DNA of 64,000 nt from Haloferula helveola (lineage in GTDB: Bacteria; Verrucomicrobiota; Verrucomicrobiia; Verrucomicrobiales; Akkermansiaceae). The stretch's first letter is position 1; each line of letters opens with the position of its first letter. Below are positions 1 to 64,000 of the stretch, piece by piece. Where the stretch lies: the NCBI RefSeq assembly GCF_037076345.1, contig NZ_AP024702.1, positions 3,658,001 to 3,722,000 on the forward strand, in the 5' to 3' direction. The position numbers and the translations under genes are program-made. Under the pieces are notes generated by a model. The model was not told where the DNA came from. It did not search any database and was given only the letters and a program-made list of their open reading frames with translations.

Positions 1-2
1 CA

Positions 3-860
3 GGTAGTTTCCAGAGTCTCGCCCTGAAGTCCGATGGCAGCATCGTCATGTGGGGTTGGCCTGACCAGGGTGCGACGGCGATTCCGGAGGCGGCGAAGTC
101 CAAGGTGATCGGCATTGCGGCGAGTGACGGCGTGTTGGCCGTCCTGCGGGGTCGCAGCTTTGCTCTCCAGACGGCGGGCACCAGCAGCCTCGCCAAGACC
201 ATTACGATCCACAACTCCGGCGACCATACGCTGGATGTCAGCGGGATCGACGTGGTCGGCGACGATCCCGCGGACTTCATCGTCAACACGGCGGGGATGG
301 CCACGAGCATTCCGCCCGGCGGGCAGACGACCTTCACGATCGTCTTCGCCCCGCAGGAGACCGGCGTCTCGGGACCTCGCTCGGCGGACGTCAGGATCAC
401 CAGCAGCGATCCCGTCACCGGCCTCTACGAATTCAACGTCGACGGACTGGCGGTTTCGCCTGCTCAGGACACGGATTCGGATGGGATGACCGACGGCGAA
501 GAGCTTCGCCTCGCCGCGATCGGTTTTGACTGGCAGAGCAGCCAGCCTGAACTCGTGGCCATCTACAATCTCGCCCATGCGGAAGCGCGGCAGGAGATCC
601 TCGACGATCCGAACTCGAGCGGTCTCTACACGGCCGGGCAGATCGAGGCGCAGAATGCCGGCACGACGCTTGTCCAGCGCGACGGGCTTGGCCGATTCAC
701 GCTCACCCTCGGCATTGGCAAGAGCACGACGCTCCTTCCGGGAAGCTTCGCGCCGTTCCCGTTCACCGCGCCGGAGACGAGTGTGAATGGCGAGGGCAAG
801 GTCGAGTTCCTCTTATCCTCACCGGAAGACGCCGCGTTCTTTAGGCTCGAGACACCTTGA
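3..860 (+). CDS. C-terminal part of an RCC1-repeat / choice-of-anchor D secreted protein (5' end outside window)
   Basis: The reading frame is open to the left edge, so this is the 3' part of a longer gene; the ATG at 48 is internal. The first residues (GSFQSLALKSDGSIVMWGW) form an RCC1-type propeller blade. A choice-of-anchor D / ASH-like beta-sandwich follows at about 45-145 residues into the fragment, with the usual phrases on linkage (TITIHNSGDHTLDVSGI) and PPGGQTTFTIVFAP. A thrombospondin-3-like stretch (DTDSDGMTDGEE) leads to a C-terminal segment typical of verrucomicrobial secreted proteins. It is probably a surface or extracellular structural protein; no catalytic motif is visible. 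No PEP-CTERM tail is present. Confidence 0.75.
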   Translation, partial: GSFQSLALKSDGSIVMWGWPDQGATAIPEAAKSKVIGIAASDGVLAVLRGRSFALQTAGTSSLAKTITIHNSGDHTLDVSGIDVVGDDPADFIVNTAGMATSIPPGGQTTFTIVFAPQETGVSGPRSADVRITSSDPVTGLYEFNVDGLAVSPAQDTDSDGMTDGEELRLAAIGFDWQSSQPELVAIYNLAHAEARQEILDDPNSSGLYTAGQIEAQNAGTTLVQRDGLGRFTLTLGIGKSTTLLPGSFAPFPFTAPETSVNGEGKVEFLLSSPEDAAFFRLETP

Positions 861-1027
861 CGGTTTCCTTCGCAGAGGGCTGCCGTATCGCGTTCTTTGA
901 TCCGCCGGCTATCGATGCGGTGATAACGATACCAGGATTCAGGTGTCTGCAGGTTCGATTCCGTGTCGGTGTGCCGATGGTGAAGGAAAGGTCGTAAGCC
1001 GCGGAGCATAGGCCCGTAATAGGCGGG

Positions 1028-3757
1028 ATGTCTGGATCGATGCTGACCAAAGGAGGACGAAGCAATCGGGAGCGTGTGATTGCGCTCTTCGTTGCCGTCG
1101 TGCAGGTGGTCGTCGCACGGGCGGCGTCGCCGGATCCGGAGCAGGTGATTGCGGGAATCGACGGGCGGGTGGAGGCATACTTCCGGGCCGAGTCGGGCAA
1201 GCGGCTGAAGCGGGCAAAGAAGAACCCGCCGCTGTCCCCCGGACGAGGCAACTATGTCCGCGCTTACTCTTACTCGATGGTCGGCTTTGCGGCCCGGTGC
1301 CTGTACCTCGACGAGATGCTGGATGAGGCGAATGCGGCGCTGGTCGAGAACGCGCGGCATTACCTCGATCATCCTCTCGATATCAATGATCGCGACAGCT
1401 TCCATTGGCATGCCGACGTGGTGATGCGGTTGATTGAGATGTATGGCCCGAACGGTAAAGCGCATCCGGGCCGGATCACGGCCGAAACCGAGGCCATCGC
1501 GCTGAAGCCGATCTGGGAATACGTGCGGAAGGTCTCGTGGTTGGAGAAGGCCGAGACCGGGAAGAGCCAAACCTGGGACATCTATCTTTCCGAGAACCAC
1601 CACGCGATGATGTTCACGGTCTGCTGGCAGTTCTCGAGAATCGCGAAGGGCCGGCCGGAGTATGCGGAGCTCAAGTACAACGACGGTGCCAAAGCGGTGG
1701 ATCACTTCGAAGCTTGGAACGATTACTTCATCGCCTACTGCCTCGAGCGGGCGCGCAAGGGGCTCTGCATCGAGATGATGTGCGACGGCTACAACAGCAC
1801 CCTGATCAAGGGATTCTATAACTTCCATGACTTCGGTGATCCGGTAGTCAGGCAGTCGGCAGCGATGCTGCTCGACCTCTACTTCGCCTACTGGGCCGAG
1901 GAGCAGATCGATGGAGTGCAGGGTGGGGGACGTTCGCGCGTCTATTTTGAGAAAGGGCTGAAGCACGATCCGGCTCACGGCATGGCTCCGCTTGCGTGGC
2001 TGTGTTTCGGGATCGGCGAACAACCGGAGGTGAACGGCCATGACATCAATGCCGCGCTAAGCGATTACCGTCCTCCCGCGGTGGTGGCCGACATCGCCTG
2101 CGACGTCGAGGGCCGCGGTCGCTTCGAAGTGCGCCAGCGTGCCCAAGGTCTCGGCGTGACCGGCAAGCCATTGAAAACCGCCGTGACGAAAGTCCCGACG
2201 CGGATGCGGACGGATGGTGGCGGCATCCTCCGCTACAGCTACTGCGATCCGGCGTTCATCATGGGCACGCCGATGACCGAAGCCCGGCCGCTGCAGGACT
2301 GGGCCGCAATCAGTTCGCAGAACCGCTGGCAGGGCGTGGTTTTTTCCGGCGAAGGCGCGCCACGCATCGTCCCGATCGTCCGGCCGAAGGACAACCGCGT
2401 CGCGATGAACGCCTTCTGGTCGGTGCAGCGCAAAGGCACGCTGATCACCCAGAAGCTGAAGGGCCACAAGGGTGGTGAGGAGATGATTGTCTGGATCTCA
2501 AAAGCCGGGCTCGGCAAGCCGGTCGAGAAGGACGGCATCGTGTTCGTGGAGGCGGAAGGGGCCTACGCCGCAATTCGGGTGGCGAAGGGAGGTTTCCGGT
2601 GGGCGGAAGACATGTTCGAGGGAAACCGGTCGGTGCCTGAGAACGCCACGATGCTTCTCAAGGATGAGTTTGCTCCGGTGATTGTCGAAGTAATGGCCAA
2701 GGGTGAGGTGGAGGACTTCGAGGCTTTCCAAGCGAAGGTCGCTTCGTGCCCTCTGGAAATGGACGGGACCGTGCTTCGCTACACTTCGGTGTATGGCGAT
2801 GAGATCGGCTTCGACTCCGGGCAGAAGTCCGTTCCCACGATCAACGGCCAGCCGGTCGACTACGCCCCGGCGAAACTCTTCGACAGCCCCTTCCTTGAGT
2901 CCGAATGGGACAGCGGTGTGGTGACGATCCGGAAGGGAGATCGCGAGAAGGTGCTGGATTTCAACAGAGTCGCCGCGCGTGGAAGTGCGGTGTCGAAGAA
3001 GGTCGTGAATCCCGAGGAAGCGACGGCCTTCGAGAAAGCGGCGAAGGGCGAGTGGAAGCAGGTTTTCGCGGACCCGTGCACCGGCGACTGGAAGGAGCGG
3101 TGGCTGCTGGACGGGGAAGTCGGAAAGGTCTCGACCGGGCCGGAGGGAATGACGCTGACGGCAGGTCCGGAGTTCCGCAATGATGCCCATCACATGGTGC
3201 TGTGGACGCGGGAGAGCTTCGAGGGCGACATCAGGATCGAGTACGACTACACGCGGCTCGATGATGAGAACCGATGCGTCAACATCCTCTACGTGCAGGC
3301 GACCGGAAGCGGGGAGGGGCCTTTCGACAAGGACCTCTTCAAGTGGAACGAGATCCGGAAGGTTCCGGCGATGAAGACCTACTTCAACAACCTGAATACC
3401 TACCACATCAGTTACGCCGCCTTCGACAATTCCGGAAACGCGACCGAGTCCTACATTCGCGGCCGTCGCTACATGCCTTCGAAGGGCGGGCTCAAGGGCA
3501 CCGAGTTGTCTCCGGAGTATGTGTCCACCGAGCTCTTCGAACCGAACGTTCCGCACCGCATCGCCGTGATCAAACACGAGCGCGACCTCTTCATGCGGAT
3601 CGAGAATCCCGACCAGGTGTTCTTCTGCCGGCTGGGGAATCGGAACCTGCCGGGAATCACCGAGGGGCGGATCGGACTCCGTCACATGTTCACCCGCTCG
3701 GCCCGCTACCGGAATTTTCGGGTCAGCATCCCGGTCAAAACCCAACCTGCCCGGTAA
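1028..3757 (+). CDS. Secreted putative polysaccharide lyase with C-terminal DUF1961 (YesU-like) domain
   Basis: This 909-aa protein has a hydrophobic signal segment (VIALFVAVVQVVVARA) behind a basic RER. Starts at 1028 and 1040 are both possible; the GTG at 1076 lies 19 nt after a strong AAAGGAGG at 1049-1056, which is rather far. The N-terminal two thirds is helix-rich and contains SENHHAMM and RDSFHWHAD, recalling alpha/alpha-toroid lyases of the heparinase/alginate-lyase kind, but I cannot assign a family. Residues from about 690 to the end match the DUF1961 beta-jelly roll (FADPCTGDWKERW, NRCVNILYVQATG), the family of YesU from the Bacillus rhamnogalacturonan locus. The next gene is a sulfatase 23 bp downstream, which supports a role in degrading a sulfated polysaccharide. 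The substrate is unknown. Confidence 0.7.
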   Translation: MSGSMLTKGGRSNRERVIALFVAVVQVVVARAASPDPEQVIAGIDGRVEAYFRAESGKRLKRAKKNPPLSPGRGNYVRAYSYSMVGFAARCLYLDEMLDEANAALVENARHYLDHPLDINDRDSFHWHADVVMRLIEMYGPNGKAHPGRITAETEAIALKPIWEYVRKVSWLEKAETGKSQTWDIYLSENHHAMMFTVCWQFSRIAKGRPEYAELKYNDGAKAVDHFEAWNDYFIAYCLERARKGLCIEMMCDGYNSTLIKGFYNFHDFGDPVVRQSAAMLLDLYFAYWAEEQIDGVQGGGRSRVYFEKGLKHDPAHGMAPLAWLCFGIGEQPEVNGHDINAALSDYRPPAVVADIACDVEGRGRFEVRQRAQGLGVTGKPLKTAVTKVPTRMRTDGGGILRYSYCDPAFIMGTPMTEARPLQDWAAISSQNRWQGVVFSGEGAPRIVPIVRPKDNRVAMNAFWSVQRKGTLITQKLKGHKGGEEMIVWISKAGLGKPVEKDGIVFVEAEGAYAAIRVAKGGFRWAEDMFEGNRSVPENATMLLKDEFAPVIVEVMAKGEVEDFEAFQAKVASCPLEMDGTVLRYTSVYGDEIGFDSGQKSVPTINGQPVDYAPAKLFDSPFLESEWDSGVVTIRKGDREKVLDFNRVAARGSAVSKKVVNPEEATAFEKAAKGEWKQVFADPCTGDWKERWLLDGEVGKVSTGPEGMTLTAGPEFRNDAHHMVLWTRESFEGDIRIEYDYTRLDDENRCVNILYVQATGSGEGPFDKDLFKWNEIRKVPAMKTYFNNLNTYHISYAAFDNSGNATESYIRGRRYMPSKGGLKGTELSPEYVSTELFEPNVPHRIAVIKHERDLFMRIENPDQVFFCRLGNRNLPGITEGRIGLRHMFTRSARYRNFRVSIPVKTQPAR

Positions 3758-3780
3758 GACCCCGGACATCCTTCAAGATC

Positions 3781-5316
3781 ATGAAACTCAAAGCCTCCCT
3801 TTGCTCCATCTTGCTCGCCTTCACGGCTTCCGCTCATGCCGCGGAGAAGCCGAACATCATCTTCGTGCTCGTCGACGACATGGGGTGGTCGGACCTCGGA
3901 TGCTACGGCAGTGAGATCTCGACGCCGAACATCGACTCGCTGGCCGAGAACGGCCTGCGATTCACCCGTTTCTACAACACCGCGAAATGCAACACCACGC
4001 GGGCCTGCCTGCTGACCGGGCTCTACGCCCAGCAGTGTGGGATGATGGGACCGGGAAAGATCAAGAACGCGGCGACGATCGGCGAAGTGCTTCGCCCGGC
4101 GGGCTACCGGACGCTCGCCTCGGGGAAGCATCACGGCACCGAAAACCTGCGCGAGCGGGGCTTCGACCACTACTACGGTCTGCGCGACGGTGCCTGCAAC
4201 TTCTGGAACCCGGGCGTACAGCGTGACGGTGAACCGGCCCCCGGTAACAAGGGGCGCAAGCGGGCATGGTGCGATGACGACCGGACTTACCAGCCGTACA
4301 CGCCGGAGGATCCGAATTTCTACACCACCGATGCCTTCACCGGTCGCGCCCTCGCTTGGCTGGACGAGAAGGAACTCGAGAGCCAGCCGTTCTTTCTCTA
4401 CCTCTCCTACACGGCGCCCCACTACCCGCTGCACGCGTGGCCGGAGGACATCGCGAAGTATCGTGGCAAGTACGACGCGGGCTATGAAGCGATCCGGGAG
4501 GCGCGCTTCAAACGGATGGTCGATATGGGGCTGATCGATCCCGCCAAGAGTCCGCTGCTGGAGTGGGATGGTCGTGACTGGGAGAAGCTCGATGACGCCG
4601 AGCGCCAGAAGGAGATCCGCCGGATGGAGATTTATGCCGCGATGCTCGACCGGGTGGATCAGAACCTCGGCAAGGTGCTCGCTAAACTGGAGAAGCAGGG
4701 AAAGCGCGACAACACGCTGATCTTCTTCGCCTCGGACAACGGCGCATGCGCGGAAGGGGCCGGCGCGAAGACCAAGTCGAACAAGCTCGAGGATTTTGGA
4801 ACCGTGGCGAGCTACGAGACGGTCGGCAAAGACTGGGCGACGGTTCAGAACACGCCGCTGCGGAAGTGGAAGAATTTCAGTCACGAAGGAGGCATCCGCA
4901 CGCCCTTGATCGTGAGCTGGCCGGCAACGATCAAGACGACGGGCGGCTATTGCGCGGAGCCCGGACACATGATCGATGTCATGCCGACACTCGCCTCGCT
5001 GGCCGGGGCGACCTATCCGCCGGAGAACTGGGCTGCGGAGATACCGCCGATGCAGGGAACCAGTCTCTTGCCTGCCTTCACCGGTGGATCGCTGAAGCGC
5101 GAGTCGCCGATTTTCTGGCAATGGTCGTCCGGCGGTGCCGTCCGCGATGGCGACCTCAAGGCCGTGTTCTGGGGCAAAAGCAACTGGGAGCTCTACGACC
5201 TTTCGACCGACACGAACGAGAGTGACGACTTGGCGGAAGAGAAGCCGAAGGAGCTGGCCGCCCTGCAGTCCCGCTGGAAGGCGTGGATGACCGAGGTCGG
5301 CGGCAAGCGGAAGTAG
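3781..5316 (+). CDS. Secreted S1-family sulfatase
   Basis: The protein is 511 aa. The ATG at 3781 is chosen because it gives a clean signal peptide (MKLKASLCSILLAFTASAHA) directly before the sulfatase core, AEKPNIIFVLVDDMGWSDLG, whose aspartates bind calcium. The formylglycine site is C70-N-T-T-R74. Thr replaces the usual Pro or Ala of the CxPxR/CxAxR signature, while Cys and Arg are kept. FFASDNGA and GGIRTPLIV later in the chain are the other standard metal/sulfate site segments. It hydrolyses sulfate esters, in this context probably on a polysaccharide, after export and activation by a formylglycine-generating enzyme that is not in this window. It sits immediately behind the lyase-like gene and is probably co-transcribed. 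Confidence 0.9.
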   Translation: MKLKASLCSILLAFTASAHAAEKPNIIFVLVDDMGWSDLGCYGSEISTPNIDSLAENGLRFTRFYNTAKCNTTRACLLTGLYAQQCGMMGPGKIKNAATIGEVLRPAGYRTLASGKHHGTENLRERGFDHYYGLRDGACNFWNPGVQRDGEPAPGNKGRKRAWCDDDRTYQPYTPEDPNFYTTDAFTGRALAWLDEKELESQPFFLYLSYTAPHYPLHAWPEDIAKYRGKYDAGYEAIREARFKRMVDMGLIDPAKSPLLEWDGRDWEKLDDAERQKEIRRMEIYAAMLDRVDQNLGKVLAKLEKQGKRDNTLIFFASDNGACAEGAGAKTKSNKLEDFGTVASYETVGKDWATVQNTPLRKWKNFSHEGGIRTPLIVSWPATIKTTGGYCAEPGHMIDVMPTLASLAGATYPPENWAAEIPPMQGTSLLPAFTGGSLKRESPIFWQWSSGGAVRDGDLKAVFWGKSNWELYDLSTDTNESDDLAEEKPKELAALQSRWKAWMTEVGGKRK

Positions 5317-5344
5317 GTCGGCGCGTTACCAATGGCTGGGCGAC

Positions 5345-6037
5345 TCAATCGCGGAGCGGGGGCATGCGGTCAAAGTTGGCGACCATGTATCGGTATCTCC
5401 ACTCTCCGTCAGCCTGTGGATGATCGTCACCTCCTGCGATCGAAGTTGTGATGCCACTGGTCTCGGAGACGTAGCAGTGATCAGGATTGACCCATCTCAG
5501 TTGATCGAGGGAATCGAATCGAGCTTCGGAGAACCTCACTTCGGCGGGTTCGTTTCGACCTTCCAGTGGCAGGGTGATTGAGACGTAGACGAATTTCGAC
5601 TTTCCTGTTTCTCCGACGAGTCGATCGAGGTGTGACGAAAACCGATCGATGACTTCCAGTCGGTCAGCCTCTCGAAGTTCCGCAACGGCTGAAGCGGCTT
5701 CTTCCAGCCATCGGGAGTGCTGCTGGTCTTGGTCGGAGATAATGAACGACAGGCGGCGTTTGTCTTCAAGGTGCAGTTCCGAGACTCGCTTCGAGCGCGC
5801 GAACTCGTCTTCGAGGTAGCGCGTCATAAGACTCTCGATGATGCGCGCCGGCTCCTTGCTTGCGATCTTCGGAGCCAGAGCGGTAGCGGCGACGACGTGT
5901 GCGGCTTCATTCTTTTCCGCTCCGATCGAACTCGTTTCGTGCGTCCGGTGATCGCTCTCTTCCCGGCGGAGACGGAGCAAGAGACCCAAGCCGATGATCA
6001 GGGCAGCGGCGGCGATCCATCGTGCTCGAGTTTGCAT
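5345..6037 (-). CDS. Hypothetical membrane-anchored protein
   Basis: A 230-aa protein with one N-terminal membrane helix (residues about 8-22, WIAAAALIIGLGLLL) followed by RLRRE, so the remainder is probably periplasmic if it is anchored N-in. The middle (about 60-140) is charged and helical with a coiled-coil look; the C-terminal third has more beta character (KSKFVYVSITLPLEGR). I recognise no family. It converges with the sulfatase gene, 28 bp away. Codon usage is similar to its neighbours, though slightly richer in AT. Confidence 0.6.
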   Translation of the reverse strand: MQTRARWIAAAALIIGLGLLLRLRREESDHRTHETSSIGAEKNEAAHVVAATALAPKIASKEPARIIESLMTRYLEDEFARSKRVSELHLEDKRRLSFIISDQDQQHSRWLEEAASAVAELREADRLEVIDRFSSHLDRLVGETGKSKFVYVSITLPLEGRNEPAEVRFSEARFDSLDQLRWVNPDHCYVSETSGITTSIAGGDDHPQADGEWRYRYMVANFDRMPPLRD

Positions 6038-6121
6038 CTGGGCGTCGCGAGTATCGAGTGTGTCCGGGTTGTGAAACTGGCTGAACCTGGGCTGAGGGCA
6101 CCCGGATGAGGCCGGACAGGG

Positions 6122-6625
6122 TCACTCCTCGACCGTCACGGCGAGGTCGGGGCCGAGATCCTCGATCGCCTCGGTGAGCGCGCCCGGGGCGAGGCCTTCG
6201 GGCAGGGATGCGATTCCTTTGGCGTGGAAGATCGGATGGCCGGCCATCGGGGCGCTTTCGAGGGTGGTCTGCAACTCCTCGAGATTCGCGCCGGTCGCGG
6301 CGATGGCTCCCGATAGCGCGCGGACGATGCCGGGCCGGTCGTTGCCGACGACGTCGAGTTTCAGCAGGTGGCGGGTTTCGTCCGGATCCGAGTCTTCCTG
6401 ACGGGTCTGGATCGACATGCCCTCAAGGGCCTCAAGCGCGGCGATCAGGGCGGCGGCGTTCGCTTCCGGGCACTCGACCCGCAGGATGCCGGCGAAGTGT
6501 CCGGCCATCCGGGCCATCCGGCTTTCGAGCCAGTTGCCGCTGTGGTCGGCCACCGTCTGGGAAAGGGTTTGGACGATGCCGGTGCGGTCCGGCGCCAGCA
6601 CGGTCATTACCACGCAAGTGTTCAT
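6122..6625 (-). CDS. Tandem ACT-domain protein, GcvR-like
   Basis: The 167-aa product carries two ACT domains, about 3-80 (CVVMTVLAPDRTGIVQTLSQ) and about 88-165 (LLKLDVVGNDRPGIVRALSG). Both show the DRxGIV turn of amino-acid-sensing ACT modules. This arrangement and length fit the GcvR / glycine cleavage regulator family. The ATG at 6625 is preferred over the TTG at 6637 because AAAGGG lies just upstream, although the spacing is short. The next plus-strand enzyme but one is PurU, whose own N-terminus is an ACT domain; both relate to one-carbon/glycine metabolism, which makes the pairing plausible but not proven. Confidence 0.75.
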   Translation of the reverse strand: MNTCVVMTVLAPDRTGIVQTLSQTVADHSGNWLESRMARMAGHFAGILRVECPEANAAALIAALEALEGMSIQTRQEDSDPDETRHLLKLDVVGNDRPGIVRALSGAIAATGANLEELQTTLESAPMAGHPIFHAKGIASLPEGLAPGALTEAIEDLGPDLAVTVEE

Positions 6626-6754
6626 GCCCTTTATCAACCACGGCGCGACCGGGGCCGTCAGGCATTTTCTCGGGTGGCCGAAAGGATATTTAAGATAAAT
6701 TGATCATTGACGTTCACGTAAAGTAAACGTTATCTCCAACGCAAAGGTGAATTC

Positions 6755-7315
6755 ATGATCCTCCCGGACAACCTCAAGCCCCTGCCGGTCGCCCCCGGCA
6801 AAGAAGAGGGCGCTGCGTCCAAATCCCGGGATCTCGGTGATTTCGTCAGCGAGGCTGCGGTAAAGCAGTTGCTGGTCGGCCCCCTGTCGGTCAACCGCTG
6901 CGATCCGAAATTCGGGGGTTCGCGCCACGGTTTCGCGGGTCGCGCCGACGTCGGCGACGCCTCGCCCTTCGTTTCGCTTTCCTCGGATGAGTTCTACGAC
7001 GAGGCGCCTGCCAAGTCCTTCGAGCCCCGTGGTCCGCATCCGGCGATGGCCGAACCCCGTCGCGCGGCCGCACCGGTTCCACGTTCGACCCGGGAAGGGG
7101 AGTTCGGCCGGTATCCAGCTGCCGAGCGCATGTGGGTGATGGCGATGGGAGTCGTGCTCCTTGCGATGATCATTGGCGGCGTGTTGTTCAAGCTCGCCAC
7201 GCGTGAGCCGGCGGGCTCGCCGGTCGAGCATGCCGAAAAGTCGGAGCGTCCGGCATCGGCGCTCCACGGCAAGGCGGCCTTGGCGGCGACCGATCCCGAG
7301 GCTGGCATGCCTTGA
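6755..7315 (+). CDS. Hypothetical protein with a C-terminal transmembrane helix
   Basis: A 186-aa protein starting at ATG 6755 after an AAAGGTG ribosome site. The first 125 residues are Pro/Ala/Arg-rich and probably disordered. A single hydrophobic helix follows at about 127-147 (MWVMAMGVVLLAMIIGGVLF), then a short polar tail. No domain is recognised. It ends 40 bp before purU and may be co-transcribed with it. The region upstream (6661-6754) is AT-richer than its surroundings and has ACGTT...AACGT half-sites around 6710-6730, but no convincing promoter. Confidence 0.55.
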   Translation: MILPDNLKPLPVAPGKEEGAASKSRDLGDFVSEAAVKQLLVGPLSVNRCDPKFGGSRHGFAGRADVGDASPFVSLSSDEFYDEAPAKSFEPRGPHPAMAEPRRAAAPVPRSTREGEFGRYPAAERMWVMAMGVVLLAMIIGGVLFKLATREPAGSPVEHAEKSERPASALHGKAALAATDPEAGMP

Positions 7316-7355
7316 GGTTGATTTGGGCCCGGGTGTCGGGCTGAATCCGTGCCGC

Positions 7356-8216
7356 ATGGCCCGTCCCGGACTGATTCTCAAGCTGAGCTGCCCCGACCAG
7401 TCGGGCATCGTCGCGAAGATTTCCGGCTACGTTTCCGGTTACTCCGGCAATCTGGTCGAATTCGCGCAGTTCACCGACAAGCTCAGCGGGCGCTTCTTCG
7501 CCCGGTTGGAAATCGAGACCGGCGGGTTGGAAGTGGACGTCGATGACTTCATCGAGGGTTTCGGAACGCTGGGTCGGGCGCTGCACGCCGTCTGGCACTT
7601 CCGCCGGCTGCCCTACCGGATGCGCACCGCGGTGCTCGTGACGAAGACCGATCACTGCCTGCGCGAGATCCTGTGGCGGGCGGAGCTCGGCGAGATGCCG
7701 GTCGAGATCACCTCGGTCATCGGCAACCGCGACACCTGTCGTTCGATCGCCGAGCAGGCCGGTCTGCCGTTTCACCGGATCGAGATGGAGGGCGAGCGGA
7801 AGAAGCAGGGCTTCACGGAGATCCGCGAGCTTCTGGAGGCGCAGGGGGTCGAGCTGGTGGTACTGGCTCGCTTCATGCAGATCCTGCCTGACGACTTCTG
7901 CCGGGCCTTCGACGGGCGGATCCTGAACATCCATCACAGTTTCCTCCCGGCCTTCATCGGCGCGAATCCCTACCGCCAGGCGTATGAGCGTGGGGTGAAG
8001 CTGATCGGGGCGACCTGCCACTATGTGACCGGCGAGCTCGATGCCGGTCCGATCGTCGAGCAGCAGGTCGAGAGGGTGCAGCATTTCCACTCGCCGCAGG
8101 ACCTCGTGCGGCTCGGGCGCGACTGTGAGCGCGGGGCTTTGGCGCGTGGAATCCGCTACCATGTGAACGACCGGACGATCATCGACGGTCATCGCGCGAT
8201 CGTGTTTCCCGATTGA
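7356..8216 (+). CDS. purU: Formyltetrahydrofolate deformylase
   Basis: PurU hydrolyses 10-formyl-THF to THF and formate, balancing one-carbon units and supplying formate for purine synthesis. The 286-aa length from ATG 7356 is usual for the family. Residues about 5-80 form the ACT domain (LSCPDQSGIVAKISGYVSG). Residues about 88-286 are the formyltransferase fold, with the catalytic Asn-His-Asp set visible as N191 and H193 (ILNIHHSFLP) and D229 (GELDAGPIV). The 36-residue His-to-Asp spacing is the same as in GAR transformylase. Longer upstream extensions of the frame are rejected because homology begins at MARPGLIL. A CCCGATTG/CAATCGGG hairpin overlaps the stop codon. Confidence 0.93.
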   Translation: MARPGLILKLSCPDQSGIVAKISGYVSGYSGNLVEFAQFTDKLSGRFFARLEIETGGLEVDVDDFIEGFGTLGRALHAVWHFRRLPYRMRTAVLVTKTDHCLREILWRAELGEMPVEITSVIGNRDTCRSIAEQAGLPFHRIEMEGERKKQGFTEIRELLEAQGVELVVLARFMQILPDDFCRAFDGRILNIHHSFLPAFIGANPYRQAYERGVKLIGATCHYVTGELDAGPIVEQQVERVQHFHSPQDLVRLGRDCERGALARGIRYHVNDRTIIDGHRAIVFPD

Positions 8217-8227
8217 GCGCAATCGGG
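8208..8227 (+). terminator. Possible hairpin terminator at the end of purU
   Basis: An 8-bp perfect stem (CCCGATTG / CAATCGGG) with a 4-nt loop spans the purU stop codon. It is followed only by GGCTTTA, so the U-tract is weak. It may be a weak terminator or an mRNA end-protecting hairpin. Confidence 0.35.
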
Positions 8228-8230
8228 GGC

Positions 8231-8258
8231 TTTACAAGGGGTGCGATGCTGCTAAAAA
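8231..8258 (+). promoter_or_regulatory. Putative sigma-70 promoter of tRNA-Ser
   Basis: TTTACA (8231-8236) and TAAAAA (8253-8258) are separated by 16 bp and lie about 25 bp before the tRNA 5' end. This is the right distance for a tRNA promoter with a short leader. The call rests on the motif and position only. Confidence 0.45.
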
Positions 8259-8282
8259 CCGCGCCCCGCCCAGCGGCTCAAA

Positions 8283-8374
8283 GGAGAGATGGCTGAGTCC
8301 GGTTTAAGGCACACGACTCGAAATCGTGCGTAGGGTTAAACCTACCGTGGGTTCGAATCCCACTCTCTCCGCCA
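8283..8374 (+). tRNA. tRNA-Ser (anticodon CGA)
   Basis: A class II tRNA read directly from the sequence. The acceptor stem is GGAGAGA/TCTCTCC, discriminator G8371, and CCA is encoded at 8372-8374. The anticodon stem is CACGA/TCGTG with loop CTCGAAA, giving anticodon CGA at 8319-8321 for UCG codons. A long variable arm (GTAGG GTTAAA CCTAC) identifies it as a serine tRNA, and the T arm is GTGGG TTCGAAT CCCAC. Its 3' end borders an atypical region, a common position for integration of mobile elements. Confidence 0.95.
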
Positions 8375-8557
8375 TCCTTTTGGTTGTGACAGGTTTTGCC
8401 ACTGTTTGCTTGCTCATGGGACTTGGTGCTCTTCGGGTTCCTGGACGTCCCGCATAGTCGCCCATCGTGTACGGTCGCTTTGTTGGAAATGCGTTGGAAA
8501 TTGGGCGGGATTCTGCCGCGCATTTCCGGGGATTGAACCCACCCCGTCGGGGTGACC

Positions 8558-8722
8558 ATGCGGACTGCCCATCAGTCCCTCGTCTGCCAGATCGACGGCA
8601 CCGATCAAGATCGCTGTGAGCAGATCGAGTGGCACCTGCGGATCCTTTCCCTGATCGTTAACCTCGCGGTCTGCGTGCTCTCGCTGATCGGGCTGTGGCG
8701 GAAGCTGCGGGGCCGACGGTGA
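8558..8722 (+). CDS. Small membrane protein ORF (54 aa) beside tRNA-Ser
   Basis: ATG 8558 to TGA 8720-8722 encodes 54 residues. There is a charged N-terminal half (IDGTDQDRCEQIEWH), one strongly hydrophobic helix (LSLIVNLAVCVLSLIGLW) and a basic tail (RKLRGRR). GGGGTG upstream is a weak ribosome site. The shape resembles small phage or plasmid membrane proteins, but no family is recognised. It lies alone between the tRNA and the repressor gene. It may be a relic of an integrated element or a chance ORF. Confidence 0.35.
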   Translation: MRTAHQSLVCQIDGTDQDRCEQIEWHLRILSLIVNLAVCVLSLIGLWRKLRGRR

Positions 8723-8781
8723 GATCGCGGTGGTTCGAACCCCGCCACGGGCGGTCAGGCCGGGGGGCTGAGTCCTCGTTT

Positions 8782-9858
8782 TCAGATCGGTCGGACGCGG
8801 CCTGGCTTCGGCCCAATGGTTCCCCCCTCGATGAATCTGGCCTTCGTCATGGTCTTTCTCAGGTCCTTCTGACCGCGTGCCAACCTTGATGCCCAATTGA
8901 CGACGCGACGGGCCACCGGGGTCCACTGATGGCTGATGTGGGAAATCTGCGGCTCCGACCAGTAGAAGGCATCCGCATTGTAATCCGTGCTGACCAGGGA
9001 AATATCACGCGGTGCGAGGATGCCCTTCTGGGCCAGATGGCGCTCCGTGGCGGTATACAGATAGCTTCCGTCGAGAATCAAAGCGGTTGGCGGCGTGTAG
9101 CGGAAGATGGAGTTCAGGCAGCGGAAAAAGTCCGCCTGTTCATTGCCCCAATCCGGGAAGTGGTAATCACTGGGTTGGATGCCGTTGCTTTCGAGGGCAT
9201 CGAGAAAAGCCCGCTCCATCGGCCCGGGGTGCGGTTTGCGCCGATCCTCCCGGGACAGAAGCATGATGCGGTTATGACCGAGTTCTGTCAGCCGCTCGAC
9301 GCAACGGGCGATCGCCTTGGTCTTGTCAGGGGACGCACCCGCTATCCTCAACGTGGAATAGCGGCCGCAAACCGCGAAGGTGTTCAGGTCCTGCTCAGAA
9401 AACCAGCGCAACACCTCGAGCGAACCACCACCAACGATCCAGTTGTCGGCGCCAGTCCGCTCCACCATCCTGGCCACCCTCTTGGGATCCATCCGCAACT
9501 CCTCGAGGGTCTTGTCCGCCAGGTCGACCCGGTGGCCTGCCAGTTGGAGCTGGTTCCAGAGTGTAGCCAGAAAGCTGCCGCCGATGTCCCCCCGATCGTA
9601 GGGCAACACATGCATCGCCAGCCCGGGTGCATCCAACTTGTGAACCTGCAGGATCCGTCGTCGACGCCCGGTCCCCTGTTTCTCCAGCGAGCCTTCCTGC
9701 TCCAAGATGAGCAAGGCGGCATCGATCGTGTTGCGACCCACTCCCAGCTCCCTCGCCAAGCGGTCACTTCCGGGCATGACATCTTTCCAGGTTCCTCGGG
9801 CGATTTCATCGCGCAGGTGCTGCGCGACCTGGTCGGAGGCTGTGAGCACCTGGAGCAT
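8782..9858 (-). CDS. Transcriptional repressor: GntR-type winged helix with LacI-type sensor domain
   Basis: A 358-aa regulator. The start at 9858 (MLQVLTASDQ) puts the winged helix at the N-terminus as in the family. Residues about 1-70 are GntR-type (VAQHLRDEIARGTW, RLARELGVGRNTIDAALL, QEGSLEKQGTG). From about 85 onward a periplasmic-binding-protein/LacI-like domain follows (GADNWIVGGG, CVERLTELGHNRIMLL, PPTALILDGSYL, ISLVSTDYN), the usual sugar-binding portion. The gene is divergent from the PEP-CTERM gene at 10013. The 155-bp gap contains a palindrome that recurs upstream of the third paralogue, so it probably autoregulates and controls the secreted-protein genes. A 34-codon remnant of a second copy lies at 15025-15126. 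Confidence 0.82.
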   Translation of the reverse strand: MLQVLTASDQVAQHLRDEIARGTWKDVMPGSDRLARELGVGRNTIDAALLILEQEGSLEKQGTGRRRRILQVHKLDAPGLAMHVLPYDRGDIGGSFLATLWNQLQLAGHRVDLADKTLEELRMDPKRVARMVERTGADNWIVGGGSLEVLRWFSEQDLNTFAVCGRYSTLRIAGASPDKTKAIARCVERLTELGHNRIMLLSREDRRKPHPGPMERAFLDALESNGIQPSDYHFPDWGNEQADFFRCLNSIFRYTPPTALILDGSYLYTATERHLAQKGILAPRDISLVSTDYNADAFYWSEPQISHISHQWTPVARRVVNWASRLARGQKDLRKTMTKARFIEGGTIGPKPGRVRPI

Positions 9859-9903
9859 GGCAATTCGACGTTTTGTTGATCCGCTTGCTACGTCCAGCAG
9901 AAA

Positions 9904-9933
9904 GCCAGAAAACCTCCTGAAAACAGTCGGGGT
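9904..9933. promoter_or_regulatory. Candidate operator between repressor and PEP-CTERM gene
   Basis: A 30-bp segment that is identical (30/30) to 15118-15147 upstream of the third paralogue. Its core at 9913-9930 is palindromic: CC-TC-CTG-AAAA-CAG-TC-GG. In both places a TTGAC element begins 18 nt further downstream (9952 and 15166), as expected of a -35 box. Conservation of both sequence and spacing suggests the binding site of the adjacent GntR/LacI-like repressor, though shared descent alone could explain part of it. Confidence 0.5.
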
Positions 9934-10012
9934 CCCCAGACTTGGAAACCCTTGACGCAGGTCAGGAGCCGTTCCCAAATTGCCCGCAGTTCAAGAAAAA
10001 GATCCATCTTGC

Positions 10013-10831
10013 ATGAAATCACAAATTCTCCCGATGTTCGCGAGCTTGGCACTTGCCACGAGTTTTGCTGGGGCTGCCACCATATTCTCGGATGACTTCA
10101 GCGGCGGCACGGGTGATCTGAACGGTACGACGCCGGATACAACGACCGGTGGTGCGACATGGGTAGCATCCAGCCTGTTTGATGCCAACGGCGATGCCAA
10201 CATCACCGATGCGGTGGGTGGCAGTAGCAGTGGCGGAACCGCCACACTGGCCTTCACGCCTATGGACGGCTTCGTCTACACTCTGGAAGTATCGTTCGGC
10301 AATGTCACCACGGCTCCGGATCCCGGCAGCACCGGTGATGAATCCTGGTTGGGGCTGGGCTTTGCAGCGGGACAGTCAACTGCAACGAGTAGTAATAATC
10401 GATTCATCAACGGAGATGTCATCGGCCTAGCCTGGACTTTCAATCGGGGGAGCGGCGCATCCGGAACCTTCGATAATCAAGCTTTTCTTGGCGACGCGAC
10501 GGCTGGATCGAATCCGGGTCTTGTCGATGGGGCAGGCTGGGGCCTGGGGACCTACGGCGGCAATCTGGACCTTCGCATCGTTTTGGACACGACAGCGGGT
10601 GCGGGAGCCTGGACCGCGACCTGGCTGGCCGATACAGGCTCGGGCTTCAGTGTGATCCGCGCAACTGAGACGCTTCTTGATGAGAACATCGACTCGGTGG
10701 GCATCGCCGCTTCAAGTGGGTTGGTTTCCGGCAATATCAACAGTTTCTCGCTGACCTCCGTGCCCGAGCCCTCGGCACTGGTTCTGGTCGGGTTGGCGGG
10801 GTTGGCGGTGGTGGCCCGCCGTCGGCGCTAG
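10013..10831 (+). CDS. PEP-CTERM sorted secreted beta-sandwich protein
   Basis: The 272-aa protein starts at ATG 10013 with a signal peptide (MKSQILPMFASLALATSFAG). A single concanavalin/LamG-like beta-sandwich follows (about 28-247: DGFVYTLEVSFGNVTT, WTATWLADTGSGFSVI). It ends with a classical PEP-CTERM signal: VPEPS, a hydrophobic helix (ALVLVGLAGLAVVA) and RRRR. Such tails are processed by exosortase and direct proteins to the envelope or extracellular matrix; no exosortase gene lies in the window. Residues 28-247 are encoded by DNA identical to the next gene. It is divergent from the repressor at 8782-9858 and is probably its target. Confidence 0.88.
   Translation: MKSQILPMFASLALATSFAGAATIFSDDFSGGTGDLNGTTPDTTTGGATWVASSLFDANGDANITDAVGGSSSGGTATLAFTPMDGFVYTLEVSFGNVTTAPDPGSTGDESWLGLGFAAGQSTATSSNNRFINGDVIGLAWTFNRGSGASGTFDNQAFLGDATAGSNPGLVDGAGWGLGTYGGNLDLRIVLDTTAGAGAWTATWLADTGSGFSVIRATETLLDENIDSVGIAASSGLVSGNINSFSLTSVPEPSALVLVGLAGLAVVARRRR
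10096..10755 (+). repeat. 660-bp identical block, copy 1
   Basis: Positions 10096-10755 match 11077-11736 base for base as far as I can read. The constant offset is 981 bp and there is no indel; the alternative-frame translations of both copies are also identical. The block begins just after the signal peptide and ends at the last strand of the beta-sandwich. Confidence 0.93.
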
Positions 10832-10978
10832 GTCACTTCCGAGCCCAATTGATGTTCCGGGTGATCGCATTTTCGATCGGGCACAGGGGTTCCTTGTGCG
10901 GTTCAGCGTTCAGTTGCGGGGGGCACCCGATTCGCGCAGATTTCCCGCCGTCATTTGACCTCTCTACTTGAAATCATC

Positions 10979-13900
10979 ATGTCCGTCCGCCGGCTGCTTC
11001 TTGGGTGCTCGCTTCTTTTTGCGTTCTTCGGCGCGGGCATTTCGTCCGCGCAGGTAACGACGGTGTTCTCCCACGCCTTCAGCGGCGGCACGGGTGATCT
11101 GAACGGTACGACGCCGGATACAACGACCGGTGGTGCGACATGGGTAGCATCCAGCCTGTTTGATGCCAACGGCGATGCCAACATCACCGATGCGGTGGGT
11201 GGCAGTAGCAGTGGCGGAACCGCCACACTGGCCTTCACGCCTATGGACGGCTTCGTCTACACTCTGGAAGTATCGTTCGGCAATGTCACCACGGCTCCGG
11301 ATCCCGGCAGCACCGGTGATGAATCCTGGTTGGGGCTGGGCTTTGCAGCGGGACAGTCAACTGCAACGAGTAGTAATAATCGATTCATCAACGGAGATGT
11401 CATCGGCCTAGCCTGGACTTTCAATCGGGGGAGCGGCGCATCCGGAACCTTCGATAATCAAGCTTTTCTTGGCGACGCGACGGCTGGATCGAATCCGGGT
11501 CTTGTCGATGGGGCAGGCTGGGGCCTGGGGACCTACGGCGGCAATCTGGACCTTCGCATCGTTTTGGACACGACAGCGGGTGCGGGAGCCTGGACCGCGA
11601 CCTGGCTGGCCGATACAGGCTCGGGCTTCAGTGTGATCCGCGCAACTGAGACGCTTCTTGATGAGAACATCGACTCGGTGGGCATCGCCGCTTCAAGTGG
11701 GTTGGTTTCCGGCAATATCAACAGTTTCTCGCTGACTCGCACGGGTGGCGCACTGGATACAACGAAACCGACCCTGTTGTCGACGAACCCGGCGGACGAT
11801 TCGCTCAACTTTCCAACGTCCCAGAACCTGGTGGCGGCCTTCGACGAACCGATTGCCCTTGGCGCCACCGGCACGGTCACCATCAAGAATCTCACCACCC
11901 CCTCCGACACGGTCATTTCCCTGCCCGGCCCCGATCCCGACGGAACCCTTTCGGTCGTCGGAGCAGAGCTGACCATTACCCCCGCGGCGGCTCTTGCCGC
12001 GGGAGAGGAATACTCAATCGAAATCAGCCCCTCCGCCATCGAGGACCTTTCTGGCAACACCTATGATGGACTCCTCACTTCCAGCGTTCCGAACTGGACT
12101 TTCGCCACCGGGTCCGCTTCCAGTGGCACACTTACCCCATACGCCCATGATGCCGGCACCCTTCACCTCTGGCATTTGGACGAGGTCGATCCGGGTCCAG
12201 CCACCCCCGCAGCGGGCGTGGTCGGCAGCTTCAGTCTGATGCCTTCTTCCGGTGCGGTTCTCGGTTCGACGGCCCATGCGGATTTCGGCACCGCCGGCGA
12301 TGCGAGTGCGGCTTCGGACGCAGGTTTCCAAGGATCGGTGATTCCGGTGACGGATGTCACCGGGCCGGATGGTGCCTTCACCTTCGAGGCCCTGATCAAC
12401 ATCTCGAACGTCACGGATCTCCAGCAGATCATCACTATGGAGAATGCCAGCAGTGACGCAGGGGACCGACCTTTCCAGTTCCGGATCAACAGCGGAGAGC
12501 TGCAGTTCATCAACGTCGCCGCCGGAGCTCAATCGGTCGCTGCGGCCATCCCGACCACGGGCGACCACGCCTTCGTCTCGGGCGAGTGGTTCCATGTTGC
12601 CGTGGCGTATGACGGCAATGCCGGCACGGCGGACAACATCAAGCTGTTCTGGACGCGCGTCGATCCCGTGCACACCGAGGCCAACGAGATCGCTTCGAGC
12701 AGCATGGCCTCGGATCTCGGTGGGGTGGCGACCTCCTTCGGCGTCGGTCAGGAGTACCGCAGCCCATCCGACAACCTCGAGGGTCGCATCGACGAGGTGC
12801 GCATCAGCAGCATCGCCCGCGCTGCCGAAGAGTTCCTGTTCCTGGCGCCGGACACCGATGGCGATGGCTTGGCGGATCCGTGGGAGGTTCTCCATTTTCG
12901 GGAGAGCCCGGGTGAAACGGAGGTGGTGATCCTCGCCAAGTTCGACGGCACCGACGACCCGGATGGAGACACCTTCGACAACGAGGCCGAGGAATCGGCC
13001 GGCACCGACCCGAACGACATCACCCACACGCCGCTGGATGCGGACCGGGACGGCTATCAGGACGCCTGGGAACTCGCCACCTTCGGCACGACCGCCTACG
13101 GCCCCACCGACGACCCCGACGGTGACGGTTTCACCACCGCCGAGGAACTCACTGCCGGGACCGATCCGGCCAACGGTCTCTCCAATCCGGAGGACACGGA
13201 CGCTGACGGACTCGACGACGCGCTCGAGGAATCGCTTTTCGGAGACCTCGGCCAGGGGCCGCTGGATGACTTCGATGGCGACGGGATCGGCAACCTCGCC
13301 GAGCTGAATGCCGGCACCGACCCCACCGATGCGATGGACTTTCCCCTAGTGTCCTTCATTCCCGTCACCGACGGCAATGAAAACACAGACGAGAACGGCT
13401 ATGCCGGCTCGGCGATCAACTCCATCGCCTTCGCCCAGAACAACCTCATAACGGTCGGCGACCAGCAGTTCATCAGCTACTACCGCCGACACGCGACCGA
13501 TCCGGGCCATCCCGACAACAACACGGTGGTGGTGGGACGCCGGACGCTTGGTCAATCCCAGTGGGAGATCTTCTCCACCGATTTCGTCTCGTTCAACATC
13601 AACGACACCCACAACGTCATCAGCTGCGCGATCGATGGCGACGGTTTTCTCCACATGGCTTGGGGTGTGCATGTCCACCCGCTGCTCTACGCCAGGAGCG
13701 ACGCCCCGGTGACGGGCACCGCTCCCATCAACATGACCAGCCTCGGCACTGCCGGGATGACCGGGCAAGAGGGCGGCATCACCTATCCGAAGTTCCAGAC
13801 GCTGCCGGATGGTGATGTCGTGTTCCTCTACCGCGAGGGTGGTTCGGGCAATGGTGACTGGTACCTGAATCGCTACGACATCGACACCGGCACCTGGGCG

Positions 13901-15007
13901 CCGACTCACGCCAACGGCAGCGGGACCCAGCAGCCGCTGATGCTCGGCCGGGGCGACTCACCGGACAATTGCTTCTATCCCGACCGCCTGACGCTAGGCC
14001 CCGACGGAATGCTCCACATGGCGGGTGTCTTCCGTTACAATGGCGACTCGCTCGCCGGGGAAGGCGGTTACCAGACCAACCACCGCTACGTCTATCTCCG
14101 CTCGCCCGATGGCGGGACGAGTTGGCAGCGCTCCGACGGCAGTGTCATCGAGCTGCCAGTGGTGGAGGCGGACTGGTTCCAGAGCCTGGGTGCGGCCCAT
14201 GTGCCGGAAATCGTCAAGGATCTCCCCGAGGGACACAGCATCATGAACGAGTCCGGCATGACCACCGACAGTGCCGGCCGTCCGATCATCGCCAACTGGT
14301 GGGCTGACGATGCCGCAACGGGCGACCACACCCGGCAATATCACATCTTCTTCCACGACGGTGCCGACTGGCATCAGCGCACCGTGTCCGCGCGGGACAT
14401 TGACAATCCGGCCACCAAGTATTCGGAGGGCCAGCTGGGTTCCAGCAAGATGGCCCGCCCGATCGTCCTCACCGATGCGGATGACCGCATCATCGTCCTT
14501 TACCACGACAACCGCTTCGATGGGATCACGGTGGTTTTTTCGCTGCCGTTGGCACAGGACCCCGACCGCCTGCACTGGACCCGCATGAACCTCACGAGTG
14601 AGATCCTCGGGGACTGGGAGCCCACCTACGATGAGGAGCGATGGAAGCGTGATGGCGTGCTGCAGATGCTTTACCAGAAGATGCCCGGCATGGGCGTGAG
14701 CTACGGCACCCAGAACAATTCGACACCCGTGTCGGTCCTGGAGTGGAACGCCCGCGCCTACTTCAACAGCCCGATCCGGTGGAGCATCGACAGGGACAGC
14801 GTGCCGGGCCAGGCGACGATTTCGGCGCGGACTCGGACCGGGTTCCGTTATGATCTGAGAACCAGCACCGATCTCGATTTCAGCAATCCGCCGGCGGTGA
14901 GTGTTCCAGGCGATGGCAGCTGGCTCGAGCTCGGCTCTTGGCCGACCAATGAAGCCAGGCGGTTCTGGCAACTGGAGCGGGTCGAGGCTCCGACCGACGA
15001 TCTGTAA
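10979..15007 (+). CDS. Large modular secreted protein: beta-sandwich, Big_5, LamG, Ca-binding repeats and C-terminal BNR_4 propeller (ulvan-lyase-like)
   Basis: A 1342-aa protein from ATG 10979 with its own signal peptide (RRLLLGCSLLFAFFGAGISSA). Order of parts: a beta-sandwich identical to the PEP-CTERM protein (about 34-253); an SbsA/Big_5 Ig-like domain (about 257-380, TLLSTNPADDSLNFPTSQN); a LamG domain (about 395-620, TFEALINISN, GRIDEVRISSIAR); four thrombospondin-3-like Asp-rich repeats (about 622-785, DTDGDGLADPWE); and a seven-bladed BNR_4-like propeller (about 790-1280: FISYYRRHATDPGHPDNN, DTHNVISCAIDGDGFLHMAW). The BNR_4 fold is shared with PL24/PL25 ulvan lyases, whose active sites use His residues in comparable segments, so lyase activity is possible but not shown. 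There is no PEP-CTERM tail. No copy of the candidate operator lies in the 147-bp upstream gap. Confidence 0.82.
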   Translation: MSVRRLLLGCSLLFAFFGAGISSAQVTTVFSHAFSGGTGDLNGTTPDTTTGGATWVASSLFDANGDANITDAVGGSSSGGTATLAFTPMDGFVYTLEVSFGNVTTAPDPGSTGDESWLGLGFAAGQSTATSSNNRFINGDVIGLAWTFNRGSGASGTFDNQAFLGDATAGSNPGLVDGAGWGLGTYGGNLDLRIVLDTTAGAGAWTATWLADTGSGFSVIRATETLLDENIDSVGIAASSGLVSGNINSFSLTRTGGALDTTKPTLLSTNPADDSLNFPTSQNLVAAFDEPIALGATGTVTIKNLTTPSDTVISLPGPDPDGTLSVVGAELTITPAAALAAGEEYSIEISPSAIEDLSGNTYDGLLTSSVPNWTFATGSASSGTLTPYAHDAGTLHLWHLDEVDPGPATPAAGVVGSFSLMPSSGAVLGSTAHADFGTAGDASAASDAGFQGSVIPVTDVTGPDGAFTFEALINISNVTDLQQIITMENASSDAGDRPFQFRINSGELQFINVAAGAQSVAAAIPTTGDHAFVSGEWFHVAVAYDGNAGTADNIKLFWTRVDPVHTEANEIASSSMASDLGGVATSFGVGQEYRSPSDNLEGRIDEVRISSIARAAEEFLFLAPDTDGDGLADPWEVLHFRESPGETEVVILAKFDGTDDPDGDTFDNEAEESAGTDPNDITHTPLDADRDGYQDAWELATFGTTAYGPTDDPDGDGFTTAEELTAGTDPANGLSNPEDTDADGLDDALEESLFGDLGQGPLDDFDGDGIGNLAELNAGTDPTDAMDFPLVSFIPVTDGNENTDENGYAGSAINSIAFAQNNLITVGDQQFISYYRRHATDPGHPDNNTVVVGRRTLGQSQWEIFSTDFVSFNINDTHNVISCAIDGDGFLHMAWGVHVHPLLYARSDAPVTGTAPINMTSLGTAGMTGQEGGITYPKFQTLPDGDVVFLYREGGSGNGDWYLNRYDIDTGTWAPTHANGSGTQQPLMLGRGDSPDNCFYPDRLTLGPDGMLHMAGVFRYNGDSLAGEGGYQTNHRYVYLRSPDGGTSWQRSDGSVIELPVVEADWFQSLGAAHVPEIVKDLPEGHSIMNESGMTTDSAGRPIIANWWADDAATGDHTRQYHIFFHDGADWHQRTVSARDIDNPATKYSEGQLGSSKMARPIVLTDADDRIIVLYHDNRFDGITVVFSLPLAQDPDRLHWTRMNLTSEILGDWEPTYDEERWKRDGVLQMLYQKMPGMGVSYGTQNNSTPVSVLEWNARAYFNSPIRWSIDRDSVPGQATISARTRTGFRYDLRTSTDLDFSNPPAVSVPGDGSWLELGSWPTNEARRFWQLERVEAPTDDL
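11077..11736 (+). repeat. 660-bp identical block, copy 2
   Basis: Second copy of the block at 10096-10755, here inside the 1342-aa modular gene between its signal peptide and its Big_5 domain. Both flanks differ from copy 1 from the first base outside the block: A10095 versus C11076, and C10756 versus T11737. Confidence 0.93.
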
Positions 15008-15024
15008 CCAGCGGGATTGATCGG

Positions 15025-15126
15025 GTGACCCTTTCCAGATCCATCCGGAACTCCTCGAGGATCTTGTCCGCCAAGTCGACCCGGTGGCCTGCCGGTTGCA
15101 ACTGATCCCGGTGCGTCGCCAGAAAA
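15025..15126 (-). pseudogene. Remnant of a second copy of the GntR/LacI-like repressor gene
   Basis: Read on the minus strand this segment still encodes about 34 in-frame residues matching the intact repressor (QLQPAGHRVDLADK versus QLQLAGHRVDLADK, then LEEFRMD versus LEELRMD). It starts abruptly after the stop of the preceding gene. It is joined at GCCAGAAA to the operator block. In the intact locus GCCAGAAA occurs at 9566-9573 and 9904-9911, so a deletion of 338 bp between these short repeats would give this junction and removes the start and DNA-binding domain. Confidence 0.75.
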
Positions 15127-15147
15127 CCTCCTGAAAACAGTCGGGGT
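15118..15147. promoter_or_regulatory. Second copy of candidate operator, upstream of the third paralogue
   Basis: Identical over 30 bp to 9904-9933, with palindromic core CCTCCTGAAAACAGTCGG at 15127-15144. TTGAC at 15166-15170 keeps the same 18-nt distance. It stays intact although the repressor copy beside it is destroyed, consistent with control in trans by the intact repressor. Confidence 0.5.
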
Positions 15148-15222
15148 ATCCAGAGCCAAAATACTTTGACCCGAGCCAAACCCGCTAGTGCTGTAAACGG
15201 ACTTTACGAAGGGTTCTTCCGC

Positions 15223-17757
15223 ATGAAATCACAGACGCTCGCAATAATCGCCTGCTTGACTCTTGCCTCGAGCTTTGCCGGAGCCGACACCCTATTCTTG
15301 CATGATTTCACCGGGGATACGGGTGACTTGAATGGTACTGCCGTCGAGACCGGCACGGGCAGTTGGGTGGCCGCTTCCGGGTTCGATGCGAACGGCGACG
15401 TCAACGTCACGAATGCCGGAGCGGGAAGTGCCACGCTGGCCTTCACCCCCACCGACGGGTTCGTTTACACCCTCGAAGCGTCGTTCGGAAGCCTGACCAA
15501 CTCGCCGGCGTCCCAGGATTGGCTGGCCTTCGGCTTTGCCGAGGGGCAGAGCCCTGCCACCAGCACGAATTCGCGGTTCATCGTCGGTGATGTCGTCGGC
15601 AAGGCGTGGACGTTCCAGCGGGGCGCTGGCGCCACCGCGAACAACACCTCCTTCCTCGGTGACGGCAGCGCGGGCTCGAATCCGGGAATCGTCGATGGCG
15701 CCGCTTGGACCTCCGCGGCCACCACATTCGGTGGAAACCTTGCCCTACGCGTCGTGTTGGACACCACCGGCGGCGCCGGCAACTGGACGGCAACCTGGTT
15801 CGCCGACACCGGCTCGGGTTTCTTCCAGATTCGCGGCACCGCCGTCCTGCTTGATGAAACCATCGACTCGGTAGGCTTTGCCGCCTCGAACGGCCCGATT
15901 TCCGGTAATATCGAAAGCTTTTCCCTCGATCGCAGCAACGGGGGGCTGGACACAACGAAACCGACCCTGTTGTCAACCAACCCCGCCGACGATGCGGTCA
16001 ACGTTCCGACGTCCCAGAATCTGGTGGCGACCTTCGACGAACCCATTGCCCTTGGCGCGGCCGGCACGATCACTATCAGGAATCTCACCACTTTTGTCGA
16101 CACGGTCATTTCCCTCCCCGGCCCGGATCCCGACGGAACGCTCTCGGTCGATGGCGCGGAGCTGACCATCACCCCGGCGACGGCTCTCGCGACGGGAGAG
16201 GAATACTCGATCGAGATCAGCCCCTCCGCCATCGAGGACCTCTCCGGCAACGCCTACGACGGGCTCCTCACTTCCAGCGTTCCGAACTGGACCTTCACCA
16301 CCGACGACACCGCACCGATGGTGACTGGCATGAGCCCCATGGCGGACGCCACCGAGGTCACCATCGGCTCCGACCTGACCTTGGACTTCGACGAGGATGT
16401 CGAGGTCGGCACCGGCGATGTCACCATTCACCTCGCCAGTGACGACAGCGTGATCACCAGCATCGACGTGAACTCCGGCCTCGTGTCGGTCACCGAGGGG
16501 GGCGTGGTGATCAACCCGCCCGCCGACCTCGCCAACAGCACGACCTACTACGTCAACATCCCCGCCGGGGCCTTCACCGACCTCTCCGGAATCTCCTTTG
16601 CAGGGATCAGCGACACCGTCACCTGGCGGTTCACGACCGCTGCACTCGATCCGGATGTTCTCTTCGCCGATACTTTCAACCGACCCGACGGCTCCGACTT
16701 GAACGCCTCGGCTTCCGGCAAGTCCGGCAGCCTCGGGGCGTTGGACTGGCTCGAAACCGCCAGCAGCGCGAATGATCCTCGAATCCTGAACAACGAAATC
16801 CAGATCGGCGAAGCCGGTAGCGGCGGCGGCAATTGGGCATTGGCATACGTGGATCACAACTTTGTCGATTCCGTTATTACTGCCGCTCAGACTTTCACGG
16901 TCTCTGTTGACATCGTGAACGACGAGACCGGCGGATTCACTCGGAACGCGGGCATTGTCGTGGGCGGGTCTGAAACCGACTTCTCGGGTTGGACTGCTGG
17001 CACTCCTGGCGGCGCCGATTTCGGCATCGGATACGATGGATCAGGAACCGAAGAGTTCCGGATCTTCGAGAACGGTGTTGTGACAACGACCACCCCCCTC
17101 GCCTTTGCGAACCCCGACAGGCTGGAGGTTGTGTTCACGAACGTGACGGACTTTGACGCCGGCACCACAATCGACTACGAGGTGTTCAACAACGGGATCT
17201 CGGTGGCGTCGGGTGACTTCGTTTGGAGCGGCACGGACGAGAATTACATCGGTCTCTTCTCGAACTGGACCAACGACGGGGCTGAATTCGACAACTTCGA
17301 GGTGCGGGCCCCGGCCGGCACCTCCGACCCGTTCACCCTCTGGGCGGAATCCGGCACCTTGCCGGGCGCGGTCACCTTCGAGGGCGACCTCAACGAAGAT
17401 GGCGTTCAGGACGGCATCGCCTTCCTGCTCGGCGTGGGCAATCCCGATGACGACGCAAACAGCGCCCTGCCAACCGTCAGCGAGAACGGTGGTGGAGGAC
17501 TGCAGATGACCTTCGACTGCCTGGCGGTCGCCGACCGTGGCGGGGCGGAACTCAAGGTCGCTTACAGCAACACGCTGTCCGGATGGACCGCGACGACCGA
17601 CGTAGTGCCGGATGAGAACGGGACCGATACGGGTGGAGTCGTGAGCTACGTGGTCGACACGGTGACGGTGGATCCTCTCCACCGAGTCACCGCGACCGTC
17701 GATGCGTCAGTTGCTTCCGGAGGCAAACTCTTCGGTCGCCTCATTGCGACCCCGTGA
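15223..17757 (+). CDS. Secreted modular protein: beta-sandwich, two Big_5 domains, second beta-sandwich
   Basis: An 844-aa protein. ATG 15223 is chosen because it begins a signal peptide homologous to that of the PEP-CTERM gene (MKSQTLAIIACLTLASSFAG). The first domain (about 25-240) is a diverged paralogue of the 660-bp block product. Two SbsA/Big_5 Ig-like domains follow (about 243-360 and 363-478, TAPMVTGMSPMADATEVTIG). The first is very close to that of the preceding gene (PNWTFTTDD against PNWTFATGS). A second LamG-like sandwich spans about 480-700, and a C-terminal module with FEGDLNEDGVQDGIAFLLGV ends the chain. It lacks a PEP-CTERM tail. Operator-like DNA lies upstream. Function is probably adhesion or matrix; no catalytic site was seen. 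Confidence 0.8.
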   Translation: MKSQTLAIIACLTLASSFAGADTLFLHDFTGDTGDLNGTAVETGTGSWVAASGFDANGDVNVTNAGAGSATLAFTPTDGFVYTLEASFGSLTNSPASQDWLAFGFAEGQSPATSTNSRFIVGDVVGKAWTFQRGAGATANNTSFLGDGSAGSNPGIVDGAAWTSAATTFGGNLALRVVLDTTGGAGNWTATWFADTGSGFFQIRGTAVLLDETIDSVGFAASNGPISGNIESFSLDRSNGGLDTTKPTLLSTNPADDAVNVPTSQNLVATFDEPIALGAAGTITIRNLTTFVDTVISLPGPDPDGTLSVDGAELTITPATALATGEEYSIEISPSAIEDLSGNAYDGLLTSSVPNWTFTTDDTAPMVTGMSPMADATEVTIGSDLTLDFDEDVEVGTGDVTIHLASDDSVITSIDVNSGLVSVTEGGVVINPPADLANSTTYYVNIPAGAFTDLSGISFAGISDTVTWRFTTAALDPDVLFADTFNRPDGSDLNASASGKSGSLGALDWLETASSANDPRILNNEIQIGEAGSGGGNWALAYVDHNFVDSVITAAQTFTVSVDIVNDETGGFTRNAGIVVGGSETDFSGWTAGTPGGADFGIGYDGSGTEEFRIFENGVVTTTTPLAFANPDRLEVVFTNVTDFDAGTTIDYEVFNNGISVASGDFVWSGTDENYIGLFSNWTNDGAEFDNFEVRAPAGTSDPFTLWAESGTLPGAVTFEGDLNEDGVQDGIAFLLGVGNPDDDANSALPTVSENGGGGLQMTFDCLAVADRGGAELKVAYSNTLSGWTATTDVVPDENGTDTGGVVSYVVDTVTVDPLHRVTATVDASVASGGKLFGRLIATP

Positions 17758-18147
17758 AGGTTGAGATCGTTTGGGTTGGGCTCCCTGAGATGGCCCGATT
17801 CGAAATTGTGACGGTGGGTGGGACGACACCCGTTCGGTAAGACAAGTCGTCCACCTCCGGTTTTTGGGTTTTCCGAGGGTGGGCGGTGCTCTCAATTTCA
17901 CAGGCACTTCAATCGCCCCGCCTCAAAGCGCTCGACCAACCATCGCGGCGGATGAGGTCCGATTCGCCGGTGGCCGTCTCGACGGATTTCCAGACCTCAC
18001 TGAGGTGAAGATTGATCCCCTAGGGCGAGGCGCCGGCGGGCGGCCATGACCGGGCCCGCCGGATCTCGTTGAGGTAGTGTTGAGCGATGGCTTCGATTTC
18101 GGCGGCGAATGCCCGGTCGAACTGATCCCATCCGGGCCAGCACCGAC
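17758..18147. other. 390-bp spacer without a clear gene
   Basis: The spacer lies between converging genes. No terminator with a U-tract was found. On the minus strand about 18020-18145 there is a short open stretch (WDQFDRAFAAEIEAIAQHYL) that looks more protein-like than its surroundings. It has no start of its own and continues out of frame into the next gene, so it may be the tail of a decayed gene. Confidence 0.4.
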
Positions 18148-18849
18148 TCACTCTCCGGCGCTCGCCTCCGCTCCCTCCGGCTTCAACTCCAGCTCGAACG
18201 ACTTCCGGCTCTGCGGCACGGCCTTGATCGCGATCGGGCCGAGTCTCGGATCGGTACCGGGAACGATAAAGCACAGCGTGCGGGTTTCCGGTTCGTGTTC
18301 CCAGACGGCCGAGTAATGGGGACGCTTGAGGTTCTCGAGCGGCGCGATCATCACGCCGATCCCGCGAGTTTCTCCGGTGAGCCGGATGTCGACCGGCTTC
18401 CACCCTCCGGGTATCTTCTCGGCGCGGTCTTCCAATCGGAGCGCGAGCGTCTTCGGCGTGGCGTTGAGAAACCGGTAGCTGCCCCATTGAAATCCCGACG
18501 GATCATCCTCGAAGACGACCACGCGGATGCCGGTGGCATCCTTCTCGTCCGGCATTAGCAACAATAGCGGATGGGCAAGGGACTCGCTGATCGCGCATTC
18601 GCGCTGGACCGGGCCTTCGTCTTCCGAATTCCGGTCGAGAGCTCTCAGGAAGATTGGGCCAGTGCCCTTGAGCCGGATCGGCTCGCTTCTCTTGGAAGGG
18701 TGGAGGTTCGAAAGCTCCACCTGTTCGCGGCCGCGCGCCAAAGCGAGCTCCCGCGAGGCGACGCTGTCATCCCACACCAGAACGCGCGGAGCGGCGGCCG
18801 TCAGTGCCGAGTGGAGACAGAGGAATAGGATGAGGAATCGGACGGACAT
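18148..18849 (-). CDS. Secreted hypothetical protein, last gene of the sigma/FecR/pseudopilin series
   Basis: A 233-aa protein with a signal peptide (MSVRFLILFLCLHSALTAAA) and a mostly beta C-terminal part (PGTDPRLGPIAIKAV, SFELELKPEGAEA). The ATG at 18849 is only 3 bp from the stop of the upstream Verru_Chthon-A-like gene, so the two are almost certainly co-transcribed and may act together at the cell surface. No family is recognised. Confidence 0.65.
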   Translation of the reverse strand: MSVRFLILFLCLHSALTAAAPRVLVWDDSVASRELALARGREQVELSNLHPSKRSEPIRLKGTGPIFLRALDRNSEDEGPVQRECAISESLAHPLLLLMPDEKDATGIRVVVFEDDPSGFQWGSYRFLNATPKTLALRLEDRAEKIPGGWKPVDIRLTGETRGIGVMIAPLENLKRPHYSAVWEHEPETRTLCFIVPGTDPRLGPIAIKAVPQSRKSFELELKPEGAEASAGE

Positions 18850-18852
18850 GGT

Positions 18853-21800
18853 TCAGGGGAGTTCCTGGTAGGAGACGATGCGGAAGCGGCGGCCGAAGTT
18901 CTTGTTCTGGTCATCGAGATCGGCGATCGCGGTTTCGGGCGTGTCGGTCGGATTGACGAATTCCGGGACGCGCTGCACCACCGCCTCGAGGCGGACCTGG
19001 GCGAGAAGCTTGCCGTCGGGATCGCGGGCCTCGCCGAGCGAGCGGATGATGAAGGTGTCGGACCTCGTCGTGAGATAGGGTGCCAGCGGGGTCAGGACGT
19101 CCGCCTGGCTGAGCCAGCCCGGCAGGTTGGTGCCGGTGTCCGGATTCCGGAGGTTCTCCGGATTCGGGAAGTTGCGCGTATCGAATCGCGATTGCGTCGC
19201 CACCCGGTTGAGGTTGGTGGAATCGATCGCCGCCTGGATCGCGCCGCTGGTCGCGTGGCCCCGGCTGCGTGTCACCTGACGGTTCACGAACTCACCCAAG
19301 GAGAGGAACGGCCCACGCTCGCGGACCTCTTCGACGAGGCGCTCGGCGAGTTCCTCGATCTCCGGGTCGGTCAACGAACGGAATCCGCACCAGACGTCAT
19401 TCTCGACCATTTCGGCCGGCCCTTGGTCGATGATGTGGCGGAAGCGCGATTGCGGAGTCGTGTCGGCCGAGTCGGGCAGCGCACCCCGCAGGCTGAGGAG
19501 CATCGCCTTCCACGCTTCGACTTTCGTCGAGTTCACATTGAAGCCGCCGTCCAGCATCAGGTGCGATGCGAGCCGCACGCATCTGGCCGGTCCTTCGAGC
19601 CGGTCGCCGAGTTCGCGATCCGAGACTCCGGGATGATAGGGAACGAGGCGGGGATTCCGCAGCGGGTGCTCGCGTGGCTCGTCGAAGAAACGCTCGAGCA
19701 CCGTCGTGACCTTCTCGGTCTCGCCGATCTGGTCTTCTTCCCAGACCTGGGCCGTGCCTTGGTTGCTGTTGCGGCTGCCGACGGTCGGGGTGGCCCCGGA
19801 GAAATAGAAGCCGTCGAAGAGCGCTTCGTTGGCGAGATAGGAGCTGTCGTAGACGGAGAGGCCTTCGGACTCGATCCGCTCGCCCGTCGATGCGTTTCTC
19901 ATCACGCGGGATGCGGTGGTCGCCGGCAGGTAGGCGGAGGCCCACGAGTTGCCGATCTGGTTGGCCGTCGTGAAGGCGGTGGTGCTGACGTCGCAGTGCT
20001 GCAGCGCGCCGAGCGAGAGGATGGGGGACTGGGGCACGTCGAAGAACGGCAGGAAGGGCAGTCCGCTGGCAGCGCTGTGCGACGGTCCGTAGAAGGCCTG
20101 CTGTCCGTCGAAAGTCGTCTCCATCGCCAGCTGCGCCAATGAGGTGCCACCGCGGAAGATGGTTTCATAGTGGGGACCGGTCTGGAACTTGGCTCCACTC
20201 AGATAGGGATTCACCGTTCCCTGGCGGGGATTGGTGGTGAACATCAGGTCGGATAACGGAAGCGAGCTGCTGCGCGCGACACGATGGTAGGTGAGCAGGC
20301 TGCCGATGAGGTGCGGCTCTTCCTTGATCTCTTCGAAACGGAAGGCCGGATAGGTTAGGCGGTCGTCCGCCTTGCCATAGGAGGTTCCCGAGTGGATCTG
20401 CGCGTGCAGATAGAGGTTCGGTTCGGCGCGCAAGTTGGGAAGGCCGCTGCCGGCGGGGCGTGAGTCGGCCATCAGTTCGGATCGCGGATTCTTGATCTGG
20501 TAGGAGTCCGCCATGTTGACGAGGTAGAAGTAGGATCCCCGGTCAAAGGTCACGGTATTGGCGTTCACGCGGTCGCCGTTCCTCAGCTTGTAGTTGAAGT
20601 TATCCTGGCCGTTGATCGACTTCGTCATGTCGAGGACGATCCCGCCCTTCAGGGAACGGGTGATGTCCGAAGCGCTTGCGGCGGGTCGCATGTACCAGGT
20701 CCGCCGGTCGGGAGATCCACGGACTTCGAGGTCGCGCCGGGTTCCGTCGGCGAGGGTGAAGACCCTGACTTCACCCGGTTCGAGCCGCAGCGGTTTGTCC
20801 GGTGTGCCCCGGCGGGGAGGAACGCCGTCTTCGGTCAGATGAAGGTAGAAGTAGGGCCGCGATGACCGGCCGTGACCTTGGTATCCCTCGCCGACGAACC
20901 GCGAGAGGGAGGCGTGCCACTTCATCGGGTTGTTCGAACGGCTCGGGGTCACGCTCCAGTTCCACCAGACGGCGAAGTCGATCCATGGATACACCACCAG
21001 GCCTTCGGACTCGATGGCCACGTTGTGGGGGTTCCACAAGGTGATGACCGGCGAGAGGAGGATACCGAGTGTTCCATCGGCCTTGGCGAAGATGCTGAAG
21101 AAGACATTCATCCGGTCGAGGACCGGAGCCAGTGACGGTTGGGTCTCCGATCCGAACGGCCGACCGCGAACCCCTCCGGGCGTGGCGACATGGGAGTAGG
21201 GCCGCTCGAAGGTCGTCAGTCCGCCGCCATCCGAATGGTAGAGGTGGCGATAGGTCCGGTAGTGGGCGCGAAGCATGTCAAAGGTCGGGACTCCATTGAC
21301 CTGGAACTTGTGGTGGACCGAGGCCGGCGGGAAATTCATGAAGACCGTGGCTTCCGCGCTTGAAGCGAGGGGTTTCCAAAGCGGGCGCTGGCCGTCGTAG
21401 GAAGACCTCGAAGCCCGGTCGGTCAGTCTGAACGGGTTCCCGACCTGTCCCGAGGCGTCGCTCCATGCCGCCATTTCGAACTCCTCATCCGGCAGCTCGA
21501 ATCCGGTGCTGAGATCGACTTTCAGGCCTCCGTCGACGGGATTGCTGAGCACGCTCAGCGACTGCGTGGTGTAGTCGGCGCCAGCCCGCGCGACGGTCTG
21601 GGGCGTCACGCCGTATCCGGAGTCGAGCGCCGCCTGACGGAGGTCGGTGACGAGTGCGGACCGGCGCTCCCAGTCTCCCTCCGGGTGCTCAAGCACGGTT
21701 GAGAGAGTCAGGTTGGGGCGGGCCGGTGTGTGCAGCCGGTCGTCGAGATCGGTGCGTTGCCCGTCCTCCGTCCCCATGTTGATCTTGGCCTTGGTGTTCT

Positions 21801-22383
21801 CCTGGCTCACGGCCCAAGCCATCGCTCCGTCGAGGGTCTCGCCGTCGATGGGAATGCGGCGTGCGCTCAATTCGAAGCCCGCGTTGTCGACATCGAAAAG
21901 GGGAACCGCGTCCGGGTCGGAACCGAGGTGCCAGTCGAGATTGCCGGTGCTCGTGACGTCCGGGTCCGAAACGAGCCAGTGGTGGAATCCTTCCTGTCCC
22001 TTCTCCTCCTGATAGTCGATGCGCGCGCGGCTGGCATCACCGCCCGCGTCTCCAAGTTTTGGCGACCATCCGTTCCACACGCCGACCGCATTCGGATTCT
22101 CGGACTCACCGAGGATCGCGGCATCGGCGGTCGTCCGTCGGTCGTCGCCGAGGTCGGCCTGGAGTTGTCCGATTGCGAGAGAGAGTCCGAGTCTGGCATT
22201 GGCCAACGCCACCGCTCGCGCTTCGGCATGGCTGGTTGCCCTCAGGGAAATGGTCGAGAGTCCCAGCAAGCCAACCGCCAACAGGGCGAGAAGCACCATG
22301 AGTGAGATCGTGACCACCAGAGCGAATCCGCTGGGTTGGTTTCGGGATGGCCGTTCGGACGGAGCGCCACAACGTGAATTCAT
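18853..22383 (-). CDS. Verru_Chthon cassette protein A-like giant pseudopilin-type protein
   Basis: A 1176-aa protein starting at ATG 22383. A short basic leader is followed by GFALVVTISLMVLLALLAVG, a type IV pilin/PilX-like N-terminal helix with the Gly-Phe cleavage position. It continues into a helical stretch (EARAVALANARLGLSLAIGQ) and a long polar, beta-rich ectodomain with NVNSTKVEAWKAMLLSLRG and a conserved end (FGRRFRIVSY). These are the marks of the Verru_Chthon cassette A family known from Verrucomicrobium and Chthoniobacter; partner proteins B-D are not adjacent. Function is unknown, presumably an envelope or secretion-related filament component. It lies 172 bp behind the FecR gene. 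A paralogue is at 41355-44948. Confidence 0.82.
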   Translation of the reverse strand: MNSRCGAPSERPSRNQPSGFALVVTISLMVLLALLAVGLLGLSTISLRATSHAEARAVALANARLGLSLAIGQLQADLGDDRRTTADAAILGESENPNAVGVWNGWSPKLGDAGGDASRARIDYQEEKGQEGFHHWLVSDPDVTSTGNLDWHLGSDPDAVPLFDVDNAGFELSARRIPIDGETLDGAMAWAVSQENTKAKINMGTEDGQRTDLDDRLHTPARPNLTLSTVLEHPEGDWERRSALVTDLRQAALDSGYGVTPQTVARAGADYTTQSLSVLSNPVDGGLKVDLSTGFELPDEEFEMAAWSDASGQVGNPFRLTDRASRSSYDGQRPLWKPLASSAEATVFMNFPPASVHHKFQVNGVPTFDMLRAHYRTYRHLYHSDGGGLTTFERPYSHVATPGGVRGRPFGSETQPSLAPVLDRMNVFFSIFAKADGTLGILLSPVITLWNPHNVAIESEGLVVYPWIDFAVWWNWSVTPSRSNNPMKWHASLSRFVGEGYQGHGRSSRPYFYLHLTEDGVPPRRGTPDKPLRLEPGEVRVFTLADGTRRDLEVRGSPDRRTWYMRPAASASDITRSLKGGIVLDMTKSINGQDNFNYKLRNGDRVNANTVTFDRGSYFYLVNMADSYQIKNPRSELMADSRPAGSGLPNLRAEPNLYLHAQIHSGTSYGKADDRLTYPAFRFEEIKEEPHLIGSLLTYHRVARSSSLPLSDLMFTTNPRQGTVNPYLSGAKFQTGPHYETIFRGGTSLAQLAMETTFDGQQAFYGPSHSAASGLPFLPFFDVPQSPILSLGALQHCDVSTTAFTTANQIGNSWASAYLPATTASRVMRNASTGERIESEGLSVYDSSYLANEALFDGFYFSGATPTVGSRNSNQGTAQVWEEDQIGETEKVTTVLERFFDEPREHPLRNPRLVPYHPGVSDRELGDRLEGPARCVRLASHLMLDGGFNVNSTKVEAWKAMLLSLRGALPDSADTTPQSRFRHIIDQGPAEMVENDVWCGFRSLTDPEIEELAERLVEEVRERGPFLSLGEFVNRQVTRSRGHATSGAIQAAIDSTNLNRVATQSRFDTRNFPNPENLRNPDTGTNLPGWLSQADVLTPLAPYLTTRSDTFIIRSLGEARDPDGKLLAQVRLEAVVQRVPEFVNPTDTPETAIADLDDQNKNFGRRFRIVSYQELP

Positions 22384-22555
22384 GATGTAAACACGTTCGC
22401 CGACGGCGATGGGTTTATTCTGATTTCGTTTCGATGTGGCATCGTGCGCCGCAGGCAGCACACGACCTCACGCTCTCGCGGGCTCGCGCGAACAGACCGC
22501 GGCAGGATGGCGGCGCTCGCCATTCCGCAGCGGTCGGATGCCGACTCCTTGGGGC

Positions 22556-23980
22556 TTACTTCTTGCCCGTGTAGGCGACGACCTTGACGGTGAGTTCCTC
22601 GAGTGCGAGGTCGCCTTGTCCGCCGTTCTGGATCGCAATCGAGCCGACCTTGTGTCCCTTGCCGATTCTCGTGGCGGCGATTTCGCGGCCATCGGGAGAT
22701 TGGCCTTCGTAGAGCACCACCTTGCCGCTCCAGGACTCGTAGAGAAGCGTGAGCCAGCGGCGTTTGAACGCGTATGCACCCGAACCGGCTGTCCAGCTGT
22801 CGGTCTGCTCATCAACGATGCACCACTCGTGACCGCTCGAGACCCTTGCCGCCACGCTGCAGAACGGAACGCCGGTATTCGAAGTCAGGGTGATAAACTC
22901 GGCGGCGCCGTCTCCGCCGGGCTTGTCCTCGAGGTTCGCGGGCACGGCGGTCTCGAAGGTCATCAGGTAGGCAGGCGACAGATCGCTCGCGTCGGCCGGG
23001 TTGCAGCCGGCGCCCATGTGTCTCCGGCCGAAAGAGGTGTCCAACACGCCGTCACGGATGAGGGTCTTGGAGCTCTCGTCGAAGACCAGCCAGCGGCCGC
23101 CGATCTTCGGTTGTCGGCCGGACACCGGCGTTTCTCCCTCGGACTCGAAGTCGTCGTGGAAAATGATCCGCTCCCACGGCAGCGACCGGACGAAGCCGGC
23201 GGAATCGAGCGGGATTTTCCTCAGGTCGGTCGCGGTTCCGAACCGGACCGCGCCGCCGCTTTCGACGGGTTCGACGCTGCCGTCGGGTCCGGTGATTTCG
23301 ACGCTGCCCGCATTGACGTGGACTTCGACGAATCCGTCGGCTCCGTGTTTCACTCCGAACTTGGTGCCGATATCGCGGATCACGTGGCCGCGGCAATGGA
23401 CCTTGAAGTCTTTTCCGCCCGGAGAGATCTCGAAGTAGCCGTTGCCTTCGACCAGTTCGACGTTCCCGTGCGAATCGAGAATGCGGACCTGGGCGGGGCC
23501 TTCGAAGCAGGCTTCGATGTAGGGATTGAGCTTCGCGGAGACGACTCCGCGTTCGATGGAAAGGAGTTCTCCCGGAACCGGACCGCCTGCCCGGGCGGGT
23601 GCTCCATCGATCTGGTACGAGCTGTCGGCGGATGCTTCGATCGGGATCGGTCGCGGTGCCTGGCGGATGAAGTGGAAGACGAAGCCGGCGATGACCAGGG
23701 CGGCGGCGGCCGCACCGATGGAGCCGAAGATCTTCGCCTTGCGGGACCGCCGGTCGCTCCACGTGTCGTTCATCGTGTTGGCCTGGACGGAGATGTAGTC
23801 CGGCAGCTCGTAGCGTTCACCCAACATGCGGTCGACTGCCAGCAGGTCGTAGTAGTGCTGCCGGAGTTCGGGCGACTCGAGCAGGTCCTCGCGAAGCGCG
23901 GCGAAGTCCTCGGCCGCGATGCTTCCGTCCACCAGCTGGTTGAGCAGGCGACTGGTCCGGTATTCTTCTTCCTCGCTCAT
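22556..23980 (-). CDS. FecR-like anti-sigma/regulatory membrane protein with C-terminal LamG-like domain
   Basis: A 474-aa protein. The cytoplasmic N-terminus (1-83) looks like an anti-sigma segment (LLNQLVDGSIAAEDFAALRE). One transmembrane helix spans about 84-104. A periplasmic FecR domain at about 115-250 includes the typical KVHCRGHVIRDIGTKFGV and VHVNAGSVEI. A concanavalin-like sandwich from about 275 completes the chain. Its ATG overlaps the sigma factor stop codon in an ATGA, so translation is coupled. It probably holds the sigma factor inactive until an extracellular signal is sensed, as known for FecR proteins. The sandwich domain may be the sensor. Confidence 0.85.
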   Translation of the reverse strand: MSEEEEYRTSRLLNQLVDGSIAAEDFAALREDLLESPELRQHYYDLLAVDRMLGERYELPDYISVQANTMNDTWSDRRSRKAKIFGSIGAAAAALVIAGFVFHFIRQAPRPIPIEASADSSYQIDGAPARAGGPVPGELLSIERGVVSAKLNPYIEACFEGPAQVRILDSHGNVELVEGNGYFEISPGGKDFKVHCRGHVIRDIGTKFGVKHGADGFVEVHVNAGSVEITGPDGSVEPVESGGAVRFGTATDLRKIPLDSAGFVRSLPWERIIFHDDFESEGETPVSGRQPKIGGRWLVFDESSKTLIRDGVLDTSFGRRHMGAGCNPADASDLSPAYLMTFETAVPANLEDKPGGDGAAEFITLTSNTGVPFCSVAARVSSGHEWCIVDEQTDSWTAGSGAYAFKRRWLTLLYESWSGKVVLYEGQSPDGREIAATRIGKGHKVGSIAIQNGGQGDLALEELTVKVVAYTGKK

Positions 23981-24498
23981 GCTTCCGAGTGCCGAAGTTG
24001 CTTTTGGATACAACGCCTGAGCGATGCGCGCAGCTGGAAAAGCCGTGCCTTCAGGGTGCCGACGCTGCGGTTCGTGGCGCGCGCGAGTACATCAAGCGAG
24101 CTCGACGACCAGTAGTGGTGCTTGATCAGTTCGTCGTCCTTCTCGGTCAGGTTTCCGAGGCAGCGGGTCAGGGCGACGCGGCGCTCCGGCAACTCATCGA
24201 TGACCTCGGGCATTTCCGAGGCGAGGCATTCGATGAACTCCTCGTCGAAGGCCGTCGACTTCTGGCGCCTCGATTTCCGCATGTAGGCCTTCACCTCCAG
24301 TTGCGCGATCCGGAAGGCCCAGCTCTTGAAACTCGATCCCGGCCGGTACTTGGCCCGCTTGCGCCACAGGATCACGTTGACCGCCTGACGGATGTCCGCC
24401 GCCGCGTGCGGATCCCCGCAAAGGGCGCGGATGAAAAAGAAAAGGTCGCTCTGGCTGTTGGTCAGCTCCTGAACGAATTCGTCGAGGCTGTCTTCCAT
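23977..24498 (-). CDS. ECF-type RNA polymerase sigma factor (Rhodopirellula/Verrucomicrobium family)
   Basis: A 173-aa sigma-70 family factor. The ATG at 24498 (MEDSLDEFVQEL) is preferred over TTG 24555 because it gives the usual ECF length. Region 2 is at about 8-75 (SDLFFFIRALCGDPHAAADI, GSSFKSWAFRIAQLEVKAYM). Region 4 is at about 110-165 (SLDVLARATNRSVGTLKARL). It belongs to the planctomycete/verrucomicrobial ECF type often paired with FecR-like genes, and it overlaps one here by 4 bp. Likely targets include the downstream Verru_Chthon-A-like gene and its own operon; no matching promoter motif could be established from this one window. Confidence 0.9.
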   Translation of the reverse strand: MEDSLDEFVQELTNSQSDLFFFIRALCGDPHAAADIRQAVNVILWRKRAKYRPGSSFKSWAFRIAQLEVKAYMRKSRRQKSTAFDEEFIECLASEMPEVIDELPERRVALTRCLGNLTEKDDELIKHHYWSSSSLDVLARATNRSVGTLKARLFQLRASLRRCIQKQLRHSEA

Positions 24499-24585
24499 AG
24501 GCGGATCGGGATACTCCGCAAAACTACGCCCGGATGGGAACTCCGGTTTAGCCAAACCTTGGAATCTCTTGGGATTTCCGGATTT

Positions 24586-27500
24586 TCAGGGCCGGGTCAC
24601 CCGGAGTCGCAGGAATTGTTGGGGCTCCGCCGTGATCGGCGCGAGGCTACGGATCCGCACCGTTTCGGTGCCGTCGAGATTGTCGACCGGGTAGCCTTCC
24701 ACCCACTCGGCAGCCTGCCAGAGCGGGCCGAGGTCGAGGTTGGTTTCGTGGTGGTAGCCGATGCCCTCAAGCGCGGGTTTCGGCCGGGTGTAGCTCGAGA
24801 CGAGGTAGATCTGGCCGCCGACGAACTGGAGTTCGCCTGTGGGCAGGACCGATGGATCCGCAATCAGCGGGTTCGCGCCGAGGGCGGCTTCGAGAAGCGT
24901 GTCCAATCCGTCACCGTCGGCGTCCGACCCGTCGCCCGCGTCCCCGGACTGGGCTGCCGCGATCCCGCCGAACGCGCCGATCTTCCACTGGTTCAGCGGC
25001 GAGTCTTGCAGCTGGACTTGTGCGGAATCACTGCCGAGCTCGTAGCCTTCGACGCCGGACATCGAGAGCGTGACGTTCAGGTTTCCGGTGACCTGCTGTC
25101 GGTCGAGGCCCTGCACCATGAGGTCGGCGGAGGATTGCCCGGCCGGGATGGTGAATCCGGAAATGCCGGGCGTCAGGGTGAAGTCCGTGCCGACCTCCGC
25201 CTGTCCCGGTCCGAAAACGAGCGACAGGGGAACGGGAAGTGGCTGCGTGGTCGGGCCGGTCCTCGAGACGGTGAAGAGGCCGGTGTCCGCGGTGCCTTTC
25301 CGGGCCAAGGCATCGGTCGCATCGAGCGAGAGGGTTCCGAGTTGGCCGGAGAGGAGGGCCACTTCCTCAATGTTCAGGGCCCTGCCGTAGATCCGGACCT
25401 CGTCCAAACCGCCGCTCAGGCGGTTGACCACGATCGAGTTCTGCGACTTGGTCGCGAACACGAGGCTGTCGCCGGTCACCGGGATCAGCCCGGCGGCCGG
25501 GATGTCTGCCACGAGCGTTCCGTCGTAGTAGAGCTTCATTCGCTCACCGTCGTAGGTTCCGAGAACGTGGACCCACTGCCCGGCGGGCGGTTGGGCGGTC
25601 TCGATCCTGCCTACGCCCGCGATGTCCCAGGCGAAGTTGCCGAACTCGGCCATCATCCGGTACTGGTTGTCGCCGGCTCCCTTCTGGAGAATCCGGTTGT
25701 TTCCGTCCCATGCGTCGGCGTTCACCCATGCGGAAACCGTGATACCGTTCCTCGGGTTGAGTGCCGGAGCGTCCGGCACACTGACGCTCTGCCCGACCTG
25801 GGCATCGAAGGTCAGCGCTCCGCCGAACTTGCCGCCCGGCGTCCATGTCGGAAGGGGCGCGGTCAGGGTTCCGGTGTGGCCGTTGCCGGTGGCGTCCGCG
25901 GCGGTCGTTCCACTGCCGTCGTCGAGCGGCCACCACGCCAGCAGGCCATCGTCGATGCCGATGCCCGCGAGTTCCGCGATCTCGACTTCATCGAGCGCCC
26001 GGTTGTAGAGGCGGGTGTCGTCGAGCCAGCCATTGAGGTGGTCGCCATCGATCGAGCCGGGAGTCTTGGTGCCGAGGTAGATCGGGTCACCGGTCGTCGG
26101 CATGGCGGCGGTTGCCGCGACGTTGCCCATCAGGGCGCCATCGACGTAGATCCTCATGTGGTCGAGGTCGTACGTCGCCGCCACGTGGAACCACTCGTTC
26201 ACGGCGGGCAAAGGCACTTCGATCCGGCCTGCGCCCGCGATGTCCCAAACCAGATTGCCGCCTTCCGCAAGGAGGCGGTATTGGTTGTCGCCATTGCCCT
26301 TCTGCAGCACCCGGCGGTTGCCGTTCCAATCGAGGACCCGCACCCACGAGCTGATCGTGATGCCCGCGGTCGGATTCAGGGCCGGGTCGGCTGCCACGGT
26401 GACACTCTGGTTCAGCACTCCGGTAAATCGCAGGGCGCCACCGTCGAAGCCGCTCGGATCCCATGACGGCAGCGGCTCGGTCAGCACTCCGTCGTGGCCG
26501 TTTCCGGTGCTGTCGGTCGCGATTGTCCCGCTGGTTTCATCGAATCGCCACCATGCGACCAGCGCCGGATAGATGCCGGTTCCGGAGATCCCGAAGACCG
26601 TCAGCGGTTCGTCCGGGTCGTCCGATCCGATCAGGACGGTGGCGAATTTGGTTCCGCCGGTATCGGGTGAGAAGCGGATGTCGAAGACGTGCGACTCGCC
26701 ACCGTTCAGGCCGATGGTGGGTGGGTTCATCACCGTGAAAGCCGCGGCATCGTCGCCCTGGATCTCGACCGTGGGCGAACCGGTCAATGCGAGCGGGGAG
26801 TTGCCGATGTTCTCGATGACGAAGGAGTGGGTGACTTCGCCCAGCGGTACGTTGACCGAGCCGAAGTCGGTGCCATTGGCCGGATCCGTAACGAAGATAC
26901 CACTTTGGATGAGCACCCCGTTTCCGGTGATGTGGATCTCGGGAGCGGGCGGGCCGACGTCCGGCGTGACCGAGGCGGTATTCGAGTCCTCCGAGCTGAC
27001 ATAAACCCCGACGGCCCGCACCCGGTAGTACTGGGTGAGGAAGGGTTCCGCACCGGTGTGGGTGAACGATGTCACGCCCTCGCCGGTCGTGCCGACCGTC
27101 GCGAAGTTCGAGCCGTCGATGGAATGCTCGATCACGAAACCGGTTTCGTTGTCGGAGCCGTCGCTCCACGACAGGGCGACCTCGGTGTTCGACAGCGCCG
27201 TGGCGACAAGTCCGGACGGGGGCAGCACGGTTTCGGTCGGTAGCGACAGGATCCACGCTTCGAGCATCTCGACGCCTTCGGTGTCGATCTGGTTCCGCGC
27301 CAGCGGCGGCATCTGGGTCGGGCCGGTGATGCTGACACGGTGGAAAAGGAGCGAGTCCTCGAGGTTCTCGGGCACAACCACCCGTCCGTCCGGATTTCCC
27401 AAATCGTTCACGACCTGTCCGTAGTAGATCCCTTGCGAGGGGAAGGGGGTTTCGAAGCGTGCGTCCCAAAGCGCCTGAACGCCTCCCGGGCGGTGGCAGT

Positions 27501-30159
27501 ACGAGCAGTTGGCGTCGAAGTAAGACCGGGCGCGATGGTCGAGACTCGCCGAGCCGTCGTCGTGATCGGCCAACTTGTCGAGAGTCGGGATCGATGCTTC
27601 CGCTGGGGCATCGTGAAACAGCCCGACGTGAGCCCATGCGCGGATCTGGTTGTCGGTGGTTCCGCCAGGGTACAGCAGGTCGCGGTTGAACTGGCGGGTA
27701 TCGGGTCCGAGCACCCCGCCGGCCTGAGGATTGTGACAGGTGGTGCAATCCTGACGACTCGGGTAGTACCAAGGTTGACGACGGCTATCGACGTGGAACT
27801 TGGCGGTCGTCGATGCGGCGCCGGTATGCGCGGTGACCGCCAGTCCGAAGTAAACCTGAGGCGGAAACGACAGGGTGGTGCTCGCGTATTCCGACCACGT
27901 GTGACCGTCCGAGCTGGAGAAGGAAGTGAAAACGTCGCCCTCGCGTTTGAGCCTCAGCCACGTGTTCGGGAACGCGACGAGAGGCTGGGGCTGCGGGGGA
28001 TAGAGCGCGGTCGCATTGCCGCCCGCCGTCGCGCGGTACTGGAACTCGTAGCCACCCGTGTTGTTGTTACGCGCCGCGTTGCTCGGGAATACGAGTGCCA
28101 TCACGTGTTTCGCATCCGCATTCAGGGATTCGCGAACCATCAGTCCGGTCTTGGTGTATAGATCGGCCTGGATGACCGACTCGATGCGCACCGCGATGTC
28201 GAAGTCGCCAGTCCGCTGCTGGTGGGCGAAGTGGAACTCGTCAGTCGTGCCCCAGATGTCCGTGCCCCCCGCCTCGATGGTGATCAGGTCACCGTCGCGG
28301 GTCGTCGAGCCCGGCAGGGCAGGGCCGCCGACATCAACTCCGGTGAGCGGCCCGATCGGTTCGGTCGCGATGGCCACGCTCTCTGTAAGCGAGCCGTAGA
28401 GAAGGTCGGCGTCACTTTGGTCGGCGCGCCATTTGTAGGTCCCTCCGTAAACGGCACCGTCCGGTTTCTGGACGAGAAAGCGGGTCTCAAGCCGACGGGT
28501 GACCGACGGGTCGGTGTCGTCCACCGGCAGCTCGAAATGCTTCACCAGCACGCTGCCTACCGGGAAATCCCATTCGCCGCTTTCGGTGAAGCCGACCGTG
28601 GTCCCGTTGGGGACGGCGGCGAAGCGGGTCTTGACCGCATGGTCCGACCAGAACGCGGTGTTGAGGTCGTAGGGGACAAGCCGGTCGCTGGGGGTCAGCG
28701 TGGCGAGATCATCGAAGATTCCGGTGCTGCTGAGGGTCGCCGGAAGCGGCGTGCCGGGGTCGGGGCCGCCTCGCTCCAGCTTGTAGATCCGTCCTTCGGT
28801 CGAACTCAGCCGGCAGATGTAGAGCTCCTGATCGGCATCGAGGCCGAATGACCCGAGACCGCGGTAGTCGTTCCCCGAGTTCGGACCCGGGCCGTCGGGA
28901 AGGGTCGCCAGCAGGACCTTGGTGGCGGGTGTCGTGGATTCGTCGAGGTACCAGATCCGGCCGCTCATGTTGTCGCCGAAAATGTATTTCCCGTAGAGTT
29001 CGGGGAACGCCGAGCCGCGGTAGACGTAACCGCCCACCACGCAGCTGCCTTCGCCGGCGGAGTGCGAGTAATCGATGACCGGGCGCTTGTTGGTGCCGAT
29101 GTACGGTGCGGTGAGGTCACCCGAATCGCCTTCGATGCGGCTCCATTGGAAGTTCAGGCCCGCGGGGTCTTCCGGTTCGATCACGCTGATTTCCTCGCGG
29201 GACTCCGCGCCCACATCGCCGATGAAGATCCGCCCGGTCACCGCATCGACCGTCATCCGGTGCGGGCTGCGCAGTCCGATGGCATAGATCTCTTCCAGCG
29301 CATCCGGCTGTCCGACGAAAGGGTTGTCGTTGGGGACGTAGTAGCGTGGCCAACTCGGGCTGACCTCGTTGAGCGGACGCTTGGTCGGAGCGTGGCTGAT
29401 CGCGCCGCCCTGTTGGTCGACGTCGATCCGGATCACGCACGAGAAAAGCGCGCGGTCGATGCGCTGCGTGTTGAGTCCCGGATTCGCGTCGTCCCCGTTG
29501 GTCAGGTAGAGGAAGCCGTTGTCGGGGTGGAAGAACATGCCTCCTCCATTGTGCCAAACCGACTGGTCCTTCTGATCGATCACCACGTACTCGCCGCCAA
29601 GCGTGGTCTGGTAGCTGGCGTCGAGCACGAAGCGCGAGAGCCGGTCGCGCGTCGGTGTCCCGGTGGGAGGACGGGTGGTCGAGTTGCCGATGATCGGTCC
29701 GAGATCGCCTGACGCCCCCGACGTGCCGCCACGCCAGTTGTAGTAGATCCACATCTGGCGGTTGGTTTCGAAGTCAGGATGCAAGGCGAGGCCGAGCAGG
29801 CCGGAGTCGTCCCACCCCTGGCATTGCGACGACAGATCGAGAACCAGCGTTTTGGTGGTCGTGGCCGGGTCGTTGTCGAACACCCAGATCCGGCCTTCGC
29901 GTTCCCACACGATCAGTTTGTTGGTTCCCGGGACATGCGTCAGGCCGACCGGGTTGTCGAAGACCAGATTGGGGAAGGCGAGGACGGTCGACCATTCCGA
30001 GTCGATGACGGGTGCTTCGGGCGGGAAGATCCCGTCGAAGTAGGCCTCGACGTCAGGCCGGGCGGTCAGTCCGTAACTTTGCGCATGAACCGCTCCGACG
30101 GCGGGCAAAAGCGAGAGGAGTACGATCAGGTTGCGGTGGGCGAGGCGGGAAAGCGGCAT
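24586..30159 (-). CDS. Giant secreted PVC-type oxidoreductase: sugar-dehydrogenase propeller, LamG, dihaem cytochrome, FN3, anchor-D, two LamG, Calx-beta-like
   Basis: The 1857-aa start at 30159 gives a signal peptide (LIVLLSLLPAVGAVHA). Residues about 40-470 are a PQQ-type glucose/sorbosone dehydrogenase propeller (WHNGGGMFFHPDNGFLYLTN, GLRSPHRMTVDAVTGRIFIG). A cytochrome-associated region follows, then a LamG-like insert. Two c-type haem sites are visible: CTTCH at about 805-809 and CSYCH at about 885-889. Then come fibronectin III (about 980-1070), a choice-of-anchor D domain (about 1080-1200), two LamG domains that duplicate each other (LVAWWRFDE and LLAWWPLDD; VLQKG and ILQKG), and a Calx-beta-like segment. 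It probably oxidises a bound carbohydrate extracellularly and passes electrons to its own haems. The substrate is unknown. Confidence 0.85.
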   Translation of the reverse strand: MPLSRLAHRNLIVLLSLLPAVGAVHAQSYGLTARPDVEAYFDGIFPPEAPVIDSEWSTVLAFPNLVFDNPVGLTHVPGTNKLIVWEREGRIWVFDNDPATTTKTLVLDLSSQCQGWDDSGLLGLALHPDFETNRQMWIYYNWRGGTSGASGDLGPIIGNSTTRPPTGTPTRDRLSRFVLDASYQTTLGGEYVVIDQKDQSVWHNGGGMFFHPDNGFLYLTNGDDANPGLNTQRIDRALFSCVIRIDVDQQGGAISHAPTKRPLNEVSPSWPRYYVPNDNPFVGQPDALEEIYAIGLRSPHRMTVDAVTGRIFIGDVGAESREEISVIEPEDPAGLNFQWSRIEGDSGDLTAPYIGTNKRPVIDYSHSAGEGSCVVGGYVYRGSAFPELYGKYIFGDNMSGRIWYLDESTTPATKVLLATLPDGPGPNSGNDYRGLGSFGLDADQELYICRLSSTEGRIYKLERGGPDPGTPLPATLSSTGIFDDLATLTPSDRLVPYDLNTAFWSDHAVKTRFAAVPNGTTVGFTESGEWDFPVGSVLVKHFELPVDDTDPSVTRRLETRFLVQKPDGAVYGGTYKWRADQSDADLLYGSLTESVAIATEPIGPLTGVDVGGPALPGSTTRDGDLITIEAGGTDIWGTTDEFHFAHQQRTGDFDIAVRIESVIQADLYTKTGLMVRESLNADAKHVMALVFPSNAARNNNTGGYEFQYRATAGGNATALYPPQPQPLVAFPNTWLRLKREGDVFTSFSSSDGHTWSEYASTTLSFPPQVYFGLAVTAHTGAASTTAKFHVDSRRQPWYYPSRQDCTTCHNPQAGGVLGPDTRQFNRDLLYPGGTTDNQIRAWAHVGLFHDAPAEASIPTLDKLADHDDGSASLDHRARSYFDANCSYCHRPGGVQALWDARFETPFPSQGIYYGQVVNDLGNPDGRVVVPENLEDSLLFHRVSITGPTQMPPLARNQIDTEGVEMLEAWILSLPTETVLPPSGLVATALSNTEVALSWSDGSDNETGFVIEHSIDGSNFATVGTTGEGVTSFTHTGAEPFLTQYYRVRAVGVYVSSEDSNTASVTPDVGPPAPEIHITGNGVLIQSGIFVTDPANGTDFGSVNVPLGEVTHSFVIENIGNSPLALTGSPTVEIQGDDAAAFTVMNPPTIGLNGGESHVFDIRFSPDTGGTKFATVLIGSDDPDEPLTVFGISGTGIYPALVAWWRFDETSGTIATDSTGNGHDGVLTEPLPSWDPSGFDGGALRFTGVLNQSVTVAADPALNPTAGITISSWVRVLDWNGNRRVLQKGNGDNQYRLLAEGGNLVWDIAGAGRIEVPLPAVNEWFHVAATYDLDHMRIYVDGALMGNVAATAAMPTTGDPIYLGTKTPGSIDGDHLNGWLDDTRLYNRALDEVEIAELAGIGIDDGLLAWWPLDDGSGTTAADATGNGHTGTLTAPLPTWTPGGKFGGALTFDAQVGQSVSVPDAPALNPRNGITVSAWVNADAWDGNNRILQKGAGDNQYRMMAEFGNFAWDIAGVGRIETAQPPAGQWVHVLGTYDGERMKLYYDGTLVADIPAAGLIPVTGDSLVFATKSQNSIVVNRLSGGLDEVRIYGRALNIEEVALLSGQLGTLSLDATDALARKGTADTGLFTVSRTGPTTQPLPVPLSLVFGPGQAEVGTDFTLTPGISGFTIPAGQSSADLMVQGLDRQQVTGNLNVTLSMSGVEGYELGSDSAQVQLQDSPLNQWKIGAFGGIAAAQSGDAGDGSDADGDGLDTLLEAALGANPLIADPSVLPTGELQFVGGQIYLVSSYTRPKPALEGIGYHHETNLDLGPLWQAAEWVEGYPVDNLDGTETVRIRSLAPITAEPQQFLRLRVTRP

Positions 30160-30468
30160 GGAGCAGGCGGGTTTTCGTGCGACGAGCGTCGGCACTCCGT
30201 GGCCAAGCTCGTCGCAATCCATTCAACGTCGTTCCGGGCCCGATGGTTTAGCCGATTCGGACGCTTCGGAGGGTTCGTTGCGTCATTTTTCACGACTTTG
30301 AATCGGGACGACGTTTCTGGTTGCCTCGGCGCTTGTGCGGGCTGTATCGCGCCATTGTTCGAGACGGCTCGTGACGAAATCGCTTGGCCGAATCCCGCAT
30401 CGGAAATCAGACGGCAAATCCATTCGAAAACACCGACGCCTCGATCGTCAACCCAACTGCCCCAAAAC
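30160..30468. other. 309-bp divergent spacer
   Basis: It separates the minus-strand giant oxidoreductase from the plus-strand metallopeptidase gene and must hold both promoters. No clear -35/-10 pair, palindrome or small RNA fold was recognised. Confidence 0.5.
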
Positions 30469-31842
30469 ATGTATGCCATCCACTCCGTTCTCGCCGGGCT
30501 TCTCGCCGGTTCCGCATCGATGTCCGCTTTGGAAGTCAAATCGGAGGTCGGACGCAGTGGTGAAGACGGCATTTTCCAATCGAAAGGCATCCCTTCTCCC
30601 GCGACCAACGACGCGGCGACTTCGGCCAACTTCAAACTGCTGTCAGGGATGGCGGATCCGAACGGAGCATCGCTCGACGTGCTCCACGATGGCCGGATTC
30701 CCCGGAGTGAGGACGATCCCCGGAGCAACTTCTTCTTCGCGGGTGGCAGCAATGGAGGCCGGATCCTTGTCGACCTCGGCAAGGTGATCGATGTCTCCTC
30801 CATCGCCACCTACTCGTGGCATCCGGGATCGAGGGCTGCGCAAAAGTATCAGGTCTACGTGGCGGACGGTTCGGCCGAAGGATTCTCCGCGGAGCTCAAG
30901 GAGGACGCCGATCCGACGAAAGCAGGTTGGGAAAAGCTCGGGGAGGTCGATACCTCGGGCGAACAACCCGGGCAGCACGCCGCCCGGTTGTCGCCTGCCA
31001 AGGGCAAGTCACTCGGCAAGTGCCGATGGGTTCTCTTCGAGGTGCGGAAGAACCCGAACGCCGGTCCGTTCAACGACACCTTTTTCAGCGAGATCGACAT
31101 CATCGACGCTGCGGGTCCTGAGTTGGTGCGCATCGAGCGGCCGAAGAAGGTGATTCGCCAGTTCGGCTCGAAGCATGGGAACTTCCGTTACACCCTCGAT
31201 GTTTCCGCGGCGCCTGATCTGGAGGAGTGGTGCGCGGAGCATCTGATTCCGGTGATGGACGAGTGGTATCCGAAGATCATCGAAATGCTCCCGGTCGAAG
31301 GGATCACCGCCGCCGAGAGCATCACTTTCACCCTCCGGAACCCTGCGGACCTTCCGCAGAATCTGCGCGGAGTCCCGGCTTACGCCAGCGGCAACTCGGT
31401 GGTGTTCAATGCCGACTTCATGCGCCGTCAGCAAACCGGCGAGGCCATCGGGGCCGGGGTCCACGAGGTCGTGCATGTGGTCCAGTTCGGCGGAACGCGG
31501 GAGAAGAGCGCCCGTCAGCGTGGAAGGGCGAACCGGCCTCCGAGCTGGGTGACCGAAGGCGTCGCCGACTACATCCGCTGGTTCCTCTACGAACCGCAGA
31601 GCAAGGGTGCGGAAATCACGCGTCGGAACTTCGATCGCGCCAACTACGATGGAAGTTACCGGATCACGGCGAACTTCTTCGATTGGGTGATCCGCAACCA
31701 CGAGAAGGACCTGATGCGGAAGCTCAACGTCGCGACCCATGACGGCTACTCCGATGACTTGTGGAAGGAGTGGACCGGGAAGACGGTCCAGGAGCTCAAC
31801 GACGGCTGGAAGGCCTACCACAAGAAGAAGCTCGGCTTGTGA
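30469..31842 (+). CDS. Secreted metallopeptidase of the plant basic secretory protein (BSP) family with discoidin-like N-domain
   Basis: A 457-aa protein from ATG 30469 (MYAIHSVLAGLLAGSASMSA, signal peptide). Residues about 25-230 look like an F5/8-type discoidin/carbohydrate-binding sandwich (GGRILVDLGKVIDVSSIATY). The rest is a BSP-type peptidase with zinc motif H332-E-V-V-H336 followed by VVQFGG, and WVTEGVADYIRW further on, which supplies the third ligand region in this family. It probably degrades protein or glycoprotein outside the cell. Longer upstream frames overlap the divergent gene and are rejected. Confidence 0.85.
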   Translation: MYAIHSVLAGLLAGSASMSALEVKSEVGRSGEDGIFQSKGIPSPATNDAATSANFKLLSGMADPNGASLDVLHDGRIPRSEDDPRSNFFFAGGSNGGRILVDLGKVIDVSSIATYSWHPGSRAAQKYQVYVADGSAEGFSAELKEDADPTKAGWEKLGEVDTSGEQPGQHAARLSPAKGKSLGKCRWVLFEVRKNPNAGPFNDTFFSEIDIIDAAGPELVRIERPKKVIRQFGSKHGNFRYTLDVSAAPDLEEWCAEHLIPVMDEWYPKIIEMLPVEGITAAESITFTLRNPADLPQNLRGVPAYASGNSVVFNADFMRRQQTGEAIGAGVHEVVHVVQFGGTREKSARQRGRANRPPSWVTEGVADYIRWFLYEPQSKGAEITRRNFDRANYDGSYRITANFFDWVIRNHEKDLMRKLNVATHDGYSDDLWKEWTGKTVQELNDGWKAYHKKKLGL

Positions 31843-32035
31843 GGCTTCGGCAGTAAATCCCCGGGTGGGAGAGAGTCGCATCGGCGACCCGGAGGTCGGT
31901 GAGTCAAATGGGAGATGAATCGCCGCGAATGCGCGGGCCGATCGAGGCTTCGTGCCTTGAGGTGGAGCGGTGAAATGGGGCATGGATGGCAGAGCCGATC
32001 TGCGAGGGCAGGTCTGCGGAACGCTCCACGATCCC

Positions 32036-35000
32036 ATGAACCCATCCATCCCCATGTCCCGAATTTTCCTGATCGGGATCTTCGCTTGCGCTACTTCGGT
32101 CCTCCATGCCGCCGAGAGCTATTACAAGGAGCCACAGCTCTTCTCGACCGCGCCGAGTCCGGAGAAGTCGTCCTACGTCCTAGGTCGCTTCGGGCCGGTC
32201 GGCATGAGCATCGAGCTGGTCCAACCGGCGTTTACGATGAAGGTCGCGGGCATCGAGGAAGGATCACCGGCCGCCGCGACGGGCAAGTTGGCGAAAGGGC
32301 AGGTGATCGAGTCGATCAATGGCGAGAAGCTGGCTGACATCGATCCGCGGATCCAACTCGCCCGAATCCTCGGGAAGGCCGAGGCCAGCGACGGGCTTCT
32401 GAAGTTTGCAATCCGTGGCGAGTCCGAACCGGTCGTCGTGAAGGTTCCGGTGCTGGGTGCTTACAGCGAGGGCTGGCCCTTGGACTGCCCGAAGTCGGAC
32501 AAGGTCGTTCGCGACTTCGCCGACTACCTTTCGAAGCCCGACTCGGACAAAGGGTTCTCCGACATCGGGATGCTGTTCCTCCTGTCGACCGGTGATGAGA
32601 AGGATCTCGCGGTGGTGCGCGAATGGGCGCGGGGACTGGATCCGGCGAAGGCACCGAACTACGCGTGGTTCCTGGGCTACGGAGGTCCCGGGCTCTGCGA
32701 GTATTACCTCCGCACCGGTGACAAGGACGTGCTCCCGACGATCCAGGCGTGGGCAAACGAGGCAGTCGCGGGTCAGTACAACGACTCGTGGGCCGGTCGC
32801 GGCGGGGTGCCGAAGGTGACCTACGGCATGGGCCACCTGAATGCGGCGGCGACGGGCGTCGTGACCTTCCTTTTGCTCGCGAAGGAGTGTGGGGCTGAGG
32901 TGCCGGATCACGCGCTGCTCGGTGCGCTTCGCCACTTCTACCGATACGCCGGCCGCGGAGGGAACCCGTATGGCGACGATCGCCCGGAGGTCGGCTTTGT
33001 CGACAACGGCAAGAACGGCCTGCTGGCATTCGCGATGGCCGCGGCGGTATCCCTGACACCGGAAGGCGAGGAGTCGGTCTATGCGGATGCCCGCGACATC
33101 GCGGCGATGCAGAGCTTCTATACCACCACTTTCATGCTGCACGGACACACGGGTGGCGGGATCGGTGAGATCTGGCGGAGTGCGGCGATGGGTCTGATGC
33201 ACGACAGGCGGCCGAAGCAGTATCGGGACTTCATGGACAGCCGGCGCTGGCACTACGAGCTGTCGCGTCGCTTCGACGGCTCGTTCGGTATCCTTGGCGG
33301 TGCCGGCTACGATAAGGTCGACTGGGGTGGTGGCTATGGATTCGCCTACACCGTTCCGCGCAAGAAGCTGCGGATTTTCGGTGCGCCTCCGACCCAATAC
33401 TCCAAGCCTTACCGCTTGCCGGAGCGTCCGTGGGGAACCGCGGCGGATGAGGAGTTCCTCTCGCTCGACCCGGTTGCGTTCGCCGACGGCACGGTGCCGG
33501 ATTTTTCGGGTGAAACAATCGCTGAGGATTCGAGCATGCCCCTGCTCCGCAAGCTGCACGGCGAGGGGGAAGTAAGTGACGACATGCTCCGTCGCTACAT
33601 GCACCACCCCGATCACAACATCCGCTTTGTCGCGGCCAACAAGGTGCTTGGGGTGAACAGCGGCTACATCGGCTGGCGGGCGCCGGGAGGCGAAATGCGG
33701 AAGGAACTGATGAAGGAGTTTCTTGCTTCGAAGTCGGTACGGGTGCGTCGCGCGATGCTTGCGGCGATCGCCGAGACGATGCGCAGGGAGCATCCGGAGG
33801 ATTTGCTGACCGAGGACATCTTCGGCCTTGCGATCGACGCGCTGAAGAACTCCGACGAGTCATGGTTCATCAAGGACTCGGCCTTGCAGGTGGTCGGCTA
33901 CGCTCCGGCCGACTGGGTGGCGCCTCAGGTTGATCTGCTGCTGCCATTCCTCAAGCACGAGGAGGCGTGGCTGCGGAATGGCGCGCTGCACGCGTTGACG
34001 CCGGTGGTCGCGGATCCGCGATGCTATGAGAAGGTCATTCCGGCGGTTGGAGAGCTCATCCGCACCAACCAGCGGGCGTCGGTGACCCTCGGAATGATGG
34101 GCGCGATGCGCGCCAAGATCAACGAGGCCGGTCCCGAACCGCAGATGCTCGCAAAGGAAGTACTGAAGGAGACGTACACCGGTTACGAGGGCGTCACGAC
34201 CGCGCCGGGCGGGCAGGACATTTCTTCGACCCTCGATGCCCACCTCGAGTACATCGCCGGTTCGCTGGCCGAGGTGCCGGGGGGGCTGGATGTGCTCTAC
34301 GAGATCGCCCGCGAGCGGTATCCGAACGAGATCCTGCCGTACAAGGACTACTTCCTGAATGCGGATCCGAAGGAGTTCGGGCCGAAGCTGAAGGCGGCGA
34401 TCACGCCGATCATCATGGACGAGCTGATCCCGGCCTACGTCGGGAAGAACCGCAAGAAGCTGGAGGAACTCGCGGCTTCGAAGGTCCAGTCACCCTTCCC
34501 GGGCGGACCGGATGACGCGATCGACGGCCTGTCGGGCCTCTACGACCGGGCCGGCCACGATGAGTACAACTGGGAGATGTGGGTCAACCTGCGCGAGGCC
34601 GAATGGTCCTATCTGACCTTCGACCCGATCCCCTCCGAGCAGGTGCCGTTCGACCAACTGATCACACGCTACCGGGAGGTGACGCTCCCCGACGGGACCG
34701 CCGATTGGTTCAAGCCGGAGTTCGATGCCCCGGGATGGAAGACCGGCAAGTCGCCCTTCGGCCAGTACAACGGCAAGCTTCCCGATCCTCCGGTCTCGAA
34801 GTGCAGCGAGAATTGCGTCGGTCCGATCTGCTTCGGGGCAACCCCGGTGAACACGCTGTGGGACAAGGAGGTGCTGCTGATGCGCGGGACCTTCGACATC
34901 CCGCCCGTTAAGGAAGGGCATCGCTACCGGGTCCAGGTGAACGGCGGCGACCACGTCGGCATGGGCGGTGGCTATGCGATCTATATTAACGGCAAACTGC

Positions 35001-35662
35001 TGATCGAGCAGGACAGTTGCACCGGCCGCGGTGGTGGCGAAAAACCGAAGGGCGGCTACATCACCCAAGAGTTTCTCGATGACTTCAAGGGCGGCAAGGT
35101 GACCATCGCCGCCAAGAGTTTCCTCCGCTACAACGACAAGTACAAGGTCAAGCCGACCGAGAAGATCCCGCAGGGGCGGATCAGCCTGCACCTTGAGCAA
35201 ATGAAGTTGCCGCCGATGGGCGAAGACCTGCTGCGCAAGTCGGCCACGGTGGTCGCCATGATGTCATCCGAATGGCAGTCCAAGCTCGATCCGGAGAGCG
35301 ACGAGCAGGATCCCGACGACAACCTGTTCCGATGGGATGGCAAGTTCGTCGCCAACCCGGCGGTCGAGGGAGAGTGGAAGGTGATCGCGGAAGTCAGCGA
35401 GATCCCCGAGTTCGATCCTGAGAAGAAACGCAATGCGCGTCGCGCTCCATTCAGCTCGATCAAGCTGTCGGAGGGTGGTCTGACCGATGATCCCGCATGG
35501 CTTTGGTCCGGAGACATGCTGATGGACCTGACCCGTTACCAGGCGCTCCGGATGCGGGTCGAGTCGATCGGGGGCACCGAGTATTTGTTCGTCGAAAGCG
35601 GCGGCTTCAGCACCCGCAACAAACCGGAGTGGAAGTCGGGCTGGTATGTGCTGGCAAGGTAG
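32036..35662 (+). CDS. Secreted DUF6288-type protein with N-terminal PDZ domain
   Basis: A 1208-aa protein. Starts at 32036 and 32054 both precede the signal peptide SRIFLIGIFACATSVLHAAE. A PDZ domain lies at about 45-140 (VAGIEEGSPAAATGKLAKGQ, VIESINGEKL). Helical repeats follow (about 150-800) including HEAT-like segments (DHNIRFVAANKVLGV). A beta-rich C-terminus includes CSENCVGPICFGATP and YAIYINGKLLIEQDSC. It matches the DUF6288 family as I know it from planctomycete and verrucomicrobial genomes; its biochemical role is not established. The GH36-like gene follows in convergent orientation 6 bp away. Confidence 0.72.
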   Translation: MNPSIPMSRIFLIGIFACATSVLHAAESYYKEPQLFSTAPSPEKSSYVLGRFGPVGMSIELVQPAFTMKVAGIEEGSPAAATGKLAKGQVIESINGEKLADIDPRIQLARILGKAEASDGLLKFAIRGESEPVVVKVPVLGAYSEGWPLDCPKSDKVVRDFADYLSKPDSDKGFSDIGMLFLLSTGDEKDLAVVREWARGLDPAKAPNYAWFLGYGGPGLCEYYLRTGDKDVLPTIQAWANEAVAGQYNDSWAGRGGVPKVTYGMGHLNAAATGVVTFLLLAKECGAEVPDHALLGALRHFYRYAGRGGNPYGDDRPEVGFVDNGKNGLLAFAMAAAVSLTPEGEESVYADARDIAAMQSFYTTTFMLHGHTGGGIGEIWRSAAMGLMHDRRPKQYRDFMDSRRWHYELSRRFDGSFGILGGAGYDKVDWGGGYGFAYTVPRKKLRIFGAPPTQYSKPYRLPERPWGTAADEEFLSLDPVAFADGTVPDFSGETIAEDSSMPLLRKLHGEGEVSDDMLRRYMHHPDHNIRFVAANKVLGVNSGYIGWRAPGGEMRKELMKEFLASKSVRVRRAMLAAIAETMRREHPEDLLTEDIFGLAIDALKNSDESWFIKDSALQVVGYAPADWVAPQVDLLLPFLKHEEAWLRNGALHALTPVVADPRCYEKVIPAVGELIRTNQRASVTLGMMGAMRAKINEAGPEPQMLAKEVLKETYTGYEGVTTAPGGQDISSTLDAHLEYIAGSLAEVPGGLDVLYEIARERYPNEILPYKDYFLNADPKEFGPKLKAAITPIIMDELIPAYVGKNRKKLEELAASKVQSPFPGGPDDAIDGLSGLYDRAGHDEYNWEMWVNLREAEWSYLTFDPIPSEQVPFDQLITRYREVTLPDGTADWFKPEFDAPGWKTGKSPFGQYNGKLPDPPVSKCSENCVGPICFGATPVNTLWDKEVLLMRGTFDIPPVKEGHRYRVQVNGGDHVGMGGGYAIYINGKLLIEQDSCTGRGGGEKPKGGYITQEFLDDFKGGKVTIAAKSFLRYNDKYKVKPTEKIPQGRISLHLEQMKLPPMGEDLLRKSATVVAMMSSEWQSKLDPESDEQDPDDNLFRWDGKFVANPAVEGEWKVIAEVSEIPEFDPEKKRNARRAPFSSIKLSEGGLTDDPAWLWSGDMLMDLTRYQALRMRVESIGGTEYLFVESGGFSTRNKPEWKSGWYVLAR

Positions 35663-35668
35663 GCGGGG

Positions 35669-37711
35669 TCACTCGGTCTCAAGGTAGAGGAACAGGTAGT
35701 CGAGCTTCTTGGGGATGGTCACGGTCAAACGCCCGTCCCCGTAGTTCGCCGAACCTCTTCCGCCGAGCACGCTGACTGTCGCTTCGGGGGCATCGAAGAG
35801 CGGGACCTCCGTCGACCAGCTCTCCTCGTCGTTGAGTTCGCGGAAGACCACGAGGCGTGCACTCTTCCGGTCGCGGGCCGTCGATGAAAAGCCGGTCCAC
35901 ACGTAGCCGTCGGGGGCCCGGCCGATCGGAACAATGTGACCGGAGAAGATCGCTTCGCGCTCCTTCTTCCACGCCGCCGCGAGAGGTGGAACCGACTCGA
36001 AGTAGCTCTCGGGAAGATTCGAAACCTCGAACCAGCCGAGCGGGCTGGAGAACATGACTTGGGCGAAGAGCGTGTCGGGTGAGTAGTTCGCCGGTGCCAG
36101 CGGGTCGGCCTTGTATTTGTCGGTATTGCGGCTGGTGTTGAGAAACTCCATGCGCAGGCGGACAGGATCGACGTGGGAGGCAAGGGTCCACAGGTTGCGC
36201 AGAGTGTGGTGAGGCCAGTAGCGTTGCCAGTCGGTATAGCGGTTCTCGAGGAAGACCGGGCCGACGTTGACGGTGCCGAAGTATCCGGGGCGGAGTCCTG
36301 CGGTGGCGTCCGCGTCGAACACAACCCGGCCTTCGGTTTCGCGCAGCACGGTGTCGTAGAACTTCGCAAGATTCGCTTCCGCGGCAGGACTCTTCATCTC
36401 GACCGCATCGATTTTGACGTATTCCACGCCCTGCTTCTCGAACGCCTGAAGAAGGACTTCCGCATCCTTCTTCCAGTTCTCCATGTCGTTTTCGGCATCC
36501 GGTCCGAACCACAGGCCGAACTTCATTCCTTTCTCCTTCGCGGCCTCGACGAGCGGCTTGAGACCGTCGGGAAACCGTTCGGGATGAGGTTCCCAGAATC
36601 TCGGGTCGGCCGAGCGGAAGTTGCCCCACGCGCCTTTGCCGAAGGCGGAGTTGCCGGTTTGTCCCTTCTGCCATCCGTCGTCGACCTGAACGACATCGAC
36701 GCCAAGACGGGCGCCCGCCTCGACCTCCTTCATCAGGAACTCGGCACTGATCCTCGAGTCGCGTGAGCGGTCGCCCCAGGTGTTACTGAGAAACATGCCG
36801 TCGCGGGTCGGCACGTAGCCGCGCAGGCAGCGTTGGTAGTCCTGCATCGCGGCGATGCGCCCGGGGCGGCGTCCGCTGTAGGTGAGCACCGTCCAGGGAT
36901 AGCCGGGGCCGGAGAAAATGATGCGACGGCCCGCTCCGAAGACCTTGATGTCCCATGGCGAGGGCAGCGGCCGGGCATGCGGCAGAGGAGCGATCTTCAG
37001 GAAAATGAGACCGCTTCCGGTCAGCGGGTCCTCGACGTAGAACACGTTGCAAGGGACTTCGAAATTGTCCTGCAACGGCAGCCACTCGCGTTCGAACACG
37101 AGCTCGTCGTTGTGGTCGGTCTGGTCCTTGAGCTCCACCTGCGTGTAGCGGAGGTGGAGCGGCGAAAGCATCAATTCCTCAAGCGCCTGGATAGCCTTGC
37201 CGCGCTTCGGCTTCTCCGGCTTCGGCTGCTCGAGCCCGTCCGGCGTGACGTCGTCGTTGGTCTCCTCGGTTTCAGCCGATGCGTCGGACGTGTTGAATCG
37301 CATCGTGACACCGGAGGATCGGGGAAAGATCTGGAAGGTGTAGCCATAGGTCTCCTGTTCACCCTTCGCTTCGAGGTCGATGATCAGCGACTCCGCTTCG
37401 ACCGGATGCCGCTGACCGGTCCGGCTGGTGAACTTCAGCGTGCGGTTCTCGTCGACGGGGTCGCCGCCCGGGTGGGGTGCGGCCTGTCGGCCCGGTTGTC
37501 GAAGCCACTCGGTGCCGGTCGCCTTGTCGACCATGGAAACCGCGGTCAGCAGGCCGTTGCGGATCGTCCAGCGCCGCTCGACCAGGTCGTTGCCGAGTGT
37601 GATTTCTTTCTCCGACCAATCCGCGTAGCAGTCGGCGAACTCGACCCGCTCCGCCGATGCGGCGGGAAGTAAAAGGAGCGTGGCGAGGGGCAGGAGGAAG
37701 GGCGCTTTCAT
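35669..37711 (-). CDS. Secreted GH36/melibiase-like alpha-galactosidase family protein
   Basis: 680 aa. The ATG at 37711 begins a signal peptide (MKAPFLLPLATLLLLPAASA); ATG 37729 is an alternative. A beta-supersandwich N-domain spans about 25-310. A TIM barrel follows with FLSNTWGDRS, LGVDVVQVDDGWQKG and FGLWFGPDAEND. The probable nucleophile is D435 in VEYVKIDAVEM, at the place of the KxD motif of GH36, and FDADATAGLRPGYFG follows. A C-terminal beta domain completes it. It probably hydrolyses an alpha-galactoside or related glycoside. The family assignment is firm at clan level; the exact substrate is uncertain. Confidence 0.82.
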   Translation of the reverse strand: MKAPFLLPLATLLLLPAASAERVEFADCYADWSEKEITLGNDLVERRWTIRNGLLTAVSMVDKATGTEWLRQPGRQAAPHPGGDPVDENRTLKFTSRTGQRHPVEAESLIIDLEAKGEQETYGYTFQIFPRSSGVTMRFNTSDASAETEETNDDVTPDGLEQPKPEKPKRGKAIQALEELMLSPLHLRYTQVELKDQTDHNDELVFEREWLPLQDNFEVPCNVFYVEDPLTGSGLIFLKIAPLPHARPLPSPWDIKVFGAGRRIIFSGPGYPWTVLTYSGRRPGRIAAMQDYQRCLRGYVPTRDGMFLSNTWGDRSRDSRISAEFLMKEVEAGARLGVDVVQVDDGWQKGQTGNSAFGKGAWGNFRSADPRFWEPHPERFPDGLKPLVEAAKEKGMKFGLWFGPDAENDMENWKKDAEVLLQAFEKQGVEYVKIDAVEMKSPAAEANLAKFYDTVLRETEGRVVFDADATAGLRPGYFGTVNVGPVFLENRYTDWQRYWPHHTLRNLWTLASHVDPVRLRMEFLNTSRNTDKYKADPLAPANYSPDTLFAQVMFSSPLGWFEVSNLPESYFESVPPLAAAWKKEREAIFSGHIVPIGRAPDGYVWTGFSSTARDRKSARLVVFRELNDEESWSTEVPLFDAPEATVSVLGGRGSANYGDGRLTVTIPKKLDYLFLYLETE

Positions 37712-37783
37712 GAACGGATGGGTTGCCATCCTGTTCGATCGTTCGCGCCCCTCCAACGGAAAAGTCCTGCCCCCCGGAACGCT

Positions 37784-38863
37784 TCAGGCGCCGGAAGTCT
37801 CCGGCTCGAGGAAAGGATAGTCGGTGTAGCCGTGGCGGATGTCGCCTTCGCCGCTGAAGTAGAACGTCGACGGGTCAGGCTCGTTCAGCGGGGCGTCCTG
37901 GCGGAAGCGTTCGGGCAGGTCGGGGTTGGCGATGTAGTCCTTGCCGAAAGCCACCGCGTCCGCGTCTCCCGCATCGATCACCTTCTCCGCGCCGGCCTTG
38001 TCGAAGCTCTCGTTGGCCACGAAAGGTCCGCCGAAGGCGGCCTTGATGGCCGGGCCAAGCGCCGGTTCCTGATGATGCTCGCGGGCGGAAATGTATCCGA
38101 CGGAGCGCTTCGCCAGCTCGCGTGCGACGTAGGTGAAGAGCGCTTCCGGATCCGAGTCGCCCATGTCGTGGGCGTCGCCGCGGGGAGCGAGGTGCACGCC
38201 GACGCGGCCCGGATCCCAGACGCTGGTGACGGCATCCACGATCTCCATCAGCAGTCGTGCGCGGTTCTCGATCGATCCGCCGTAGAGGTCGTCACGGCGG
38301 TTGGTCGAGTCCTGCAGGAACTGGTCGATGAGGTAACCGTTGGCCGAGTGGACCAGCACTCCGTCGAAGCCGGCCGCCTTGGCATTCTCCGCGCCCTTGC
38401 GGAAGTCCTCGACCACTTGGCGGATCTCTCCGACCGATAGCGGATGGGGAGTGACGAACGCCTTCTCCGGACGGACCAGGCTGACATGCCCGGCCGCGGC
38501 GACCGCGCTCGGGGCGACCGGGAGCTTTCCGTCGAGATAGATCGGATCGGATATGCGGCCGACATGCCAGAGTTGGAGTTGGATCCGGCCTCCTGCCCCG
38601 TGGACCGCCTCGGTGACCTTCTTCCAGCCCTCGGTCTGCTCGGCCGACCAGATGCCCGGAGTATTCGGGTAGCCGACCCCCATCGGTGACACCGACGTGG
38701 CTTCGGAAAAAATGAGGCCGGCGGAACTACGTTGACGGTAGTAGTCGGCCATCAGATCGGTCGGCACGCGGCCTTCACCCGCACGGCAGCGGGTCAGGGG
38801 CGCCATGAAGACACGGTTGGGAACCGTGAGCGAGCCGAGTTCGAGCGGGTCGAAGAGGGACAT
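37784..38863 (-). CDS. Old yellow enzyme family ene-reductase (alkene reductase)
   Basis: A 359-aa FMN flavoprotein with an uninterrupted TIM barrel: FDPLELGSLTVPNRVFMAPL at the start, LWHVGRISDP, and the substrate-anchoring pair H172/N175 in VHSANGYLIDQF. RRDDLYGGSIENRAR is the phosphate-binding region. It reduces activated C=C bonds, including electrophilic enones and quinones, with NAD(P)H. With YceI, pirin and the divergent LysR gene it forms what looks like an electrophile/redox-response module on the same strand. Gaps to YceI (46 bp) allow co-transcription. Confidence 0.92.
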   Translation of the reverse strand: MSLFDPLELGSLTVPNRVFMAPLTRCRAGEGRVPTDLMADYYRQRSSAGLIFSEATSVSPMGVGYPNTPGIWSAEQTEGWKKVTEAVHGAGGRIQLQLWHVGRISDPIYLDGKLPVAPSAVAAAGHVSLVRPEKAFVTPHPLSVGEIRQVVEDFRKGAENAKAAGFDGVLVHSANGYLIDQFLQDSTNRRDDLYGGSIENRARLLMEIVDAVTSVWDPGRVGVHLAPRGDAHDMGDSDPEALFTYVARELAKRSVGYISAREHHQEPALGPAIKAAFGGPFVANESFDKAGAEKVIDAGDADAVAFGKDYIANPDLPERFRQDAPLNEPDPSTFYFSGEGDIRHGYTDYPFLEPETSGA

Positions 38864-38909
38864 GGGATAGAAGATGTTGGCGGCGGCCGGTCGGCCGCCG
38901 CCGGATGGA

Positions 38910-39527
38910 TCAGGCTTCGGGCGAGGCGGTCAGGTCGAACTTGATCACGACCTCGTCGCGGATGAGGTCGTCGGCCTTGCCGGCGTAGACGATGCCCCAG
39001 TCCTTGCGGTTGATGTCGAATTCGGCCTGAACCTTCACGGTGTCGCCATCCTTCGAGGCGGTGGCCGGGAAGGTGATGTTCTTTTCGACTCCGCGCAGCT
39101 TGAGGTTGCCCGAAATGCTGTAGCCGCTGTCAGACTTTTCGACCTGAGTGACGGTGAAAGTCGACTCGGGATGCTCTTCGACATGGAAGAAGTCCTCGGA
39201 CTTCAGGTGCCCGGTGAGCTTTTCGGCGTCGGACCAGGTCGAGTCCATGTCGATCGAGATCGTGCCGCCGGTGACCTCGCCGCTTTCGTCGACCGAGAAA
39301 CTGCCGGTGAAACTCTTGAAGCCGCCGTCGTGGCTGCCGGTGACCTTGGACCCGACGAACGAGATCGTGGATCCGTCGGCGATCACGTATTTGGCGCCCG
39401 TGGCGGATTCCGAGGGTGCCTCGACGGCATCGGTGGTGGTGGCGTCGGCGGTCTTGTCGGCCGGGTTCTCGCAGGAAACGAGGGCGGCGGCGATGAGGGA
39501 CGGAGCGATGATGGTGGTTGCTTTCAT
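38910..39527 (-). CDS. YceI-family lipoprotein
   Basis: 205 aa from ATG 39527. A lipoprotein signal (IIAPSLIAAALVSC, lipidated Cys19) precedes a linker rich in Asp/Ala/Thr. The YceI lipocalin-like barrel runs from about 45 (YVIADGSTISFVGSKVTG, TIDMD-type strand GTISIDMDSTW, GNLKLRGVEKNITFPA). YceI proteins bind isoprenoid/polyprenyl-type ligands. Proximity to an ene-reductase suggests a quinone- or isoprenoid-linked role, which is inference. The longer frame upstream of 39527 has no coding character. Confidence 0.88.
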   Translation of the reverse strand: MKATTIIAPSLIAAALVSCENPADKTADATTTDAVEAPSESATGAKYVIADGSTISFVGSKVTGSHDGGFKSFTGSFSVDESGEVTGGTISIDMDSTWSDAEKLTGHLKSEDFFHVEEHPESTFTVTQVEKSDSGYSISGNLKLRGVEKNITFPATASKDGDTVKVQAEFDINRKDWGIVYAGKADDLIRDEVVIKFDLTASPEA

Positions 39528-39573
39528 TGGATTCGATTCGTTGGTTGGAGGTTGAGAGGGAAGAAGCGCGGAT

Positions 39574-40290
39574 TCAGCCGAGGTCAAAGAGAAGTGCTTC
39601 GACAGTTTCGTCATCGGCCGTGAATTCGATCCGGCCCGCGTCTTCGGTCGAGGCTGCGTCGCCGGGCGAAAGTGTGGTGTCCGCGACCTTGAGCTGGCCC
39701 TTGACGACCTGGATCCACAGGCCACGTCCCGGACGAAGCTCGAAATCCGCGGTCGTCTCCGGCGCAAGCACGAGACGGTGCACGTCGGCATCCTGGTGGA
39801 TGACCGCCGAGCCTTCGCGTCCGTCGGGTGAGATCAGCAGGACGAGTCCATCGCGTTCGGTTGCCGCGCCCGGGGTCCACTCGGTGTAGCTCGGCTCGAG
39901 GCCCCGCTCACGCGGAGTGATCCAGATTTGGAGAAAGTGGGCGGGTTGGTCGGACGACGGATTGTATTCGGAGTGGGTCACTCCCGATCCGGCCGACATC
40001 AGCTGGATTTCGCCGGGCGAGAGGGTCCGCTGGTTGCCCATGCTGTCGCGGTGGGCAAGTTGCCCGTCGACGACGTAGGAGAAGATTTCCATGTCGCGGT
40101 GAGGATGGGTCGGGAACCCGCCGAGTGGTGCGACGCGGTCTTCGTTGATCACCCGCAGCGAGCGGAAGCCCATGTGAGCGGGATCGTAATAGTCGGCGAA
40201 GGAGAAGGTGTGGTGGCTGTCGAGCCAGCCGTGGTTGGCGCGTCCCCGTTCCGATGAGCGGCGGATCGTGAGAGAGGTGTTTGTTTTCAT
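39574..40290 (-). CDS. Pirin family protein
   Basis: 238 aa from ATG 40290. Bicupin fold with the pirin metal ligands H62 and H64 (THPHRDMEIFSYV), H106 and E108 (GSGVTHSEYN). Bacterial members such as YhhW have quercetin 2,3-dioxygenase activity in vitro; others act as redox-sensitive regulators. It is divergent from the LysR gene across a 120-bp gap and heads the pirin-YceI-ene-reductase series, so it is probably LysR-controlled. Confidence 0.92.
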   Translation of the reverse strand: MKTNTSLTIRRSSERGRANHGWLDSHHTFSFADYYDPAHMGFRSLRVINEDRVAPLGGFPTHPHRDMEIFSYVVDGQLAHRDSMGNQRTLSPGEIQLMSAGSGVTHSEYNPSSDQPAHFLQIWITPRERGLEPSYTEWTPGAATERDGLVLLISPDGREGSAVIHQDADVHRLVLAPETTADFELRPGRGLWIQVVKGQLKVADTTLSPGDAASTEDAGRIEFTADDETVEALLFDLG

Positions 40291-40320
40291 GCGCCTATCC
40301 TGCCATGACTTTTCCAAAAC

Positions 40321-40346
40321 GCTCATGCCGCCTTCTGAGTCTGAGC
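40321..40346. promoter_or_regulatory. Inverted repeat in the pirin/LysR divergent region
   Basis: GCTCA at 40321-40325 and TGAGC at 40342-40346 are inverted half-sites in the 120-bp divergent gap, with TCTGAG between them. LysR-type operators are often imperfect dyads of this kind in such gaps. The support is position and symmetry only. Confidence 0.25.
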
Positions 40347-40410
40347 ATGCGCGGATGGAATGGCGCAGATTCGGGATTGAGCCGCGGGGCCGGGCGGAGA
40401 GGATCACGGC

Positions 40411-41292
40411 ATGGAGTTCCGGCAGGTGCGCGCGTTCCTCGCGGTGGCGGAGGAGGGGTCGATGACCGCCGCCGCGCGCCGGTTGCACCTGACCCAGCCG
40501 GCGGTGAGCCGTCAGATCAAGGCGCTGGAGGACGAGTTGGGGGTCGAGCTCCTGTCGAGATCCGCCCATTCCGTTTCGCTGACGCCTGCGGGTGAGGTGC
40601 TGGCCAAGGACGGCACCCGCTGGGTCGAGATGGCCGAGCGGATGGCCCAGCGGGTTCGCGAAGTGGCGGCGGGCGGGGTCTTGCGGGTCGCCTACGCGCC
40701 CTCGCTCGCGGGATCCCTGCTGGGACTCGCGCTGGAACGGTTTGCCCAGCGCCACCCGAAAGTCAGGGTGCAGCTCTTCGATTGCACCACCGCAGAAATG
40801 AAGGCCGGTCTGCAGGAAGGCCGGTACGATCTGATCGTCGCGGTGCCTGGCGAGCGGGAGGCGGGACGGATCGATTGGGAGCCGGTGCTCCGTCGTCCGT
40901 GGCGCTTGGCGATGCCGGAATCTCCCGGCGGAGAGGCCGGTCCGGTTGCGGTCGAGTCGCTGAAGGGTGCCCGTTTGCTGGTCTACCAGCGCGACGACTA
41001 CCCGGACTATTGGCAGCGCGTGAGGGCGTATTTCCAAGCTCAGGGGGTCGCGCCCGTGGTGGTGGGGGAGTTCGACGGTTGGTCGAGCCTCCGGATGGCG
41101 GTCGAGGGAGGTTTGGGAGTTGCCTTGGTGGCGGAGCAGGACGCCGGCGGCGGGCGGCTGGTTCTCCGGGAACTGGAGCCACCGCCCGAGCCTATTTGCG
41201 TGGCGGTCGGGACGGCAGTCGGCACCGAGCCCGACATGGCATGCCGGGTGCTTGCCAACGAGCTGAAAGGGGCCGCTCGGGAACTTTCGTAA
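40411..41292 (+). CDS. LysR-family transcriptional regulator
   Basis: 293 aa. The winged helix-turn-helix is at about 1-60 (FLAVAEEGSMTAAARRLHLT, QPAVSRQIKALEDELGVELL). The effector-binding domain is from about 90 (GGVLRVAYAPSLAGSLLGLA, EGGLGVALVAEQDAGGG). It is transcribed away from pirin, YceI and the ene-reductase, the classic arrangement of a LysR regulator with its target operon. Confidence 0.92.
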   Translation: MEFRQVRAFLAVAEEGSMTAAARRLHLTQPAVSRQIKALEDELGVELLSRSAHSVSLTPAGEVLAKDGTRWVEMAERMAQRVREVAAGGVLRVAYAPSLAGSLLGLALERFAQRHPKVRVQLFDCTTAEMKAGLQEGRYDLIVAVPGEREAGRIDWEPVLRRPWRLAMPESPGGEAGPVAVESLKGARLLVYQRDDYPDYWQRVRAYFQAQGVAPVVVGEFDGWSSLRMAVEGGLGVALVAEQDAGGGRLVLRELEPPPEPICVAVGTAVGTEPDMACRVLANELKGAARELS

Positions 41293-41354
41293 GGGCCTCT
41301 TAAGCACGATAAAAATCGTCGCGTCCTATGGAAAGAGGGTGTATTTACAGCGTA

Positions 41355-44300
41355 ATGCGTCTTTCTGGACACCAGATCCGGACGATTCCCCCCAAGAATC
41401 GCGGTTTCGCACTGGTAGCCTGTGTGCTTTTGCTCTCACTGCTGACGATTCTCGCGGTGGGAATCCTCAGCCTATCCGCGATCGAGCTTCGCGGCAGTGC
41501 GGCGGGTGAACAGCGGGCGATGGCGCGCTCTAACGCACGTCTTGCGTTGCTCCAAGCTGTTGGACAATTGCAGCGCGAAATGGGGCCGGACCAACGGGTC
41601 TCGGCGTCGGCAGATTTGGTCGGAGTTTCGTCCGACCGGCATTGGACAGGTGTCTGGTCGAGCACGATGGACGACGGTCGGCCGTACCTCCAGCGGGATC
41701 CGGCAACAGGAACCTGGATCGACCTCCGGGATTCGGATGGCTGGAGTGCGCGGGGCAGTGTTCAGCGTTGGCTCGTGAGTGGCGACGGCGAGCCGGGCCT
41801 CGAGAATCGCGAGCGGATCGAATTGGTCGGGTCGGCCAGCGTCGGCTCCGATGAAGACGGACGGGTTTCCGCGCCCTTGGTGCAGGTCGATGGTGACGAC
41901 GGCCATACGGGTGCCTTGGCCTGGTGGACCGGCGACCTCGGCTTGCGGGCGAATCTTGCCGTTCCTGACCGCCACGCGGAGTTCGATCCCGATGTGGTCG
42001 GGCGCGGGACTTACCGCCGCATGCTTGGCCAGCATGCTGAAGAGGGCCTCATGGGAGTCGGCTTTGAGATGGACGAAGCGTCCCGCCACAAGATGGCGAG
42101 TCACGAATCCGTGGAGTTGGCCGCGGGCAGCGACTGGGCCCGGCAGCATTTCCATGACTACACCGTCGCTTCGCGCGGCGTGTTCTCCAACACCCGCGAA
42201 GGTGGACTGAAGCTGGACCTGTCCGCCTACTTCAACCGCAAGGCGGACGGTTCCCAGGAAGTCGGAAGGATTCGCGACGAGGACCCGCTGCTTGTGGATG
42301 CCGAAGGACCGAATCGGCGGAAACTGGCGGGTCCTTCGATGGGAGTCCTGCGGACGTGGGCCCGCACACCGGCGCCTTTTGACGGGGATGGAGTCCAAGC
42401 GGTGGATCCGCAACTCAATCCCAACGGCGATCCCGACAGTGCGGCCTATGCGTTGTGCAACGAGAAGCCTGCGATGGTCGATGGCGTCACCGCCTCCAAT
42501 CTTCAGCCGATCCTGGTGGAAGCCACGAACTTCCTGCAAATCAGCACCTTCCGCATCGTCGAGCCGCCCAAGGAGGGATACCAGCTCCGGCATCACCTCT
42601 ATCCGCGGGTCGTCCTGTGGAATCCCTACAACGTCGAGCTCAAGTTCGAGCCCGCGGTGGTGATGATCCAAGGTAACGGTCGCCAGGAAATGTGGACCGA
42701 GAACGAGTACTACAGCACGAGTACCGGGAAGCTGATCTTCACCAGCAAGGGCCAGTGGCTTTCCTTCGAGGGCGGCCGCAGCACCGACTTCGTGCTCGGC
42801 GGGAAAAACGCGATCATGGGCTCCGACGGTTACAACGACCCGTACATCGGGTCCTACTACTTCACCGTTCCCCAAACCACCTTCGGCCCGGGTGAGTGCT
42901 TGGTGTTCTCGCCCGCGGAATCGGCCGAGTACGACGGGAAAACCCCGTACAAAGAAGGTCCCTATGATCTCGCCTCAAACATGCTCAGTTGTGAGGTCGC
43001 GCCGGATCCCTCCCGGAGTTTCTACGTTTCCGGCAGCGATATTGGCGGTGGGATCCGCTACCGTCCCGTGAGGTTTTGGTATGCCCCGACCCCCTACTGG
43101 TCAAATGACGGCCGGGGCGTGATCAACCAAAGCGACGACACCCGCGTGGTGATGAAACGCTTGGTCGGACGTGGCCCGGTCACCTACGAGCGTTTCGACA
43201 AGCTTCCGCAGCTCAGCTACCTGTCCGCCTCGCTCCAGTACGGAGCCGGCCGCGAACCGCGCATCGCATGGAATGACCAGAGCCCGATGGACATCCAGTT
43301 GCTCGACAAGGATGATCCCCGGCCAACGCTCCCTCCGGATGTCCGGACGCGTGACGGGATCCGGCTCCGGTGGTTTGAGGAACACCAGTCGAATCTCCAG
43401 AATGCCGGCCCGATGTCCGGCAATGAGGCGTTCTTCCAAGAGGCGCTGTTCGCCAACTGGAACCCGCGTGCCGCCTACGCGGTCCGCAGCCCTTGGGAAA
43501 ATATCGCCGGCACCATGCCGAGCGACGGCGCCCAGGGGTCGGGTGGCGGGCCTTGGTTCTTCGGTGCCTACACCAGGGATCTGTACGACGAGGCCGTCGG
43601 TTGGGCGGAACAGACTCCGCGCTTCAAGGGTGGGCGCTACCACGGCAATCCGTTCGGACCTCCCCAGGAAGGCCGCGACCGCCACGTCCTGTTCGAACTT
43701 CCCCGGAACGAGACCGGAGTCGTCTCATTGGGCCAGTTGCAAAATGCCAAGCTGAGCGAATTGGTCTGGCATCCGTCCTTCGCGATCGGCAATTCCCTCG
43801 CCGATCCACGCCTCGGGCTGGATGGCTTGGACCGGACCGTGCCACCCAACGGCTCGGAGGCTGAGGAAGAGGTGGGTGGTTTCCATCCGAATGCGATCGG
43901 CTGGTCATCGGATTCCCAGCGGTCTGAAGGCAGGGGTGATTGGGCCCTTCACGGCCGGGTGATGCTGCAGGATCTTCCCGATGACGAACTGCTCGTGTAT
44001 GACCTTTCCTTCGAGTCGAACGTGTCCATTTGGGACCGCTACTTCGTGTCGAGCGGAGACATCAATGACAAGTCGGCCTTCGTCTCGGACTCCGCCAACT
44101 ATCCGCTTCCGAACGGAAGGATCTCGCTGTCGAACGCGACCCGGTCCGAGCTCACCGCTTCGCGCCTGAATGACGAGGCTCTGGCGGGCTACCACATGAT
44201 GCTCGATGGCGTCTTCAACGTGAACTCCACCCGGGTCGACGCTTGGGTGGCGATGCTCGCGGCGACGAGGGACGTCGGTCCTGGCTCGGCGACTCCTTTT

Positions 44301-44948
44301 GCCCGGATCCTGAATGCCACCGACGGCAGTTTTGCCGAGGACAGCAGGGCCTACGACGACAGTGCGTGGGCCGGCTTCCGGGTCCTCACCGATGATGAGA
44401 TCCGGCGGCTCGCGGAAGAAATTGTCGGTCAGGTCCGGCTCAGGGGACCGTTCCTTTCGCTGTCGGACTTCGTGAACCGTCGCCTGCGCAACGATCAAAC
44501 CGGACGGAGTGGCGCACTTCAGGCAGCGATCGACGAGGCCGAGCTGAACCTGACCTTCGAGGAAGGGCTGCCGCTCGACAACGAGCAGTCACTGAACAGC
44601 TACCGGCACCCCGACAACATTTCCGACCCGATCCGGATCGAGCAGCAGCTCAAGCCGGCCACCTTGGGATGGGGCGCTCCGGGCTTCCTCACCCAGGGTG
44701 ACGTGCTGCAGGTTCTCGGGGCGTCGCTCAGTGCACGGTCCGATACCTTCCTGGTCCGGGCCTATGGCGACTGCAGGGACCGCGACGGCAAGATTGTGGC
44801 AAGAGCGTGGTGTGAGGCTGAAGTCCAGCGGACTCCGGTTCCGATCGATCCCTCCGTCGATGAGATCAATCCAGAACCTTCCGACAACGATTTCGGCCGG
44901 CGGTTCGAGATCGTGTCCTTCCGTTGGCTGAAGCCGGAGGAAGTCTGA
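41355..44948 (+). CDS. Second Verru_Chthon cassette protein A-like pseudopilin-type protein
   Basis: 1197 aa from ATG 41355, about 14 nt after AGAGGGTG; ATG 41328 in the same frame is possible. The pilin-like N-terminus is NRGFALVACVLLLSLLTILA, followed by a helix (MARSNARLALLQAVGQLQRE) closely parallel to that of the protein at 18853-22383. The shared features continue: FNVNSTRVDAWVAMLAATRD, FLSLSDFVNRRL, and a similar C-terminal end (FGRRFEIVSFRW). It stands alone here, without sigma/FecR genes, and is much diverged from its paralogue. Function is unknown, presumably envelope-associated. Confidence 0.82.
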   Translation: MRLSGHQIRTIPPKNRGFALVACVLLLSLLTILAVGILSLSAIELRGSAAGEQRAMARSNARLALLQAVGQLQREMGPDQRVSASADLVGVSSDRHWTGVWSSTMDDGRPYLQRDPATGTWIDLRDSDGWSARGSVQRWLVSGDGEPGLENRERIELVGSASVGSDEDGRVSAPLVQVDGDDGHTGALAWWTGDLGLRANLAVPDRHAEFDPDVVGRGTYRRMLGQHAEEGLMGVGFEMDEASRHKMASHESVELAAGSDWARQHFHDYTVASRGVFSNTREGGLKLDLSAYFNRKADGSQEVGRIRDEDPLLVDAEGPNRRKLAGPSMGVLRTWARTPAPFDGDGVQAVDPQLNPNGDPDSAAYALCNEKPAMVDGVTASNLQPILVEATNFLQISTFRIVEPPKEGYQLRHHLYPRVVLWNPYNVELKFEPAVVMIQGNGRQEMWTENEYYSTSTGKLIFTSKGQWLSFEGGRSTDFVLGGKNAIMGSDGYNDPYIGSYYFTVPQTTFGPGECLVFSPAESAEYDGKTPYKEGPYDLASNMLSCEVAPDPSRSFYVSGSDIGGGIRYRPVRFWYAPTPYWSNDGRGVINQSDDTRVVMKRLVGRGPVTYERFDKLPQLSYLSASLQYGAGREPRIAWNDQSPMDIQLLDKDDPRPTLPPDVRTRDGIRLRWFEEHQSNLQNAGPMSGNEAFFQEALFANWNPRAAYAVRSPWENIAGTMPSDGAQGSGGGPWFFGAYTRDLYDEAVGWAEQTPRFKGGRYHGNPFGPPQEGRDRHVLFELPRNETGVVSLGQLQNAKLSELVWHPSFAIGNSLADPRLGLDGLDRTVPPNGSEAEEEVGGFHPNAIGWSSDSQRSEGRGDWALHGRVMLQDLPDDELLVYDLSFESNVSIWDRYFVSSGDINDKSAFVSDSANYPLPNGRISLSNATRSELTASRLNDEALAGYHMMLDGVFNVNSTRVDAWVAMLAATRDVGPGSATPFARILNATDGSFAEDSRAYDDSAWAGFRVLTDDEIRRLAEEIVGQVRLRGPFLSLSDFVNRRLRNDQTGRSGALQAAIDEAELNLTFEEGLPLDNEQSLNSYRHPDNISDPIRIEQQLKPATLGWGAPGFLTQGDVLQVLGASLSARSDTFLVRAYGDCRDRDGKIVARAWCEAEVQRTPVPIDPSVDEINPEPSDNDFGRRFEIVSFRWLKPEEV

Positions 44949-45374
44949 AGGTCCCCACGGTCGGCGGGCCTTTGCGACGGACGGTAGACGGTTCCTTTGC
45001 CATCCCGTCTGTTGCCCGAGAAAGCGTACGGTCTCCGAGTTTTGCGGGTCGGAGGCACTTTGCAGAGTGAGCGACCTTTTCCGGTGGCGTTTGATGAAAT
45101 CTCAACGACGCCAAGGTCGCAAAGGAAGGGATTTCAGTAGCCCGCCCAGCAGAATGGCAATGAACGGAGCCACCGAAGACACGGATCACATACAAATGGG
45201 GATCCTGATTCATCAGTGTACTCCGTGTGTTCCGTGGTTTTTCCGGCTCTGACAAGCAGCCAGCTCCAAGGCGGACACGCTGGCCCCGCGTCCATGGCGA
45301 CTTGGGATGATTCCAAACGGAGTCAGACCATGGGATCACGGGTCGCCAGCTAATCCAGTCGGGGGACCAGGGCA
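44949..45374. other. Gene-free spacer with an imperfect palindrome
   Basis: No coding frame looks real here. The segment contains two repeat-like motifs that I have seen in spacers of environmental bacteria: CAACGACGCCAAGGTCGCAA near 45103-45122 and a long ACACGGA-type palindrome (separate entry). It ends at the strong terminator at 45375-45408. Confidence 0.5.
45170..45237. repeat. Imperfect inverted repeat (16-bp arms)
   Basis: CCACCGAAGACACGGA (45170-45185) and TCCGTGTGTTCCGTGG (45222-45237) are complementary at 14 of 16 positions and flank a 36-nt loop. The sequence resembles dispersed intergenic palindromes of the REP kind. Only this copy was seen in the window. Confidence 0.6.
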
Positions 45375-45408
45375 CAAAAAAGGCCGCCTGTCTGAACCAG
45401 GCGGCCTT
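45375..45408 (-). terminator. Strong rho-independent terminator of the cysteine-repeat gene
   Basis: Perfect 11-bp stem AAGGCCGCCTG / CAGGCGGCCTT with a 7-nt loop. On the minus strand it is followed by a run of T (AAAAAAA at 45375-45381 on the plus strand). It lies 30 bp past the stop of the minus-strand gene at 45438. Confidence 0.9.
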
Positions 45409-45437
45409 CTTGGTAAACTCGTTATTCTCAGCTGAGA

Positions 45438-46001
45438 TCAGGCGAGCAGAGCGGGATCTTCCTCACCGTCCTTGTCGCACTTCTTGCACTTGCCAGCGAG
45501 GGCGGGATCTTCTTCACCGTCCTTGTCGCACTTCTTGCACTTGCCGGCGAGGGCGGGGTCTTCTTCACCGTCCTTGTCGCACTTCTTGCACTTGCCAGCG
45601 AGGGCGGGATCTTCCTTCTCGTCGTCGCACTTCTTGCACTTGCCGGCGAGGGCGGGATCTTCGTCACCGTCCTTGTCGCACTTCTTGCACTTGCCGGCGA
45701 TCAGGGTGTCCTTCTTCTTGCACTTCTCGCAGTCGCAACCTTCCTTGCACTTGCCCTTCTCACACTTTCCGCAGTGGGCAACGGCGTCTTCCTTCTTCTT
45801 GCACTTCTCGCAGTCGCAACCTTCCTTGCACTTGCCTTTACCGCACTTTCCGCAGTGGGCAACGGCGTCGCCATCCTCAGCGTTATCGGTGACCGTGGCG
45901 GCCGCAGGGGCTTTCTCGGTCGTCTGGACCGGCTTGGCTTCAGCGAAGGCCAGCGGCAGGCAGCAACAGGTGGCGAGCACCATCTTGATCATCAGTTTCA
46001 T
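45438..46001 (-). CDS. Secreted cysteine-rich tandem-repeat protein, probably metal-binding
   Basis: 187 aa with a signal peptide (MKLMIKMVLATCCCLPLAFA) and a short Ala/Thr linker. Two 27-aa units at 45-71 and 72-98 each carry HCGKC, KGKCKEG and CDCEKCKKK (six cysteines in CxxC and CxCxxC spacing). Five 16-17-aa units follow, with GKCKKC starting at 103, 120, 136, 153 and 170 and acidic DKDGEEDPALA spacers. After the signal there are 22 cysteines, 2 histidines and many Lys, Asp and Glu. No known domain is recognised. The pattern suggests a periplasmic or extracellular metal-binding or metallothionein-like protein; a structural disulfide-rich role is the alternative. It stands alone with its own strong terminator. 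Confidence 0.75.
   Translation of the reverse strand: MKLMIKMVLATCCCLPLAFAEAKPVQTTEKAPAAATVTDNAEDGDAVAHCGKCGKGKCKEGCDCEKCKKKEDAVAHCGKCEKGKCKEGCDCEKCKKKDTLIAGKCKKCDKDGDEDPALAGKCKKCDDEKEDPALAGKCKKCDKDGEEDPALAGKCKKCDKDGEEDPALAGKCKKCDKDGEEDPALLA
45441..45695 (-). repeat. Five tandem 48-51-bp repeats in the cysteine-rich gene
   Basis: In-frame units of 51, 48, 51, 51 and about 51 bp, each encoding GKCKKCD plus an acidic DPALA spacer. Unit 2 is one codon shorter (DDEKE instead of DKDGEE). The near identity at DNA level indicates recent unit copying. Confidence 0.85.
45711..45869 (-). repeat. Two tandem 81-bp repeats in the cysteine-rich gene
   Basis: Two adjacent in-frame 27-codon units encoding DAVAHCGKC-xKGKCKEG-CDCEKCKKK. 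They differ mainly at one residue (Gly versus Glu after HCGKC). Confidence 0.85.
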
Positions 46002-46112
46002 GTCTATCTATTGGTTGGGTTGGAGTCTTATCTTGGGCGATTCCCGGAGTTAGGAACCCCCTACCACTAGTTTTGTTCCCGGGAATGTCCAAAAAATTCC
46101 CAAACACCTGCT

Positions 46113-47876
46113 TCAATCGAGGAGTTCGGGGTAGTATTTCCGGGCGAGATCAGTCGAGAGCTCAAGAATGTCCAGACTTACGGGGTTTTTCACCGCCTCG
46201 TCGGCCATCGCGGCGCATTCCGCGTAGCTGAGCGCCCGAATGGCCCTGCGGACCCGCGGGACCTGATGAGGACCGACCGACAGCTCCTCCACACCGAGGC
46301 CTAGCAGGAGCGGGGTGAGCCGGATATCGCCGGCCATTTCGCCGCAGACCCCGGTCCAGACGCCATGGGCACTGCCGGCGTCGATTGTTTGCTTGATCAG
46401 CCGGATGACGGCGGGGTGGGTCGGCCGATAGAGCGAGGCGACGTGATGGTTCACCCGGTCCACCGCGACCGTGTACTGGATCAGGTCGTTGGTTCCGATG
46501 GAGAAGAAATCGACTTCCGGAGCGATCAGGTCGGCGATGACCGCGGCGGACGGCACTTCGATCATGACGCCGGTCTCGAGTTGGTCGTCGAAGGGAACTC
46601 CCTCCACCGCAAGTTCTTCCATGCACTCGCGCAGGAGCGCGCGGGCTTGGCGGACTTCCCGGATGCCCGACACCAAGGGGAACATCACCGCAACCTTGCC
46701 GTGGGCGCTGGCCCGCAGGATGGCCCGCAGTTGCTCCTTGAACATCGCGGGCCGGTCGAGCGAGACCCGGATCCCCCGCCAGCCGAGGAAAGGGTTCGGT
46801 TCGGGTTCCGAAGGTGGCTCGACTGGCAGCTTGTCGCCGCCTGAGTCGAGGGTGCGGATGATGAGCGGCTCAGGAGCCAGGGCCTTGGCGAGGTTCGCGT
46901 AGATTTCGGCCTGCTGCTCCTCCCCGGGCATCTGCTCTCCCTTGAGGAGGAGAAACTCGGTCCGGTAGAGGCCGACACCGCGGGCTCCGCTGTTTTTCAC
47001 ATACGGAAGCTCGTCGACGAGCTCGATATTCGCGGACAGCGTGATCTTGCGACCGTCGGTGGTGACCGCTTCGTCGTCCCGCTGGGCTTCAAGCTCGTGT
47101 CGGACCCGTTCCTTCTCGGTTCGAAGGTCCCGGTAGCGGGCAAGGGTTTCGTCGGTCGGATTGAGGATCAGCTTGCCGCTGTATCCGTCGATGATCGCCG
47201 GAGTGAGCGTGCGCAGGTCGAGAACCGCGCCCTCGAGGCCGACGATGGCGGGAATGCCGAGCGAGCGCGCGAGAATGGCGGTGTGGGAGTTCACGCTGCC
47301 GATCTCGGTGGCGAAACCGACGATGTGACGCCGGTTCATCGCGGCCGTGTCCGAGGGGCTGAGGTCGTAGGCCACGAGGATGTGCTGGTCCTCGGGTGCG
47401 CCCGTCCGGTGTTCGCCGTGACTGAAGTTCCTCAGGACGCGCTGGCAGACGTCCTCGATATCTGCGGTGCGTTCGCGAAGGTACGGGTCGGGGACCCGCC
47501 GCATCGCCTCGAGGTAGTGCTGGGCAACCGCGTAGAGGGCAAACTCGGCGTTCTGACGGCGCTTTTCGATGGCGTGATTGACCGCATCGACGATCGCCCG
47601 GTCTTCCAGCATCATCTGGTGGGCTTCGAAGATCCGTCCGTCGTCCTCACCGGCGATCGCCTTGATCCGCTCTTGGAGCTCAATGAGCTGCTTCTTGGTC
47701 TTTTCCAAGGCGGCGCTGAAGCGCGCCTGCTCGGCCTTGATGTCGTCGATCGGATAGACCTCGGGCGCCGAGAATCCGCGGGCGACCACATGGACGGGCG
47801 CGATGCCGATGCCACGCGACACGGGGATGCCCTGGAGGACCTTCTCCCGTTTTGATGCGCCGACACCCTGCTCCAT
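46113..47876 (-). CDS. ptsI: Phosphoenolpyruvate-protein phosphotransferase (PTS enzyme I)
   Basis: EI transfers phosphate from PEP to HPr in the cytoplasm. 587 aa from ATG 47876 (MEQGVGASKREKVL). The phospho-His is H198 in SVNSHTAILARSLGIPAIVG. The PEP-utilising barrel shows GVGLYRTEFLLL, GWRGIRVSLDRPAMFKEQL and DFFSIGTNDLIQYTVAVDRV with the catalytic Cys region VWTGVCGEMAGD near the end. It follows ptsH by 107 bp on the same strand and belongs with the hprK-ptsH-ptsI series. No sugar-specific EII gene is in the window. Confidence 0.96.
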   Translation of the reverse strand: MEQGVGASKREKVLQGIPVSRGIGIAPVHVVARGFSAPEVYPIDDIKAEQARFSAALEKTKKQLIELQERIKAIAGEDDGRIFEAHQMMLEDRAIVDAVNHAIEKRRQNAEFALYAVAQHYLEAMRRVPDPYLRERTADIEDVCQRVLRNFSHGEHRTGAPEDQHILVAYDLSPSDTAAMNRRHIVGFATEIGSVNSHTAILARSLGIPAIVGLEGAVLDLRTLTPAIIDGYSGKLILNPTDETLARYRDLRTEKERVRHELEAQRDDEAVTTDGRKITLSANIELVDELPYVKNSGARGVGLYRTEFLLLKGEQMPGEEQQAEIYANLAKALAPEPLIIRTLDSGGDKLPVEPPSEPEPNPFLGWRGIRVSLDRPAMFKEQLRAILRASAHGKVAVMFPLVSGIREVRQARALLRECMEELAVEGVPFDDQLETGVMIEVPSAAVIADLIAPEVDFFSIGTNDLIQYTVAVDRVNHHVASLYRPTHPAVIRLIKQTIDAGSAHGVWTGVCGEMAGDIRLTPLLLGLGVEELSVGPHQVPRVRRAIRALSYAECAAMADEAVKNPVSLDILELSTDLARKYYPELLD

Positions 47877-47983
47877 GCTTGGAATGATGCTGTCCGCTGG
47901 GCAGCCGCGGTCAAAGCACAAATCCCGCCCTGATCCTCAGTGTTGGAGGCGGGGCCGTTCCACTAGCGGTCGACTCCGCCGGA

Positions 47984-48250
47984 TCAGTCCTCCTCGAACT
48001 TCCGATCGATCAGATCGGAAATCGCGGCCATCGCGGCCTCCTCATCATCGCCTTCGACAGCGACGTTGATCACCGAGCCGTGGCCGGCGGCGAGCATCAT
48101 CAGTCCCATGATGCTTTTTCCGTCCACTTCCTCGCCATCCTTCTCGACCCGGATCTCCGAGGTGAACTTGCTCGCCGTCTTGACGAATTGCGCGGCGGGC
48201 CGGGCGTGGATGCCGAGCTTGTTCTGGATGGTGAATTCGCGTTGAGCCAT
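47984..48250 (-). CDS. ptsH: HPr phosphocarrier protein
   Basis: 88 aa from ATG 48250. It has both phosphorylation sites of a regulatory HPr: H15 in GIHARPAAQF (from EI) and S46 in GKSIMGLMML (target of HprK). The length is standard. It lies between hprK and ptsI. Confidence 0.95.
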   Translation of the reverse strand: MAQREFTIQNKLGIHARPAAQFVKTASKFTSEIRVEKDGEEVDGKSIMGLMMLAAGHGSVINVAVEGDDEEAAMAAISDLIDRKFEED

Positions 48251-48301
48251 TGAGATGGGGCCTGTGGGCGGGCGGAGTCTAGGGAGGGTGCCGGGGGTGG
48301 T

Positions 48302-48326
48302 CCAAGGCATTTTTCCGGCGCCTTGG
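48302..48326. other. Hairpin between hprK and ptsH
   Basis: A 7-bp stem (CCAAGGC / GCCTTGG) with an 11-nt loop in the 88-bp gap. There is no U-tract on the minus strand, so it is more likely a processing or stability hairpin than a terminator. Confidence 0.25.
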
Positions 48327-48338
48327 CGGGGGAATTCC

Positions 48339-49298
48339 CTAGGTTGCGGGGTTGTTGGCCATGTGCTTCAGCAAGCGCTCGTTGAATTCGTCGGCCATGT
48401 TGTAGCCGAGTTTCCGCAGTTGCTGGTCGAGAGCCGCTATGGCGACCATCCGTGCCGTGTCGCGGCCCGGCGCGACTGGGATTTCGACCAGCGGAACCGC
48501 CTGGCCGAGGACTTCGAAGGTTTTCGGCTGCAGGCCGACGCGGTCGACCTCGTTCAGGTCGGCGTGGGGAATCAGGGTGACGATCAGGTCGAGCCGTTTC
48601 TCGGGGCGGATCGAGGTCAGGCCGAAGAGGTTGGCGACGTTGACGATGCCGATACCCCGGATCTCGATGTAGCCGCGCGACAGGTCCGGCGCGGTGGCGG
48701 TCAGTTCTCCGCCCGCGAACTTGACCCGCACCATGTCGTCGGCCACGAGGGCGCCTCCCCGCTCGAGGAGGCCGATGGCGGTCTCGCTTTTGCCGCTACC
48801 GCTGCGGCCCATGATCAGGACGCCGATGCCGCGCATGTCGACCATGCAACCGTGGAGTGTCGTCGATGGTGCGAACTCCTGCTCCAGCTTGATGGTCGCG
48901 GCATTCAGGAACTTCATCGTCACCAGCTTGGTGTTGAAGACCGGAATGCCCTTGTCGGTGGCGATCGCCAGCAGGTCGTCCGTGAGCTGGCCGCCACGGG
49001 AAACCACGATCGCCGGAATGTCGCGTTCGCACATCCTGCCGAAACGTTCGGAACGCATCTGGGGAGTGAGCTTCTTGAGGTAGGACATCTCGGAGTTTCC
49101 GAGGACCTGGATGCGTTTTTTGGCGAAGTAGGAAAAGAAGCCGGCGAGCGCGAGTCCGGGGCGGTTCGGCGCGGGTTCACTGATGGTGCGCTCGAAGCCG
49201 TGCCGTTCGCTCAGAAGGGTCATCGAGAGTGCCTCGTGGTGCCGATCGTAGAACTCACCGATCGGAACGGACATGGTCTGCTTCACCCGTTGCTGCAT
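48339..49298 (-). CDS. hprK: HPr kinase/phosphorylase
   Basis: A bifunctional enzyme that phosphorylates and dephosphorylates HPr at Ser46 in response to metabolite state. 319 aa from ATG 49298 (ATG 49274 is possible). The N-terminal MurF-like domain spans about 8-130. The kinase core has Walker A GRSGSGKSETA at about 160-170, preceded by HGCMVDMRGIGVL. The family signature is IEIRGIGIVNVANLFG. The presence of HprK and Ser46-HPr indicates carbon-status signalling. Confidence 0.95.
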   Translation of the reverse strand: MQQRVKQTMSVPIGEFYDRHHEALSMTLLSERHGFERTISEPAPNRPGLALAGFFSYFAKKRIQVLGNSEMSYLKKLTPQMRSERFGRMCERDIPAIVVSRGGQLTDDLLAIATDKGIPVFNTKLVTMKFLNAATIKLEQEFAPSTTLHGCMVDMRGIGVLIMGRSGSGKSETAIGLLERGGALVADDMVRVKFAGGELTATAPDLSRGYIEIRGIGIVNVANLFGLTSIRPEKRLDLIVTLIPHADLNEVDRVGLQPKTFEVLGQAVPLVEIPVAPGRDTARMVAIAALDQQLRKLGYNMADEFNERLLKHMANNPAT

Positions 49299-49381
49299 GG
49301 TGGGCAGTGTAAAAAGGGGCGGGCCGGTGGCGATGGAAAAGACGCACCGTCGCGGGGGGCGGTCCAATCGGATCCCCGAAT

Positions 49382-50587
49382 TCAGAAGCTTCCCGACAGT
49401 CCGAGCGCGAAGAGGTCAGCATCTCCACCTGCAACTCCCGAGAACGTCCCCGATGCCGTGGTCTCGTTGATCCGGATGGAGTCGATGAAGAGGTGGGTGT
49501 AAGCCACGTCGAGGGTCCAGCACGGATGGAAGCGGTAGCTGATGCCGAGGCTGAGCCAGATCCGGTCCGAATCGGGAATCCGCAGCGTGCGGTAGTGGTC
49601 TTCCACCGGTGATTCGTCGTAGGCGATCCCGCCGCGGATCGTGAGCCGCTCGGTCGCTTTCCACGTGGTGCCGAGCGAGAGTCTCCACGCGTCCGTCCAG
49701 TTTTCCTGCGTCACCGGAGGTTGGACCGGAGATCCGGTCACGACGGGCCTGAGTTGGTCGAAGTCACTCCATCCGGTCCAGACGACATCGCCGTGGATCG
49801 CCCAGCGATCGTTGAATTCGTGGTAGGCGCTGAGTTCGAACGAGTCCGGCAGGGTGAGGTCGACGGTTCCCGGGCCGTTGAAAAACGGGACGACCGAGAC
49901 GGCCCGTCCGCTGAGTGTGAGATCGACTTCCGACCGGTAGTGCAGGCCGAAGCGGGTGGTGTCGTTCAACTCGAACAGCAGTCCGACGTTGAAACCGTAG
50001 CCCCAGTCATCTCCGGCGAGGTCGAGGGTGGGGAGGGTGCTGGGCAGGGTGGCAGTCAGTTTTCCCTCCGCGTGGAGCGCGTTGAAACCGGCGCCGACCG
50101 ACCACTGGGGATGGAACCGCCAGGCGATGCTCGGGTTGAGATTGACGGTTTTCAGCTCGCTGTGGTCGGCCAGCGTGCGGGCGGAGAATCCGGTCGGGTA
50201 GTTGGTGATCAGACCGAAGGTGGTGAAGGACCCGAATCCCACGCTGAGGTTCTCGTTAAGCCGGCGGGTCAGATATAGGTAGGGCACGGCGCTGTCGTTC
50301 CCGACATCGCGTCCGATGGCAGGCACCGCAGGGCTGGCCGGCGGAGTGTAGGTGCCGGAAACATCGATCTTGGCCGACACGAGGCTGACGCCGACCGAAA
50401 TGGCGGTATCCCCCGGGACAAGGAGGATTGCCGCCGGATTGGAGGCCAGGACCGAGGCGTCGTCGGCGATCGCCGCCTCACCCGAAAAGGCTCGGCCGAG
50501 GCCACGTGCCGAGCGCTCCTGCAACTGGAAACCGGCGCCCAAGATAGTAGACGGAAGCAGCAGGGAGGCGGTGAGGAGAATTCTCAT
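49382..50587 (-). CDS. OmpP1/FadL-type outer membrane protein
   Basis: 401 aa from ATG 50587 with a signal peptide (MRILLTASLLLPSTILGA). The mature protein begins GFQLQERSARGLGRAFSG-type, the hatch/N-terminal motif of FadL porins, followed by ADDASVLASNPAAI. Alternating aromatic beta strands run to a terminal Phe (GLSGSF). It is a 14-strand barrel for uptake of hydrophobic compounds such as long-chain fatty acids or alkylaromatics. It lies 83 bp upstream of hprK on the same strand; functional linkage is not evident. Confidence 0.9.
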   Translation of the reverse strand: MRILLTASLLLPSTILGAGFQLQERSARGLGRAFSGEAAIADDASVLASNPAAILLVPGDTAISVGVSLVSAKIDVSGTYTPPASPAVPAIGRDVGNDSAVPYLYLTRRLNENLSVGFGSFTTFGLITNYPTGFSARTLADHSELKTVNLNPSIAWRFHPQWSVGAGFNALHAEGKLTATLPSTLPTLDLAGDDWGYGFNVGLLFELNDTTRFGLHYRSEVDLTLSGRAVSVVPFFNGPGTVDLTLPDSFELSAYHEFNDRWAIHGDVVWTGWSDFDQLRPVVTGSPVQPPVTQENWTDAWRLSLGTTWKATERLTIRGGIAYDESPVEDHYRTLRIPDSDRIWLSLGISYRFHPCWTLDVAYTHLFIDSIRINETTASGTFSGVAGGDADLFALGLSGSF

Positions 50588-50729
50588 CGGGGAACAGGGG
50601 GCGCCCAGACCGCGAGTTCGCGGGTTTTCAGGGATAAAGCGGATCACCTGACGCCGGGCAAGAGGGAAACGTTTCCGTCACCGGCGAGCCGGGTTGACAG
50701 CGCCGCGTCGAGAGTCGATCACACGCCGC

Positions 50730-51041
50730 GTGAACAAGGCTTCCTTTGCTCATCCCGTCGGCCGGGTCCGGATTGTCGGCTGGATCGAGGGCATTTCCTA
50801 CCTGCTGCTGCTGGGCGTGGCGATGCCGCTCAAATACTTGGCGGACCTTCCGATGGCCGTGAAAATCGTCGGTTGGGCGCATGGAGTCCTGTTTGTCGTC
50901 CTGATGCTCCTGATCCTCATCGCCTGGATTGGGAAGAAGCTGTCCTTCGGCCACTCGGCGCTGATGGTCATCGCTTCCCTGCTGCCGTTCGGGCCTTTTT
51001 TCATCGATCGGAAGCTGGCGGCCGACGAGTCGGGCGATTGA
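50730..51041 (+). CDS. DUF3817 small integral membrane protein
   Basis: 103 aa from GTG 50730; the TTG at 50694 adds a poor leader. Three hydrophobic helices are visible: VGWIEGISYLLLLGVAMPLK, WAHGVLFVVLMLLILIAWIG and SALMVIASLLPFGPFFID. The wording VGxxEGxSYLLLL...MPLKY is the DUF3817 hallmark. Function is unknown. It is divergent from the FadL-like gene. Confidence 0.85.
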   Translation: MNKASFAHPVGRVRIVGWIEGISYLLLLGVAMPLKYLADLPMAVKIVGWAHGVLFVVLMLLILIAWIGKKLSFGHSALMVIASLLPFGPFFIDRKLAADESGD

Positions 51042-51075
51042 CAGGCGGGCTGAGCCATGGATGCTGCCGCCACCG

Positions 51076-52296
51076 ATGAAAGCCCGTAGCCTGAACCGAA
51101 TGACCGTCGCGGCCCTGCTTGCCGTGGCTCCCGCCCTCGTGCGCGCTGAGGAGAAGGCGCCCGCGGAGACTCCTCCCGCAGCTGGAGAAACCGAAGCTGC
51201 CCAACCTGAAGAACCGATGCTCGAAGCGCCTGCTGATGTTGCCGCCCCTCCCGCCGATGCCGAAAAGACCGAAAGCGGTCTGGCCTCGAAAGTCCTCACG
51301 AAGGGAACCGGCGATGCCAAGCCGACAGCTGCCGATACGGTGACCGTTCATTACAGCGGTTGGACGACCGATGGCGAACTCTTCGACAGTTCGGTGAAGC
51401 GCGGTCAGCCCACGAGTTTCCCGCTCAACGGCGTGATCAAGGGGTGGACCGAGGGCCTGCAGCTGATGACCGTCGGCGAGAAGCGCCGCTTCTGGATCCC
51501 GGCCGATCTTGCCTACGGCGAGAATCCCGGTGGAGGTCGTCCGGGTGGAATGCTGGTTTTCGATGTCGAGCTGATCGAGATCAAGGAAGTGCCGAAAGTC
51601 CCGGAAGACGCCCTGAAGTCGGCCGGCGGCGTCGCCTACAAGGTGATCTCCGAAGGCGACGGAGGCGAGACTCCCGGTGACGGCGATGTCGTGACCTTCC
51701 ACTTTACCGCCAAGAGCATGGAAGGCCAGGTCATGCAGGACACCCGTTCGCAGCCCGCTCCTCCGAGCGTGCCGGTCGACAAGCTGCCGGCGGAGATGAA
51801 GGAAATGATCACAGGAATGACCAAGGGCGAGAAGCGCTCTGCCTGGCTCCCCGAGGCGAGGCTCCCGGGTGGCCATGTGGTCGCCGAGTTCGAGCTGGTC
51901 TCCTTCAAGGCCGCTCCTCCGGCGCCTCCGGTGCCTGACGACGTCGCCGCCGTGCCTGACGACGCCGCCAAGACCGAGAGCGGTCTCGCTTCCAAGGTGC
52001 TCAAGGCAGGTGAAGGCGAGGACATGCCGAAGGCGACCGACACCGTGAAGGTTCACTACACCGGTTGGACGACCGACGGAAAGCTGTTCGACAGCTCCGT
52101 GACCCGTGGCGAGCCCACCCAGTTCCCGCTCAACGGTGTGATCAAGGGGTGGACCGAGGGCCTGCAGCTGATGAAGGTCGGCGAGAAGCGCCGCTTCTGG
52201 ATCCCGGCTGACCTTGCCTACGGCGAGAATCCCGGCGGTGGACGACCGGGTGGCATGCTCGTGTTCGACGTCGAGCTGCTTGAGATCGTCCGCTAG
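51076..52296 (+). CDS. Exported triple-domain FKBP-type peptidyl-prolyl isomerase
   Basis: 406 aa from ATG 51076; the signal is MTVAALLAVAPALVRAE. Domain 1 (about 70-180) and domain 3 (about 300-406) are nearly identical FKBP folds (VTVHYSGWTTDGELFDSS, GVIKGWTEGLQLM, RRFWIPADLAYGENPGGGRP). The middle domain (about 185-290) keeps the outline (VVTFHFTAKSMEGQV, MITGMTKGEKRSAWLPEA) but has lost the YGE/aromatic pocket residues and is probably inactive. Linkers are Ala/Pro-rich. It presumably assists folding of exported proteins in the periplasm. Confidence 0.92.
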   Translation: MKARSLNRMTVAALLAVAPALVRAEEKAPAETPPAAGETEAAQPEEPMLEAPADVAAPPADAEKTESGLASKVLTKGTGDAKPTAADTVTVHYSGWTTDGELFDSSVKRGQPTSFPLNGVIKGWTEGLQLMTVGEKRRFWIPADLAYGENPGGGRPGGMLVFDVELIEIKEVPKVPEDALKSAGGVAYKVISEGDGGETPGDGDVVTFHFTAKSMEGQVMQDTRSQPAPPSVPVDKLPAEMKEMITGMTKGEKRSAWLPEARLPGGHVVAEFELVSFKAAPPAPPVPDDVAAVPDDAAKTESGLASKVLKAGEGEDMPKATDTVKVHYTGWTTDGKLFDSSVTRGEPTQFPLNGVIKGWTEGLQLMKVGEKRRFWIPADLAYGENPGGGRPGGMLVFDVELLEIVR

Positions 52297-52321
52297 TTTC
52301 CAGCTCCATCATCCCGATTCG

Positions 52322-53062
52322 ATGAAAAGCGGATGGGTCAGGTATTGGTTGCCTGCCTGTCCGCTTTTTTTCGCGTCCTGCGCGCTGAAATTCCCGCAGG
52401 ATGAAGTGGAGGTCCGCCGGGTCGAGGTCACGCGTGCGGCAACCCCGGAGCCCGCGACGGTGCCGGTGGTGTTGTTTTCCGACGAACTCCACACCGGTCT
52501 CATCCTCGATCTGCAGTGGCTGCAGCGGCACGGCTACAAGGTTCCCCGCGAGTCGGTAGTCCGCCAGTGGGCCGCGTTCAGCTGGGGCGACCAGACCGCC
52601 TACGTGCAGGAGCGGTGGCTGAGTCCCGGGCAGGTGATCCATGCCTTGTTCATGCCGTCGCCTTCGGTGATGGAGATCATCACCTTCGATTGGAACATTC
52701 CGGAGGTCTGCCACCATCAGAGGCTTTACCAGACCTATGTGCCGGACTCAGCCGGGGTGGGTTTGGCGGCATTCCTGAACAGCTGTGCCGTGAGGGACGG
52801 GGAAGGGATTCCGAATACCATCGCGCCGTCGAGCTGGGGCAGCGGACGGCTGATCGAATCGCCCCACAGCTACTACTTTCCCCGCATTTGCAACGTGTGG
52901 ACCGTCGAGGCCTTGAACTCGACCGGCTTTGAGATGGCAGGTGTCACCGGATTGTCGGCCGATGGCGTGATCCGGCAGGCGACGAAGCCGAAGAACGGCT
53001 TCGCCAAGATCTGGGATCCCGCTTGGCAGACGGCCGAGGGAGGTGACGAGCCGGGTGAGTGA
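52322..53062 (+). CDS. DUF2459-family lipoprotein
   Basis: 246 aa from ATG 52322. The lipoprotein signal is YWLPACPLFFASC. The DUF2459 hallmark is visible as VVLFSDELHTGLILDLQWLQ and FSWGDQTAYVQ, then FPRICNVWTVEALNSTGFEM. Family function is unknown. It starts 25 bp after the FKBP gene and is probably co-transcribed. Confidence 0.82.
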   Translation: MKSGWVRYWLPACPLFFASCALKFPQDEVEVRRVEVTRAATPEPATVPVVLFSDELHTGLILDLQWLQRHGYKVPRESVVRQWAAFSWGDQTAYVQERWLSPGQVIHALFMPSPSVMEIITFDWNIPEVCHHQRLYQTYVPDSAGVGLAAFLNSCAVRDGEGIPNTIAPSSWGSGRLIESPHSYYFPRICNVWTVEALNSTGFEMAGVTGLSADGVIRQATKPKNGFAKIWDPAWQTAEGGDEPGE

Positions 53063-53100
53063 AAACGAAAAGCCCGGCGCATCGCGGAGATGGCCGGGCT
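53061..53100 (-). terminator. Rho-independent terminator of the SGNH/cytochrome fusion gene
   Basis: 8-bp stem AGCCCGGC / GCCGGGCT (53071-53078 and 53093-53100). On the minus strand it is followed by TTTTCGTTTTC. It lies 23 bp beyond the stop of the minus-strand gene and may also end the convergent DUF2459 transcript. Confidence 0.75.
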
Positions 53101-53122
53101 CGGGAAGGTTGGCGGAAGCCGA

Positions 53123-56100
53123 TCAGTTCTCCAGAGGATGCTGCTTGAGCAGTTCCTCCGAGGTGTAGAACGAACGGTTGCCGGTGGCTTTGCGGACTTC
53201 TGCGACCTTCTCCGGCGTGATGGCCGAGGCCTTGTTTCCGAAGTGGTTCCGAACGTAGGTGAGCACCGAGGCGAGATCCTCGTCGTTCAGCAGTCCGGCG
53301 AACTGGGTCATGGGAACCTGTCCGGGATACTTCTGGCCCTTCACCTCGATCGGTCCGATCAGACCGTGGAGGGCGAGCTTGATCAGGCGGTCCTCACTGC
53401 CTTGGGCCCATTTCGTTCCTGCGATCGGCGGGAAGCCGGCGGGCGGCAGTCCGTTGCCATCAGGTTGGTGACAGGTGCCGCAGTGCCCTTCGCGGTTGTA
53501 GATTTCGTGGCCCTTGATGAAGCGCTTCTGCTCGGCTTCGGTCAGGTGGGAGGGCGCCTTCGGTGCCGGGTTCTCTTCGACTTGTTCCTCTTCGCGTCCG
53601 GCAAGGCGATCGGCGGCGGTCTTCGCGGCGTTCTTGGTCCAATCGTCGAGAGGTTTCGAGGCAGCCACTTCGACGACCTTCTTGGCGGCTGCATTGTCGA
53701 GCCACGAGGCGGCGGCAATCGCTTCGAGCCGCACCCGGCCGTGGGGATCGGAGGCCGCGGCTGTCAGGAGTGCCGAGACGTCTTCGAAGTCGCGGAAATT
53801 GTAGCGGAGCACCCGCACGGCAGCGGCCCGCGCGTGGAAGTCGGGCGAATGCAGAAGCTGGCGGAGCAGCTCGGTGTCGACCTCGTTGATGCCCCAGCTC
53901 GTCCAGAGGGCCTCAAGCCGTTGGTGCTCGTAGGCTTCGTCCTTCGGATCAAGCTTGGACACCCATGTCTTGAGTGCCGCGCTGACTTCCTTGGCGGGAT
54001 GCTCGCGGATCTCGCGGCGGGCGCGGTAGCGGACGCGGTAGTCCGGATGCTTCAGGTTTTCCAGCAGGGCTGCCAACGGGGCGCCTTCGACCTGCGGTGC
54101 CTTGACCAAGGGGCGCTCGGGATAGGTGATCCGGTAGATGCGCCCGTGGACATGGTCGCGGAGCGGATCGCGCGCGCTGTGTTGCATGTGGCCGATCAGG
54201 ACGTTGTGCCAGTCGACGACGTAAAGTGAGCCGTCCGGAGCGAACTCGAGATCCACCGGGCGGAAGTTGCCGTCCGAGGATACCAGCAGGTCCTGACGGT
54301 GCTCGGTTTTGTAGCCGGTTCCGTCGTCGACGATCTTGTGCTGCTTGATTCCGAGAAAGCCGATGTTGTTGCACACCAGCATGTCGCCCTGAACTTCATC
54401 GGGGAAATGGGAGGAGGAGACGAACTCCAGTCCCGAGGTCGGGCGCACGGCGTTGCCCTGCGGCGCGAGGTTCGGTGTCGAGGGAGTCTTCGACCCATAG
54501 GTCGGCTTGATCGAAACCGGCAGCATCCAGTTGATGCTGGGCCCGGAGGTGTGGAGGAAGAAGTCCTGGCCCCATTGGTCGAAGGCGATGCCCCAGGGGT
54601 TCGGGATGGAAAGCTGGGCCGTGCGCTCAAGCTTCGTCCGCTGCGGGCTGAAGCGGTAGAAGCCGCCATCGACGCCACGCACGGGGCCGTATGGGGTTTC
54701 GACATTCGAGTGGAGGAAAACGCCCTCCGCCATCATCACGGCACCTGACGGATCCGCACAGAAAGCGCCGGCGGCGTGGTGCGTGTCGTGGGTGTCGAAA
54801 CCGATCAGCACCACCTCGCGGGTATCGGCCTGGTCATCCCCGTCGAGATCCCGAAGCAACATCAGGGCGGGCTCTTGCGACACGTAGACGCCCTCGGGAG
54901 CGAATTCGAAGCCGGTCGGCACATGGAGGCCATCGGCGAAGACCGTCTCCCGGTCCGCCTTACCGTCACCGTTGGTGTCCTCGTAAATGAGAATCTTGTC
55001 GTCCGGGCGGGTGTCACCCGGGCGGTAGTGCGGGTAACTCGGCATCGTGGCGACCCACAGGCGGCCTTTGTTGTCGAAGGAAAGCTGGACCGGATTGGCG
55101 AGATTCGGGAAGTCCTCTTCGGAGGCGAAGAGCTCGATCTTGTAGCCTTCGGGAACCTTGAGGGCATCGACGGCCTTGTCCGGCTCGCGGTATTCGGGAT
55201 CCCCGTTCTTGTTGCTCGGCTTGTAGTTGGTTTTGACCTCGGGAAGAGCGGGAGTCTGCTTGTCGGCGGCGGCGACATCGAAGGCCTTGCCATTCACGCC
55301 CGCCCAGATCCGGCGATCGCGGACTTCGGTCATGGCGCGCATCTTCTTGGTCTCGTCGGGGTAGTTGCCCGGCCCGAAAGGGTTGTAGCGACGGCCGTCG
55401 ACATGGACGCCGTTGAGCATCCGGTAGTCGTTGAACCAAAACCAGTTCTTGTCCTGGATCGCCTTGGCCAGGCTGTCCGCGGGGACTTTCGACACGCGCT
55501 CGGTCTTCCCGTAGACCAGATCGGCCAGAGCGGGGCCAAGCAGCCGGTAGCCCGAGTCGTCCGGCAGGAAGCCATTCCGGGTGAAATTGTCCTCAAGGGT
55601 CGGGTAGAGCTTGCTCGTTTGGTCGAACAGATCGACGAACTCGACCTTCTTGGCCGCCGCGACCTCCGCCATGGCCTTCGTGTAAAGAGCGAGGTTCTGG
55701 TTCTCCGCAACGCCGTCGGGCAGGTCCCGCTCGTCGGAGAGGTCTTCGTAGGCGATGGGCGAGACCAGCACGAGGCGGGGTGCAGCCTTGCCGTTGTACT
55801 TCTGGGCCAGCGTGTGGTCGACAAAGGCGGCGAGTTCGCCCTTGTAGGCATCGAGGCCCGCCTCTCCGTCGAAGGACTCGTTGTAACCGAAGAACGCGAT
55901 AATCGTGTCCGCCTTCACCGTCTCAAGCCACTGGTCAGGTGTCGGGTGATGCCCACGTCCGGCGTGGATCTTGTTCTGCGGGCGGAACTGTTCAGCACCC
56001 GGGAACGCCCACTGCGAATTGCGGGAAGGGTGGGGGCGGAAGCCCGGGGTGTCGCCCGGTCGGCAGAGATTGCGCAGGGTCAGGTTCTTGTCCGGGTAGC

Positions 56101-56251
56101 GCAGGTGAAGTTCGGTCTCGAACCACGGATGGTCGAGCATCCGCTCTCCGAGGCCATTGCCGATCAATGCGATCTTTTCACCCTGGGCCGGGGCGGTCGC
56201 GGCTGCCAGTGGAGCAGCCAGCATCATCATCGTGGAGAGGATCATTCTCAT
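53123..56251 (-). CDS. Secreted PVC-type fusion: SGNH hydrolase, dehydrogenase-like propeller, HEAT repeats, cytochrome c
   Basis: 1042 aa. The start near 56251 gives a signal peptide (MRMILSTMMMLAAPLAAATA). Residues about 27-260 are SGNH-like (KIALIGNGLGERML, ADTIIAFFGYNESFDG) with a Gly replacing the usual catalytic Ser in the first block, so hydrolase activity is doubtful. A PVC membrane-bound-dehydrogenase/NHL-type propeller spans about 365-740 (LWVATMPSYPHYRPGDTRPD, DTHDTHHAAGAFCADPSG, LYVVDWHNVLIGHMQHSARD). HEAT repeats occupy about 755-880. A cytochrome c domain carries C924-G-T-C-H928 and a later Met in VPMTQFAGLL. Such fusions are abundant in planctomycetes and verrucomicrobia; substrates are unknown. 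Confidence 0.87.
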   Translation of the reverse strand: MRMILSTMMMLAAPLAAATAPAQGEKIALIGNGLGERMLDHPWFETELHLRYPDKNLTLRNLCRPGDTPGFRPHPSRNSQWAFPGAEQFRPQNKIHAGRGHHPTPDQWLETVKADTIIAFFGYNESFDGEAGLDAYKGELAAFVDHTLAQKYNGKAAPRLVLVSPIAYEDLSDERDLPDGVAENQNLALYTKAMAEVAAAKKVEFVDLFDQTSKLYPTLEDNFTRNGFLPDDSGYRLLGPALADLVYGKTERVSKVPADSLAKAIQDKNWFWFNDYRMLNGVHVDGRRYNPFGPGNYPDETKKMRAMTEVRDRRIWAGVNGKAFDVAAADKQTPALPEVKTNYKPSNKNGDPEYREPDKAVDALKVPEGYKIELFASEEDFPNLANPVQLSFDNKGRLWVATMPSYPHYRPGDTRPDDKILIYEDTNGDGKADRETVFADGLHVPTGFEFAPEGVYVSQEPALMLLRDLDGDDQADTREVVLIGFDTHDTHHAAGAFCADPSGAVMMAEGVFLHSNVETPYGPVRGVDGGFYRFSPQRTKLERTAQLSIPNPWGIAFDQWGQDFFLHTSGPSINWMLPVSIKPTYGSKTPSTPNLAPQGNAVRPTSGLEFVSSSHFPDEVQGDMLVCNNIGFLGIKQHKIVDDGTGYKTEHRQDLLVSSDGNFRPVDLEFAPDGSLYVVDWHNVLIGHMQHSARDPLRDHVHGRIYRITYPERPLVKAPQVEGAPLAALLENLKHPDYRVRYRARREIREHPAKEVSAALKTWVSKLDPKDEAYEHQRLEALWTSWGINEVDTELLRQLLHSPDFHARAAAVRVLRYNFRDFEDVSALLTAAASDPHGRVRLEAIAAASWLDNAAAKKVVEVAASKPLDDWTKNAAKTAADRLAGREEEQVEENPAPKAPSHLTEAEQKRFIKGHEIYNREGHCGTCHQPDGNGLPPAGFPPIAGTKWAQGSEDRLIKLALHGLIGPIEVKGQKYPGQVPMTQFAGLLNDEDLASVLTYVRNHFGNKASAITPEKVAEVRKATGNRSFYTSEELLKQHPLEN

Positions 56252-56553
56252 GGGTGGGCGAATACCGCCACGACGAGAGGGATCTGTCAAATTCTGTTCT
56301 CCGCATGGCGACATCCGAAGTCCCCGGAATTGCCCTGCTTTCCTGCGGCATCAATGCACGGGGGTCGCACTGGAGTTTCGCGCTCAATGCGCCTTTGCGT
56401 AACGCCTTATTGGGAAGTTCTGACGTTCGTTGATGATGGGGAATCGATTCTTAGACGCATCCGTCTCCTGCCGTCATCAGCCACCGGCTGGCCGGTGCTT
56501 CTGGGAGAAACCTGACTAAATTTGACTCAATGGGTGTAGATTCGGTGTACCCG
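56252..56553. other. Spacer upstream of the SGNH/cytochrome fusion gene
   Basis: About 300 bp containing the promoter region of the minus-strand fusion gene. No gene, repeat or recognised regulatory motif was found. It runs up to the terminator of the next minus-strand gene. Confidence 0.45.
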
Positions 56554-56593
56554 AAAAAGCCGAACGCCCTTCCCGCTGAGGGAAAGGGCGTTC
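56554..56593 (-). terminator. Rho-independent terminator
   Basis: 10-bp perfect stem GAACGCCCTT / AAGGGCGTTC (56562-56571 and 56584-56593) with an inner CCC/GGG pair. On the minus strand it is followed by GGCTTTTTCGG. It serves the minus-strand gene at 56622-57143, 28 bp upstream. Confidence 0.85.
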
Positions 56594-56621
56594 AAGAACG
56601 GCCGCTGAAACCGGTCGAGGC

Positions 56622-57143
56622 TCAGAGTTTGTTGGCAACAGCGGGTTCTCGCGAGGCAAGCAGGGGTCTTTGGAGCGGAGGCTCCGGAGTGAAACGGGCG
56701 AGCGCTGGGGAACTCAGTTGAAACTCCCCGTGGATTTCCTCGATCAGCACGAAGCCGGGGAAGCCCGGGCAGTGCCCGCTGCGCCACGGCTCGACGCCTT
56801 CGGGGCTACTGAGCTGGTAGGCGTCGCTGGAGATTTGGGCGTAGATGCGGCGCCGGACTCCGCGCTCGAGGTCCTTGGTTGATACCGAGCCCATGATGAG
56901 CTGGCGGAAGACCAGATTGCGCCACTCGACCTTGAACTCGCGATTTTTGCGGACGAAGTGGCTGACGGCCTTGCCGTCGCGGTCGATCCGGATGGAGCGC
57001 TCAAGGAGTTCCTTGGCCTTCTCCATCACGGCGGCTTCCTCGGAAGGGCGCAGAGGTTGGGATGCCTGAGGCTTCTGGGCCGTGCCCGCCAGGCCGGTCT
57101 GAATCGCCAAGGCGGCGAAAACGGGAATCAGGATGTGCTTCAT
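56622..57143 (-). CDS. Secreted hypothetical protein
   Basis: 173 aa with signal peptide MKHILIPVFAALAIQTGLAG. A helical segment follows (EEAAVMEKAKELLERSIRID), then a mixed part containing WRNLVFRQLIMGSVSTKDLE and CPGFPGFVLIEEIHGEFQLS. No family is recognised. It is monocistronic, with its own terminator at 56554-56593. Confidence 0.65.
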   Translation of the reverse strand: MKHILIPVFAALAIQTGLAGTAQKPQASQPLRPSEEAAVMEKAKELLERSIRIDRDGKAVSHFVRKNREFKVEWRNLVFRQLIMGSVSTKDLERGVRRRIYAQISSDAYQLSSPEGVEPWRSGHCPGFPGFVLIEEIHGEFQLSSPALARFTPEPPLQRPLLASREPAVANKL

Positions 57144-57211
57144 CGCTGACCACCATGCCTGAGGTTTGGCTACCCGAATATTACGGGATCACGTATCAAA
57201 TACGTAGATTC

Positions 57212-58414
57212 TCAGGCCTCGGCCGGGACCGAAGGAACTCCGGTGGCAGGGTCGGTTTCCGCGGCGTAGTCGACGCCTTCCAAACCGAAGCCGAACAGCC
57301 GCAGGAAGCTCGATTCGTAGCCATCGACATCGGCGAGCTCGAGCAGGTTGTCCGTGTTCACCTCGTTCCAGACCTTGTCGACCGCAGCTTGGACGTCGTC
57401 GGTCATTTCCCAGTCATCGATGCGAATCCGTCCGGCCTCGTCCGGCTGAGGGTCGGCAGCTCCGTAAAGCCGGTCGCGGAACAGGCGGTCCATCTGCTCG
57501 ATCGTGTCCTCGTGCGTGCCCTTCGCCTTCATGACCTTGTAGAGGAGCGAAATGTAGAGTGGCACTACCGGGATGGCGGAGGAGGCTTGCGTGACGAGAG
57601 CCTTGTTGACCGAAACCCACGCCTTGCCACCGAGGCCGGCGAGCTTCTCGTCGAGCTTGCGCTGGGACTTCTCAAGGTCCTCCTTGGCGGCTCCGATGGT
57701 TCCGTTGGTGTAGATCGGCCACGTGACTTCCGGGCCGATGTATGAGTAGGCGACCGTCTTGACGCCCTCGGCGAGGACTCCGGCCTGCTGGAGTGCATCG
57801 ATCCACATCTCCCAGTCCTCACCGCCCATCACCGCGATCGTCTGATCGATCTCGTCCTGGGTGGCCGGCTCGATGGTCACTTCGTCGACGACCTTGGTCG
57901 AGGTGTTGAGATTCTTGTTCGTATAGGTCTGGCCGATCGGTTTCAGCACCGACTTGAAAACCTCACCGCTCTTCGGGTGCTCGCGACGCGGCGAAGCCAG
58001 CGAGTAGATCACGCAGTCGACCTGTCCGAGGTCCGACTTGATTGCTTCGATCACCGTCTCCTTCATCGCATCCGAGAAGGCGTCGCCATTGAACGACCTT
58101 GCGTAGAGTCCGGCGGCGGCGGCTTCCTTCTCGAACGCCGCCGAGTTGTACCAGCCGGCGGTGCCGGTCCGTTTCTCCGAGCCTGGCTTTTCGAAAAACA
58201 CCCCGATGGTCGAGGCACCGCATCCGAAGGCGGCGGCGATCCGCGAGGAAAGGCCGTAGCCGGTCGATGAGCCGATCACCAGCACCCGCTTCGGGCCACC
58301 CTCGATCGGGCCCCGGGATTTGACGACCGCGATCTGGTCGGCGACGTGCTTGGCGCAGCCGTCGGGGTGCGCGGTGGTGCAGATGAATCCTCGGATCTTG
58401 GGCTCAACGATCAT
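57212..58414 (-). CDS. fabV: FabV-type enoyl-ACP (trans-2-enoyl-CoA) reductase
   Basis: 400 aa from ATG 58414, the standard FabV length. It reduces the enoyl double bond in the last step of fatty-acid elongation using NADH; FabV enzymes are known for natural resistance to triclosan. The Rossmann glycine motif is [15 protein letters not shown] with Y53. The catalytic Y235-(8 residues)-K244 pair is in [13 protein letters not shown], the same numbering as characterised FabV enzymes. [10 protein letters not shown] and [12 protein letters not shown] are further signatures. It is divergent from trpE. Confidence 0.96.
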
Positions 58415-58527
58415 GGTGGCGGGAAGCGTAGGGAGCCGATCCGCCGCAAGCAAGCGCGCGGCGATGCCTAGAATGCCCGTGTTCCGAGGCTTGCACCCAC
58501 CCGACTCTCGGCCACACTCCCGCCCGC

Positions 58528-60027
58528 GTGAATCCCATTCCGATCGAACCGTCGTTCGAGGAATTCGCGGAGCTGGCCAAGCAGGGCAATGTCGTCCCGG
58601 TCTACACCCAGCTCGCCGCGGATTTCGAGACGCCCCTGTCCGCCTTCCTCAAGGTGCGGGACGGGCGGCATTCGTTCCTGCTTGAAAGTGCCGAGAGCAC
58701 CGACAGCAGCGGGCGATGGTCAATTCTCGGCAGCGGGCCGCGGCGAATCATCGAGGCCCGGGGCCGGGAGATCACGATCCGCGAGGGCGCCGACGTTTCG
58801 ACCGATGTGGTGGAAGATGACGTGCTGGCTGCCCTCGAGCGCCACATGGCTCCGTACAAGCCCGTGCTGCACGGCAACCTGCCGCCTTTCTGCGGCGGGC
58901 TGGTCGGCTATCTGGCCTACGATGCGGTGCGTCAGTTCGAAACCAGCATTCCGGAACCGCCGAACGATGAGCTCGGTGTGCCGGACGCGATGTTCGTCTT
59001 GGCCGACACGCTGATTGTATTCGATCAGAAACTTCATCGCGTTCAGGTCATCGCCAACGCGTTTCCCGGTGAATTCGAGTCGCCCGAGCACGCCTATGTC
59101 GCCGCCCGGGAGAAGGTCGCTGCCACGGTCGAGATGCTCAACCGGCCACTTCACGTGCCGGCGCTCAATGGTCTCGTCGAAGTCGAACCCGGCGATGCCA
59201 AGAGCAACACAACTCAGGCGGAGTTCGAGGACATGGTGTTGCGGGGCAAGGAGTACATTGCCGCCGGCGACGTGTTCCAGTTCGTCCCGAGCCAGCGGTT
59301 CGAGACGCCTTTCGGCCGTTCGGCGGTCGATCTCTACCGGGCACTCCGCCATGTGAATCCATCGCCCTACATGTTCATCCTGGAGATGGGTGACTTTGCG
59401 TTGGTCGGCAGCTCGCCCGAGGTCCACGTGCGATCGATCGACGGAAGAATCGACATCCGTCCGATCGCGGGCACCCGCTGGCGGGGCAAGACTCCCGAGG
59501 AGGACGACGCCTTGGCGGCAGACCTTCTGGACGACCCCAAGGAACGGGCCGAACACCTGATGCTGGTCGATCTCGCGCGGAACGACGTCGGGCGCATTGC
59601 CAAGCACGGCAGTGTGAAAGTCGACGACTTCATGATCGTCGAGCGTTACAGCCATGTGATGCACATCGTGTCGAACGTCACGGGGACGCTCGATGACGGA
59701 CACAGCGCCTACGATGTGCTGCGGGCGACTTTCCCGGCGGGCACCGTTTCGGGTGCGCCCAAGATCCGGGCGATGCAGATCATCAACGAGCTGGAGAAGA
59801 GCAAGCGCTGCGCCTACGCGGGTGCGGTCGGCTACTTCGGTTTCGACGGGTCGCACGACTCCTGCATCACGCTGCGGACGTGCTTGCTGAAGGACGGCAA
59901 TGCCTATGTCCAGGCGGGTGCCGGGGTGGTGGCCGACTCCGACCCCACCTACGAATACAACGAGACCGTCAACAAGGCGAAGGGCATGCTGCGCGCGATC
60001 GCTTTGGCCAAGACGCTGGAAGACTGA
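58528..60027 (+). CDS. trpE: Anthranilate synthase component I
   Basis: Converts chorismate and ammonia to anthranilate, the first step of tryptophan synthesis. 499 aa from GTG 58528, the first start that keeps the N-terminal regulatory domain ([20 protein letters not shown], the Trp-binding LLES region). The catalytic domain shows [62 protein letters not shown] and [12 protein letters not shown]. trpG follows 5 bp downstream, so the two are translated together. No leader peptide or attenuator was evident in the 113 bp to fabV. Confidence 0.97.
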
Positions 60028-60032
60028 CCGCC

Positions 60033-60596
60033 ATGCTTCTGATCATCGATAACTACGATTCGTTCACCTACAACCTCGTCCAGTACTTCGGCGAGTTGGG
60101 TGCGGAGATGAAGGTCGTGAGGAATGACGCCATCGATCTGAACGGCATTCGCGAGCTCGGTCCGTCGCGCATTTGCATCTCCCCGGGACCCTGCACGCCG
60201 AACGAGGCCGGGATTTCCTGCGACCTGATCCGGGAGTTCGGTGCCAGCACTCCGATCCTCGGCGTCTGTCTCGGCCACCAGTCGATTGGCCAGGTCTACG
60301 GCGGTGATGTGGTGCGGGCCGACCGGCTGATGCACGGTAAGACCTCACCGATCTTCCACGATGGGGGAAGTGTGTTTGCCGGGCTCCCGAGTCCTTTCGA
60401 GGCGACGCGTTACCATTCGCTGATCGTGAAACGGGAAACGCTTCCGGATTGTCTCGAGATCACCGCGTGGACTGCCGAGGACGAGATCATGGGGCTTCGC
60501 CACAAGGAGCACCCCGTCCACGGAGTGCAGTTCCACCCGGAGTCGATCCTTACCGAGATGGGCAAGAAGCTGCTCGAGAACTTCCTGTCGTTCTGA
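60033..60596 (+). CDS. trpG: Anthranilate synthase glutamine amidotransferase component
   Basis: 187 aa from ATG 60033. Supplies ammonia from glutamine to TrpE. Class I GATase with nucleophile C79 ([17 protein letters not shown]), oxyanion region [11 protein letters not shown] and the His-Glu pair in [17 protein letters not shown]. In several bacteria the same subunit serves 4-amino-4-deoxychorismate synthase; no pabB is nearby. Confidence 0.96.
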
Positions 60597-60623
60597 GGGG
60601 CGCGGCTGAGGGCTGCCGTTTCC

Positions 60624-63600
60624 TCATCGCACGGGAAAGTGCTCGGCGATCGCGCGGCTGATGGCGGGAATGTGCTTGGCTTCGAACAAGGTGTCGTGGC
60701 GTCCCGGGACCGGAACGATTTCGAAGCCGCCAAGTGCGAGGTCAGCCCAGTGGTAGTCGGCGGGCAGTTCGTATTTGTCGCTGCCTTCCATCGCTTTGAA
60801 CAAGGTGACTTTGCCCGGGAACGGCCTCGGCCGGTAGGCGATCATCGCCTGATAGTGGGCCTCGCGCACCTGAACCCGGCGGAGGTCGGAGTGGGCAGGG
60901 GCAGGGCCGACCGCGGCAGCGGCCAGCTCCCGCTTCACCCTGAAGTGGGTGCGGAGTCCGTCGACGGTCCGCTGACCGAGGGCGAACAGGCGCTTCGGCA
61001 GAGGTTCGTCTTCGCGCTGGTCCCAGAACGTGTGGATCCGCCTCCTCAGTGGCATCGCACGAAGCGGGAACGCCGGGTTGTGGGTGTCGAAAAGTCCGAG
61101 AAGTTCAACCTCCTCGCCTTCCTCGATCAAGCGGCAGGCCATTTCCCAAGCGACGACTCCGCCGAACGAATAGCCGGCGAGGGCATAGGGTCCATGAGGC
61201 TGCGCGATGCGGATCTTGCGAAGGTAGGCGTCCGCCGTTTCCTCAATCGTTCCGACGGCAACGGCCTCGTTGCGTCCGAGTTCGCGCGACTCGATTGCGG
61301 TGATGCCGACCTCTTCCGGCAAGTTGCCGAGCAGGGGGCGGTAGAACATCACCGCACCGTCTCCACCATGGATGCAGAACAAGGTGGGCGATCCTTTTCG
61401 CAGTTCGACGAAGACTCCCGGTGTCGCTTGGGGGTCGGGGTCGGTGCGGGCGCAGTCGATGGCGCGTGCCAGCGAGCGGACCGTCGGGTGCTGGACCAAT
61501 GTCGCGAGTGGCAGGGTCACGCCGAAGTCGCGGTCGATGCGCGAGAAAAGCCGCAAACCTGTGAGCGAGTCGCCTCCGAGCTCGAAGAAGTTGGCATCCC
61601 GGCCGATCGAGGGCATCTCAAGCAACTCCATCCAGATCGTGGCCAGCTTGGATTCGTCGGGGCCTTCAGGCGGACTGCCCGAGGTTGACGGCGATGAAAC
61701 CCGAAGCCCGTCGGTGGTGATCTTGCCATTGCGATCCAACGGCAGGGCGCTGAGGGCGGAGATGATCGGGGGACACATCCAGTCTGGAAGGGTCTTGGAG
61801 AGCGAGTCTCTCAACGCTCGGGCGTCGAAGGACTCCGGGTTCTCAGTAGCGATCCACGCTGCAAGAGATCCTTCGCGGGAGGCGACCCGCACCTGCTTCA
61901 CCCCCGCGAATCTTGCGATGACCGCTTCCACTTCGGCAGGTTCGATCCGGTAACCCCGAACCTTGATCTGACGGTCGTCACGACCCTCGAAGTGAAGGAT
62001 GCCTGACCCATCTTTTCTGCCGATATCGCCTGTTCGGTAGCAACGCTTGCCGTCTTCGATGAAGAAAGGTGCGCCGTCGTCCCTGCCGTGGTAGCCGAGC
62101 GAGACCGCATCACCGCCGATGACGATTTCGCCACGGGAGCCAAGGGGCAGGGGTTGTCCGTTTGCGTCGGCAATTTCGACCGTCGTATTCGCAACCGGAA
62201 CGCCAATCGGAATGGCCCCATTCCGGCAGTCGTCTTCAGTGATCGGGTGGGTGGTCGCAAAGGTCGTGCACTCGGTCGGTCCGTAGCCATTGACGAGACG
62301 CAGCGAAGGGTGTGCTTCCAGCACGCGTGCGGCGTGGGTCGGCGATACCACATCGCCTCCGGTCAGCAACCGGCGCAACGGGGCGAGATCTCCGAGATGC
62401 TCATCGACCATCGTCTGGAACAGACCGGCGGTCAGCCACAGGGTGTTCACGCCCCGGTCGCGAATCGCATCGGCGATACCCTGCAGTCCGGTCCCCGGAG
62501 CGGGTATCACCACGGTCGCTCCGTTCAGCAAGGGGCTCCAGATCTCGAACAGCGACGCGTCGAATGAGGCCGGCGCGAAGTTGAGAAAGACGTCATCGAT
62601 TTCCGTCGCGAGATCACCGGAGGCAAGCGCCAGCCGGACGATGGCCCGATGCGGAATGACGACACCTTTCGGAGTGCCGGTCGATCCCGAGGTGTAGAGC
62701 AGAAAGGCGGGGTCGGTGGCGAGGTGTCCGGGCGCCTTGAAATCGGATCCCGCGGGTGCCGGTGGAATGACCGGGATACCGAGTGCTTGTTCCAATGCGG
62801 CTTCGCCTGACACCACCGCAAACGCATTGGCGTCTTCAATGAGGGCCTTCAGTCGCTCTCCCGGGCTGGCCTGATCCAGCGGCATGACGGTTGCCCCGCA
62901 CCGGAGGATGGCGAGGTAGGTAGTAATGCGTTCCGGACTTCGAGGGAGGTGAACGGCCACCGTTTTTCCGGGGCTGATGCCGCGCCGCTGGAGGTGCGCG
63001 GCGATCGACGTCGCCCTGCGGTCGAGGTCGGCGTAGGTGCTGTCCGCTGCCTCTCCTCGTAATGCGACTTTGTCCGCATGGGTCTTCGCGACCTCGGTGA
63101 ACAAACCGTCGATGGTCGCATCACGGCGATAGGGGTGAGGAGACTCGGAAAAGTCCTTCTGTATCGCCCGCCGATCGTCCGAGAGAAGTGGCAGCTGGCT
63201 GATGGCCGTTCCCGGATTCTCCGTGATGGCTTCCAGCAGCCGAATGTAGGCATCCATCCAACCTTCGATGATCTTCCTGTCGTGGCGCTGGCGGTTGAAA
63301 AGCCATTCGAGGTGAAACTGTGAGCCGTCCCGGATGACCCAGGCACCGAGTTCGTTGGCCCAGTAGCGACGGGGATGGACGCGCACCTCTGCAGGCGAAG
63401 AGCCGCCGAGGCTGAGGTCGGGCGTTCGGGGTAACAGGCTGAAGGTGGTCGTGACGAAGGCCGGGAAGTCCCTGCAGCGTGGCAGATCGAACTGGCTCGC
63501 GAGTTCCGAAAGGCTGGTGTCGGCGTGGGCCATGACCGCATCGATTTCGGCGGTGACCGACTCGAGGAACTCGCCGGTCGACACGTCCGGGTTGACCTTG

Positions 63601-64000
63601 AGCCTGATGGGGAGCGTTCGGACACACTGTCCGACCAAGGAGGTGGCACCCATCGCGAGATGACCGGCTTGGGGAATCGCGGTCAGGAAGTCGGTCTGTC
63701 CGGTGATTCGGGAAAGCAGGATGGCCCACACGCCGAGCTGGTCGCCGAACAACGACCGACTCTCGGACTTGGAGACCTGTCGTAGCTTTCGCACCAGACC
63801 GGCGTCGAGGGGGCGACGGAGCGACTCGGCTGAGAAGCTGGCGGTCGGGAAGCCGGGGAGTGACGGCGGGAGATCGAGTGGCGCCGGCGGATTGCTGAGC
63901 CGGGATTGCCAGAATGCTCGGACTTCATCGGCGCGTTTACCCTGCCGGACCTGTTTCTCGTATTCGACGAACTCGCGGTAGGGCGCGGCTGGCGGGAGCT
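60624..64000 (-). CDS. Nonribosomal peptide synthetase, C-terminal module (partial C, A, PCP, TE); 5' end outside window
   Basis: The frame is open to the right edge, so GTG 63794 is not the start; codons to 63998 continue a condensation domain (PYREFVEYEKQ, AFWQSRL). The visible order is: later half of the C domain; adenylation domain (LLYTSGSTGTPKGVVIPH, NGYGPTECTTFAT, YRTGDIGRKDGSG, IKVRGYRIEPAEVE); carrier protein with its phosphopantetheine Ser codon at 61566-61568 (FFELGGDSLTGL); and a type I thioesterase with nucleophile Ser codon at 61167-61169 (AGYSFGGVVAWEMA). As the terminal module it loads the last amino acid and releases the peptide. The A-domain code could not be matched to a substrate. 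It converges with trpG, 27 bp away. Confidence 0.94.
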   Translation of the reverse strand, partial: LPPAAPYREFVEYEKQVRQGKRADEVRAFWQSRLSNPPAPLDLPPSLPGFPTASFSAESLRRPLDAGLVRKLRQVSKSESRSLFGDQLGVWAILLSRITGQTDFLTAIPQAGHLAMGATSLVGQCVRTLPIRLKVNPDVSTGEFLESVTAEIDAVMAHADTSLSELASQFDLPRCRDFPAFVTTTFSLLPRTPDLSLGGSSPAEVRVHPRRYWANELGAWVIRDGSQFHLEWLFNRQRHDRKIIEGWMDAYIRLLEAITENPGTAISQLPLLSDDRRAIQKDFSESPHPYRRDATIDGLFTEVAKTHADKVALRGEAADSTYADLDRRATSIAAHLQRRGISPGKTVAVHLPRSPERITTYLAILRCGATVMPLDQASPGERLKALIEDANAFAVVSGEAALEQALGIPVIPPAPAGSDFKAPGHLATDPAFLLYTSGSTGTPKGVVIPHRAIVRLALASGDLATEIDDVFLNFAPASFDASLFEIWSPLLNGATVVIPAPGTGLQGIADAIRDRGVNTLWLTAGLFQTMVDEHLGDLAPLRRLLTGGDVVSPTHAARVLEAHPSLRLVNGYGPTECTTFATTHPITEDDCRNGAIPIGVPVANTTVEIADANGQPLPLGSRGEIVIGGDAVSLGYHGRDDGAPFFIEDGKRCYRTGDIGRKDGSGILHFEGRDDRQIKVRGYRIEPAEVEAVIARFAGVKQVRVASREGSLAAWIATENPESFDARALRDSLSKTLPDWMCPPIISALSALPLDRNGKITTDGLRVSSPSTSGSPPEGPDESKLATIWMELLEMPSIGRDANFFELGGDSLTGLRLFSRIDRDFGVTLPLATLVQHPTVRSLARAIDCARTDPDPQATPGVFVELRKGSPTLFCIHGGDGAVMFYRPLLGNLPEEVGITAIESRELGRNEAVAVGTIEETADAYLRKIRIAQPHGPYALAGYSFGGVVAWEMACRLIEEGEEVELLGLFDTHNPAFPLRAMPLRRRIHTFWDQREDEPLPKRLFALGQRTVDGLRTHFRVKRELAAAAVGPAPAHSDLRRVQVREAHYQAMIAYRPRPFPGKVTLFKAMEGSDKYELPADYHWADLALGGFEIVPVPGRHDTLFEAKHIPAISRAIAEHFPVR

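Follow-up and report, generated by a model that had tools for sequence, protein, structure and literature searches.

The window, i.e. the whole stretch of 64,000 nucleotides of the Haloferula helveola genome that was analysed, contains three neighbouring genes on the plus strand that carry versions of one domain (all positions are those of the window). The first gene, g1 (10013–10831), encodes a secreted protein of 272 amino acids with a signal peptide, a block that recurs in g2, and a PEP-CTERM sorting tail (10757–10828, plus strand), which is absent from g2. Pfam recognised the tail with E 1.3e-5 and 25.5 bits, above its curated cut-off of 20.7, and gave nothing else for g1 at E ≤ 1; together with two exosortase matches above the cut-off in the genome, this places g1 among the PEP-CTERM proteins. 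The second gene, g2 (10979–15007), encodes a secreted enzyme of 1342 amino acids that comprises a signal peptide, the block, a Big_5 domain (11756–12109, plus strand), a LamG_3 domain, TSP3 repeats and a BNR_4 domain (Pfam). The signal peptides of g1 and g2 were assigned by eye and not by a predictor. In comparisons with the PDB, the catalytic part of g2 resembles BNR_4 enzymes of the 5muk/4irt group (5muk, deposited as 'Neuraminidase', E 3e-54; 4irt, E 4.9e-54) and 7esk, an L-rhamnose-alpha-1,4-D-glucuronate lyase (E 1.3e-25), but with 243.6 bits it stays below the curated cut-off of 700 for the alpha-L-rhamnosidases of NCBIfam (NF052497). The third paralogue, g3 (15223–17757), has a signal peptide like that of g1, a diverged copy of the block (15307–15927, plus strand) and two Big_5 stretches. 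A regulator gene with a GntR-type DNA-binding domain and a Peripla_BP_3 domain (8782–9978, minus strand; Pfam) is oriented divergently from g1, and a regulator-like remnant (15038–15154, no strand assigned) lies directly upstream of g3; from its similarity to 9486–9573 (86%) and 9904–9940 (95%), the remnant is interpreted as the trace of an older segmental duplication.

The block in g1 (copy A, 10096–10755, plus strand) and the block in g2 (copy B, 11077–11736, plus strand) were compared directly base by base at an offset of 981 and found to be identical at 660 of 660 positions. This confirms the identity claimed by the original prediction, including that of the silent sites, as all 212 degenerate codons for the same residue agree (212/212); with 0 differences in 660 bases, the 95% upper bound of the divergence is 0.45% per site. 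Background identity is reached within about a dozen bases on either side, so that identity changes sharply at both borders, as expected for gene conversion. Both copies lie in intact frames, and their flanks are unlike on both sides. The downstream parts had been described as unrelated or diverged, which is correct for g1 and g2 but not for the Big_5 domain of g2, which is 86.7% identical to that of g3 (dS 0.43). The block of g3, at about 66–70% identity (dS about 2.3, near saturation), is indeed the diverged version that had been noticed. A search of the whole genome at the DNA level recovered only the two identical copies and the diverged copy in g3, and a search at the protein level added two distant copies (C1:2366367–2367902). 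All further pairs in the list of repeats for the window (E up to 1e-10) are 65–86% identical, compared to 100% for the block pair.

On the right, the tract stops where the last predicted strand of the encoded domain ends, as had been stated; the left end does not lie at the signal-peptide junction but about seven residues into the mature protein (by eye), past a first short predicted strand (model residues 5–7), where g2 has kept its own letters (VFSHAF vs. IFSDDF). What is shared is therefore not the complete domain but the domain from behind its first strand to its last. In a second genome of the genus (G017, contig C174) and in a second gene pair of the source genome, the right border likewise falls at the domain end; it is more gradual in another cluster of G017 (C11).

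The product of the block is predicted to form most of an L-type-lectin-like beta-sandwich. The block belongs to no Pfam family, the Pfam matches obtained for 16 members (E ≤ 10) included no lectin family, and a profile search of the PDB with the block yielded a single chain (E 1.3), which is not a lectin. A structure model based on seven sequences had a pLDDT of 69.6 and a pTM of 0.77, with several loops below pLDDT 50 (above all residues 126–135 and 142–162); it replaced an earlier, weak model based on four sequences (pLDDT 54.2), whose Foldseek matches were also lectins. The model could be superimposed on the carbohydrate-recognition domain of ERGIC-53 (1gv9; Z 15.8, rmsd 3.1, 187 residues) and on CBM2 of the Dit protein of phage J-1 (5ly8; Z 15.3, rmsd 3.2, 184 residues), and Foldseek matched it to a legume lectin (E 1.7e-6). 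According to this model, the predicted fold of the domain is a ConA-like jelly roll. The domain thus resembles L-type lectins in its predicted fold but differs from them in sequence (10–12% identity to 1gv9 and 5ly8, no profile match in Pfam or PDB); its assignment to a described L-type lectin family was set aside because the sequence matched none. PHROGs contained no family for the proteins on phage contigs that carry the domain.

Copies of the domain were detected in 9 of 57 genomes (source genome included), in 8 of the 18 genomes of the genus, and in at least 14 of 384 genomes drawn from the class, a lower bound since up to eight candidates were scored per genome. Within the genus, 13 of the 18 genomes gave matches to the catalytic part of g2, at 18 places in all. 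A tree was built from 11 of these places, without the seven weakest, and in it six enzymes formed one clade (support 100/100), namely g2, its counterparts in G017 (C174), G007 (C45), G005 (C72) and G010 (C137), and the enzyme of a second locus in the source genome. All six carry the domain at the N-terminus, which means that the enzyme possessed it before the two copies became identical. The claim that the recipient gene gained the domain from a PEP-CTERM protein is hence not supported: the domain occupies the same place in 6/6 enzymes of the clade, while a partner was found for only three, and acquisition of the domain by g2 was ruled out on this ground. Four outgroup enzymes come from genomes (G006, G008, G009, G012) in which the domain had no match, and in G010, home of the fifth, the only match is the enzyme on C137. 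At three of the six loci, the enzyme gene is preceded by one for a PEP-CTERM protein with the domain, i.e. the g1–g2 locus, that of G017 and the second locus of the source genome (the tails of the latter two were read by eye). The other three loci (G007, G005, G010) have a single copy of the domain on the contig; in their flanks, of which the upstream one in G010 spans only about 2 kb, a loose tail pattern flagged five open reading frames, none of which showed by eye a PEP motif and a hydrophobic stretch.

Genome G017 has the same gene arrangement as the g1–g2 locus. Its three copies of the block are 91.2, 87.4 and 87.2% identical to each other (91% for the g1–g2 pair) and about 60–64% alike to those of the source genome. 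Between the enzymes of the two genomes, identity amounts to 83.8% in the catalytic part, 83.9% in the LamG_3/TSP3 part and 64.0% in the block. The trees disagree in the same way: g2 and the G017 enzyme are sisters in the catalytic tree (100/99), whereas the three G017 copies group together in the domain tree (100/100). A clade of the g2 block and the G017 enzyme block was rejected (p-AU 2e-6; 12 of 17 rows, leaving out g1, G007C31_930, G007C31_1307, G029_768 and G014_766), as was a topology in which five enzyme blocks were forced together and the identical g1 row was left free (p-AU 1.3e-7). In the comparison of the g1–g2 locus with G017, copies within a genome are thus closer to each other than to the orthologous segments and only the remainder of the gene agrees with orthology, the pattern by which gene conversion is recognised. 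At the DNA level, no clear homology between the two genomes was found in the tail of g1, the intergenic stretch, the signal peptides or Big_5.

The same discrepancy is visible at silent sites, measured as the proportion of identical codons among the codons for the same degenerate residue (p values uncorrected for the number of tests). Between the source genome and G017, 58/118 codons agree in the block, compared to 334/515 in the catalytic part (p 0.0022) and 194/267 in the middle part (p 1.4e-5). For the three partnerless enzymes, which were compared with each other and yield control pairs that are not independent, the block does not differ from the rest (86/139 vs. 281/434, p 0.54; 129/169 vs. 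361/450, p 0.32; 82/136 vs. 291/428, p 0.12). Mixed pairs of the g1–g2 locus with G005 (p 0.0054), G007 (p 0.00044) and the second own locus (p 0.00033), and of G017 with G005 (p 0.025) and G007 (p 0.0024), gave low p values; the second own locus did not differ significantly when compared with G005 (p 0.069) or G007 (p 0.30). The block therefore shows excess divergence when the enzyme of the g1–g2 locus or that of G017 is compared; for the enzyme of the second own locus the excess is not clear.

Mosaic structure was assessed with Sawyer-type runs tests on the variable sites of three copies at a time, to which the g1–g2 locus itself can contribute nothing, g1 and g2 being identical. The sum of runs was significant in 4 of 6 pairs of G017 and in 0 of 3 control pairs: for the three copies on C11, labelled 299, 573 and 911, p was <1e-4 (299–911), 0.0056 (573–911) and 0.36 (299–573); at the enzyme locus it was 0.0023 (g1–g2), 0.035 (g0–g2) and 0.12 (g0–g1); and for the partnerless enzymes it was 0.07, 0.23 and 0.26. 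With the stricter maximum-run statistic, 2 of the 6 G017 pairs were significant (299–911, p <1e-4; g0–g2, p 0.037). These run patterns favour the presence of conversion tracts in two clusters of G017. On C11, a different version of the domain is carried by three proteins (a PEP-CTERM protein, a GDSL hydrolase and an FAD oxidoreductase), and a sulfatase follows; the copies are 74–81% alike within the cluster and less than 50% alike to the other copies compared.

Homogenisation is not universal among the clusters. Neighbouring domains on G007 C31 (43–53% alike) and G017 C44 (41% alike) are not homogenised, and a pair in G166 is not a domain event but a near whole-gene duplication (89% over 988 bases). 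The second pair of the source genome is 72% alike (dS 1.14), about as distant as the third paralogue; it was dropped as further proof of conversion, as it fits an old duplication. Copies in relatives that differ as much as the third paralogue had been named as evidence against a recent exchange; the G017 pair at 91% agrees with the original prediction, whereas the second own pair at 72% and the clusters at 41–53% do not.

Base composition and silent divergence both bear on the direction of the exchange. The G + C content at third codon positions (GC3) of the block (139/219, 63.5%) is lower than that of the catalytic part (503/618, p 2.3e-7) and the middle part (264/331, p 3.3e-5) of g2, the block of g3 (162/207, 78%), another long open reading frame of the window (80%) and the tail of g1 (22/25); it does not differ from that of the Big_5 region of g2 (100/141) or the signal peptide of g1 (16/28). 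Between g2 and g3, silent divergence jumps from a dS of 0.43 in Big_5 to 2.29 in the adjoining block, and the proportion of identical codons drops from 74/103 to 59/135 (p 2.2e-5). Together, GC3 and the jump in silent divergence favour g2 as the recipient of the tract without settling the direction: g1 was probably the donor and g2 the recipient, but the call is weak, and both copies may have come from outside.

We consider domain-limited gene conversion between the neighbouring genes g1 and g2 (ectopic conversion) the best explanation of these observations and assign it a probability of roughly three in four; of the two processes named by the original prediction, recent conversion or grafting, it is conversion that the data support and not grafting. 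The PEP-CTERM surface protein g1 and g2, a secreted BNR_4 polysaccharide-active enzyme, would have stood in tandem with one homologous lectin-like domain each, so that homologous recombination between the direct copies, 981 bp apart, could overwrite one of them, most likely that of g2 by that of g1; both the route and the direction are inferred. Conversion would have ended where homology ends, i.e. at the end of the domain on the right and just past the first strand on the left, and the signal peptides, the sorting tail and the catalytic parts would have remained different because they have no counterpart in the partner. The identical block would represent the latest event of this kind. As the domain is present in all enzymes of the clade, g2 had no need to acquire it, and since g1 shows no clear DNA homology to its G017 counterpart outside the block, the g1 genes of the two genomes may not be one ancestral gene.

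That last point is also what an alternative without any overwriting would lead one to expect, in which g1, or the block with new flanks, arose recently beside the enzyme through a partial duplication that took place in each lineage separately. The occurrence of one domain version in such unlike proteins as those on C11 of G017 fits this scenario as well; however, an enzyme that served as an undisturbed donor in both lineages should have retained a block orthologous to that of G017, which the silent sites contradict (p 0.0022 and 1.4e-5) and which partnerless enzymes, with the block divergence expected, do show. The left border, moreover, lies inside the domain and not before it, and we regard fresh copying as unlikely.

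A joint import of both blocks, or the gain of the g1 block by horizontal transfer and its subsequent copying to g2, would account for the low GC3 of the block relative to the 78–80% of its surroundings, and for the high dS to g3 next to a closely similar Big_5 on the right, the more so as pieces further left are also closer to the g3 side (regulator remnants 86–95%, signal-peptide region about 76%). Yet genes of the g1 type may commonly begin with a low GC3 (57% in the signal peptide of g1 and 61% in that of g3, 28 codons each), and among the 26 copies compared there is no closer donor: the best relatives beyond the two copies are those of g3 and G017. Import is accordingly judged improbable. 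An error of assembly or polishing, by which a copy was duplicated or a diverged copy overwritten by its neighbour, comes to mind since the identity is exact over a length that exceeds short reads, but the genome is a single contig of 5,677,198 bases (5.68 Mb), the frames are intact with unlike flanks, and G017 has a comparable g1–g2 pair at 91% identity; such an artefact would be the most surprising of all outcomes.

Under gene conversion between g1 and g2, the locus offers a clean domain-limited case in bacterial secreted proteins, with relatives in which no partner gene was found as controls. A lectin-like domain on both the anchored protein and the enzyme would bring the two together at one glycan, presumably bound by both domains, and conversion would preserve the match. 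Should selection act on the homogenisation, the domain could serve as a targeting module specific to its locus, by which several polysaccharide-active enzymes are re-addressed at once; just as well, two direct copies at a distance of about 1 kb may become homogenised neutrally. It is a speculative and rather doubtful extension that each locus has a private lectin-like 'address' domain, matched by conversion between the PEP-CTERM anchor and the adjacent secreted enzymes, which bind the same glycan or each other, so that the whole set changes its specificity together.

In the literature searched, no paper combined PEP-CTERM with gene conversion, none treated gene conversion of bacterial carbohydrate-binding modules together with domain shuffling, and the papers listed contained nothing closer than the three cited below; neither the lectin-like domain nor the fact that a surface protein shares it with adjacent enzymes appears to have been described there. 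Within a species, PEP-CTERM regions resemble each other far more than they do across species, from which paralogous expansion has been inferred (PMC1569441); the statement concerns the tail, whereas g1 shares the domain before the tail with an enzyme that lacks one. Recurrent concerted evolution in prokaryotes, with paralogues within a genome closer than orthologues, has been described for tuf and others (PMC6053082); the examples considered here are genes such as tuf, whereas g1 and g2 share one domain of otherwise unrelated proteins. Domain-limited gene conversion as such is already known from mtrA-1 and mtrA-2 of methanogens, two genes of an operon with one shared domain, which alone is homogenised in each lineage (PMC4632066). 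As in g1 and g2, the shared domain is fused to differing remainders and conversion is limited to it. The mtrA genes are part of a core membrane complex of archaea, and their history is very long and spans many species; g1 and g2, by contrast, represent a secreted lectin-like domain in few genomes, with one exact and recent event beside other clusters that are not homogenised.

The Big_5 domain of the secreted BNR_4 enzyme gene g2 (11756-12109) is nearly the same as that of the third paralogue, g3, and unlike the Big_5 at the corresponding place of the enzyme in a same-genus relative (G017, locus L026), so this domain, too, seems to have been exchanged. Immediately 5' of g3, a remnant (15038-15154) of the GntR-type regulator gene was found, similar to positions 9486-9573 and 9904-9940. 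As this remnant lies directly upstream of g3, the front part of that gene probably descends from an older duplication of the region comprising the regulator and the PEP-CTERM protein gene g1. The window also contains local repeat pairs at 51228-51582/51933-52287 (81% identity), 45448-45788/45550-45869 (80% identity), and 25601-25944/26219-26562 (67% identity).

On contig C11 of G017 (L079:6932-12182), one version of the predicted lectin-like domain is common to a PEP-CTERM protein, a GDSL hydrolase, and a FAD oxidoreductase encoded one after another; the copies are 74-81% alike, and the three genes are followed by a sulfatase gene. Contig C129 of G166 (L080:6525-8670) carries two PEP-CTERM-like genes, which are near-full-length duplicates (89%) and whose version of the domain is more distant.

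The domain was also detected, with 31-32% identity, on three IMG/VR contigs, where it is C-terminal in proteins of 664-948 aa (L086:1615-3624, L087:641-3487, L088:1648-3642) that had no match in PHROGs. Among the structural matches of the predicted domain model is a carbohydrate-binding module from the Dit protein of a phage.
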